Positions 1 through 29,728 of a stretch of DNA of 29,728 nt are shown piece after piece. Made by a program: the position numbers and the translations under genes. Source of the DNA: a virus; IMG/VR virus record IMGVR_UViG_3300007735_000587, positions 1 to 29,728 of that record; one strand, given 5' to 3'. Position 1 is the first letter of the stretch. Each line of letters opens with the position of its first letter. The notes below the pieces were generated by a model. The model did not search any database and was not told where the DNA came from. It was given only the letters and a program-made list of their open reading frames with translations.

Positions 1-48
1 GTCCAGCGTGATTCACGCGAGGCGCTCGCGCGAGGGTCTCCGACGACA

Positions 49-63
49 GCGGCAGGACGCCGC
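49..63 (+). promoter_or_regulatory. AGGA-loop hairpin, copy 1
   Basis: A perfect 5-bp GC stem (GCGGC / GCCGC) closes a 5-nt loop AGGAC. It ends 16 nt before the ATG at 80. The 16-nt spacer is A/G-rich (GAAAGAGAG). The same hairpin, with closely similar flanks and the same 16-nt spacing, occurs before the genes at 860 and 1166, and with 13-nt spacing before 3155. GGA in a hairpin loop is the known recognition element of CsrA-type proteins, and a CsrA-like gene lies at 2931. Function as a translational operator is inferred. Confidence 0.6.
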
Positions 64-79
64 GGAAAGAGAGATACAG

Positions 80-661
80 ATGCACAGTCTCGATCGGATG
101 ACAAGCGAAGAACTCGCGGAGTTCGCGATGCAGGTCCGCCGGTATTTCCCGGCGAGGAGCGAGGCGGATGACGCCGTCTGGAGGCTCGCGCTCGAGAGGA
201 TCCGCGAGATACCTCGCGAGATCGCATATCAGGCGCTCGAGGCTTACGCGATGCGATGGGGCGGACCGCGAGCGCGGTTCATCTCTGGGAAGTACTTCGA
301 GGCTGTCGACGCCTGCCGCGCTCAGTTCGAGGCGCAGCGAGCGGCCGCTCGCCGGCGCGAGGAGTCCGATCGCCGGATGCTCGAGGGGAGCGCTGAGGCC
401 GAGTCCGTCGCGGCAGACTGGCTCGAACGCCGGCGAGAGATCGAGACGGCGAACCCGCTCGAAGTCGGGGAGGCCGTCGACCTCCTGCGGAGCCTCGGTT
501 GGGGTCATCCTCCGGCGGATCTCAGCGCTTGGCCGCGCTCATGGATCCTCGCCGTGTCCGATATCGTGACATCGCGCAGGGTTCCGGGAGACGAGGCGGA
601 TCCGGCTCGGTTCTACCAGACGCGAGCTAGAGCGCCGCAGAGGGCGCTAGAGGCGTTCTGA
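80..661 (+). CDS. hypothetical protein, 193 aa
   Basis: I do not recognise this family. The protein is highly charged and looks largely helical, with Arg/Glu-rich segments at about residues 80-125. There is no signal peptide, membrane segment or obvious catalytic motif. The ATG at 80 is chosen because an AGGA-loop hairpin ends 16 nt upstream, exactly as it does before the starts at 860 and 1166. A GTG at 8, overlapping a TGA at 9-11, opens the same frame and would add 24 Arg-rich residues that read through the hairpin. That GTGA overlap is common in this genome, so the longer form remains possible. The start codon aside, the frame is well supported by its length and codon pattern. It could belong to the replication-accessory class of phage early genes, but nothing in the sequence proves this. 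Confidence 0.7.
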   Translation: MHSLDRMTSEELAEFAMQVRRYFPARSEADDAVWRLALERIREIPREIAYQALEAYAMRWGGPRARFISGKYFEAVDACRAQFEAQRAAARRREESDRRMLEGSAEAESVAADWLERRREIETANPLEVGEAVDLLRSLGWGHPPADLSAWPRSWILAVSDIVTSRRVPGDEADPARFYQTRARAPQRALEAF

Positions 662-787
662 GGCGATGACGGCACTCCGGGATGGTCCGATCGCCGAGGC
701 TCCTAGGTGCCATTCCCGGCACTTTGCATATACATCGTCCAGATAACGAGAATCTGCAAGGAATCTCCGGAATTGCCTCGGAAGGAC
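662..787 (+). other. intergenic region with imperfect stem (possible weak terminator)
   Basis: Together with the promoter and hairpin that follow, this is the longest gene-free stretch in the window (662-859). CCGGGATGG at 677-685 can pair with CCATTCCCGG at 710-719 with one bulged T. The outer GGCAC (671-675) can alternatively pair with GTGCC (708-712). There is no T-run after the stem, so an intrinsic terminator is only a possibility; a folded leader or attenuator is equally possible. I see no tRNA and no open frame worth calling here. Confidence 0.3.
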
Positions 788-815
788 TTGCATTGCGGCT
801 GAATCTCTGTATAGT
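788..815 (+). promoter_or_regulatory. candidate sigma70-type promoter
   Basis: A good -10 element TATAGT (810-815, five of six matches to consensus) lies 16 nt after a weak -35 TTGCAT (788-793, three of six). The element sits in the only sizeable non-coding stretch of the early block. It would start transcription around 822, just before the AGGA-loop hairpin at 829-843, placing that hairpin at the very 5' end of the message. The host's promoter consensus is unknown, so this is a candidate only. Confidence 0.4.
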
Positions 816-828
816 GATCCTATCAGCC

Positions 829-843
829 GCGGCAGGAAGCCGC
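829..843 (+). promoter_or_regulatory. AGGA-loop hairpin, copy 2
   Basis: A perfect 5-bp stem GCGGC / GCCGC closes the loop AGGAA, ending 16 nt upstream of the ATG at 860. The downstream spacer begins AGAAAGCGAGAC, almost identical to that of copy 3. The AGGA is 22 nt from the ATG, too far to act as the Shine-Dalgarno sequence itself, so the loop probably serves another purpose such as binding a regulator. If the promoter at 788-815 is real, this hairpin is at the 5' end of the transcript. Confidence 0.65.
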
Positions 844-859
844 AGAAAGCGAGACAGCC

Positions 860-1069
860 ATGAGCAACCAGATCGACATCATCGCGCGCGCCGAGGGCAC
901 CAACTTCCGCCTCACCCCGGTTTCCAAGTTCGCTCGCGAATATTTCGGCCTCAAGTTCGGCGGAAGCGCCGAGATGACGGTCGATTCCGTCGAGGTCGAC
1001 TCGATCCAACTCGGTCGACTGCTCCGATGGTGCGATCAGGCTCGCGCCGTCGTCATGATGGTCGACTGA
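860..1069 (+). CDS. small hypothetical protein, 69 aa
   Basis: This 69-residue soluble protein belongs to no family I recognise. There is no membrane segment, and the only Cys is near the C terminus (RWCDQAR). The predicted content mixes beta strands with a short helix. It is isolated from its neighbours: 198 nt of non-coding sequence precede it and 96 nt of hairpin-rich sequence follow it, unlike the overlapping genes of the rest of the block. The start is fixed by the AGGA-loop hairpin that ends 16 nt upstream and the A/G-rich segment that follows. A separate transcription start (candidate promoter 788-815) and its own leader hairpin suggest it is individually regulated. Small early phage proteins of this kind often bind host factors, but no specific function can be given. 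Confidence 0.7.
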   Translation: MSNQIDIIARAEGTNFRLTPVSKFAREYFGLKFGGSAEMTVDSVEVDSIQLGRLLRWCDQARAVVMMVD

Positions 1070-1083
1070 GACGACGCGGAACG

Positions 1084-1107
1084 GAGGAGCCTCTCGCGAG
1101 GCTCCTC
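1084..1107 (+). promoter_or_regulatory. strong 10-bp hairpin between genes
   Basis: GAGGAGCCTC (1084-1093) and GAGGCTCCTC (1098-1107) form a perfect 10-bp stem around the tetraloop TCGC. No U-run follows, so this is not a standard intrinsic terminator. It is followed by a second small hairpin (CGCGC at 1113-1117 pairing with GCGCG at 1124-1128) and then by the AGGA-loop hairpin at 1134-1149. This gives three consecutive hairpins in a 96-nt leader. A role as RNA-stability element, processing site or leaky terminator is inferred. Confidence 0.55.
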
Positions 1108-1133
1108 GACTCCGCGCCTTCAAGCGCGCAACC

Positions 1134-1149
1134 GCCGGCAGGAGCTGGC
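1134..1149 (+). promoter_or_regulatory. AGGA-loop hairpin, copy 3
   Basis: GCCGGC / GCTGGC form a 6-bp stem with one G-U wobble and the tetraloop AGGA, ending 16 nt before the ATG at 1166. Relative to copies 1, 2 and 4, the fifth base pair from the loop is C-G instead of G-C and the third is G-U instead of G-C. The stem is therefore kept while the sequence changes, which is modest covariation evidence for selection on RNA structure. Confidence 0.65.
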
Positions 1150-1165
1150 AGAAAGCGAGACGACA

Positions 1166-1468
1166 ATGCACATCATGGAACTCACCGCTCAGGAGATCGA
1201 CCGCGCCATCGCGGAGATCAACGCACTCGTGCGCGAGCCGTACCGCTGCTCGCAGGGCGACTTCCCGTGGCTTGACGATGCGAACCTCGACAACTGGATT
1301 CAGGCGCTCGAGCAGGACGGCGAGGTCGAGATCCCGTCCTTCTACGCGATCTCAGGACGCACCGAGCGAGTCCGCCGGGTGTTCATCGAGCAGCGCCCGC
1401 AACTGCGCGAGCTCCCGACGATCGACGTCGAGATCGCGAAGGTCGATCGGATCGGGGGGGCAGCGTGA
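1166..1468 (+). CDS. hypothetical protein, 100 aa
   Basis: This 100-residue acidic soluble protein is unrecognised. It opens with a helical stretch (residues about 5-22), has a central Trp-containing segment (FPWLDDANLDNWIQALEQ), and ends in Arg-rich then Val/Ile-rich strands. No catalytic motif is evident. The ATG at 1166 is supported by the AGGA-loop hairpin with its 16-nt spacing and by the AAAGCGAG segment between. Its TGA overlaps the GTG start of the lysozyme-like gene (GTGA), so translation of the endolysin is probably coupled to this gene. Any control acting on the 1134-1149 hairpin would therefore pass to the endolysin. It heads a chain of overlapping genes that runs unbroken to about 5.7 kb. 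Confidence 0.7.
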   Translation: MHIMELTAQEIDRAIAEINALVREPYRCSQGDFPWLDDANLDNWIQALEQDGEVEIPSFYAISGRTERVRRVFIEQRPQLRELPTIDVEIAKVDRIGGAA

Positions 1469-1872
1469 CACTCCTCATCTTCTCCTCTCTTCTCGCGATC
1501 GCACCGCCTGCGGGAACCGACACCCGCGCGATCCTCGACGCGATCCGTACCGTCGAGACAGGCGGCGAGCGCGACCCGGACTCCGCGATCGGCGACGGCG
1601 GCAAGGCGCTCGGCGCGTACCAGATCCATCGAGCCTACTGGCTCGACGCGACGGAGAAAGATCCTGCGCTCCGCGCTCTCGGATACGAGTCCGTCATGGA
1701 TCGCGCCATCGCCGAGCGCGTCGTCATCGCGTACCTCACGCGATACGCGCCGCGTTGGGATCTCGACACCATCTCGCGAGTCCACAACGGAGGACCCCGA
1801 GGACACACGAAGGACAGCACCAAGGGCTACGCGGCGAAAGTCGCAAAGGCCGCGAAGGAGGCACGACAATGA
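1465..1872 (+). CDS. i-type-lysozyme-like endolysin with N-terminal hydrophobic segment
   Basis: This is a predicted peptidoglycan-degrading enzyme of the lysozyme-like fold, 135 aa. The core resembles i-type (destabilase) lysozymes: VETGG at 30-34, then GDGGKALGAYQIH at 43-55, and HNGGPRG near residue 109. In i-type lysozymes a Glu and an Asp about 12 residues apart are catalytic. Glu31 and Asp44 fit that pattern. Residues 2-13 (TLLIFSSLLAIA) form a short hydrophobic N terminus resembling a signal or signal-anchor segment, although it lacks positive charges. The GTG start overlaps the upstream TGA, and the stop overlaps the next ATG. The gene is about 6 kb away from the membrane-protein lysis cluster at 7.4-8.4 kb, which is unusual for a lysis cassette. 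The family call is by motif only; a transglycosylase-type lysozyme is the main alternative. Confidence 0.72.
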   Translation: MTLLIFSSLLAIAPPAGTDTRAILDAIRTVETGGERDPDSAIGDGGKALGAYQIHRAYWLDATEKDPALRALGYESVMDRAIAERVVIAYLTRYAPRWDLDTISRVHNGGPRGHTKDSTKGYAAKVAKAAKEARQ

Positions 1873-2162
1873 GAGAAGACAATCGAACGCAAGGCGACAT
1901 CTGGATCAGGCTCGAGCGCGACGATCTCGAGGTCGGCAAGGAGGCGGTCGACCTGATCGCATGGATCGAGGGACTTTCCCTCGGCAGCGAGGACGAGCCG
2001 ACCGTGACCTTCCTCGCGCACAAGATCGGCGAGGAACTCGGATCGAGCGAGAACATCTGGAACATCTCGGTCAAGCGGCTCCGCGCTCTCTGCGACGCAG
2101 CAGAGGCCATGCACAAGGTCGGAGTCCAGCAGTTCGACACGCACGAAGGGAGCGCGAAGTGA
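1869..2162 (+). CDS. hypothetical protein, 97 aa
   Basis: This 97-residue acidic protein is not recognised. It appears mostly helical. A segment around residues 33-55 (DEPTVTFLAHKIGEELGSS) is followed by a helix ending in LRALCDAAEAMHKVG. There are no transmembrane or metal-binding motifs. The ATG at 1869 overlaps the TGA of the lysozyme-like gene (ATGA). Its own TGA overlaps the GTG of the Gp157-like gene. The frame stays open a long way upstream, but residues before 1869 would be read inside the lysozyme gene and have shadow composition, so the overlap start is preferred. Its place between an endolysin and a Gp157 homologue does not point to a function. Confidence 0.68.
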   Translation: MREDNRTQGDIWIRLERDDLEVGKEAVDLIAWIEGLSLGSEDEPTVTFLAHKIGEELGSSENIWNISVKRLRALCDAAEAMHKVGVQQFDTHEGSAK

Positions 2163-2683
2163 ATCAGACGCTCTACCAGATCGCGGACGACCTCCGCGCC
2201 CTCGAGGCGCTTCTCGTCGAGGCCGGCGGCGACCTCTCCTCTCCCGAGGCGCTCGCCGCAGTCGAGGCGTGGGAGGCCGAATTATCGACGAACCTCTCCG
2301 GCAAGGTCGACAACTACTGCGGCCTCATCACCGAGATCGAGGTCCGCGCGGCCGCACGGCAGGCTGAGTCCGATCGGCTCCGCGATCTCGCGCGCGTCGA
2401 CGACAATGCGGCGAAGGCGCTCCGAGAGCGGCTGCGATTCATCCTCGAGGCGCGAAGCCTTGGACCGATCCAGACCGAGCGCTTCCGCGTCTCGGTCGCG
2501 AAGAACGGCGGCAAGGCTCCGCTCGACATCCGAATCGGACCAGACGAGCTCCCCGAGTGGGCTGTAAAGCGGAAGATCGTCGTCGAGACCGACAAGGATG
2601 CGATCCGCGCTCGGCTCGAGGCCGGCGAGTCCCTCCCATTCGCAAACATCATGGAGCGAGGCACTCGCCTCGTCATCAAGTGA
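2159..2683 (+). CDS. Gp157-family (siphovirus Gp157) protein
   Basis: This protein of 174 aa matches the layout of the siphovirus Gp157 family (Pfam Gp157, named for a streptococcal phage protein implicated in phage resistance). The N terminus begins LYQIADDLRALEALL, followed by an acidic region. A KVDNYCGLITEIE segment is the family hallmark, where a 'K-DNY' motif precedes a long coiled coil. After the coiled coil (about residues 60-105) a beta region includes RFRVSVAKNGG, an IPEWAVK-type segment (LPEWAVKRK), and KDAIRARLEAGE near the C terminus. The length is usual for the family. The GTG start overlaps the upstream stop. The biochemical role of Gp157 proteins is not settled; phage homologues lie near recombination or replication genes such as single-strand-annealing proteins. 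None is in this window. Confidence 0.85.
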   Translation: MNQTLYQIADDLRALEALLVEAGGDLSSPEALAAVEAWEAELSTNLSGKVDNYCGLITEIEVRAAARQAESDRLRDLARVDDNAAKALRERLRFILEARSLGPIQTERFRVSVAKNGGKAPLDIRIGPDELPEWAVKRKIVVETDKDAIRARLEAGESLPFANIMERGTRLVIK

Positions 2684-2934
2684 AGACGAAGCGAAAGCAG
2701 CTCAAGCGACCGTACCTCACGACCGCCGTCGTCGATGGCCTCGAGGCCATCATCTCGCGGATCCGTATCCGTGACGAGAACGAGTGGAAGGCGTCGCGAT
2801 GGGTCGCGCATCTCGTCGAATATCGCGATACCATCTGCGAGCCGGAAGCGCAGGACGCGCAGTCTCCCGGAGCTGCGGCCGGGGAGGTCTCCCTCCCCGG
2901 TCGCGCAGGAGACTCGGCAGAGGAGACGCGATGA
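2680..2934 (+). CDS. hypothetical protein, 84 aa
   Basis: The N terminus is very basic (VKTKRKQLKRPYL), followed by an amphipathic helical segment (residues about 14-50) and a Pro/Ala/Gly-rich C-terminal tail. I do not recognise the family. The basic end could contact nucleic acid, but that is a guess. The GTG start overlaps the Gp157 stop. The stop overlaps the ATG of the CsrA-like gene. The coding sequence contains two RNA-level features: a small GCGC hairpin with an AGGAC loop at 2848-2860 and a perfect 9-bp hairpin at 2879-2900. Both lie just ahead of the CsrA-like start, so the low-complexity tail of this protein may be shaped by RNA structure. Confidence 0.6.
   Translation: MKTKRKQLKRPYLTTAVVDGLEAIISRIRIRDENEWKASRWVAHLVEYRDTICEPEAQDAQSPGAAAGEVSLPGRAGDSAEETR
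2848..2860 (+). promoter_or_regulatory. possible fifth AGGA-loop hairpin (short stem)
   Basis: GCGC / GCGC form a 4-bp stem with the loop AGGAC, the same loop as copy 1. It lies inside the preceding gene, about 70 nt upstream of the CsrA-like ATG at 2931. The stem is short and the position differs from the four main copies, so it may be chance. If real it could serve autoregulation. Confidence 0.3.
2879..2900 (+). promoter_or_regulatory. 9-bp perfect hairpin before the CsrA-like gene
   Basis: CCGGGGAGG (2879-2887) pairs perfectly with CCTCCCCGG (2892-2900) around the loop TCTC. It ends 30 nt before the CsrA-like start codon, upstream of that gene's ribosome site (AGAGGAGA, about 2919-2926). 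No U-run follows. It may control coupling or message stability; this is inference from position. Confidence 0.45.
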
Positions 2935-3158
2935 GCGAACATCGGGAACAGCGCGATCCGAACCTCGGATATATCTCCCGTCGAGTCTACGAAGGAGACA
3001 AGATCCATCTCGAGATCGACGGCCGGCATCTCGGATTCATCGAGATCGCGCATCTTCCCTACGGGAACCGAGCGCGGATTACGCTCGCTTTCGATCGAGC
3101 CGTCCGCATTGTGCGAAGAGAAGACGAGCGGCAGGAGCCGCAGAAGGAGACGATATGA
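2931..3158 (+). CDS. CsrA/RsmA-like RNA-binding regulator (divergent)
   Basis: This 75-aa protein is predicted to be a small beta-strand RNA-binding protein of the CsrA family, which bind GGA in RNA hairpin loops and block or promote translation. ISRRV-E at 15-21 matches the LTRRVGE start of CsrA. N46-x-A-R-I-x-L (46-52) followed by VRIVRRED (58-65) aligns without gaps to the NQVRIGI...VSVHREE half of CsrA. The Arg pair 17-18 and Arg62/63 correspond to the two RNA-contact sites (Arg6/7 and Arg44). About seven extra residues (DGRHLG region) sit between the first strands, and there is a 12-residue N-terminal extension, so it is divergent. The ATG has a clear AGAGGAGA site and overlaps the upstream TGA. 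The hairpin at 3128-3141 lies within its own 3' end. Alternative: an unrelated small beta protein. Confidence 0.55.
   Translation: MSEHREQRDPNLGYISRRVYEGDKIHLEIDGRHLGFIEIAHLPYGNRARITLAFDRAVRIVRREDERQEPQKETI
3128..3141 (+). promoter_or_regulatory. AGGA-loop hairpin, copy 4
   Basis: GCGGC / GCCGC form a perfect 5-bp stem with tetraloop AGGA, inside the 3' end of the CsrA-like coding region and 13 nt before the ATG at 3155. Here the spacer holds a good ribosome site (AGAAGGAGA). The hairpin is also present on the CsrA-like gene's own message, which would allow autoregulation or control of the downstream gene chain. Confidence 0.65.
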
Positions 3159-3730
3159 GCGACGAATACGAGTCGGAATGGGAGCGCCGGAAGCAGTTCA
3201 TCCGCAACGGTTTTCCGATGCCGCATTGCGGCGGCAAGCGATACACGATGCCTGATGATATCGCCGAGGAACTCAAGGTCCGAGCGGCGATCGAGCAGGT
3301 GGAAGGGACTGTCTTCGAGCGAGCCGCCGTCGAGATCGAGAGACTCCGATCCGAGCGCGACGAACTCCAGAAATGGAAGGACGCGCACAACACCTTCTGG
3401 CGCGACCGAGCGGAACGCCGCGACGCGATGCGCGAGAGCGGAGACGGCATCGACTGGAAGCATCGTGCCTTGTGCGCCGAGGCCAGCCTCGGGACGTACA
3501 AGCGAGCGTACGCGCGTCAATGCTGCAAGGATCTCTACTCGTCCGGTGCGAGGTGGAAGACGCGACCGAATCCCATGCGAGACGATGGGGTCTTCATAGA
3601 GGAAGCCTGCGATCCGGGAAAGAACCGGACGCACTTCCCATTCCCGTACCAGTTCGAGCACGACGTCGCGAACGAGATCGTCGAACTCCTCAACCGAGCG
3701 ACCGATGATCTAGAAAGGGAGGAGCGATGA
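3155..3730 (+). CDS. hypothetical coiled-coil protein, 191 aa
   Basis: The protein has an N-terminal charged segment with a His/Cys pair (MPHCGGKRY). A predicted coiled coil follows at about 45-80 (FERAAVEIERLRSERDELQKWKD), then an Arg-rich helix and a Cys-containing segment (ARQCCKDLYSS). The C-terminal part contains DDGVFIEEACDPG and a helical end (FEHDVANEIVELLNRA). The IERLR-type coiled coil recurs in the genes at 4068, 4626 and 4954. No enzymatic motif is recognised. The ATG overlaps the stop of the CsrA-like gene, has a strong AAGGAG site, and is preceded by the fourth AGGA-loop hairpin. The TGA overlaps the next ATG. It is probably an accessory early protein; the function is unknown. 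Confidence 0.7.
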   Translation: MSDEYESEWERRKQFIRNGFPMPHCGGKRYTMPDDIAEELKVRAAIEQVEGTVFERAAVEIERLRSERDELQKWKDAHNTFWRDRAERRDAMRESGDGIDWKHRALCAEASLGTYKRAYARQCCKDLYSSGARWKTRPNPMRDDGVFIEEACDPGKNRTHFPFPYQFEHDVANEIVELLNRATDDLEREER

Positions 3731-4071
3731 GCGACAAGGCGTACCAGCGACGCGAGACGGAACGGCCCCCGGCCGGCTCGCTATTCGACACGACCGGGAT
3801 GCACCGCGTACCGGATCGGGATACAAGCATCGCCGCAGCACGGAGCGCAGCATCATCCGCCGGGAAGAGTCGCGCTCTCGCGCTCGAGATCCTGCGGAAT
3901 CATCCTGAAGGGCTGACGGACTTCGAGCTCGCCGATCTCGCAGGAATGCAGCAGACCTCGATCGGCAAGCGTCGCGGAGAACTCGTCGCGCAGGGACTCG
4001 TCCGCGACTCTGGCCGGCGACGGCCGTCGACGACCGGATCTCCAGCGATCGTCTGGGAGGTGATCCGATGA
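3727..4071 (+). CDS. winged helix-turn-helix DNA-binding protein
   Basis: This 114-aa protein has a two-part layout seen in many phage winged-helix proteins. The N-terminal part carries a short DTSIAAARSA segment. A winged-helix domain follows from about residue 50: ALALEILRNHPEGLTDFELADLAGM as helices 1 and 2, QQTSIGKRRGELVAQGLV as recognition helix, and DSGRRRPSTTGSPAIVWEV as the wing. The wing pattern (DSG-R-P-TxxG--A-VW) is typical of this group. It should bind DNA, probably as a local regulator or replication accessory. Its target is unknown, and no operator repeats were seen nearby. The ATG overlaps the previous TGA with an excellent GGGAGGAG site; the TGA overlaps the next ATG. Confidence 0.75.
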   Translation: MSDKAYQRRETERPPAGSLFDTTGMHRVPDRDTSIAAARSAASSAGKSRALALEILRNHPEGLTDFELADLAGMQQTSIGKRRGELVAQGLVRDSGRRRPSTTGSPAIVWEVIR

Positions 4072-4352
4072 GCGATTCCGTCTATGAGTATGGATTCTTC
4101 CGGATGCTCCGGGAGTCATCGGCTGAGATCGAACGGCTGCGGAAGGAACTCGACGAGGCGCGTCGGGAGATCTGTCTCCTTCGCGCGTCGTCGACGAACG
4201 CGACGGAGATCGAGGAGCCGCAGGAGGTCGACGCGAGCGACCTCGAGGCGATGATCGCCGCCGCTCGAACGCAGGGACGGGACTCGATCAGGATCTCCGC
4301 TCGCGACCTCTGGCGGATGGCATCCGACAAGCGCGGAAGGGAGGAGGAATGA
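4068..4352 (+). CDS. coiled-coil protein, 94 aa (repeat-sharing family)
   Basis: The N-terminal third is followed by a predicted coiled coil (AEIERLRKELDEARREI, about 19-35). Then comes the module CLLRASSTNATE, shared almost exactly with the gene at 4954, and an acidic C-terminal half ending in a charged helix. The DNA of the module is a 28-nt identical repeat (4182-4209 and 5176-5203). The segment 4125-4147 is identical over 23 nt to 4728-4750 in the 4626 gene. The protein is a mosaic of pieces also found in its neighbours, consistent with recombination among these genes. No enzymatic motif is seen. The start overlaps the upstream stop and the stop overlaps the next start. Confidence 0.65.
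   Translation: MSDSVYEYGFFRMLRESSAEIERLRKELDEARREICLLRASSTNATEIEEPQEVDASDLEAMIAAARTQGRDSIRISARDLWRMASDKRGREEE
4182..4209 (+). repeat. 28-nt direct repeat, copy 1
   Basis: Identical to 5176-5203, just under 1 kb downstream. It encodes the RASSTNATE module within the coiled-coil genes at 4068 and 4954. Flanking sequence is similar but not identical at third codon positions, so the repeat is the best-preserved part of a longer duplicated segment. Recombination between the copies would delete the genes at 4349 and 4626. Confidence 0.8.
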
Positions 4353-4636
4353 ACCGCTATCTCCGATGGCTATTCACCGGATCTCCTGATCCGATCATGC
4401 CGCGCTCGATCGAGCGAGATTGTCCTCCTACGCATCAAGGAAAGTACGTCGTCGGAGGCGACTACCTTCTCGGATACGAGGATCGGATGAAAGGACGCGG
4501 ATCGCGTCGGGGGCGGATTCCTCCGTATTACTTCGACTGTCAATGCGCGAGATGCTGCGAATATCAGGATGGACATGACGACGCATCGCGTCGAATCGTG
4601 AAGGACTTCAGGAGGAGGTCGAAAGATGACCGATGA
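4349..4636 (+). CDS. hypothetical Cys-containing protein, 95 aa
   Basis: This basic protein has a hydrophobic N-terminal patch (YLRWLFTG), a Gly-rich middle, and a cysteine cluster CQCARCC around residues 64-70 preceded by a single Cys near 25. The cluster could bind a metal, but the spacing does not match a zinc-finger type I can name. The C terminus is Arg/Lys/Asp-rich. The family is not recognised. The ATG overlaps the previous TGA with a strong GGGAGGAGG ribosome site. The 3' end overlaps the next gene by 11 nt. It lies between two repeat-sharing coiled-coil genes, so it could have entered as an insertion in that mosaic region. Confidence 0.6.
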   Translation: MNRYLRWLFTGSPDPIMPRSIERDCPPTHQGKYVVGGDYLLGYEDRMKGRGSRRGRIPPYYFDCQCARCCEYQDGHDDASRRIVKDFRRRSKDDR

Positions 4637-4964
4637 CATCGTGACGCGGCTGCGCGTCTGGTCGACTTGGCTAGACGAGCGTTGTCCTGACACCGACGTC
4701 CGAAATGACCTCCGCGAAGCCGCCGACGAGATCGAACGGCTGCGGAAGGAGGCGTTCTCTCTTGCTGCGAACCAATGCCATGCGGGGTATTGCGGCGAAT
4801 ATGGGCACCACCGTTGCCGCGAAATCGACCGCCTCACAGCCGAGCGCGACGAAGCGAGGCGGCTTTGGTGCATTGATATAGGAGAACTCTACTCGTCTTC
4901 TCCACTGTCACTTGCGAAAGAGCGCGTATGGGACTGCTTCAAGGAGGCGACCGATGGCCGATGA
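4626..4964 (+). CDS. MTDDIV-type coiled-coil phage protein, 112 aa
   Basis: The protein begins with MTDDIVTRLRVWS and carries an EAADEIERLRKEA coiled coil at about 35-48. This N-terminal pattern (short, starting M-x-DDIV-x-RLR and followed by a DEIERLR helix) recurs in many phage genomes in small proteins of unknown function. The middle holds Cys/His residues (NQCHAGYCGEYGHHRC, about 53-68) that might bind a metal. A second short coiled coil (EIDRLTAERDEARRL) follows. The gene overlaps the upstream frame by 11 nt and the downstream one by 11 nt. The ribosome site is AGGAGGAGG. It is paralogous at its N terminus to the gene at 4954. No function can be assigned. Confidence 0.65.
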   Translation: MTDDIVTRLRVWSTWLDERCPDTDVRNDLREAADEIERLRKEAFSLAANQCHAGYCGEYGHHRCREIDRLTAERDEARRLWCIDIGELYSSSPLSLAKERVWDCFKEATDGR

Positions 4965-5274
4965 CATCGTGGCGCGACTGCGCGTACTGAACCATCACGC
5001 GAAGAAACTCGCGGAGAACGAATCGCTGCATGATCTGTACCGCGATGCGTTCACGCGATGCGAGGATCTGACGTTAGAGGCTTCCGCAGAGATCAAGCGA
5101 CTGCGCGAACTCTCCGGAGATTCCGGACAGTTGCGCGAGGAACTCGACGAAGCGAGGCGGGAGATCTGCCTCCTCCGCGCGTCGTCGACGAACGCGACGG
5201 AGAAGGTCTCCGCAGAGATCGAGGAATACGCTCGATCTCGCGGATGGGGAAATCTCTTCTGGGAGGACCGATGA
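4954..5274 (+). CDS. MADDIV-type coiled-coil phage protein, 106 aa
   Basis: This is a paralogue of the neighbouring protein at 4626 at its start (MADDIVARLRVLN) and of the 4068 protein in its second half (EELDEARREI, then the RASSTNATE module). It thus looks like a chimera of the two. The central helix (LTLEASAEIKRLRELS) is a coiled coil, and the C terminus ends WGNLFWEDR. The start at 4954 is preferred over more upstream codons in the same frame because it follows an AAGGAGG site by a proper distance and overlaps the upstream gene only slightly. The stop overlaps the ATG of the small membrane protein at 5271. Its function is unknown; oligomerisation by coiled coil is likely. Confidence 0.65.
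   Translation: MADDIVARLRVLNHHAKKLAENESLHDLYRDAFTRCEDLTLEASAEIKRLRELSGDSGQLREELDEARREICLLRASSTNATEKVSAEIEEYARSRGWGNLFWEDR
5176..5203 (+). repeat. 28-nt direct repeat, copy 2
   Basis: Identical to 4182-4209. It lies inside the 4954 gene and encodes the same RASSTNATE module in the same frame. The preservation over 28 nt, including silent positions, suggests recent duplication or gene conversion rather than ancient paralogy. Confidence 0.8.
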
Positions 5275-5426
5275 ACGACGCCGCAGTCGTCCTCGCGACG
5301 ATATCGCTCATCATCTCGACCGTAAGTCTCTGGATGAACTATCACGCCTTTCAGGACTGCGACCGAATATCGCGCCGGCTGCGGCGCATGGAGGATCCGA
5401 ATGGTCACGATCGACTGCGAGTCTGA
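5271..5426 (+). CDS. small single-span membrane protein, 51 aa
   Basis: Residues about 3-21 (DAAVVLATISLIISTVSLW) form one clear hydrophobic span, followed by a short charged tail (DCDRISRRLRRMED). This predicts a small inner-membrane protein; by the positive-inside rule the C terminus would stay in the cytoplasm. There are no signal-cleavage features. The ATG overlaps the upstream TGA and is preceded by GGGAGG. The last 26 nt overlap the next gene. Phages use such small proteins as lysis accessory factors or superinfection-exclusion factors, but nothing specific identifies this one. Confidence 0.6.
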   Translation: MNDAAVVLATISLIISTVSLWMNYHAFQDCDRISRRLRRMEDPNGHDRLRV

Positions 5427-5706
5427 AGTCGAGTTCCACTCCGAGGCCATGCGCGACGGCGTGAAGACGCTGCTCGGGCAAAGCATCGAGGACCACAAGG
5501 CGAAGGTCGTCGCTGAGATCCGGATCGGAACGCAGCACGATATAGAACTCAGGCTTTGCGCGAACAGGCCGGACGAATACGGATACCGCCAGACGCTCGC
5601 GATCCTGCATCTCTCGAGGCTAGACCTGGAACTCACAATCCAGACCCTGCGGACGATCGAGTTCGAGGATGACCGAATGGAAGTCCGCGACCGGAAGCTC
5701 CGATGA
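5401..5706 (+). CDS. hypothetical protein, 101 aa
   Basis: This acidic soluble protein alternates beta segments (VTIDCESEVEF, KVVAEIRIG, DIELRLCA) with a helical C-terminal half (LDLELTIQTLRTIEFEDD). It reads as a small alpha/beta domain, and I cannot place it in a family. The ATG at 5401 follows GGAGG with about 6 nt spacing and overlaps the end of the membrane-protein gene by 26 nt. The stop at 5706 is followed by 15 nt and then the nuclease gene. The region breaks the exact 4-base overlap pattern that chains the genes from 1465 onward. Confidence 0.6.
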   Translation: MVTIDCESEVEFHSEAMRDGVKTLLGQSIEDHKAKVVAEIRIGTQHDIELRLCANRPDEYGYRQTLAILHLSRLDLELTIQTLRTIEFEDDRMEVRDRKLR

Positions 5707-5721
5707 GCCGATAGGAGGCGT

Positions 5722-6066
5722 ATGGGATCTCTATCGCGGCAGAAGGGAAAGCGCATCGAGCGGGAGGCCGCGAAGGCAGTCTCCTCGGCGCTCCTCTGCG
5801 AGGCTCGGAGATCCGTCCAATTCTGCGGCAAGGCCGGCGACGCCGATCTCACGACGACGCTCGAGGGCGTTCATTTCGAGGTCAAGGCCCGAGCCTCTCA
5901 CGGGTGCCTGAGATTCATGGAGCAGGCTGAAGAGGACGCGCGGGATGGGGAGATCCCGGTCGTCCTCCTCCGCGAGGACGGAGACACTCGCTTCTTCGTT
6001 CTCGTCGAGCTCGAGCAGATCCGGACGCTTGCGGCGAAGATCGCCCGAATCGGAGAGATTCCATAG
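5722..6066 (+). CDS. PDDEXK-type nuclease (resolvase-like)
   Basis: This 114-aa protein has the arrangement of small PDDEXK nucleases such as archaeal Hjc-like Holliday junction resolvases and related phage enzymes. The conserved N-terminal Glu is in KGKRIEREAAK (Glu13/Glu15). GDADLT follows at 39-44 with the metal-binding Asp42, then FEVKA at 52-56 giving the E53-x-K55 pair. A helix (LRFMEQAEEDAR) and strand (IPVVLLRED) complete the core fold, with FVLVELEQI near the end. These residues should coordinate Mg2+ for DNA cleavage. The likely role is resolving branched DNA before packaging or in recombination. The ATG follows TAGGAGG. The motifs are clear, but the exact subfamily (resolvase or other endonuclease) is not determined. 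Confidence 0.72.
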   Translation: MGSLSRQKGKRIEREAAKAVSSALLCEARRSVQFCGKAGDADLTTTLEGVHFEVKARASHGCLRFMEQAEEDARDGEIPVVLLREDGDTRFFVLVELEQIRTLAAKIARIGEIP

Positions 6067-6074
6067 GGGGGAAC

Positions 6075-6938
6075 GTGAGCAGAAGTCGCCGGCAGTCTCC
6101 GTCCGTGATCGTCCTCGACCTCGACGAGTGCGGAGACTCGTCGGATCCTCTCTGGTTCCTTCTCCGATCCGACGCGCATCATGACGCGGTCCACGCAGAC
6201 CGGGACCTCGAGCGCAAGCACCTCGAGCAGGCAAAGACGCTCGGCGCGTACATTCTCGACATCGGAGACCTCTTCGACTGTATGCAAGGCCGCTACGATA
6301 AGAGAGCGGACCGCGAGGCGCTCCGAGAGGAATACAGGCACGGCCCGTACCTCGATCGTCTCGTCGACGTTGCCGTCGAACGCTATCTTCCGTTCGCGGA
6401 GCGATGGCTCCTCATGTCGCCAGGGAATCACGAGACCTCTGTCGCGCGACATAACGACACGAACCTCACGGAGCGCCTATACGCTCGGCTGAAGCCGGCC
6501 GCTCCGCTCCTCCAGATGGGGACCTATTCCGGCTTTGTGCGGATACGAGTCCGTGCAAAGGGAAGCAGGATCGGAGCGCTGACGATCGCGTACCATCACG
6601 GATACGGAGGATCCGCTCCCGTGACGCGAGGCGTGATCCAGTCGAATCGCATGGCGATCACCTATCCCGATGCCGAGATCGTCTGGAGCGGCCATACACA
6701 TACCGAGTTCTATGTCTCGCTCGCGAGGACGCGAATCAGCGCCTCGGATACCGTGAGCCGTGACGAACAGCTACACATAAAGTCTCCCGGATACAAGCGT
6801 AACCTCGGGGTAGGAGATGGCTGGGAGGTCGAAAAAGGATTTATGCCGCAGAGCCTCGGCGCTTGGTGGCTGAAAGTCTGGATCGAGCGAATCGAGGATG
6901 TCCGGAAGATTCGGTACTCTGTGGAGCCGGCCAAGTGA
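6075..6938 (+). CDS. calcineurin-like metallophosphoesterase
   Basis: This 287-aa protein has the full motif set of the calcineurin-like phosphoesterase fold. Asp33-x-His35 is in SDAHHD, and Asp65 is in GDLFD. Asn118-His119-Glu120 is in GNHE, His174/175 in YHHGYG, and Gly206-His-Thr-His209 closes the metal site. These residues bind two metal ions and hydrolyse phosphomonoesters or diesters. Phage members include phosphatases, nucleotide hydrolases and DNA-repair-type nucleases, and the substrate cannot be told from sequence. The GTG start at 6075 follows GGGGGGAA, and the TGA overlaps the next GTG. It sits directly after the PDDEXK gene, which suggests the two act in DNA metabolism, though that is inferred from position. 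Confidence 0.85.
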   Translation: MSRSRRQSPSVIVLDLDECGDSSDPLWFLLRSDAHHDAVHADRDLERKHLEQAKTLGAYILDIGDLFDCMQGRYDKRADREALREEYRHGPYLDRLVDVAVERYLPFAERWLLMSPGNHETSVARHNDTNLTERLYARLKPAAPLLQMGTYSGFVRIRVRAKGSRIGALTIAYHHGYGGSAPVTRGVIQSNRMAITYPDAEIVWSGHTHTEFYVSLARTRISASDTVSRDEQLHIKSPGYKRNLGVGDGWEVEKGFMPQSLGAWWLKVWIERIEDVRKIRYSVEPAK

Positions 6939-7231
6939 CGGATCCGGCACCAGAGCCGAAGAAGCCGTCGAAGCCCTCGATCCCTTGCATCGAGGCGCAG
7001 GCGATGGAGCAGCTCGCTCGGGAAGCGATCGAGTCACTCGGAGCCGACGCGGTCATCGTCGTCTGGACGAAGCAGCGCCGGAGGAAGACGGAGATCAAGT
7101 CGACCGCCATCGGAAACATGCTTACCGTGCAGGGACTTATGAGATGGGTCCGCGAGCGGATCGACGAGCTCGAGGACAAAGAGGAGAAGGACGAAGACGA
7201 GGACGAGGAAGAGGAAGAAGACGATGACTGA
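6935..7231 (+). CDS. hypothetical protein with acidic C-terminal tail, 98 aa
   Basis: The N terminus is Pro/Lys-rich (DPAPEPKKPSKPSIPC). A compact domain follows (about 20-75) with a helix (EAQAMEQLAREAIESLG), a strand (AVIVVWTKQ), and a helix containing LMRWVRERIDELED. The last 20 or so residues are nearly all Asp and Glu (a DEDEDEEEEED stretch). Such tails occur in DNA-mimic or single-strand-binding-partner proteins, but no family is recognised. The GTG start overlaps the upstream TGA (GTGA). Its 3' end overlaps the next small membrane-protein gene by 8 nt. The poly-acidic DNA (GAGGAAGAGGAAGAAG) is a purine run prone to slippage, so tail length may vary. Confidence 0.62.
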   Translation: MTDPAPEPKKPSKPSIPCIEAQAMEQLAREAIESLGADAVIVVWTKQRRRKTEIKSTAIGNMLTVQGLMRWVRERIDELEDKEEKDEDEDEEEEEDDD

Positions 7232-7355
7232 GGAACCAGACCGGCTCGAGGAGATGAAGCGCGTCGAGGAGGACTTCTCTATCCTTGCCGGCTGTCTGCT
7301 CTTCGGTATCATGGCCGTCGCTGCGATCGGCATCTTTGTATGGTCGATCCTTTGA
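7224..7355 (+). CDS. small single-span membrane protein, 43 aa
   Basis: This short gene is preceded by GGAAGAAG and starts at an ATG inside the acidic-tail gene. It encodes 43 residues with a charged N terminus (MTEEPDRLEEMKRVEEDF). A strong transmembrane helix follows (ILAGCLLFGIMAVAAIGIFVWSIL) and runs to the stop. The negatively charged N terminus could be outside or inside. It is the last gene before the terminator at 7366. The size and lone C-terminal span resemble tail-anchored phage peptides of unknown role. The call rests on coding-like codon use, the coherent hydrophobic helix and its tight packing between neighbours. Confidence 0.55.
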   Translation: MTEEPDRLEEMKRVEEDFSILAGCLLFGIMAVAAIGIFVWSIL

Positions 7356-7365
7356 CTCCTCCGGG

Positions 7366-7400
7366 ACACCCGCGGCCGCATCTCCGCGGGTGTTCTTTTG
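7366..7400 (+). terminator. intrinsic terminator ending the early block
   Basis: ACACCCGCGG (7366-7375) and CCGCGGGTGT (7384-7393) form a perfect 10-bp GC-rich stem with an 8-nt loop, followed by TCTTTTG. It lies 10 nt after the stop of the 7224 gene and is a strong rho-independent terminator. It separates the early accessory block from the lysis and virion genes. Transcription of the next gene at 7441 must come from read-through, antitermination or a promoter within about 40 nt that I cannot identify. Confidence 0.88.
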
Positions 7401-7440
7401 AGACCGCATACAAAATGGGGAACCTGCCGATCTAGAAGGC

Positions 7441-7704
7441 ATGGCAGAGCGCACGAATCTCAGCACGGTCGTCGGGGTCGGGCAGATCGCTACTATGATC
7501 GTCGGCTTCGCAGGTCTGATCTACGCGATGGGAGTCAAGTCGGCCTCAGTCGACGAAGCGAGGACCGACATCGACAAGCTCGCCGCGACCGTGAACGATC
7601 TCGCGAGAGCGCAGGCATCAGCGGCTGTCGCGGATGCGACGCACACAAAGACGCTCGAGGAGATCCAGCGAAGGCTCGGACAACTCGAGGAACGAATCCG
7701 ATGA
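7441..7704 (+). CDS. N-terminal membrane anchor plus coiled coil (possible inner-membrane spanin or holin)
   Basis: This 87-aa protein has one hydrophobic span (about 10-31, VVGVGQIATMIVGFAGLIYAM). It is followed by a long Ala-rich coiled coil (DIDKLAATVNDLARAQ, then TLEEIQRRLGQLEERIR). An N-in topology would put the coiled coil in the periplasm, as for i-spanins, which fits a spanin pair with the lipoprotein at 8208. A holin-type role is an alternative. The ribosome site AGAAGG ends only 1-2 nt before the ATG, which is unusually close, and I see no better start. It is the first gene after the terminator at 7366-7400. The topology is seen in the sequence; the function is inferred. Confidence 0.55.
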   Translation: MAERTNLSTVVGVGQIATMIVGFAGLIYAMGVKSASVDEARTDIDKLAATVNDLARAQASAAVADATHTKTLEEIQRRLGQLEERIR

Positions 7705-7714
7705 AAGGAACCAG

Positions 7715-7921
7715 ATGATCTCGAAAGCATCATGGCGGACCACTGTGACCGGAGTCCTCGCGATTCTCGTCGCCGTTGCCGGCGCGGCGAAGGCTGAACT
7801 CGACGGAGACGCGACGACCGTCGCGGACTGGGGTGCAGTCGCTGCCGCGATCATGGCCGGCATCGGCCTCATCATGGCGCGAGACGCGAAGGTCTCGTCG
7901 CAGCAGGAAGGCATCCGATGA
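7715..7921 (+). CDS. putative holin, two hydrophobic segments, 68 aa
   Basis: This small protein has a first span (TVTGVLAILVAVAGAAKAEL, about 10-29), a short acidic loop (DGDATTV) and a second span (ADWGAVAAAIMAGIGLIMAR). It ends with DAKVSSQQEGIR. The pattern of TGVLAIL, a 'DGD-ATV-DWG' loop and GLI-ARDAKVSSQ is familiar from small phage membrane proteins found in lysis clusters and often annotated as holin or holin-like. The ATG follows GAAAGGAA. The stop overlaps the next ATG. The usual role would be to permeabilise the inner membrane so endolysin or spanins can act. Here the endolysin-like gene is some 6 kb upstream. The function is inferred from size, topology and context. Confidence 0.55.
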   Translation: MISKASWRTTVTGVLAILVAVAGAAKAELDGDATTVADWGAVAAAIMAGIGLIMARDAKVSSQQEGIR

Positions 7922-8130
7922 CGCGGCGCCTCGAGGCTCTCCTCGAGGGGAATCTCGAACTCCGCCGGCGGATGGCTCGCGCGGATACGCTCGAGGAGCG
8001 GCTCCGCGTGATCTCCGACGCGCCGATCTATACGTTCTGGACTGAGATCCGGGACGAGATAAAGGAAGCCGCAGACGAACTCGAGCGCCTGCGCAACCGC
8101 GTCAAGGCGCTTGAGGGCGAGGATGCTTGA
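7918..8130 (+). CDS. hypothetical coiled-coil protein, 70 aa
   Basis: This charged helical protein has two helical segments. The first is LEALLEGNLELRRRMARADTLEERL. The second is EIRDEIKEAADELERLRNRVKALEGE, a coiled coil carrying the same EAADELERLR motif seen in the 4626 and 4954 proteins of the early block. There is no membrane span or signal. The ATG overlaps the stop of the putative holin, and the last 8 nt overlap the small frame at 8123. Its position between membrane-protein genes suggests a lysis-cluster accessory role, but nothing in the protein demonstrates it. Confidence 0.6.
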   Translation: MTRRLEALLEGNLELRRRMARADTLEERLRVISDAPIYTFWTEIRDEIKEAADELERLRNRVKALEGEDA

Positions 8131-8290
8131 GCGCGTGACGCTCTTCCTCGTCGCACTCGTCGCGAAGCTCCTCGAGCGCTTCGCAGACGATTCCGGAAAG
8201 GCTACCGATGCCCCACAAGATCGCTCTCTTCTACGTCGCGCTGGCGACCGTCTTCGGAGGCTGCTCCCCTCGCGCGGTCCTCGTCCCTGA
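8123..8290 (+). CDS. possible small membrane protein overlapping the lipoprotein gene, 55 aa
   Basis: An ATG at 8123 overlaps the preceding stop and opens a 55-residue frame. The N terminus is MLERVTLFLVALVAKLLERFA, with a hydrophobic core of about 12 residues, followed by a basic C terminus (LRRAGDRLRRLLPSR). Its last 83 nt lie inside the lipoprotein gene at 8208 in another frame. The gap 8131-8207 would otherwise be the only uncovered stretch in this tightly packed cluster, which is the main reason to call it. The C-terminal part may be shadow coding. A nested arrangement with the lipoprotein recalls overlapping Rz/Rz1 pairs, although the span is short for an i-spanin. Confidence 0.4.
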   Translation: MLERVTLFLVALVAKLLERFADDSGKATDAPQDRSLLRRAGDRLRRLLPSRGPRP

Positions 8291-8435
8291 GTCGAGTCCA
8301 GTCCGCATCGGTCCGAACGTCTCCGGTCGCGTCTATGTGCTGACGCCCGAGGGAGACTGGGATCTCTCAGGGAACCGCGTCGAGATCCCCGAGGGCTGGT
8401 ACCTCGTCCCTCCGTCGTTCGTGGAGAAGGAATGA
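8208..8435 (+). CDS. small lipoprotein (o-spanin-like)
   Basis: This 75-aa protein has a lipoprotein signal: MPHKIALFYVALATVFGGCS, with the lipobox ending at Cys19. After processing, a short secreted domain remains with RAVLVPESSPVRIG, a VYVLTP strand, and the ending EIPEGWYLVPPSFVEKE. Small phage lipoproteins with a 'VP-x-PVR...PEGWY-LP' pattern recur downstream of holin-like genes. They are candidates for outer-membrane spanins, though an unrelated surface-exclusion function is possible. The lipobox suggests a host with an outer membrane but does not prove it. The ribosome site is GGAAAGG. The stop overlaps the ATG of the fibre-like gene, so lysis and fibre genes are co-transcribed. Confidence 0.65.
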   Translation: MPHKIALFYVALATVFGGCSPRAVLVPESSPVRIGPNVSGRVYVLTPEGDWDLSGNRVEIPEGWYLVPPSFVEKE

Positions 8436-9130
8436 TCCAGACCTATCCGGCAACTCGAGACCGCTTCGATCCGAGACGGACCGTCTTCCTCCATTCGGAT
8501 CTTGATTCGGTCGCGCCGTTCACTTCGGCAGTATCCGGAACCTCGGCCGCGATCACGTTCACGACCTTGAGCCTCGGCGCTGCGAATCGCTTCGGAGTCG
8601 CGACGATGACGACCGGAACGACGGCGACCGGACGCGCGACGATCGGATCTGCGACTCAGGACGGGATCATCTTCAACGCTGGAACCGTCATCGCGAGGAC
8701 CGCGATACAGACTCCTTCGTCGCTGTCTGATGCGACGAATCGCTACACGCTGAACTTCGGCTTCACCAGTACCCTCGCAAACTTCTACACGGCCGGCATC
8801 GGAGCGACGATCCGATACCGGGACAATGCGAACTCGGGAAAGTGGCAAGCCTACGCAGCAGAGGCGACGGGAGGAACAAGCGCGACGGCTGATACCGGGA
8901 TCACCGTCGCGGCGTCCACTTGGTACGCGATGGAGATCCGGATGGCGCGAAGCGGAGGGCCGATCCAGTACTTCATAAATGGATCACTCGTCGCGACGAT
9001 CTCGACGATCGCCGTCACGGGAGCAGCGAATCCGTGCGGCGTCGCCTGCGGCATCGTCAAGGCGCTCGGGACGACGGCGCGAACGATGTACGCTGACTAT
9101 CTCACCTTCGAAGAGGAGGTCACTCGATGA
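8432..9130 (+). CDS. LamG/concanavalin-like virion protein, 232 aa
   Basis: This protein is rich in Thr, Ala, Ser and Gly and predicted all-beta. A conserved core reads GAANRFGVATMTTGTTATGR (52-71), then a YRDNANSGKWQAYA segment, a WYAMEIRM strand, and an IQYFINGSLVATI strand typical of LamG-like jelly rolls. GTTARTMYADYLTF ends the domain. Phage proteins with this 'NR-GV...TGTTATGR...NSGKW...FINGS...GTTAR...DY' pattern are structural, in fibres or head decorations, and may bind glycans. It overlaps the upstream lipoprotein stop and the downstream start. It lies far upstream of the tail genes, so it may be a head fibre or a tail fibre supplied from this cluster. Confidence 0.7.
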   Translation: MIQTYPATRDRFDPRRTVFLHSDLDSVAPFTSAVSGTSAAITFTTLSLGAANRFGVATMTTGTTATGRATIGSATQDGIIFNAGTVIARTAIQTPSSLSDATNRYTLNFGFTSTLANFYTAGIGATIRYRDNANSGKWQAYAAEATGGTSATADTGITVAASTWYAMEIRMARSGGPIQYFINGSLVATISTIAVTGAANPCGVACGIVKALGTTARTMYADYLTFEEEVTR

Positions 9131-9492
9131 ACTGGGCAGTCCTCGACGAGAAGAACATCGTTGTCTCGATGCTGAAGCAGCCGACGAGACCTCCGAACGC
9201 CGTCGCGATCGAGGACGGCGTCGACTGCCGGCTCGGCCTCGAGTGGACCGGATGGGGCTTTCGGCCGCAGGTCTTCACCTCGTACCAGTTCCTCCTCCGC
9301 TTCACCGAATCGGAGCTCGAGTTGGTGCGCTCGAGGGCCGTCTCCGACGGCATCGTCTGGCGGTTCCTGACGCTCGCGACGGGAGCGCAGGAGATCGACA
9401 GCGGCGATCCGATGACGATCGCCGGCATGGATTACCTCGTGCAGATCGCGATATTGACAGCCGCGCGGCGAGACGAGATCCTCGCGGCATAG
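9127..9492 (+). CDS. fibre-associated hypothetical protein, 121 aa
   Basis: The N-terminal half has short strands (NWAVLDEKNIVVSML, GWGFRPQVF). The C-terminal half reads YQFLLRFTESELELVRSRAVSDGIVWRFLTLAT, then a DPMTIAGMDYLVQIAILTAARRDEILA helix. This 'YQFL-RFT--E...D-I---FL...G---L...L-TA-R-EIL' layout recurs in small phage proteins encoded beside fibre genes. It suggests an accessory role in fibre assembly or capsid association. No enzymatic motif is seen. The ATG overlaps the stop of the LamG-like gene. Pairing with the upstream fibre protein is the best clue to function. Confidence 0.6.
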   Translation: MNWAVLDEKNIVVSMLKQPTRPPNAVAIEDGVDCRLGLEWTGWGFRPQVFTSYQFLLRFTESELELVRSRAVSDGIVWRFLTLATGAQEIDSGDPMTIAGMDYLVQIAILTAARRDEILAA

Positions 9493-9500
9493 GAGACAGC

Positions 9501-10160
9501 ATGGCAGAGGAAGAACTGAAGAGCTACTCGCAGGCGTATCAGGACGCCTTCGCGATCGCCTGCAACGGATGGAAGGCGAACGGGACTTTCGTCGACCTCG
9601 GCGCAGGAGATCCGGTCGCAGGCTCGAATACCTTCGCGCTCGAGGAGCGCGGATGGAGCGGCCTCGTCGCGGACATCGCGACGGAGAACGAACTGCGAGC
9701 GAAGCGCACTCGATCGAATGTGTATGGGGATGCATTCGATCCGTCTGTCGACGATGAGATCCGTCGGCATAGTGTGATCGACTTCCTCTCGCTTGACCTC
9801 GAGCCGCCGGAGCTGACGCTGCGCCGGCTCGCCTCGCTTCCTATCGGCCGCGTGAAGTTCAAGGTCGCCTGCGTCGAGCATGATCTCTATCGCGGGAACG
9901 GGTCGATCCGTGCGGCAATGCGCGGGATCATGGAATGGCACGGATATCGGATGGCAGCAGCGGATGTCCGGATGCTCGCGGAGTCTGAGAACGGCCTCGT
10001 CCTCGTTCCTGTAGAGGACTGGTGGATCCATCCGCAGTTCGTGAGCTTGCCCGCGGCGATCGACTTCGCCGGTGTTCTGCGCGGGAAGTACGAGTCGGAG
10101 GCGTTCGAGAAGATCGCGTTCCTCGAGCGATGCAGGGCGCAGCCGGAGGAGGTCGCATGA
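9501..10160 (+). CDS. FkbM-family SAM-dependent methyltransferase
   Basis: This 219-aa class I methyltransferase begins SYSQAYQDAFAI, the entry motif of FkbM-type enzymes ('SQ-GQD'). Motif I, TFVDLGAGD (29-37), binds S-adenosylmethionine. SNTFALEERGWSGLVADI follows, typical of the family. Next come DFLSLDLEPPEL (acidic motif IV region) and VEHDLYRGNG near 135. FkbM members usually O-methylate sugars or polyketides. In a phage this could modify virion glycans, host surface sugars or another small molecule; the substrate is unknown. The ATG follows ATAGGAGA. Its stop overlaps the ParB-methylase start. A glycosyltransferase lies in the same genome at 19194, which makes sugar chemistry plausible. 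Confidence 0.78.
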   Translation: MAEEELKSYSQAYQDAFAIACNGWKANGTFVDLGAGDPVAGSNTFALEERGWSGLVADIATENELRAKRTRSNVYGDAFDPSVDDEIRRHSVIDFLSLDLEPPELTLRRLASLPIGRVKFKVACVEHDLYRGNGSIRAAMRGIMEWHGYRMAAADVRMLAESENGLVLVPVEDWWIHPQFVSLPAAIDFAGVLRGKYESEAFEKIAFLERCRAQPEEVA

Positions 10161-11644
10161 AGACCGAGACGGTCAAGATCGAGACGATCCAGTTCGATCC
10201 GGCGAACGCTCGCCGGCACGGCGAGAAGAACCTCGCCGCGATCAAGGCGAGCCTTACGCGATTCGGCCAGCAGAAGCCGATCGTCGTCGACGTGAACGGA
10301 GTATGTCGCGCCGGCAACGGAACGCTCGCCGCTGCGAAGGCGCTCGGATGGAAAGAGATCACGATCGTCCGATCGCCGCTCGCCGGCGCGGAGGCGACGG
10401 CCTACGCGATCGCGGACAACCGAAGCGCGGAGCTCGCAGAGTGGGACGACGATGTCCTCGCGCAGACGCTCGCCGCGCTCCAGATCGAGGACGAGGAACT
10501 CGCGTCGGCGACTGGATTCGATGCGAGGGAGATCGAGGCGCTCACCGCACCGGATGAAGTCGTCGAGGACGAGGTGCCCGAGCCGCCGTCCGACCCGATC
10601 ACGAAGCCGGGAGACCTGTGGATTCTCGGCGAGCATCGGCTGCTTTGCGGCGACTCGACGAAGGCCGAGGATGTGGATCGACTATTGAATAAAAACAAGG
10701 TCGCGCTGATCATGGCTGATCCTCCGTACTACATGAAGGTCGATGCCGACTGGGACAACGACTTCGATGGCTACGAAGGATTCCTAGACTTCCTGCGAAG
10801 GACTTTCGGAATCTGGGCACCGACGATTCTTGATCGTGGAACCGCTTGTTGGTGGTGCGCTCCAGACTTCGCTTGGCACATCGAGGGACTTCTGCGCGAG
10901 CACTTTGCGATATTGAACCACTTGGTGTGGTGGAAGGGCACCGACCTTGGCAGCAAGCAGTCGATCGAGGAGATGCGTAGGTGGAGGCCGAGGAGCGAAC
11001 GCCTACTCATCTGCGAGAAGCAGCATTCTCCAGATGCGCTGCTTGCGTCGTTCAATGCAAAGACGGCGCATATAGCCTCGCGTGTCGCATACGCAAGCAT
11101 CATCGAACGGCTTGCCGGATGGCAGAAGGAAGCCGATCTTTCAATGAAGGACATCGACAGAGTCCTCGGAAAGAAAGGCATGGCCGGCCACTACTTTACG
11201 AAGTCACAATGGGCGCTCCCGACACGCGAGGCTTGGGACAAGATGCGTCCGCTGTTTCAGTCGAGAGGTGTCGACATCGGCGAATGGGACGCGCAGCGCG
11301 CAGAGTTCGACGCGCAGCGCGCAGAGTTCGACGCGCAGCGCGCAGAGTTCGACGCGCAGCAGGGCGCGAACTTCACGGATGTATGGCAGATGACCGCACC
11401 AAAGGGAGAGGATCGGCATGGGCATCCGACTCCAAAACCTGTGGAGATGATCTCGCGGCTTATCTCGGCGCATTCGAGGACGGACGATCTAATAGCAGAC
11501 CCGTTCCTCGGCAGCGGCACGACCCTTATTGCCGCCGAGCAACTGGGCCGCAAGTGCTACGGGATGGAGATCAGTCCCGCGTACTGCGATGTCATCGTGA
11601 AGCGGTGGGAGACGCTGACCGGGAAGAAGGCAACCCGTGGGTAG
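10157..11644 (+). CDS. ParB-like domain fused to beta-class N4/N6 DNA methyltransferase
   Basis: This 495-aa two-domain protein starts with a ParB-like domain (about 1-95) holding NARRHGEKNLAAI, RFGQQKPIVVD and GNGTLAAAKALGW. Linkers and DPITKPGDLWILGEHRLLCGDS precede the methylase. Motif IV is DPPY at 188-191. Motif I (DPFLGSGTT) comes late at 448-456. That order marks a beta-class amino-methyltransferase, adding a methyl group to adenine N6 or cytosine N4. The target-recognition region lies between the motifs and contains a 21-bp tandem repeat (11288-11359). DNA of about 10680-11250 is visibly richer in A/T than its flanks, hinting that the recognition region was acquired separately. The likely role is protecting phage DNA from restriction or marking it for packaging. 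The target site is unknown. Confidence 0.88.
   Translation: MKTETVKIETIQFDPANARRHGEKNLAAIKASLTRFGQQKPIVVDVNGVCRAGNGTLAAAKALGWKEITIVRSPLAGAEATAYAIADNRSAELAEWDDDVLAQTLAALQIEDEELASATGFDAREIEALTAPDEVVEDEVPEPPSDPITKPGDLWILGEHRLLCGDSTKAEDVDRLLNKNKVALIMADPPYYMKVDADWDNDFDGYEGFLDFLRRTFGIWAPTILDRGTACWWCAPDFAWHIEGLLREHFAILNHLVWWKGTDLGSKQSIEEMRRWRPRSERLLICEKQHSPDALLASFNAKTAHIASRVAYASIIERLAGWQKEADLSMKDIDRVLGKKGMAGHYFTKSQWALPTREAWDKMRPLFQSRGVDIGEWDAQRAEFDAQRAEFDAQRAEFDAQQGANFTDVWQMTAPKGEDRHGHPTPKPVEMISRLISAHSRTDDLIADPFLGSGTTLIAAEQLGRKCYGMEISPAYCDVIVKRWETLTGKKATRG
11288..11359 (+). repeat. 21-bp tandem repeat in the DNA methyltransferase
   Basis: Three perfect 21-nt units (11288-11308, 11309-11329, 11330-11350) and a partial fourth. 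Each encodes a heptad DAQRAEF in frame, residues 378-398. The units are identical at the DNA level including silent positions, so copy number is likely to change by slippage without breaking the frame. The heptads would form an amphipathic helix of variable length within or beside the target-recognition region. Confidence 0.92.
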
Positions 11645-11969
11645 GCCGAGAGCGGAGATCAACCTTCCTCTCGTCCAGTCGCTCGCTCGCATCGGATGCA
11701 CTTGGGACGAGATCGCAGCCGTCACCGGGATCTCTCGCGCGACGCTCGCGCGACGATGCAAGAAGATCATTCAGGACGGACATGAGGAGATGCGGACTTC
11801 GCTGCGACGCTGGCAGTACCTCAAGGCGAAGGACGGCAATGTCGCCATGCTCATCTGGCTCGGCAAGCAGTACCTCGGCCAGAAGGACAAGATCGACGAG
11901 ACGCGCCGCGAGGAGGTCGTCACGATCGAGCGCATCGAGCCGAAGATCGCGCTCGCGGATGCCGGATGA
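11637..11969 (+). CDS. terS: terminase small subunit-like protein
   Basis: This 110-aa protein has a helix-turn-helix (VQSLARIGCTWDEIAAVTGISRATLARRC, about 14-41). It is followed by LRRWQYLKAKDGNVAMLIWLGKQYLGQKDK, a conserved 'A-L-GN-AMLIWLGKQYLGQ-DK' segment common in phage terminase small subunits. A short acidic C terminus ends the chain. Small terminases recognise the packaging site and pass DNA to the large subunit. The GTG start overlaps the MTase stop, and its own stop overlaps the large terminase ATG. The start choice relies on that GTG because the helix-turn-helix begins right after it. The gene order strongly supports the call. Confidence 0.82.
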   Translation: MGRPRAEINLPLVQSLARIGCTWDEIAAVTGISRATLARRCKKIIQDGHEEMRTSLRRWQYLKAKDGNVAMLIWLGKQYLGQKDKIDETRREEVVTIERIEPKIALADAG

Positions 11970-13144
11970 AGGTGAAGATCCCGAGCCTTGAGTCTGTGCT
12001 TCATCCGTCGCAGCGCGAGGTATACCGAAGCCTCGCGCGGTTCTCGATCCTCGAGATCGGACGGCGTTGGGGGAAGACGACATTCGGGATCCAGCTCGGG
12101 ATCGAAAATGCCATCCTTGCGAAGAAGTGTGGCTGGTTCGCTCCCTCGTACAAGTATCTCGCGAATCCGGTCCGATCCTTCGAGCGAGCGCTCAAGCCGC
12201 TCATCCTGCGGCATGATCGCGTTGAGAAGCGGATGGAGTTCCGCACAGGAGGAGAGCTCGACTTCTGGTCGCTCGAGGACAGCGACGCCGGCCGCGGACG
12301 GGACTACGATCTTCTCGTCGTCGACGAGGCTGGCTTTGTGCCGAATCTGCTCGACTGGTGGAGGAATGCCGCGCGAGCGACGCTCGCGGACAGGCGCGGC
12401 CGAGCGCTTTTCCTTGGTACTCCGAAAGGTACCGGAGACTTCCATCGGCTCTATCTCGAGGCAGAAGGCGACACCTCGGGACAATGGCGAGCATTCCGGA
12501 TCGGCTCTGCGAAGAATCCGCATCTCCCGGCCGACGAGATTGAGGCAGCTCGAGCAGCGCTTCCCCCAGAGGTCTTCGCGCAGGAGTTCGAGGGAATCCC
12601 GGCTGAGGATGGCGGGAATCCGTTCGGCCTCGACGCGATCCGATCTTGTCTCGCGCCGATGTCTTCTGCTCCTCCGGAGTGCTGGGGAGTCGACCTAGCG
12701 AAGTCGCAGGACTTTACGGTAGCCGCTGCGCTCGACGCCGAGGGGCGCGTCTGCCGGCTCGAGCGATGGCAGTCGCCGTGGAATGTCACGCGCGAGCGCC
12801 TCGCGCGGATGATCGGAGACAAGCCGGCGCAGATCGACTCGACGGGTGTCGGGGATCCGATCGTCGAGGATCTCCGCAAGGTCTGCCGTCGCGTCGATGG
12901 ATTCAAGTTTACGAGCCAGAGCAAGCAGCAGCTCATGGAGGGCTTGCAGATCGCGATCTCGACGGCAGAGATCCGGTTCCCTGACGGATGGCTCCGGAGT
13001 GAACTCGAGGCGTTCGGCTTCCGATACTCAGGAAGGACCGTCTCCTACGAAGCGACGGTCGGTCACGACGACGGCGTCTGCGCTCTCGCGCTCGCCGTCC
13101 TCGCGCGTCGCGCTCGCCGGCCGCTTCTGGTGAAAGTCATATGA
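11966..13144 (+). CDS. terL: terminase large subunit (packaging ATPase-nuclease)
   Basis: This 392-aa packaging motor subunit has an N-terminal ATPase and a C-terminal RNase H-like nuclease. Walker A is GRRWGKTT at 32-39. Walker B is LLVVDEAGF, with Asp120-Glu121. The coupling motif region reads LFLGTPKGTGDF. In the nuclease half, Asp243 (WGVDLAKSQD), Asp291 (IDSTGVGDP) and Asp368/369 (GHDDGVCALAL) provide the metal-binding triad. The length is typical of compact phage terminases. It is preceded by the small subunit and followed immediately by the portal gene (ATG 13141 overlapping the TGA), the standard headful or cos module. The packaging mechanism is not decided by this sequence alone. Confidence 0.95.
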   Translation: MKVKIPSLESVLHPSQREVYRSLARFSILEIGRRWGKTTFGIQLGIENAILAKKCGWFAPSYKYLANPVRSFERALKPLILRHDRVEKRMEFRTGGELDFWSLEDSDAGRGRDYDLLVVDEAGFVPNLLDWWRNAARATLADRRGRALFLGTPKGTGDFHRLYLEAEGDTSGQWRAFRIGSAKNPHLPADEIEAARAALPPEVFAQEFEGIPAEDGGNPFGLDAIRSCLAPMSSAPPECWGVDLAKSQDFTVAAALDAEGRVCRLERWQSPWNVTRERLARMIGDKPAQIDSTGVGDPIVEDLRKVCRRVDGFKFTSQSKQQLMEGLQIAISTAEIRFPDGWLRSELEAFGFRYSGRTVSYEATVGHDDGVCALALAVLARRARRPLLVKVI

Positions 13145-16100
13145 AGAACCTACTCGCACGGATCAAGGCGGCTTTCACGAATGAGCGATGGATGCAGTCG
13201 ACGATGACGGTCCTCCGTGGATCGGACACGAAGCGCCCTCCGTTCGTGATGTCGTCCGCAGTCGCGGCCTATAGGTCGTGGATCTATGCGGCGGCGAATC
13301 TCAACGCCGTCGCCGTCGCATCGCAGCCGCTTCGGCTCTATGTGAAGTCGAAGAGTGCCGGCACGAAGCTCTGGAACACTCGCGCGGCCAAGCGCCGCGT
13401 AAAGGCGTATCTCGCAGGAGACCTCGAGCAGATCCCGAGCCGATACGCGCTCAGAAAGGCTGCGGAGTACGGCGACGACTACGAGGTCGTCGAGGACGCG
13501 CATCCGATCCTTACGCTGCTCTCGAAGGTCAACCCGTACCAGAACGGCTTCGATGCTGCGGTCCTTCGCACTCTGTACGGCGAGCTCACAGGTAACGCTT
13601 ATCTCCATCCGGTGATCGACCAGAAGCTCGGGATCCCGGTCGAGCTTTGGACGATGCCGTCCCAGTATGTCGAGATCATGCCGGGACAAGAGCCGGGAGA
13701 TCCGTTCGTCAAGGGCTACCGCTACGGATCCTCGGAAGAGCAGAAGCGCGTGAACCAGTTCGCTCCCGACGAAGTCATCCACTTCAAGCGTCCGAATCCA
13801 GCGGATGTCTACTACGGGATCGGCAAGGTCGAAGCGGCCTGGGGCGCGACGATGGCGAACGAGGCGCTCCATGAGATGGATCACGCCTTCTTCCAGAACA
13901 AGGCGCGCCCGGACTATCTCCTCGTCGTGAAGTCTCCGGCGCACGATGACGAGCTCGAGCGCCTCGAGATCTCGATCGACGAGAAGCTCCGCGGCACGAA
14001 GCGGACCGGGCGCTTCCTCACGACGACGGCGGATGTCGACCTCAAGCCTCTGTCGTTCCCTCCGAAGGATCTCGCCGGCCGCGAGCAGATCGTCGAGGAG
14101 ATCGCCGCGGTCTTCGGCGTCCCGGTGTCGATGCTGAAGGCAAACGATCCGAACCTCGCGAGCGCGACGGTCGGCTTCGCGTCATGGAAGCAGACGACGA
14201 TCCTGCCGCTCCTTCGCATGGACGAGGAGACGCTGAACCAGAATCTCCTCCCGCTCTTCGGCATCGAGGACGACGCCTTCCTCGCGTATGACAATCCCGT
14301 CTCCGAGGATGAGCGCTTCGCATTCGAGAAGATGCGCTCTATGGTGGCCGGCGGGATCATGACCGCAAACGAGGCCCGTATGCGCGAGGGCCTCGAGGCC
14401 GTCGAGGATCCGATGGCGGACGCGCTTCTCGTCAACGGCCAGCCGCTCGGCGGTCCTGCGCCGGCAGCGCCGCTCGGCCTCGCTTCGGTAGGAGATACAC
14501 AGAACGCAGCGCTCACCTTTGAGCCGATGCCAGAAGCTCCCCTCCCGCATCCGGAGCGCAAGGACGCGCTCTCGGACTGCGTTTCAGGGAAGGTCGGTAC
14601 GCTGATCGCTGAGGGCTATCCGCAGGATCAGGCCGTCGCGATCGCGTACTCCATGTGCAGCGAGGGCAAGTCTGCGAGCGAGGCTGCTATGTCGCTCGGA
14701 CTCGGCGCGAAGGCCGTCGACGCGGACGATCTCGAGACGAAGGCGCTCGGCGACATCGACACACGACCGCCGCAGGGCGTCGCGGACAACGCGCGGCGAG
14801 CGCTCGAGGTCCGCGCACGGAAGCCCGAGTCCGAGCGCGGCATGACCGCTGTCGGCATTGCTCGAGCTCGCGACCTCGCGAACCGCGTCTCCCTCTCCGA
14901 GGACACGATCCGCCGGATGCTCGCGTACTTCGAGCGGCACGAGGTCGACAAGCAGGGCAGCACCTGGGACGAGCAGGGCAAAGGCTGGCAGGCATGGAAC
15001 GGCTGGGGCGGCGACGACGGCTGGGCATGGGCGCGCCGCAAGGTCGAGGAGTTTGACCGAGAGCGCGAGCGGAACACTGAGCGCAAGAAGAAATCCTGTA
15101 GATGCTGCGAGAAGAACGGCGGAGGAGATCCGCCGGCCAAGCCGTCAGAGCGCATCTCCGGCAGCGATCGCAACCCTGAGGGATCGGCGAGCGGATCGCG
15201 CGGAGGCATCGAGATCAGCGAGGCGACGGAGGAAGCGCTGCGATTGAAGGTCGACGAGCACAACGCGGAGCACGGAGAGCATCGCGGCATGAAGATCGAC
15301 CTCGGGATGCTGAAGGCGGTCTACCGTCGCGGAGCCGGAGCCTTCTCGACGAGCCATCGGACCGGCGTCGGCCGCGAGCAGTGGGCGCTTGCTCGCGTGA
15401 ACGCCTTCCTCTATCTCGTCCGCAACGGAAAGCCAGAGGACGCGGATTACACGACGGACTTCGATCTCCTCCCAGAGGGACATCCAAAGAAGTCAGACGC
15501 GAAGCGGCTTAGCCTCGAAGCGATCTGGAGGAAGGCTATCGAGTCCGATGAGATCGAGACGCCTTGGATCCTGACGAAGGCATCAGAGCGCGACGCCGCG
15601 CGAGAGTTTGACAAGATCACGAAGCAGGAGGACGAGATCGGATCATCCGTCGCGCGGATCTTCGACCGGCAAGTTCGAGCCGTCATCGAGAAGATCCGGT
15701 CTGCTCAGCTCCCAACGGCGGATCTCGTCGCGGAAGTCGAGACGCTCCTCGCATCGAAGCGATGGAACACGGCCGTCGTCGACGCTCTCCGTCCGTATCT
15801 TGAGGATGCGCTGAACGCCGGAATCGGAGTCGGGAGGCAGACTCTCGAGAAGCTCTCCGCGCTCCCGGTGACTTTTGACAAGCGAGGCGACGACCTTCGC
15901 GCGTATGCGCGGACAGAGTCGATCCGGCTGGCGAGCCGTGCCGCAAACGCAGTCAACGGATACACGGCGGTCCGATTCCGCGAGATCCTCGGAGACGGAG
16001 TCGCGAATGGAGAGACGATCCCACAGCTCGCGGACCGCGTGAAGGAGTGGGCGCAGGCCGAAGGCGACGCGGAGCGGCAGACGAAGCGTCGCGCCTTGAC

Positions 16101-16536
16101 GATCGCAAGGACCGAGGCGCAGCGAGCGAGCCGGCGAGCCGAGGTCGAGGCATGGAAGGCATCCGGAGTCGTCACGGGGAAAACTTGGCTTCTCGCGCCG
16201 GATCCGTGCCAGTTCTGCGAGGCGGCGTCGGATGCGTTCTCGAAGAACGCCGTCGGCATCGACGACAGCTTCTACGCGCAGGGAAGCGAGATCCAAGGGA
16301 AGGACGGCGGAACAATGGTCGCGGACTATGAGTCCATCGACGGTCCTCCGCTCCATCCGAACTGCCGATGCTCTCTCCAGCCGAGGCTCGACGATGAGCT
16401 CGAGGAGATCCTCAAGGAGGGAGAGGCGGAGCTCGAGCAGGCGATCGCAGAGCAGGAGGCCGTAGCGATCGCTGCTAATCCGGAGGAGTTCGCACGGAAC
16501 GAGGCCGCGGCGCGGCGCATCATGGAGGGAAGATGA
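13141..16536 (+). CDS. portal protein fused to accessory domains and MuF-like head morphogenesis domain
   Basis: This is a single 1131-aa frame where most phages have two or more genes. Residues 1-450 are an HK97-type portal (start MKNLLARIKAAF, SAVAAYRSWIYAAANLNAVAV, then GNAYLHPVIDQKLGIP, GVPVSMLKANDPN and a typical adhesion-channel tail). A Cys-bearing module follows (Cys480 to Cys506, with AEGYPQDQAVAIAYSMC). Next is a domain with GIARARDLANRVSLSEDTIRRML, then an EHNAEHGEHRGMKIDLGMLKAVYRRG domain ending DLLPEGHPK, both seen in other phage head proteins. The last 300 residues are MuF-like, with CxxC at 1023-1026 and HPNCRC at 1072-1077. The portal forms the DNA entry ring; MuF proteins sit inside the head. 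The frame is uninterrupted and the terminase and protease overlap its ends. A ribosomal slip or cleavage after translation cannot be excluded. Confidence 0.9.
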   Translation: MKNLLARIKAAFTNERWMQSTMTVLRGSDTKRPPFVMSSAVAAYRSWIYAAANLNAVAVASQPLRLYVKSKSAGTKLWNTRAAKRRVKAYLAGDLEQIPSRYALRKAAEYGDDYEVVEDAHPILTLLSKVNPYQNGFDAAVLRTLYGELTGNAYLHPVIDQKLGIPVELWTMPSQYVEIMPGQEPGDPFVKGYRYGSSEEQKRVNQFAPDEVIHFKRPNPADVYYGIGKVEAAWGATMANEALHEMDHAFFQNKARPDYLLVVKSPAHDDELERLEISIDEKLRGTKRTGRFLTTTADVDLKPLSFPPKDLAGREQIVEEIAAVFGVPVSMLKANDPNLASATVGFASWKQTTILPLLRMDEETLNQNLLPLFGIEDDAFLAYDNPVSEDERFAFEKMRSMVAGGIMTANEARMREGLEAVEDPMADALLVNGQPLGGPAPAAPLGLASVGDTQNAALTFEPMPEAPLPHPERKDALSDCVSGKVGTLIAEGYPQDQAVAIAYSMCSEGKSASEAAMSLGLGAKAVDADDLETKALGDIDTRPPQGVADNARRALEVRARKPESERGMTAVGIARARDLANRVSLSEDTIRRMLAYFERHEVDKQGSTWDEQGKGWQAWNGWGGDDGWAWARRKVEEFDRERERNTERKKKSCRCCEKNGGGDPPAKPSERISGSDRNPEGSASGSRGGIEISEATEEALRLKVDEHNAEHGEHRGMKIDLGMLKAVYRRGAGAFSTSHRTGVGREQWALARVNAFLYLVRNGKPEDADYTTDFDLLPEGHPKKSDAKRLSLEAIWRKAIESDEIETPWILTKASERDAAREFDKITKQEDEIGSSVARIFDRQVRAVIEKIRSAQLPTADLVAEVETLLASKRWNTAVVDALRPYLEDALNAGIGVGRQTLEKLSALPVTFDKRGDDLRAYARTESIRLASRAANAVNGYTAVRFREILGDGVANGETIPQLADRVKEWAQAEGDAERQTKRRALTIARTEAQRASRRAEVEAWKASGVVTGKTWLLAPDPCQFCEAASDAFSKNAVGIDDSFYAQGSEIQGKDGGTMVADYESIDGPPLHPNCRCSLQPRLDDELEEILKEGEAELEQAIAEQEAVAIAANPEEFARNEAAARRIMEGR

Positions 16537-17201
16537 ACACGATCCAGCGCAAGGCGCTCTCTGCGGAACTGTCGTCGACTGCGAAGGGTTTCACGGCCGT
16601 CATCACGGCCGAGACTCTCGATCGCGATGGAGAGGTCCTTATCCCGGCCGGCATGAACTCGAAGGAGTTCGAGCAGAACCCGACGCTCTTCTGGAATCAT
16701 GACTACGCAGAGCCAGTCGGGACGACGACCAAGCTCATCCGAGAGGCGAAGTCGATCTCCGCGGAGTTCGTCTTCGCGAAGCGACCGGAGGGATACTCTG
16801 GCGAGTTCTTCCCCGAGGTCGCTGCCGCGCTTGTCGGGCAAGGCATCGTCCGAGCGGTGTCGGTCGGATATGTACCGGAGGACGGCGGCGTCCGCAGAGC
16901 GAACGATGTCGACCGTAAGAAGTACGGCGACAGCGTGAAGACGATCTATTCGCGATGGAAGCTCCTCGAGGTCTCCCTCGCTCCGCTTCAGGCGAATCCG
17001 GCAGCGCTCATCACGGCTGTCAAGAAGGGAATCGTCTCGCCTGCCGGCGCAAAGCGCTGGTTTGGAGTCGAAGCGCCATCGAGGACGGTCGTCTCGATCT
17101 CGATCCCTGCGCCCTCATGCACGAAGGCTGCGCAGTCGATGGAAGTCTCCGAGGCCGTCGCGCGTGAGATCGCTCGCGCTCGAGGCCGCATCTTCCTCTG
17201 A
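16533..17201 (+). CDS. HK97-type prohead protease (S78)
   Basis: This 222-aa serine protease cleaves the scaffold (delta) domain of the capsid protein during head maturation. The S78-type catalytic residues are visible: His56 in LFWNHDYAEPVG, Ser110 in GIVRAVSVGYVP, and Glu146 in LLEVSLAPLQANPAAL. Start KGFTAVITAETLDRDGEVLIPAG is the usual N-terminal strand. The C-terminal 60 residues are extra, with a Ser-rich segment (SRTVVSISIPAPSC). The ATG overlaps the portal stop and follows GGAGGGAAG. A short non-coding region separates it from the capsid gene, which has its own long N-terminal region suited to cleavage. Confidence 0.92.
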   Translation: MNTIQRKALSAELSSTAKGFTAVITAETLDRDGEVLIPAGMNSKEFEQNPTLFWNHDYAEPVGTTTKLIREAKSISAEFVFAKRPEGYSGEFFPEVAAALVGQGIVRAVSVGYVPEDGGVRRANDVDRKKYGDSVKTIYSRWKLLEVSLAPLQANPAALITAVKKGIVSPAGAKRWFGVEAPSRTVVSISIPAPSCTKAAQSMEVSEAVAREIARARGRIFL

Positions 17202-17280
17202 TCCTGCGGTCACCCTTACGGCTTGGGTCTGAAAGGTTTCCTCGAAGTACGAGGCGGATGTTATTCGCTTGGAGAACAGC
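17202..17280 (+). other. 79-nt leader before the capsid gene
   Basis: This is a non-coding gap in an otherwise overlapping gene chain. It holds a small hairpin, CCTCG at 17240-17244 pairing with CGAGG at 17250-17254 (loop AAGTA), 16 nt ahead of the ribosome site. I see no convincing sigma70 promoter. The gap may carry a late promoter or an element boosting capsid translation. A TTG at 17269 opens the same frame as the capsid, but the ribosome site GGAG at 17271-17274 points to the ATG at 17281. Confidence 0.35.
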
Positions 17281-18636
17281 ATGAAGACGATGAATCTCGA
17301 TCAGTTCAAGTCGGCCCTCGAGAAGGCCGGCCGCGTCAAGGGAGCCGACGGCGTCGCGCTCCAGAAGAAGCTCATCCTCGAGAACTACATGATCACCGAC
17401 GCCGAAGGCGTGATGGTCGATCCGGACTCGCTCGATGTCACGATCTCGGCCGCGCAGGCGGAGCCGATGGAGGACAGCATGAAGGAAGAGATGCAGAAGT
17501 CGATCCGTCGCGAGGTCGCGGCGCGTCTCGACGCGATGCCGCGCGGCCTCTCGGCTGTCGCGAATCTCGACGAGCGCCCTTGGGAGCGTGTCTTCGCGCC
17601 GGCGAACAAGGTGAAGAGCTTCTCCTCGAAGGAGATGGCTTGGAAGTTCGGCACTTGGTGCATGGCGACCATGGGTCACGCGAAGAGCGTCGAGAAGTGC
17701 AAGCAGCACGGGATCCAGATCAAGGCGCATGTCGAAGGCGTGAACAGCCTCGGCGGCTTCCTTGTGCCTGACGAGATGGCTGCGGAGCTCATCACTCTCC
17801 GCGAGCAGTACGGCGTGTTCCGTCGCAACGCGAAGGTCTACCGTATGGCTGCGGATACGCTCCGCATCCCGCGCAAGAACACCGGACTCACCGCGTACTG
17901 GGTCGGAGAGGCAGTCGCCGGCACCGAGTCGACGATGGGCTTCGACTCCGTGCAGCTTGTCGCGCACAAGCTGACCGCGCTCACGACCGTCTCGAACGAG
18001 CTCCTCGAGGACTCTGTGATCGACCTCGCGAGCGATGTCGCGAATGAGATCGCGTACCAGTTCGCGTACAAGGAGGACGACGCCGGCTTCAACGGAGACG
18101 GCACGTCGACCTACGGCGGCATCGTCGGACTCGCGAACGCGCTCACCGACACGACCTATCAGATCAGCGACTCCGGTCAGGCGAGTTACGGCGCGATCAC
18201 CGCGGCGAATGTCGGCACCGCGATCGGTCTGCTCCCGGCTTGGGCCGGCCAGCGGTCGAACATCAAGATCTTCTGCAACAAGTCGACCTATCACGCTGTC
18301 TTCGAGCGCCTCGCGCTCGCAGCCGGCGGCGCGACTGCGACAGAGGTCTCGGGCGGTCTCCGGGAGCCTCGCTTCTTCGGATACCCCGTCGAGTTCTCGC
18401 AGGCGATCGCGTACACGCCTTCGACCGGAGACTCTGTGGTCGCGTACATCGGCGACCTCGCGCAGGCTTGCTACCTCGGAGATCGTCGCGCGACCGCGAT
18501 CGCGTTCTCCGATTCGGCTCTGAATGCCTTCGAGCAGGACGAGCGTGTCGTTCGCGGTACCGAGCGCGTCGACATCGTCTGCGCGAACGTCGGCGGCTCG
18601 GCTGCGACTGGCGGCGTCATCAAGTTCCGTCTCTGA
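17281..18636 (+). CDS. major capsid protein, HK97 fold
   Basis: This 451-aa capsid protein has an N-terminal helical scaffold (delta) region of about 140 residues (LDQFKSALEKAGRV, then MKEEMQKSIRREVAARLDAM). The HK97-fold body follows. Its landmarks are SLGGFLVPDEMAAELITLREQYGVFRRNAKVYRMAADTL, IPRKNTGLTAYWVGEAVAGTES, VSNELLEDSVIDLASDVANEIAY, and the C-terminal DRRATAIAFSD with a final ERVDIVCANVGG strand. It assembles the icosahedral head, and the delta region would be removed by the upstream protease. The start ATG at 17281 has GGAG at a good distance. It is followed at 20 nt by a decoration-like gene and then a terminator, typical of highly expressed head genes. Confidence 0.93.
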   Translation: MKTMNLDQFKSALEKAGRVKGADGVALQKKLILENYMITDAEGVMVDPDSLDVTISAAQAEPMEDSMKEEMQKSIRREVAARLDAMPRGLSAVANLDERPWERVFAPANKVKSFSSKEMAWKFGTWCMATMGHAKSVEKCKQHGIQIKAHVEGVNSLGGFLVPDEMAAELITLREQYGVFRRNAKVYRMAADTLRIPRKNTGLTAYWVGEAVAGTESTMGFDSVQLVAHKLTALTTVSNELLEDSVIDLASDVANEIAYQFAYKEDDAGFNGDGTSTYGGIVGLANALTDTTYQISDSGQASYGAITAANVGTAIGLLPAWAGQRSNIKIFCNKSTYHAVFERLALAAGGATATEVSGGLREPRFFGYPVEFSQAIAYTPSTGDSVVAYIGDLAQACYLGDRRATAIAFSDSALNAFEQDERVVRGTERVDIVCANVGGSAATGGVIKFRL

Positions 18637-18656
18637 TCCGAAAGGGGATTCTCACC

Positions 18657-19100
18657 ATGCGACACAATTACAAGATTCTTTCCGTGGCCGGCGCTGCAAC
18701 CGCAGCCGGCACCCTGACGGCGGAGTTCGATACCAAGGGCTTCGCCTACGCTTCGATCGCGTTTGTCGACGGCACCGCTCCGACGACTCATACGATCGCG
18801 ACGGTCGTCACGGCAAACGTCGTGCAGCACTCGGATACGAGCGGCAGCGGTCATTCCAATATCACGGGGTACGTCAGCGGTACAGATTTCACGGTCACGA
18901 CGACCGCGATCTCGACCGCTGTCGCGAAGATCGTCTACAACGTCGATCTCCGCGGCAAGAAGCGCTACCTCAAGGTCACCGCGAGTCCGCATGGCGCGAT
19001 GACGACCGGCGCGATCGTTTGCACTCTGACGAATCCGGCCGATGGATGCGTCACCGCGGCAGAGGTGAACAGCGCGATCGTCGTGAACGGCCAGAGCTAA
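18657..19100 (+). CDS. decoration-like head protein, 147 aa
   Basis: This protein is rich in Thr, Ala, Val and Gly and predicted mostly beta. Segments include AASIAFVDGTAPTTH-like repeats of short strands, VVTANVVQHSDTSGSGHSN, and a C-terminal VDLRGKKRYLKVTASPHGAMT stretch. That last is a pattern seen in small head proteins encoded right after capsid genes. The ribosome site AAAGGGGA lies 8 nt before the ATG, and the gene has no upstream overlap. The stop is followed by the terminator at 19127. Position after the capsid, a strong ribosome site and a terminator suggest an abundant protein that decorates the capsid. The identity is by context; I cannot name the family. Confidence 0.7.
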   Translation: MRHNYKILSVAGAATAAGTLTAEFDTKGFAYASIAFVDGTAPTTHTIATVVTANVVQHSDTSGSGHSNITGYVSGTDFTVTTTAISTAVAKIVYNVDLRGKKRYLKVTASPHGAMTTGAIVCTLTNPADGCVTAAEVNSAIVVNGQS

Positions 19101-19126
19101 TCGGAAGGCTCCCATCTTCCTCTTCG

Positions 19127-19164
19127 GGGCCGGAGCGGCTTGTCCGCTCCGGCCCTTGCCTTTA
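19127..19164 (+). terminator. intrinsic terminator after the capsid genes
   Basis: GGGCCGGAGCGG (19127-19138) and CCGCTCCGGCCC (19144-19155) form a perfect 12-bp stem with loop CTTGT, followed by TTGCCTTTA. The T-run is interrupted, so efficiency may be partial. It lies between the decoration-like gene and the glycosyltransferase. It likely limits transcription into the tail genes relative to capsid, as in other phages. Confidence 0.82.
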
Positions 19165-19193
19165 CGATCCCGGCACTCTCGAAAGGAGATCGC

Positions 19194-20240
19194 ATGGAAG
19201 CGAAGAGGAAGGAACTCGACATCGGTGGGAATCTCATGGAGATCAGGACGGACGACGCCGTTCAGCATCTCCGCACGATCGGCGAGCAGATCGAGGACGG
19301 AGGAATCCTGTCTCTCTGGGTCCGTGATCTAGACTCGGCTCTCGAGGCATACAAGCGAGGCGAGCCGAACACCGAAGAGCTCATCATCGGAGACGGCGCT
19401 CGCTCGGTCTGGAATCGCGAGAAGCTCTCGAGGACTCTGAACTATGCAGGCTTCGAGGTCATCGGAGGCCGCTCTGGGCTGCGATGGATCGAGGATGGAA
19501 AGATCGAAGTCAAGGCGAAGAAGTGCGGACGGCCGGCACCGAAGACGCCGATGAAGGAGATCCATGCCGTCCTTTCCCTCCCTCGAATCTGCTGGACAGA
19601 CACTCAGGGACAGCTCCACCAAGCCGCAGCGCGTCTCGGCTTCGATGTCACGCGAGGGACCGGAGTATTCTGGGGTCAAGTCCTCGAGCGCATGATGGAG
19701 CAGGTCTGCCGGCTCGACGGCGTGAAGTACATACTCACCGTCGACTACGATTCCATCTTCGACGCGGAGGACATCATCCGCCTCTGGCAGGTGATGGAGA
19801 CGAATCCGGACGTCGCGGCACTCTGTCCGCTGCAAGTCGGACGGGACAAGGATCTCTGCCTTCTGTCCGTCCTCGCACCGGATGGATCCATCGCGCAGAG
19901 AGTCGACGCGGACGCATTCCATACGGACGCGATGACCGTGAACACGGGACACTTCGGACTCACCCTGATCCGCGTCGACGCTATCCGAGCGCTTCCGAAG
20001 CCTTGGTTCCTCGGAGTCCCGAACAGGGACGGAGAATGGGCGGACGGTCGCGTCGACGACGATATCCACTTCTGGTACCGGATGCGAGACGCGAAGCTCC
20101 GCGTCTGCGTCTGTCCGAAGGTCCGGATCGGCCATCTCCAGAACATCGTTACATGGCCGGGAGAGGATCTTCGGACGATCCATCAGTACCTCACGCGGTT
20201 CCATGATGACGGGAGGCCGGCGGAATGCATGACCTTCTAG
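19194..20240 (+). CDS. GT-A-type glycosyltransferase with N-terminal methyltransferase-like remnant
   Basis: This 348-aa protein is a predicted family-2-like glycosyltransferase. The catalytic core has ILTVDYDSIFDAEDI with the D184-x-D186 metal/sugar-nucleotide motif. A RVDDDIHFWYRMRDA segment follows, with acidic residues in the typical acceptor/base region. The first 110 residues (IGEQIEDGGILSLWVRDLDSALEAYKRGEP, then LSRTLNYAGFEVI) resemble the C-terminal half of a class I methyltransferase without a SAM-binding motif, so a degenerate fused domain is likely. It starts a new unit after the terminator at 19127-19164, with an excellent GAAAGGAGA site at 8 nt from the ATG. Location between head and connector genes suggests glycosylation of a virion protein or of host cell-surface sugar, but the acceptor is unknown. 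Confidence 0.78.
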   Translation: MEAKRKELDIGGNLMEIRTDDAVQHLRTIGEQIEDGGILSLWVRDLDSALEAYKRGEPNTEELIIGDGARSVWNREKLSRTLNYAGFEVIGGRSGLRWIEDGKIEVKAKKCGRPAPKTPMKEIHAVLSLPRICWTDTQGQLHQAAARLGFDVTRGTGVFWGQVLERMMEQVCRLDGVKYILTVDYDSIFDAEDIIRLWQVMETNPDVAALCPLQVGRDKDLCLLSVLAPDGSIAQRVDADAFHTDAMTVNTGHFGLTLIRVDAIRALPKPWFLGVPNRDGEWADGRVDDDIHFWYRMRDAKLRVCVCPKVRIGHLQNIVTWPGEDLRTIHQYLTRFHDDGRPAECMTF

Positions 20241-20551
20241 AGATCCTCCGGAATTGCGCGATCCACGATCCCGGCTCGGGCCGGCGCGATCTTCGACCGG
20301 GAGCGATCGTCAACGTCGAGCCGAATCTCGCAGCGATCCTCATCGCGAAGGGATACGCGCGGCACGTCGTTCCGCCAGCGCCGCTCTTCGTGCGTTCTAC
20401 CGATCCTCCGAAGAAGCCGAAGAAGGAGTCAAGGAGAGCCGATGGCCGTCGCGACGAACAGCCTCATCACCCTCACAACGCTCAAGAATCATCTCGGGAT
20501 CACGGCGACGACGGACGACACGATCCTCGAGGCAGCGATCGACCGGGCTAG
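20225..20551 (+). CDS. hypothetical protein, possibly about 70 aa plus out-of-frame tail
   Basis: The first 70 residues look real: a small alpha/beta start (LLEILRNCAIHDPGSGRRDLRPGAIVNV) and an EPNLAAILIAKGYARHVV segment, ending in a Lys/Pro-rich linker. The frame then continues to 108 aa. Its last 110 nt overlap the start of the next gene in another frame and read as low-complexity His/Asp/Arg (HHPHNAQESSRDHGDDGRHD), the look of shadow coding. The next gene at 20442 has a strong ribosome site, so the overlap is genuine. A stop codon may have been lost recently, or the longer tail may be tolerated. The ATG at 20225 overlaps the end of the glycosyltransferase. The ILIAKGYAR segment recalls small phage head-tail region proteins. 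Confidence 0.5.
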   Translation: MHDLLEILRNCAIHDPGSGRRDLRPGAIVNVEPNLAAILIAKGYARHVVPPAPLFVRSTDPPKKPKKESRRADGRRDEQPHHPHNAQESSRDHGDDGRHDPRGSDRPG

Positions 20552-21257
20552 CGCGTTCGTGCAGCGCTACACGAACAGGAACTTCGTCTCGCAGCGTTAC
20601 TACGAGTGGAAGGACACCTACGGCGCTGATCGCGTCGTCGTGAAGCATAATCCGCTCTCAAACATCAGGTTCATCGGAGTAGGAGGAGACAATGTCCTCT
20701 CCGTTACTTCGACTGTGTCGACGGACTGCGCGGTCACGATCTCCGTGAACGATGTCCATGTTCATCTATTCCGGGTCTCGTCGACTGGACAGGAGACCTC
20801 GACGACGATCACATTCGCGAGCCATGACACGACGCAGGAACTCGCGACGCAGATCAGCGCGGCGACGGGATTCTCCGCGACGGCGCTCCTGAACGTGAAG
20901 AGCCAGTATCTCCGCAAGCTCGCAGGTCGCGATCTGAAGAACCAGTCCGTCCTCCTCGAGGCTCCGACCGAAGGACTCGAGGACTACGCGGTCGACTATG
21001 ATCGCGGAATCATCTACGGGGCGACGCTGCGCCGCTATCAGGGCTTCCTCATCGACTATACGGGCGGATACGATTCGATCCCGTACGATCTCCAGCAAGC
21101 GACGATCGAGCTCGCTTCGCGTAGTTACCTCGGCAGGAAGCGCGATCCCGGCCTCGCAAGCGAAAGCCTCGGAGGCTACTCATACTCGCAGCGATCCGTC
21201 TCGGAACTCGACGCGGCGACGAAGTCGCTCCTCGATAACTACAGGAAGCTCCGATGA
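20442..21257 (+). CDS. head-tail connector protein (gp6-like), 271 aa
   Basis: The N-terminal domain reads LITLTTLKNHLGIT, then DDTILEAAIDRASAFVQRYTNRNF, the hallmark start of HK97 gp6-like head-tail adaptors. The C-terminal helices read YDLQQATIELASRSYLGRKRDPGLASESLGGYSYS and SLLDNYRKLR. Between them, a beta insert of about 100 residues (VLSVTSTVSTDCAVTI, then an SSTGQETSTTI region) is larger than in standard gp6 proteins. Adaptors bind beneath the portal and provide the surface for the stopper. The ribosome site AAGGAGAG is 5-6 nt before the ATG. The following gene overlaps by 4 nt. The order adaptor, stopper, gp10-like, terminator, tail tube is classic. Confidence 0.82.
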   Translation: MAVATNSLITLTTLKNHLGITATTDDTILEAAIDRASAFVQRYTNRNFVSQRYYEWKDTYGADRVVVKHNPLSNIRFIGVGGDNVLSVTSTVSTDCAVTISVNDVHVHLFRVSSTGQETSTTITFASHDTTQELATQISAATGFSATALLNVKSQYLRKLAGRDLKNQSVLLEAPTEGLEDYAVDYDRGIIYGATLRRYQGFLIDYTGGYDSIPYDLQQATIELASRSYLGRKRDPGLASESLGGYSYSQRSVSELDAATKSLLDNYRKLR

Positions 21258-21637
21258 GCATCGACAGCCTGATCGACACCTTCGGCACGACGCTCTATCT
21301 CTTCGTTCCGACGTATCAGACGACGAGCGACGGCAGCGTCTCGCGTACATACGCGAGGAGCGCAACGGCGACGGGATTCATCCAACCGACGAGCCAGTCG
21401 CAGGTCGTCGGCCTCGACCGAATGGAAGGCAGAACGAGCGGAGTCATCTACTTCAAGCCGGGAACGACTGGCGGCGTCGCGGTCGACTGGGAGATACAGA
21501 CCGCGGAGTTGCCGGCGTATCGCCGGTTTGTCGTGACGGGCGTCACCAATCCAGGAGAACTTGCGACGACTGGCGCGGCGTCTCGCCTGAACATGACGAT
21601 CGTCGATGTCGTCGAGTTGACGGAGGTCGCTGCATGA
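21254..21637 (+). CDS. head closure / stopper-like protein, 127 aa
   Basis: This compact all-beta protein (TTLYLFVPTYQTTSDGSVSRTYARSAT, then GFIQPTSQSQVVGLDRMEGRT, with a C-terminal FVVTGVTNPGE strand) fits the head-closure (stopper) family such as SPP1 gp16 or HK97 gp7-like proteins. Those close the DNA channel below the adaptor. Length and gene order match the family. The ATG overlaps the adaptor stop, and the stop overlaps the next gene. Motif conservation in this family is low, so the call leans on position and fold expectation. Confidence 0.7.
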   Translation: MSIDSLIDTFGTTLYLFVPTYQTTSDGSVSRTYARSATATGFIQPTSQSQVVGLDRMEGRTSGVIYFKPGTTGGVAVDWEIQTAELPAYRRFVVTGVTNPGELATTGAASRLNMTIVDVVELTEVAA

Positions 21638-22113
21638 ATCCCAAGGTGAACCTCGAGACCGACAAGGTCCTCAAAGCCATGCAGGACGCAGCGCGACAAG
21701 CGCTCGCCGCATCGCTTGTGGTATCGGGAAAGAGGCTGCGACGGACGCTCTCGCAGCCGGGACGCGGAAAGGTCTATCGGATCGGACAAGGTTCCGCGAA
21801 GGGTCGGAACGTCCGCGAGCGCGGATACCATCGCGCAAGTGCTCCCGGACAGCCACCGGCCGTGAATACAAATAGGCTTCGCGCAAGCTGGTCCGTCGAA
21901 AAGGTCGGAGCCTCTGGAGACTCGTTCGCAAAGATCGAGGTGTCCGCGACGAGAGCCGTTCTTTCGTTCGGCTCGAATGTCCCTTACGCTGCGCCGCTTG
22001 AGTACGGGACGCGATTCGTAAAGAAGCGCCCATACATCGCGACGACGCTTCCCGTGCTACAGAAGGAACTCCCGCGCGTGTTTCAGATCGTATACGCGAG
22101 GGCTTTCCGATGA
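21634..22113 (+). CDS. HK97 gp10-like head-tail joining protein, 159 aa
   Basis: A helical N terminus (VLKAMQDAARQALAASLVVSGKRLRRTL) is followed by a middle typical of gp10-like proteins: GQPPAVNTNRLRASWSVEKV, then a VSFGSNVPYAAPLEYGTRFVKKRPYIATTL pattern. The 'Y--YLEYGT----RP' signature marks the gp10/minor tail family used in neck or tail completion. The C-terminal helix reads PVLQKELPRVFQIVY. The ATG overlaps the stopper stop. The neighbouring order adaptor, stopper, gp10-like, terminator is conserved in HK97-like phages. The frame is open far upstream, but only this ATG follows a GGAGG site (21622) and fits the family N terminus. Confidence 0.82.
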   Translation: MNPKVNLETDKVLKAMQDAARQALAASLVVSGKRLRRTLSQPGRGKVYRIGQGSAKGRNVRERGYHRASAPGQPPAVNTNRLRASWSVEKVGASGDSFAKIEVSATRAVLSFGSNVPYAAPLEYGTRFVKKRPYIATTLPVLQKELPRVFQIVYARAFR

Positions 22114-22508
22114 GCAAGGCGATCCTCGACGCGCTGAAGTCTCGCCTCTACGGGACGACGGCGCTGACGAACATCTTCGGTACGGCGATCTACCTCGAGC
22201 AGGGACCGGTCGGAGACAATGCTCCGATCCTCGTATATCGCTCGACCGGGATGCGAACGACGCCGATGTTTGGAGGCGTCGTGCGCTGCGAGTTGGATCT
22301 TGAGTTCCGGATGAATCTCGGAAACTCCGGCGACTCTGCCGGCCACACTGCGGCCGCTGCTCTCCAGACTGCGCTCTCGACTCCTCTGACGAGCGTGACT
22401 GGATTCGATCGCGTTCGGCTGATCCAGACGCAGAGCGCGGTGCCTTCATTCGAGGACGATTCTTGGACGATGGTAGAAACGTACCGCGCAGTCGCGCACG
22501 ACACCTAA
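22110..22508 (+). CDS. tail terminator-like protein, 132 aa
   Basis: The protein starts with MSKAILDALKSRLYGTTAL (N-terminal helix) and a strand (IFGTAIYLEQGPVGDNAPILVYRS). A core follows of RCELDLEFRMNLGNSGDSAGHTAAAALQTALSTPLTS, and the end reads DDSWTMVETYRAV. This is the usual layout of tail terminator or completion proteins (DUF3168-like or lambda gpU-like). Those cap the tail tube and join it to the head. The gene order directly before the tail tube supports it. The family is short on conserved residues, so the name is by architecture and position. The start overlaps the gp10-like stop. Confidence 0.68.
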   Translation: MSKAILDALKSRLYGTTALTNIFGTAIYLEQGPVGDNAPILVYRSTGMRTTPMFGGVVRCELDLEFRMNLGNSGDSAGHTAAAALQTALSTPLTSVTGFDRVRLIQTQSAVPSFEDDSWTMVETYRAVAHDT

Positions 22509-22517
22509 GGAGCCAGC

Positions 22518-22973
22518 ATGGCGATCGACACATACATCGTCGGGAACGACGGCAACTTCTCGTACACGATCAACTCGAGCGCACAGTCCCTCTTCAAGGT
22601 GCAGAGCTTCGCGGCGACTATCTCGCGCGTCGTGACGGATCAGACTGGCTTCGGCGACACCGGACGCCGCAAGCGCCTCGGGATGCTCGACCTCACCGGA
22701 ACGCTAAACGCGACGGTCGGAGTCGACTCGACGGCCGGCACGACGAGCAGCTCGACGGCGCTCATCATGATGAGCTCGCAGGACACGACTTCGACGCGGC
22801 CGGCCGTGAGCCTGACTCTCTACGATGGCACGGGAACCAGCGACGCGAAGATCACCGGAAACTGCATCTTCTCCTCGTTCGCGTTCAACTCGAGCAAGGC
22901 CGGAGATTCGACCGTCACTGTGAACTTCGAGAACGCGGACGGCACCGCTCCCGTCGTGACTTGGCTGCTCTGA
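22518..22973 (+). CDS. major tail (tube) protein, 151 aa
   Basis: This Ser/Thr-rich beta protein begins MAIDTYIVGNDGNFSY. It has an ISRVVTDQTGFGDTGRRKRLGMLDLTGTLNATVG segment, in which a 'T-FGD-G-----G--DLTGT' pattern resembles tail tube folds. Strands near the end read FSSFAFNSSKAGDSTVTVNFEN. Tail tube proteins polymerise around the tape measure. The ribosome site TAAGGAG is at a good distance and there is no upstream overlap, in line with strong expression. Its place before the frameshifted chaperone genes matches the standard order in long-tailed phages. Confidence 0.75.
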   Translation: MAIDTYIVGNDGNFSYTINSSAQSLFKVQSFAATISRVVTDQTGFGDTGRRKRLGMLDLTGTLNATVGVDSTAGTTSSSTALIMMSSQDTTSTRPAVSLTLYDGTGTSDAKITGNCIFSSFAFNSSKAGDSTVTVNFENADGTAPVVTWLL

Positions 22974-22977
22974 TCCG

Positions 22978-23256
22978 ATGTCGTTCGCTAGCGCTGCTGA
23001 GGTGATGGGACTATTTGGTCCGAGCGAATCGGACTGGGTTGTCACGCTGATCCGGAAGGACGGCGGCGTCGTGACTCGTCGCATCGCGCCTGGACGGATC
23101 TCCGAGGAGATGGCCGTCCGTGCAGCGATGAACGCCTCGGAGGTCATGCTCTCCAATCTCGAGGCGTTTACGATTCGGAGAGCGTCAGACCGGAGCCTCG
23201 AGGAGAACGGCGACCAGTTCCTCGCGGAGCTCTGGAAGAAGAAGAGGAATCCATGA
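22978..23256 (+). CDS. tail-region hypothetical protein, 92 aa
   Basis: This alpha/beta protein starts ASAAEVMGLFGPSESDWVVTLIRKDGGVVTRRI, then has an EEMAVRAAMNASEVMLSNLEAF helix and a charged end (WKKKRNP). I do not recognise the family. The ATG at 22978 lies 4 nt after the tail tube stop and has no ribosome site, so it is probably translated by re-initiation. Its own stop overlaps the chaperone start. The gene lies exactly where small tail completion or chaperone-associated proteins are found. Function in tail assembly is inferred from position only. Confidence 0.62.
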   Translation: MSFASAAEVMGLFGPSESDWVVTLIRKDGGVVTRRIAPGRISEEMAVRAAMNASEVMLSNLEAFTIRRASDRSLEENGDQFLAELWKKKRNP

Positions 23257-23639
23257 TCGTCACTTCGTTCACTGTAGAGGAAGGAGGCCGGGAGTTCCGC
23301 TTTCGGCCGTTGACTGTACGCGAGCGGATGGGCCTCGTCTCTGCGCATGTCGAGCGCGAGAAGGCGAACGCGCTCGCGATCGTCAAGGCGACGGGAATCT
23401 CAGGGAAGGACGCTGCGACGTTTGTCGCTGAGGCTGTCGCGAACGCGCAGCGCGTATCGGCTCTGGTTCTCGACTGCTTCACGCTCGAGGGCGCGATAGC
23501 TGTCCTGAGGACTGCTGCGGAGCGATCCGACGATGTCGACGATCTTGCAGCGCTTGTCGAGCCGGGAAGGCTCTCAGTCTACGCGGCTCGATGCTTGAAT
23601 ATCGACACAACGCTACAGGAGAAGCCGGGAAACGGATGA
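23253..23639 (+). CDS. tail assembly chaperone, short form (gpG-like)
   Basis: This 128-aa protein, with VEEGGREFRFRPLTVRERMGLVSAHVEREK at the start and a helical body (GKDAATFVAEAVANAQRVSALVLDCFT), has the size and helical makeup of the short product of phage tail-assembly chaperone genes (lambda G-like). It helps the tape measure fold and recruits tail tube subunits. The gene ends with a TGA just 4 nt after a canonical slippery heptamer (23627-23633). Most ribosomes finish here, and a minority shift -1 into the frame that continues through 23842. The ATG overlaps the upstream stop. The call rests on the frameshift architecture, gene order and size. Confidence 0.8.
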   Translation: MIVTSFTVEEGGREFRFRPLTVRERMGLVSAHVEREKANALAIVKATGISGKDAATFVAEAVANAQRVSALVLDCFTLEGAIAVLRTAAERSDDVDDLAALVEPGRLSVYAARCLNIDTTLQEKPGNG

Positions 23640-23693
23640 GCGCCTCTGGGCCGTCGCAGCCGCTCAGGCCGCGCGACTTCCTCTCAGAGGCGC
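23627..23693 (+). promoter_or_regulatory. programmed -1 frameshift site with downstream stem
   Basis: G_GGA_AAC at 23627-23633 is an X_XXY_YYZ slippery heptamer in exactly the right phase for the short chaperone frame. The zero-frame TGA is at 23637-23639. A -1 slip enters the frame of the next gene. After a 6-nt spacer, GCGCCTCTG (23640-23648) pairs perfectly with CAGAGGCGC (23685-23693). Inside the loop GTCGC (23653-23657) can pair with GCGAC (23673-23677). This is the textbook stimulator layout known for lambda G/GT and many other phages. Confidence 0.9.
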
Positions 23694-23842
23694 ATCTCAT
23701 CGCGCGGACCGCGCCGGGTCTCGGAAATCCTCTCGACCTTACGATCGCGGAGTTCGATTCTCATCTCGCTCTCGCCTGCTCCGGCGGCGAGGTCGATAGG
23801 AGACCTTGGCACCAGAGATACGTCGAGGACGCGACACGATGA
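23636..23842 (+). CDS. tail assembly chaperone -1 frameshift extension (T part of gpGT-like)
   Basis: This 68-residue frame continues the short chaperone after a -1 shift at 23627-23633. The long product would join about 127 residues of the 23253 frame to the 69 residues starting at 23633, making about 196 aa. The extension carries GPSQPLRPRDFLSEAHLIARTAPGLGNPLDLTIAEFDSHLALACSG, whose 'LTIAEFD-HL' helix is common in T-domain proteins. An ATG at 23636 could also allow independent initiation but has no good ribosome site. The T domain would recruit tail tube protein, and the ratio of short to long products usually matters. Its stop overlaps the tape measure start. Confidence 0.82.
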   Translation: MSASGPSQPLRPRDFLSEAHLIARTAPGLGNPLDLTIAEFDSHLALACSGGEVDRRPWHQRYVEDATR

Positions 23843-24891
23843 ACGCAGGCAAGATCGAGATCGCTGTCGAAGCGAACTACTCCGGACTTGAGCGACAGCT
23901 CAAGCAGACGGAGAGTGTCGCGCGTTCGGCCGGCTCCGACGCCGGAAAGTCGTTCGGATACTCGTTCTCCGACAAGTTCAATGAACAGGCGAAAGGCATC
24001 CTCGGGCAGCTTGCCGGTCCGATGATCGCGTCGCAAGTCGCAAGAGGTCTCGCGAAGGCGATCGCATCCGACAAGGGAATCGTCGACGGGACGAACGAAG
24101 TACTCAAGGCGATCCCATACGCTGGGGGATTTGTCGAGCTCGGGAACTCGCTCTTCGATCTGTTCTATGAGAATACCTTCGGAGCATCCGAGAAGGCTGC
24201 TCGCGACTATGCGAGACGTGCGGAGATCGCGTATCAGGAAGAACTGGACGCGGCCGCAAAGCTCGAGGAAGAGAAGGCAAAGGCGGCGCAGGAGAAGGCG
24301 AAGTCCGTCTCCGATCTGAGGAACCAACTCGCTGCGGCTGAGGCCGATAGGCGCATCCAACTCCTCGAGTCGACGGGAAGGAAAGAGCAGGCGATCGAGG
24401 CGAAGAAGGCGAAGGAAGTCGCAGCGCTCACCGAAGAGATGAATGCTCGAGTCGCTCAGGTGAAGACGGAAGACGAGAAGAAGCTGATCCGCGATCTCTA
24501 TGAGACGAGGATCGCGACGGCGCAACAGACAGCGAACGACGAGATCGTTCAGGCTAGGATCCGCGCCGGAGAGCAGGCGAAGGCGAAGGCGGAGGCGGAA
24601 AGAAGCGAGCAGGAACGGCTGCGCGACGAGCAGGCTCGCAAGGAAGAAGAGGACTTCCGCAAGTCGCAGGAGCGATATGCGCAGCTCGAGGCGCTATCCG
24701 AAGACATGGCGCGAATCGAGGAAGAACGGATCCAGTCGCAAGCCGCAGGAATCACGTCGCAGCAGACGGCGGCAGGCTCTTTCCGCTTTGACGCATATCC
24801 TGACTCGATGAAGAAGAAGAATGACGAAGCATCGCTTCAGAAGCTCGACGCGATCCGGCAGACGATCGCAGAGAAGGCAGGGTTCATCTAA
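23839..24891 (+). CDS. tape measure-like protein, short (350 aa)
   Basis: The protein starts with KIEIAVEANYSGLERQLKQTESVARSAGSDAGKSF, the usual opening of tape measure proteins (beta strand then 'SGLERQLKQTE' helix). A hydrophobic region of about residues 60-95 follows (AGPMIASQVARGLAKAIA, then YAGGFVELGNSLFDLFYENTFG). The rest is a long Glu/Lys/Ala coiled coil (130-310). Tape measures fix tail length at roughly 1.5 angstroms per residue, so this would predict a tail of about 50 nm, at the short end for siphoviruses. The ATG overlaps the chaperone extension stop, exactly where a tape measure gene belongs. Size is the main doubt. Confidence 0.75.
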   Translation: MNAGKIEIAVEANYSGLERQLKQTESVARSAGSDAGKSFGYSFSDKFNEQAKGILGQLAGPMIASQVARGLAKAIASDKGIVDGTNEVLKAIPYAGGFVELGNSLFDLFYENTFGASEKAARDYARRAEIAYQEELDAAAKLEEEKAKAAQEKAKSVSDLRNQLAAAEADRRIQLLESTGRKEQAIEAKKAKEVAALTEEMNARVAQVKTEDEKKLIRDLYETRIATAQQTANDEIVQARIRAGEQAKAKAEAERSEQERLRDEQARKEEEDFRKSQERYAQLEALSEDMARIEEERIQSQAAGITSQQTAAGSFRFDAYPDSMKKKNDEASLQKLDAIRQTIAEKAGFI

Positions 24892-25694
24892 TGGCTGTCG
24901 AATACATCGAGCTACAGGAGACGCGCGGATACAGCGAGAACGGCGGAAAGAAGACCGCGCAGCGGCTCTTTCGCGTCTGGGACGACGCTGCGCCGATCAC
25001 GACTCCGGCAACCGTGCGCGGATATTTCGGATCGACGCTCCCAGATATCGGCGATCTCTTCCCCGGAGAGACGGTCGTCTATGCGGTCTCGTACGCGATC
25101 AAGTTCGTGCCAGACAGCCGCAACGTATGGGAGGTCTCGTTCTCATATGAGAACACGGAGCCGGGTCAGTACCTCCCGCAGGAAGTCGGATACACGCAGA
25201 TCACGATCGACTATAGCGCGGAGTTCCGAGACTTCTGGAGGACTCAGCCGAACATCCCATCAAACGGAACGCAGACCGGAGCGGACTGCGGAGGAACGAA
25301 GATCGACAAGGCCGGCGAGCCTCTTTCGGTTCTCGTTCGCATGAGTGATATCACGATCACGGAGACGGTCGACGCTGCGAGCTTCCCGTCTCGGAGTCTG
25401 CTCATCCGTGCAGCTCGAGGCCGACGGAACCTCACGATCTTCCAAGGCGCTCCTATCGGGCAGGTCTACTACAAGGGCGCGACGGCGAATCGGATCGGCC
25501 TCGAGAAGTTCTCGATCGTCCACAAGTTCGCGCAGGACGAGCATTCACATATGCTCCAGTCTCCGAGACGGAATCAGACTGGGGCGGTGCAGATCGCGCC
25601 GGATCCGCAAGGCGTATATCGCGCGGAGTTCGTCGAGCTAGTACAGCCCTTCCCCGGCTTCGCAGACTTCAACCTCCTCTCGGAGAACTTCTGA
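24891..25694 (+). CDS. distal tail-like baseplate protein, 267 aa
   Basis: This mixed beta protein starts VEYIELQETRGYSENGGKKTAQRLFRVW, has a repeated beta core (VRGYFGSTLPDIGDLFPGETVVYAV, then WEVSFSYENTEPGQY), and ends FSIVHKFAQDEHSHMLQSPRRNQTGAVQIAPDP. Position directly after the tape measure suits the distal tail or first baseplate protein in siphoviruses. The WRTQPNIP stretch and HEHSHM-type His segment are unusual. The family is not recognised by motif. The ATG shares one base with the previous stop (TAATG) and the stop overlaps the next gene. Function is inferred from order. Confidence 0.6.
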   Translation: MAVEYIELQETRGYSENGGKKTAQRLFRVWDDAAPITTPATVRGYFGSTLPDIGDLFPGETVVYAVSYAIKFVPDSRNVWEVSFSYENTEPGQYLPQEVGYTQITIDYSAEFRDFWRTQPNIPSNGTQTGADCGGTKIDKAGEPLSVLVRMSDITITETVDAASFPSRSLLIRAARGRRNLTIFQGAPIGQVYYKGATANRIGLEKFSIVHKFAQDEHSHMLQSPRRNQTGAVQIAPDPQGVYRAEFVELVQPFPGFADFNLLSENF

Positions 25695-26059
25695 TGGCGA
25701 ACGAGATCACCCTGAATCTGTCGCTCAAGGTCGCGAAAAGCTACCTTCAGCAGACGATGGCTCCCGGAACCGTGACGGCCGATCTGTCTGGAACGAACGC
25801 GACCGGAGGATCGCAGAACATCGGGACCTCTGCCGAAGCGATCGTCATGAACGACGTGACGACGGCTGGATATGCATTCTTCCGGAACCTCGGGCCGACG
25901 AATTACGTCGAGATCGGTACCGGAACCGGAACGAACTTCGCAGCATTCGCGAAGCTCAAGGCCGGAGAGCCGGCTGTGATTAGGCTCGGCACGTCGGCTC
26001 CTACGGCGAAGGCGAACAGCGCCGCGATCGACCTCCAGTACTTCATCCTCGCGGACTGA
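25694..26059 (+). CDS. tail-region structural protein, 121 aa
   Basis: This small beta-rich protein starts NEITLNLSLKVAKSYLQQTMAPGTVTADLSGTNATGGSQNIG. It continues with TTAGYAFFRNLGPTNYVEIGTGTG and ends LKAGEPAVIRLGTSAPTAKANSAAIDLQYFILAD. The pattern 'GYAFFRNL--TNYVEIG-----F-AF-KLKAGE-A-IRL' is familiar from phage tail and virion proteins of unknown role. The ATG overlaps the upstream stop and the stop overlaps the next gene, so it is tightly coupled with its neighbours. A host-recognition or baseplate role is plausible but unproven. Confidence 0.65.
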   Translation: MANEITLNLSLKVAKSYLQQTMAPGTVTADLSGTNATGGSQNIGTSAEAIVMNDVTTAGYAFFRNLGPTNYVEIGTGTGTNFAAFAKLKAGEPAVIRLGTSAPTAKANSAAIDLQYFILAD

Positions 26060-26790
26060 TGACGCTTCCACGATTCACAGCCGGCGCGGTCGGGAACCTC
26101 GAGTTCTCGCACTTGAACGAAGCCTTTGAGCGCATCGAGGCGATGTCTGCGTCTCCAGAGGTCGCGAGCGCTGGGACTCGAGGCATCTTCTCTCGCGTGA
26201 TTACGGTCAAGATCCTCGAGAGGCAAGGAGAACCTCCGTTTGAGACTGGATCGTTCGAGGAAGTGGCGCTAGCCACTCCTGCCGGCGGCGTCTATTTCCC
26301 GATCGCTGGAGGAGTCAAGTCAACGGACGGGACGAATCCATTCGCCGCTCCGATTGTCTCTCCCGTCTCTGCGCCGGATTCGATCGTCAACGTACTCGCC
26401 TGCGTCGCGAGGAACGGGAAGCTCTATTTCCGCGAGTTCACGCCACCGACGACCGAAGGCGACATGTACATCGTTCTGGGAGCGACAGTCCTGCAAGGAT
26501 CGACCGCGACTCGGAGCGTCTTCAGTTACAGCCTCAAGCCGGCAGTCGTGAACGCGCAGGGACAGTGGACCGGCGTCGGAGATACCGCGATCGAGGGATT
26601 CAACGGCGCAGAGAATCCAGAGGACGAGATCGCCGCAGGCGTGAAGGTCATCGGCGTCGGCAGCAAGATCCCGCAGAATACCTACGCAGCGAGACAGCCT
26701 ATCCGCGTCGGTACGGTCGTCGGGCCTGCGAAGATGCAAGGAGGACGCCTCGTCTTCTGCGTTCCGAATGGTTACGAGTTCCGCTGCTAG
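26059..26790 (+). CDS. tail-region hypothetical protein, 243 aa
   Basis: The protein starts with MTLPRFTAGAVGNLEFSHLNEAF and an amphipathic helix. A long beta region follows (IFSRVITVKILERQGEPPFE, then SFEEVALATPAGGVYFPIAGG, DSIVNVLACVARNGKLYFREFTPPT). It ends MQGGRLVFCVPNGYEFRC. The N-terminal 'LPRFTAGAVGNLEFSHLNEAFERIE' pattern recurs in phage virion proteins near fibre genes. No catalytic motif is seen. Ends overlap or closely abut the neighbours, with the next gene 10 nt away after a TAGGAG site. A virion role is inferred from location in the tail module and beta content. Confidence 0.62.
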   Translation: MTLPRFTAGAVGNLEFSHLNEAFERIEAMSASPEVASAGTRGIFSRVITVKILERQGEPPFETGSFEEVALATPAGGVYFPIAGGVKSTDGTNPFAAPIVSPVSAPDSIVNVLACVARNGKLYFREFTPPTTEGDMYIVLGATVLQGSTATRSVFSYSLKPAVVNAQGQWTGVGDTAIEGFNGAENPEDEIAAGVKVIGVGSKIPQNTYAARQPIRVGTVVGPAKMQGGRLVFCVPNGYEFRC

Positions 26791-26799
26791 GAGATCACG

Positions 26800-27159
26800 A
26801 TGGGACCGTCGAGCTACAATCCGAACAGCCTACAGACGCGGCAGTCGAGACGCATCGCGGCAGTGCTCGCGCGGACGACGGCTTCGGTCATCTACGAAGT
26901 CCCGGTCGGGAAGATCGCTCGAGTGACGAACGTCACGATCTGCAACACGTCGACGAGCCGCATGACGATCCGTCTTCATCACGTCGGGCCGGGAGAGAGC
27001 GCGGCCGCATCAAACGCGCTCTTCTACGATCTCGAGATGGCTGGGAATACGACGATCACAGACGACTCGATTCGGAGCCTTGTTCCGGGAGATCGGCTCT
27101 TCGCGCAAGCCTCGAGCGCAAGCTCCGTCGCGTTCCTCGTCTATGGGGACTTCGAGTGA
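26800..27159 (+). CDS. small tail-region protein, 119 aa
   Basis: A short N-terminal arm (SYNPNSLQTRQSRR) is followed by a compact beta domain: TTASVIYEVPVGKIARVTNVTICNTSTSRMTIRLHHV, then LFYDLEMAGNTTITDDSIRSLVPGDRLFAQASSASSVAFLVYGDFE. The 'VPVGKIARVTNVTICNTS---MTI-LH-V-PG' pattern is a small beta-sandwich seen in phage structural proteins. It is likely a tail or fibre-associated component. The ribosome site TAGGAG lies 6 nt upstream of the ATG. Its stop overlaps the GTG of the Cys-rich gene. I cannot assign a specific role. Confidence 0.65.
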   Translation: MGPSSYNPNSLQTRQSRRIAAVLARTTASVIYEVPVGKIARVTNVTICNTSTSRMTIRLHHVGPGESAAASNALFYDLEMAGNTTITDDSIRSLVPGDRLFAQASSASSVAFLVYGDFE

Positions 27160-28112
27160 GCCTCGACGCTGCCGTCCTCTCGACATGCTGCTGTGAGTGT
27201 TCGTGCGGGGTTCCTCCGAATCTCAAGAGCGCGTACGTCGTCGGGTGGCCGGGGATGACCTACCAATTCGGAAGAACGGCGCAACCGATCGGACCCGGCT
27301 GCGGGAACTGCGAGACTTCGAGCTTCGAATACAGCCTCGAGGTCGTTCCGCTCGACACTCCGATCCTCCAGAGAGTCGGAGGAGGATTCAACCTCTACCA
27401 GTCGACCTTCTTCCGCGTCAGAGTACGCGGCTCATATACGCGAACTTGCATACGCGCTGGCGCGATAAACCCTCCGAGCGGCACGGAGACGCAGACCGTC
27501 GACTTCAGGACGCAGACGGAAGCGAGGATCAAGGTCACGGCCGTCGGATGCATCCCGACATCTAGATGCGATGGCGTCGATGTCGGCCTCTGCTACTGGC
27601 TTCACGAATTGAGCGTCGCGAACTTTCCGATCGGTGCGAATCTCAGGTTCTCCGAAGGCATCTGCGGAAACGGAGGCTGCGACGGTCCGGGCAACGTCGG
27701 ACAAGTCGACGAGGAGCAGACTCAACTTCACGGAGGCGACGGCGGTCTCCGATGGGTGACGCCATACGTCACGCTCGGGCAAGTGAATCAGGCTCTCGCC
27801 GGTCCCGGTGGCTTCCGAGGCTGCGACCATGAGCTTCTCGGTGTCTCTGGTCTCCCGTGCTATTACCCTCCGACGCTTGGAACCTTTGCGCCGCACTTCT
27901 ACCGATACGATCCATCACAGCCATTCCTGCTAGACGCAGGAGACTACAACACGACGCGCTGCGGCGCTCCGATCGTCGCGACGCCTGCGGAGTACGATCT
28001 CGTCGCCGGATGCCTTGGGAGGCGCGAGCGTATCCCTCCGGGAGCTCCGGACGGATCCTGCTTCTATGAACGGTATTCTTCGCTCACCGCTCCCTGCTAT
28101 AGCCTCTCATGA
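27156..28112 (+). CDS. cysteine-rich tail-region protein, 318 aa
   Basis: The protein has 19 cysteines in 318 residues, including an N-terminal cluster CCCECSCG (11-18), then GPGCGNCETS, CIRAG, GCIPTSRCDG, and ICGNGGCDG pairs. The rest is beta-rich (YSLEVVPLDTP, TFFRVRVRGSY, ARIKVTAVGC) with many Gly and Pro. No known domain is recognised. Such cysteine density is uncommon in cytoplasm-assembled phage proteins and may bind metal or an iron-sulfur cluster, or form disulfides outside the cell. The GTG start overlaps the previous stop. The longer open frame upstream of 27156 overlaps two earlier genes and is discounted. The neighbouring 28109 protein is also cysteine-rich, so the two may be paired. 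Confidence 0.7.
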   Translation: MSLDAAVLSTCCCECSCGVPPNLKSAYVVGWPGMTYQFGRTAQPIGPGCGNCETSSFEYSLEVVPLDTPILQRVGGGFNLYQSTFFRVRVRGSYTRTCIRAGAINPPSGTETQTVDFRTQTEARIKVTAVGCIPTSRCDGVDVGLCYWLHELSVANFPIGANLRFSEGICGNGGCDGPGNVGQVDEEQTQLHGGDGGLRWVTPYVTLGQVNQALAGPGGFRGCDHELLGVSGLPCYYPPTLGTFAPHFYRYDPSQPFLLDAGDYNTTRCGAPIVATPAEYDLVAGCLGRRERIPPGAPDGSCFYERYSSLTAPCYSLS

Positions 28113-28366
28113 GCTGCTCGAATCTCAAGGAAGGACGATGCTCGCTCGGTCTCTATGGGGGAGAACCGAGCGCCGGCATCTGTCGGATATGCGAGCGCTA
28201 CCAGGGACCTCCTCGAGGCGCTGGCGATCTCGTCCACACTGTCGCGGAGTTGACCGGGGTTTCAGCAGTCGTCAAGCGAATCGTCGGAGACGACTGCGGC
28301 TGCGCGAAGCGACGGGCCGCGCTGAACGCGGCGGTCCCGTTCTCCGATGAACGGAAACAGGAGTAG
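28109..28366 (+). CDS. small cysteine-rich protein, 85 aa
   Basis: Six cysteines occur in 85 residues: C3 and C11 near the N terminus, the CRICE pair at 25-28, and DCGCAKRR at about 62-69. The last segment 'DDCGC-KRR--LN---PF' is seen at the C terminus of small phage proteins found between tail genes. A metal-binding role (zinc or iron-sulfur) is possible. The middle helix reads AGDLVHTVAELTGVSAVVKRIVG. The ATG overlaps the stop of the 27156 gene. The following large fibre-like gene starts 3 nt after its stop. Function is unknown; a shared chemistry with the cysteine-rich protein upstream is suspected. Confidence 0.68.
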   Translation: MSCSNLKEGRCSLGLYGGEPSAGICRICERYQGPPRGAGDLVHTVAELTGVSAVVKRIVGDDCGCAKRRAALNAAVPFSDERKQE

Positions 28367-28368
28367 CG

Positions 28369-29728
28369 ATGGCCCTTACCTACGATGGCACGAACGGACT
28401 CTTCACGCGCCTCGGCGCTCTGATCTACATGGCGGACGCCGTGCGGACTCATCAGGCGAACCTGAAGACGCTGCTCGCCAACGTGCAGGCCGAGTACAGC
28501 TCCACCGATGCCTACATGATCGACGTGCTATCCGGCTCGATCGAGCAGTCGATCCGAGAGGCCGGCGGCGTTCTGAGCACGGTCAAGGCTGCGGCAGAGA
28601 AGACGCTCATCGAGATGACTTTCGCGGAAGCGAATCTCTCGAGCGCGACAAACACGATGACGCGGAAGGACTTGACCGAGGCGCTGATCTGGCTCATCCG
28701 GCAGATGGACGCGGACTCCGAGACGGTCGACGGCCAGACCGTGAACAAGTCCGCGCTCGCAGTTGGAGCGAGTAACAACGGAAACGGCAAGTTCCTCTAC
28801 AGCTTCACGGCACCGAACATCCTGCTCGGATCTACGAACGAGTGGCCTAACATTCGGAGTGAGGTCCTCGAGGTGCGCTGCATCGAGGACGGCTCGAGCG
28901 GATCGCTCTCTCGAGGGAGCGAGGTCTTCCAAGTACGAGGACAGCCCTCCTATCCGAATCTGGATTACCGATGGCCGGCAGGATCCGGGACGAATCTGCA
29001 ACTCGTCTCGACGTGCGCGAGCGTCGACAACGGATTCCCTGGACAGAACATCCTCCACAATTCAGATCTTGAGGACCAGACCTCGAACGTGCCGGATCGC
29101 TTCACAGTCTCGAGCGGCACGGCCGGAACGGACTTCCTCACGGAGACGACGGCAGCGAACGTCTATCGCGGATCGAGTTCGATCAAGATGGCAGCGACCG
29201 GAGCGACGTTCAAGATCCGGCAGCAGCTCGCGGACTTCAGCGGAACGCTCGGCCGGCTGACGGCGGATCGCTCCTACGTCATCGCCGTCGCGATGAAGAA
29301 GGACGCCGGCGCGACTGGTACTTTCCGGATCTCCGTGCAGGACGCGAGCGGAAACATCATCGACTCCGGAAACTTCTACTTCTCGACGACGATCGCGGCG
29401 TTGACTACGAGCTTCGACATCTACTCGACGACGCTCCGCGCTCCTCGCGTCGTTCCGAGCGAGTGCTATCTTGTGATCGAGACGACCGTCGCCGTCGCGA
29501 CTGCGGCTGCGTACTTCGACGAGGTCATCCTTGCCGAGATGATGCCGATCGCTCCCGGAGGACAGGCGATCTCGATCATCGTCGGCTCGAGCAACTGGGC
29601 GGCGGACGACTTCGCTCGGTACTACTTCACGAACAACGGAGACGGATATACGACCGGCAAGTTCGTGCGAGCCTTCGACCGTCTCTTCGATATGTACGGG
29701 AAGGGTCTCAGTCTTCCGCAGAACTACG
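28369..29728 (+). CDS. large fibre-like protein, 5' part (at least 453 aa, runs off window)
   Basis: The ATG at 28369 follows ACAGGAG and opens a frame still open at the end of the window, with 453 complete codons. The start (ALTYDGTNGLFTRLGALIYMADAVRTHQ) and the helical stretch after it look like a virion attachment region. Residues about 225-385 look like a beta-sandwich carbohydrate-binding module (GQNILHNSDLEDQ, then VYRGSSSIKMAATG, YVIAVAMKKDAGATGTFRISVQDASGN, and a final YLVIETTVAVATAAAYFDEVILAEM). This order is common in carbohydrate-binding jelly-roll domains of fibre or tail-spike proteins. The module 'LHNSDFE...P--W' at the start of such domains is partly present. It is probably the receptor-binding fibre or baseplate appendage. 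The C-terminal region cannot be judged here. Confidence 0.72.
   Translation, partial: MALTYDGTNGLFTRLGALIYMADAVRTHQANLKTLLANVQAEYSSTDAYMIDVLSGSIEQSIREAGGVLSTVKAAAEKTLIEMTFAEANLSSATNTMTRKDLTEALIWLIRQMDADSETVDGQTVNKSALAVGASNNGNGKFLYSFTAPNILLGSTNEWPNIRSEVLEVRCIEDGSSGSLSRGSEVFQVRGQPSYPNLDYRWPAGSGTNLQLVSTCASVDNGFPGQNILHNSDLEDQTSNVPDRFTVSSGTAGTDFLTETTAANVYRGSSSIKMAATGATFKIRQQLADFSGTLGRLTADRSYVIAVAMKKDAGATGTFRISVQDASGNIIDSGNFYFSTTIAALTTSFDIYSTTLRAPRVVPSECYLVIETTVAVATAAAYFDEVILAEMMPIAPGGQAISIIVGSSNWAADDFARYYFTNNGDGYTTGKFVRAFDRLFDMYGKGLSLPQNY

Follow-up and report, generated by a model that had tools for sequence, protein, structure and literature searches.

Does a phage control a set of its own early genes through a repeated RNA hairpin and a regulator encoded beside it? 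This question is raised by the IMG/VR virus record IMGVR_UViG_3300007735_000587, of which a stretch of 29,728 nucleotides (hereafter the window) was analysed. A preliminary description of the sequence had proposed a Csr-type circuit, in which hairpins presenting AGGA in the loop would be read by the product of a CsrA-like gene located in the same block. Few phages are known to run a post-transcriptional regulon through an RNA-binding protein of their own, and T4 RegA is the classic example.

Hairpins upstream of start codons in the window

Four hairpins were found on the plus strand, each upstream of an ATG. Copy 1 (49..63; 5 bp, GCGGC-AGGAC-GCCGC), copy 2 (829..843; 5 bp, GCGGC-AGGAA-GCCGC), and copy 3 (1134..1149; 6 bp, GCCGGC-AGGA-GCTGGC) end 16 nt before the ATGs at 80, 860, and 1166, respectively, and copy 4 (3128..3141; 5 bp, GCGGC-AGGA-GCCGC) ends 13 nt before the ATG at 3155. 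The positions and spacers given in the preliminary description were thus confirmed, as were the swapped base pair and the one G-T wobble of copy 3, which leave its stem intact. All four copies also share a AGAAAGCGAGAC-like stretch downstream, which had not been described. The covariance model R2 finds only these four copies in the window (38, 46.9, and 38.8 bits for copies 1, 2, and 4), in agreement with the earlier statement that no fifth one is present there.

AGGA-loop hairpins with a stem of at least 5 bp are not rare by themselves, inasmuch as the whole window contains 11 on the plus strand and 6 on the minus strand; rather, the rarity lies in the position before an ATG. Such hairpins precede an ATG at five places on the plus strand, including the four family copies, whereas 300 first-order Markov resamples averaged 0.10 such places and never contained more than 1. 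The occurrence of the four hairpins before ATGs is not a product of chance. The predicted minimum-energy fold contains the hairpin in all four leaders, of which only that of copy 4 folds better than its shuffles (z -3.6); folding energy itself is therefore not evidence, and covariation in relatives is. Orthologous sites of copy 2 were found in the related loci L050, L051, and L052, and the orthologues of copy 3 carry compensatory changes (GCCGTC-AGGA-GACGGC in L051 and TCCGGC-AAGGA-GCCGGA in L052). The L050 orthologue of one window site has an AAGAA loop as opposed to AGGAA in the window.

The putative target genes, all on the plus strand, encode proteins of 193 aa (gene 1, 80..661), 69 aa (gene 2, 860..1069), 100 aa (gene 3, 1166..1468), and 191 aa (gene 4, 3155..3730). 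Target gene 1 has no Pfam or PHROG match; it belongs to a cluster of 11, the 10 other members of which, from further loci, likewise have the hairpin. Copy 4 is located within the CsrA-like gene, at its 3' end, with GGAGAC as the Shine-Dalgarno stretch; in the near-identical contig L193, which lacks target gene 4, this hairpin stands before the gene that follows. A possible promoter, as read from the sequence at 788..815 on the plus strand (TTGCAT at 788-793, a gap of 16 nt, and TATAGT at 810-815), could start a transcript a few nucleotides before hairpin copy 2; a stricter two-hexamer promoter scan does not call it.

A structured RNA family in early-gene leaders

At E <= 0.05, the R2 model detected 75 copies, distributed over 52 sources among related uncultured phages, and nearly all of them stand just before a start codon. 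The element consists, in order, of a GC stem of 5-6 bp, a loop of the type A-N-G-A(N) or A-N-G-G-A, an AGAA spacer, a GGAGAC or GCGAGAC stretch, and the ATG. The stem is mostly located 13-17 nt upstream of the ATG, and the Shine-Dalgarno stretch follows it by a few nucleotides. In the R2 family alignment, two-sided (compensatory) changes occur in all five stem pairs and 99.4% of the cells are paired; none of 500 shuffles reached any of the covariation measures, and slid structures dropped to 26-67% paired. Three 6-bp copies had been entered in seed A4 as inner-5-bp versions with the outer pair left out, because MAFFT had misaligned loops in A2 and A3, and the seed alone is affected. The preliminary description had named, as support to be sought by a covariance search, more copies before start codons in phages carrying the CsrA-like gene, with compensatory changes in the stem, and this is what was observed. 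It is nearly certain that the hairpins constitute a real structured RNA family, that is, a conserved cis-acting element in early-gene leaders, and its host is an uncultured tailed-phage lineage. The genes behind the hairpins are early, often unrelated genes that fall into 24 clusters, one of which is RecT.

For the window and five relatives, Rfam contained no family above the gathering threshold, and a lax threshold returned chance-level matches only, none of them over the hairpins. The possibility of an intrinsic terminator was rejected: there is no T run, the stem is followed by purine-rich AGAA.., and a scan of 600-1300 found none. Exact CGGCAGGA..GCCGCAGAA copies also occur in unrelated phages (e.g., L023, L028, and L040), once per record and without a CsrA-like gene, and were treated as chance or convergence. 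Four exact matches to the element were found in bacterial genomes; three are not before a start, and one is a contig of the same phage.

The four window copies all present GGA in the loop, which had been proposed as the recognition element. Across the family, this part of the proposal did not hold: GGA is present in 37 of the 75 copies, those four included, and absent from the other 38 (ACGAT, AAGAT, ATGA, and others), and in some phages all copies are without GGA and the CsrA-like gene is kept. What is conserved is A-N-G-A, with A1, G3, and A4 (or A5) being invariant. In a loop-blind test, 334 distinct GAGAC..ATG sites were scored for a hairpin directly upstream; 92 of them had one, and 77 of these 92 loops were ANGA(N) or ANGGA, as compared with 7-28 hairpins and 0-1 such loops at six control offsets. 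Sites of one phage that precede different genes tended to agree in loop type (agreement 0.77 versus 0.50 when shuffled, p = 0.0002). Such uniformity is what a single phage-specific factor reading every site would produce, and it suggests a trans-acting factor specific to the phage.

The CsrA-like protein and its association with the hairpins

The proposed regulator, a CsrA-like small beta protein of 75 aa, is encoded at 2931..3158 on the plus strand. By itself, the window protein has no Pfam or PHROG match, and a single-sequence scan of viral contigs returned no relative; its homologues (26 records) were found only via phage relatives and iterated profiles. All records missed the PF02599 cut-off, the best relative scoring 18.6 bits versus 27. 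The family nevertheless aligns collinearly with CsrA over the core. With the L101 member as master, hhalign gave a score of 26.1 (E 8e-5, 42 columns), the highest among 200 column shuffles being 17.9, whereas the score of 20.3 obtained when the window protein served as master was no higher than that of the best of 200 shuffles, which it equalled; further family-profile comparisons with CsrA gave an E of 6e-4 and a score of 22.0 versus 10.0 +/- 2.3.

Predicted models contain five strands (pLDDT 80 and 85). Structural comparison gave weak hits (Z 3.5-3.9). RsmF, a CsrA-family protein, ranks among the best of them (Z 3.6, 38% identity over 45 residues), but TRAP and unrelated folds reach a comparable Z. 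Foldseek searches of the PDB and viral models gave nothing significant, with CsrA-family rows appearing only in the second-look alignment, and sequence searches of the PDB with the protein, the family profile, and the L101 member gave no CsrA match. As read from the alignments, Ala36-Pro37 of CsrA is replaced by Phe-Asp in the family, the place of Arg44 is occupied by Arg in 10 of 14 members and has lost it in 4, and a conserved G-x-x-x-G turn is not in the CsrA alignment. The MCE model TIGR00996 (MlaD) matches 4 of the 14 members, at best with 5e-5 versus 0.03 for CsrA; no similarity emerged when profiles were compared, the MCE set being very small in this case. No close relative of the protein or of the lineage was found among isolated phages. 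The CsrA-like gene of the preliminary description is thus backed by the collinear profile and the predicted strands, but its scores reach none of the family cut-offs and an MCE model is the better match for some relatives, so that the assignment to CsrA is suggested by a similarity that is weak, although calibrated. CsrA-family proteins include phage and plasmid homologues (PMC7366521), and knock-down of a phage CsrA lowers plaque size (PMC11879866).

The CsrA-like gene and the hairpins are constant companions: wherever the sequenced early region of a relative spans the place of the gene, both are present, and the loss of hairpins in relatives keeping the gene, which would have spoken against the circuit, was not seen there. 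The co-occurrence is confined to one lineage, and hence cannot tell partnership from shared descent. As for a circuit with its own regulator, the element family, its position, and its linkage to the gene uphold the preliminary description, whereas the unconserved GGA, the weak similarity to CsrA, and the single lineage detract from it.

Probable translational control and its possible readers

The explanation we favor, at close to an even chance, is that of a translational operator in early leaders that is read by the phage's own CsrA-like protein and mediates repression. By occupying the loop, a protein would come to lie at the border of the ribosome binding site and impede 30S binding, so that early genes with nothing else in common would be under joint control. 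If the reader is the phage-encoded small beta protein acting as a dimer, one of its sites may engage the loop and the other the purine-rich Shine-Dalgarno stretch. CsrA needs GGA, and the 38 loops without it therefore count against a CsrA-type reader. A more specific version of this explanation, which we put forward tentatively, is that a far-diverged phage CsrA relative reads several early genes per phage via A-N-G-A loops instead of GGA, its specificity having drifted between phages and the target loops of each phage changing in step.

Known CsrA/RsmE sites are hairpins with A(N)GGA(X) loops, the pentaloops AGGGA and AAGGA being reported as of high affinity (PMC4005645). The phage element resembles them in its short GC stem, its proximity to the Shine-Dalgarno sequence, and, in the copies with GGA, its A(N)GGA loop, but differs in its GGA-less copies and invariant loop bases. 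The proposed protein would resemble T4 RegA, a small phage protein that acts at translation initiation of many genes; however, RegA sites are unstructured and A+U-rich (PMC3014915), and the two proteins bear no sign of relation.

The operator may also have another reader, such as a phage protein not recognised so far, a ribosomal protein, or a regulator belonging to the host, with the CsrA-like neighbor having a different task, for example, on host messages. We regard this as rather unlikely, although the loop consensus A-N-G-A differs from that of CsrA, none of the family hairpins detected lies directly upstream of the CsrA-like gene, and phage CsrA homologues were proposed to act on host processes (PMC11879866); a host reader in particular is less well compatible with the phage-wise uniform loop type than is a phage-encoded one. 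It is unlikely that no trans-acting factor is involved and that the hairpin is a self-sufficient leader part (a 5'-end stabiliser or insulator freeing the Shine-Dalgarno sequence) travelling with gene cassettes. The three loop bases (A, G, and A) would not have to be invariant in a pure stabiliser, yet the pattern recurred in hairpins detected blind to it; a stable tetraloop could explain the pattern, but loop length varies between 4 and 5. This possibility draws on a -10-like box located 13-19 nt upstream of the hairpin in 12 of 48 distinct sites (versus a 0.2% background), which would place the hairpin a few nucleotides from the transcript 5' end, as well as on the unpaired Shine-Dalgarno stretch in the predicted fold of copy 4 and on gene gain or loss exactly downstream of the hairpin in L193.

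T4 RegB cuts GGAG in early leaders (PMC3014915), and this precedent, together with the location of the hairpin in early leaders beside a Shine-Dalgarno stretch, would fit RNA decay or processing, with a phage or host endoribonuclease or RNA-binding cofactor reading the hairpin beside GGAGAC. This is very improbable: GGAG is not conserved, window copies 1-3 reading GAGAG or GCGAG, and no linked nuclease gene was identified. Least probable of all is a DNA-level feature (an operator or recombination site) with the stem as a mere palindrome. An inverted repeat in several copies and the gene swap at the L193 site would be consistent with it, but the strand is fixed, the range of distances to the ATG is narrow, and the conserved central loop is asymmetric; moreover, stem sequences vary with pairing kept, which a DNA-binding site would hardly tolerate.

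The element has a parallel in the SAS/ESAS of cluster K mycobacteriophages, which, according to the sections of two reports that treat them, are multi-copy, asymmetric, and located directly upstream of start codons, the genes concerned being non-structural and from different families, with AGGA between short complementary ends (GGGATAGGAGCCC); their role is unexplained and a regulator is sought (PMC3203893, PMC12699233). The present element shares its multiple copies, asymmetry, and position before non-structural genes with SAS. However, the copies here read GCGGCAGGAnGCCGC and variants and do not match GGGATAGGAGCCC within two deviations, and SAS is a primary sequence, whereas the phage element has a variable stem with compensatory changes, an A-N-G-A loop, and a separate Shine-Dalgarno stretch. 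SAS hosts are different phages, and those sections do not mention a CsrA-like gene with SAS (PMC3203893, PMC12699233).

Because the operator is small and defined, and was found by covariation in dozens of genomes, short RNAs can be used to test its partner protein directly. Should the CsrA-like protein prove to be that partner, the hairpins would provide a phage-internal target set for a phage CsrA-like protein, as well as a natural series of loop variants in which to study the coordinated change of an RNA-binding protein and its sites; otherwise, the element points to a different reader. Together, the hairpin and the CsrA-like protein may be the phage's own switch for turning gene sets on or off.

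A start-codon hairpin in the window and its relatives

The window is an entire virus record, possibly a fragment, of 29,728 bases with 62% GC. Early genes, including a Gp157/Gam-like gene, lie in its left part, and are followed by a terminase at 11966 and a portal-head fusion at 13141, after which come more structural genes. A long open reading frame at 10022-11644, which on our reading of the sequence resembles a ParB-methyltransferase fusion, contains a short in-frame repeat, AQRAEFD, in about four copies.

The four AGGA-loop hairpins of the preliminary description (49-63, 829-843, 1134-1149 and 3128-3141) were all found at the claimed distances before ATGs, at 80, 860, 1166 and 3155. AGGA-loop hairpins of at least 5 bp number 17 in the window, both strands counted, and are not rare in such GC-rich DNA, so that stem and loop alone would mean little. 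An AGGA hairpin ending shortly 5' of an ATG occurs at five places on the plus strand, the four copies included; 300 resampled sequences gave 0.10 such places on average and never more than 1. The post-stem stretch common to the window copies is AGAAAGCGAGAC or shorter, and includes a Shine-Dalgarno-like GAG/GGAG.

Relatives were gathered by scanning with gene 2 (860..1069; three relatives) and with the terminase (80 loci). Orthologous sites keep the hairpin with compensatory changes: at the third site, the window has GCCGGC-AGGA-GCTGGC, L051 has GCCGTC-AGGA-GACGGC, L052 has TCCGGC-AAGGA-GCCGGA, and L050 shows one mismatch; at the second, L050 has GCGGC-AAGAA-GCCGC, an intact stem without GGA. 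A covariance model was built from eleven copies (R1) and then from 53 (R2), and R2 yielded 75 copies in 52 sequence stretches, which supplied the further pre-start copies and compensatory stem changes that the preliminary description had named as support. Among 69 distinct copies, two-sided changes occurred at all five pairs and 99.4% of cells were paired; no shuffle reached the observed values, and slid structures were paired in 26-67% of cells. Because the alignment was fitted to the structure, a second test was added that did not choose the loop. Hairpins of at least five Watson-Crick pairs lay directly upstream of 92 of the 334 distinct GAGAC-to-ATG sites of this phage group, 77 of the 92 with a loop of ANGA(N) or ANGGA, versus 7-28 hairpins at six control offsets, with such loops in 0-1.

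Anatomy of the element and the genes behind it

The consensus order is (AAC), stem, loop, AGAA(N), GGAGAC or GCGAGAC, a few nt and ATG, with a stem of 5-6 GC-rich pairs whose closing pair is nearly always C-G. Loops take the forms A-N-G-A, A-N-G-A-N and A-N-G-G-A; every one of the 75 copies has an A at position 1, a G at position 3 and a later A, and the second base may be G, C, A or T. GGA in the loop, originally taken as the CsrA recognition element, is present in 37 of the 75 copies but is not family-wide, being absent from the other 38. A -10-like hexamer precedes the stem by 13-19 nt at 12 of 48 distinct sites (0.2% at random places), so that the hairpin there would begin a few nt from the transcript 5' end. 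Other sites, such as window copy 3, have a strong GC hairpin 25-50 nt upstream of the element. Between gene 2 and copy 3, the strong palindromic hairpin GGAGGAGCCTCTCGCGAGGCTCCTC (1083-1107) is retained in relatives with altered sequence, and has no T run.

The downstream genes form 24 clusters, of which one is RecT and the majority are small and functionally unassigned. In L193 (RFQY01000153.1), a contig near-identical to the window and binned in a Rhodobacteraceae MAG, the copy-4 hairpin and leader (960-1030, against window 3128-3160) stand directly before gene 10, and gene 9 (3155..3730) is missing. A gene was thus gained or lost exactly 3' of the element. The bin is weak evidence as to the host.

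The CsrA-like protein

The CsrA-like gene previously placed in this block has one candidate, 2931-3158, whose product resembles CsrA. Searched singly, the protein gave zero matches. Its homologues were collected, aligned and compared with CsrA sequences from phages and plasmids, and the profile comparison gave a collinear core alignment (E 6e-4). With the member from the relative L101 as master, the score was 26.1, and none of 200 column shuffles exceeded 17.9; when the window protein served as master, it was 20.3, equal to the best of the shuffles. Repetition with a wider CsrA set gave 22.0 versus 10.0 +/- 2.3 (maximum 20.9), and a six-frame search gave weak CsrA matches in three relatives, the best at 18.6 bits, below the cut-off of 27. 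AlphaFold models have five strands in the CsrA order. In a second-look structural alignment, the CsrA-family protein RsmF had a Z of 3.6 (38% identity in 45 residues), and TRAP and unrelated beta folds matched at similar Z. Against CsrA identity stand Phe-Asp in place of the CsrA Ala-Pro, the absence of Arg44 in 4 of 14 members, and the better fit of four members to the MCE model TIGR00996 (best 5e-5). The protein is here termed CsrA-like and is not classed as CsrA.

Some members carry a zinc-ribbon-like CxxC...CxxC C-terminal tail (L101 2262-2681, also L096, L099 and L103). A hairpin, CCGGGGAGG..CCTCCCCGG (window 2879-2900), lies about 30 nt 5' of the CsrA-like start codon, within the preceding gene, with similar ones in L051 and L052; it is a possible control site for the CsrA-like gene itself. 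A separate phage-like contig of the same MAG as L193 encodes a bona fide CsrA, above the Pfam cut-off, adjoining RecT-like, Gp157-like and integrase-like genes (L211 286-3078), a neighbourhood of the same kind.

A possible translational operator

Gene-by-gene survey of 41 records found the CsrA-like gene in 26, with clear hairpins in 22 of these. Hairpins without the gene occurred in four records (G006, G015, G047 and G050), all contigs that stop short of the gene's place; the gene without a clear hairpin occurred in G014, G024, G033 and G035, which either are fragments starting within the early block or close to it, or give a weak hairpin hit. Where both are absent, the other early genes are absent too, except in G037, a fragment ending in gene 1 (80..661) with one weak hairpin hit. 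The separation of hairpin from gene that would count against the preliminary description was not seen in relatives, but this cannot serve as proof of linkage, since in no relative has either been lost without the other. A more telling hint than co-occurrence is the uniform loop type within a phage, with ACGAT at nearly all sites in some and AGGA in the window's group. Agreement in GGA status at sites before different genes was 0.77 within phages versus 0.50 when shuffled (15 phages; p = 0.0002). Loops that change in step at independent sites are expected from a trans-acting reader; copying-driven spread could also make them uniform.

Our tentative preference, at close to an even chance, is that the hairpin acts as a translational operator and that a dimer of the CsrA-like protein reads it; we infer both. 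The operator might have a different reader, which we consider rather unlikely. That the hairpin is a part of the leader working without any reader is slightly less probable; the -10-like boxes shortly upstream of some copies would suit it, and the invariant loop bases would not be expected from it. A processing site appears very improbable, and a DNA site, with pairing maintained by two-sided changes, the most improbable of all.

Rfam has no family matching the element, and the portions of the literature consulted contain no such start-codon hairpin. In those sources, the nearest known counterparts come from cluster K mycobacteriophages, whose SAS elements are start-associated, multi-copy and unexplained. 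CsrA homologues occur in phages (PMC7366521), and one influences plaque size (PMC11879866); a phage-internal operator set does not appear in the consulted parts of that literature.

The structure, position, family and company with the CsrA-like gene of this element are established. As a translational operator, its loop would be gripped by the CsrA-like dimer, which may also grip the purine-rich Shine-Dalgarno region lying 10-15 nt beyond it, and the bound dimer would compete with the 30S subunit. Such a scheme would follow the logic of CsrA, for which A(N)GGA(X) loops are described (PMC4005645), with a specificity that is here relaxed or changed.
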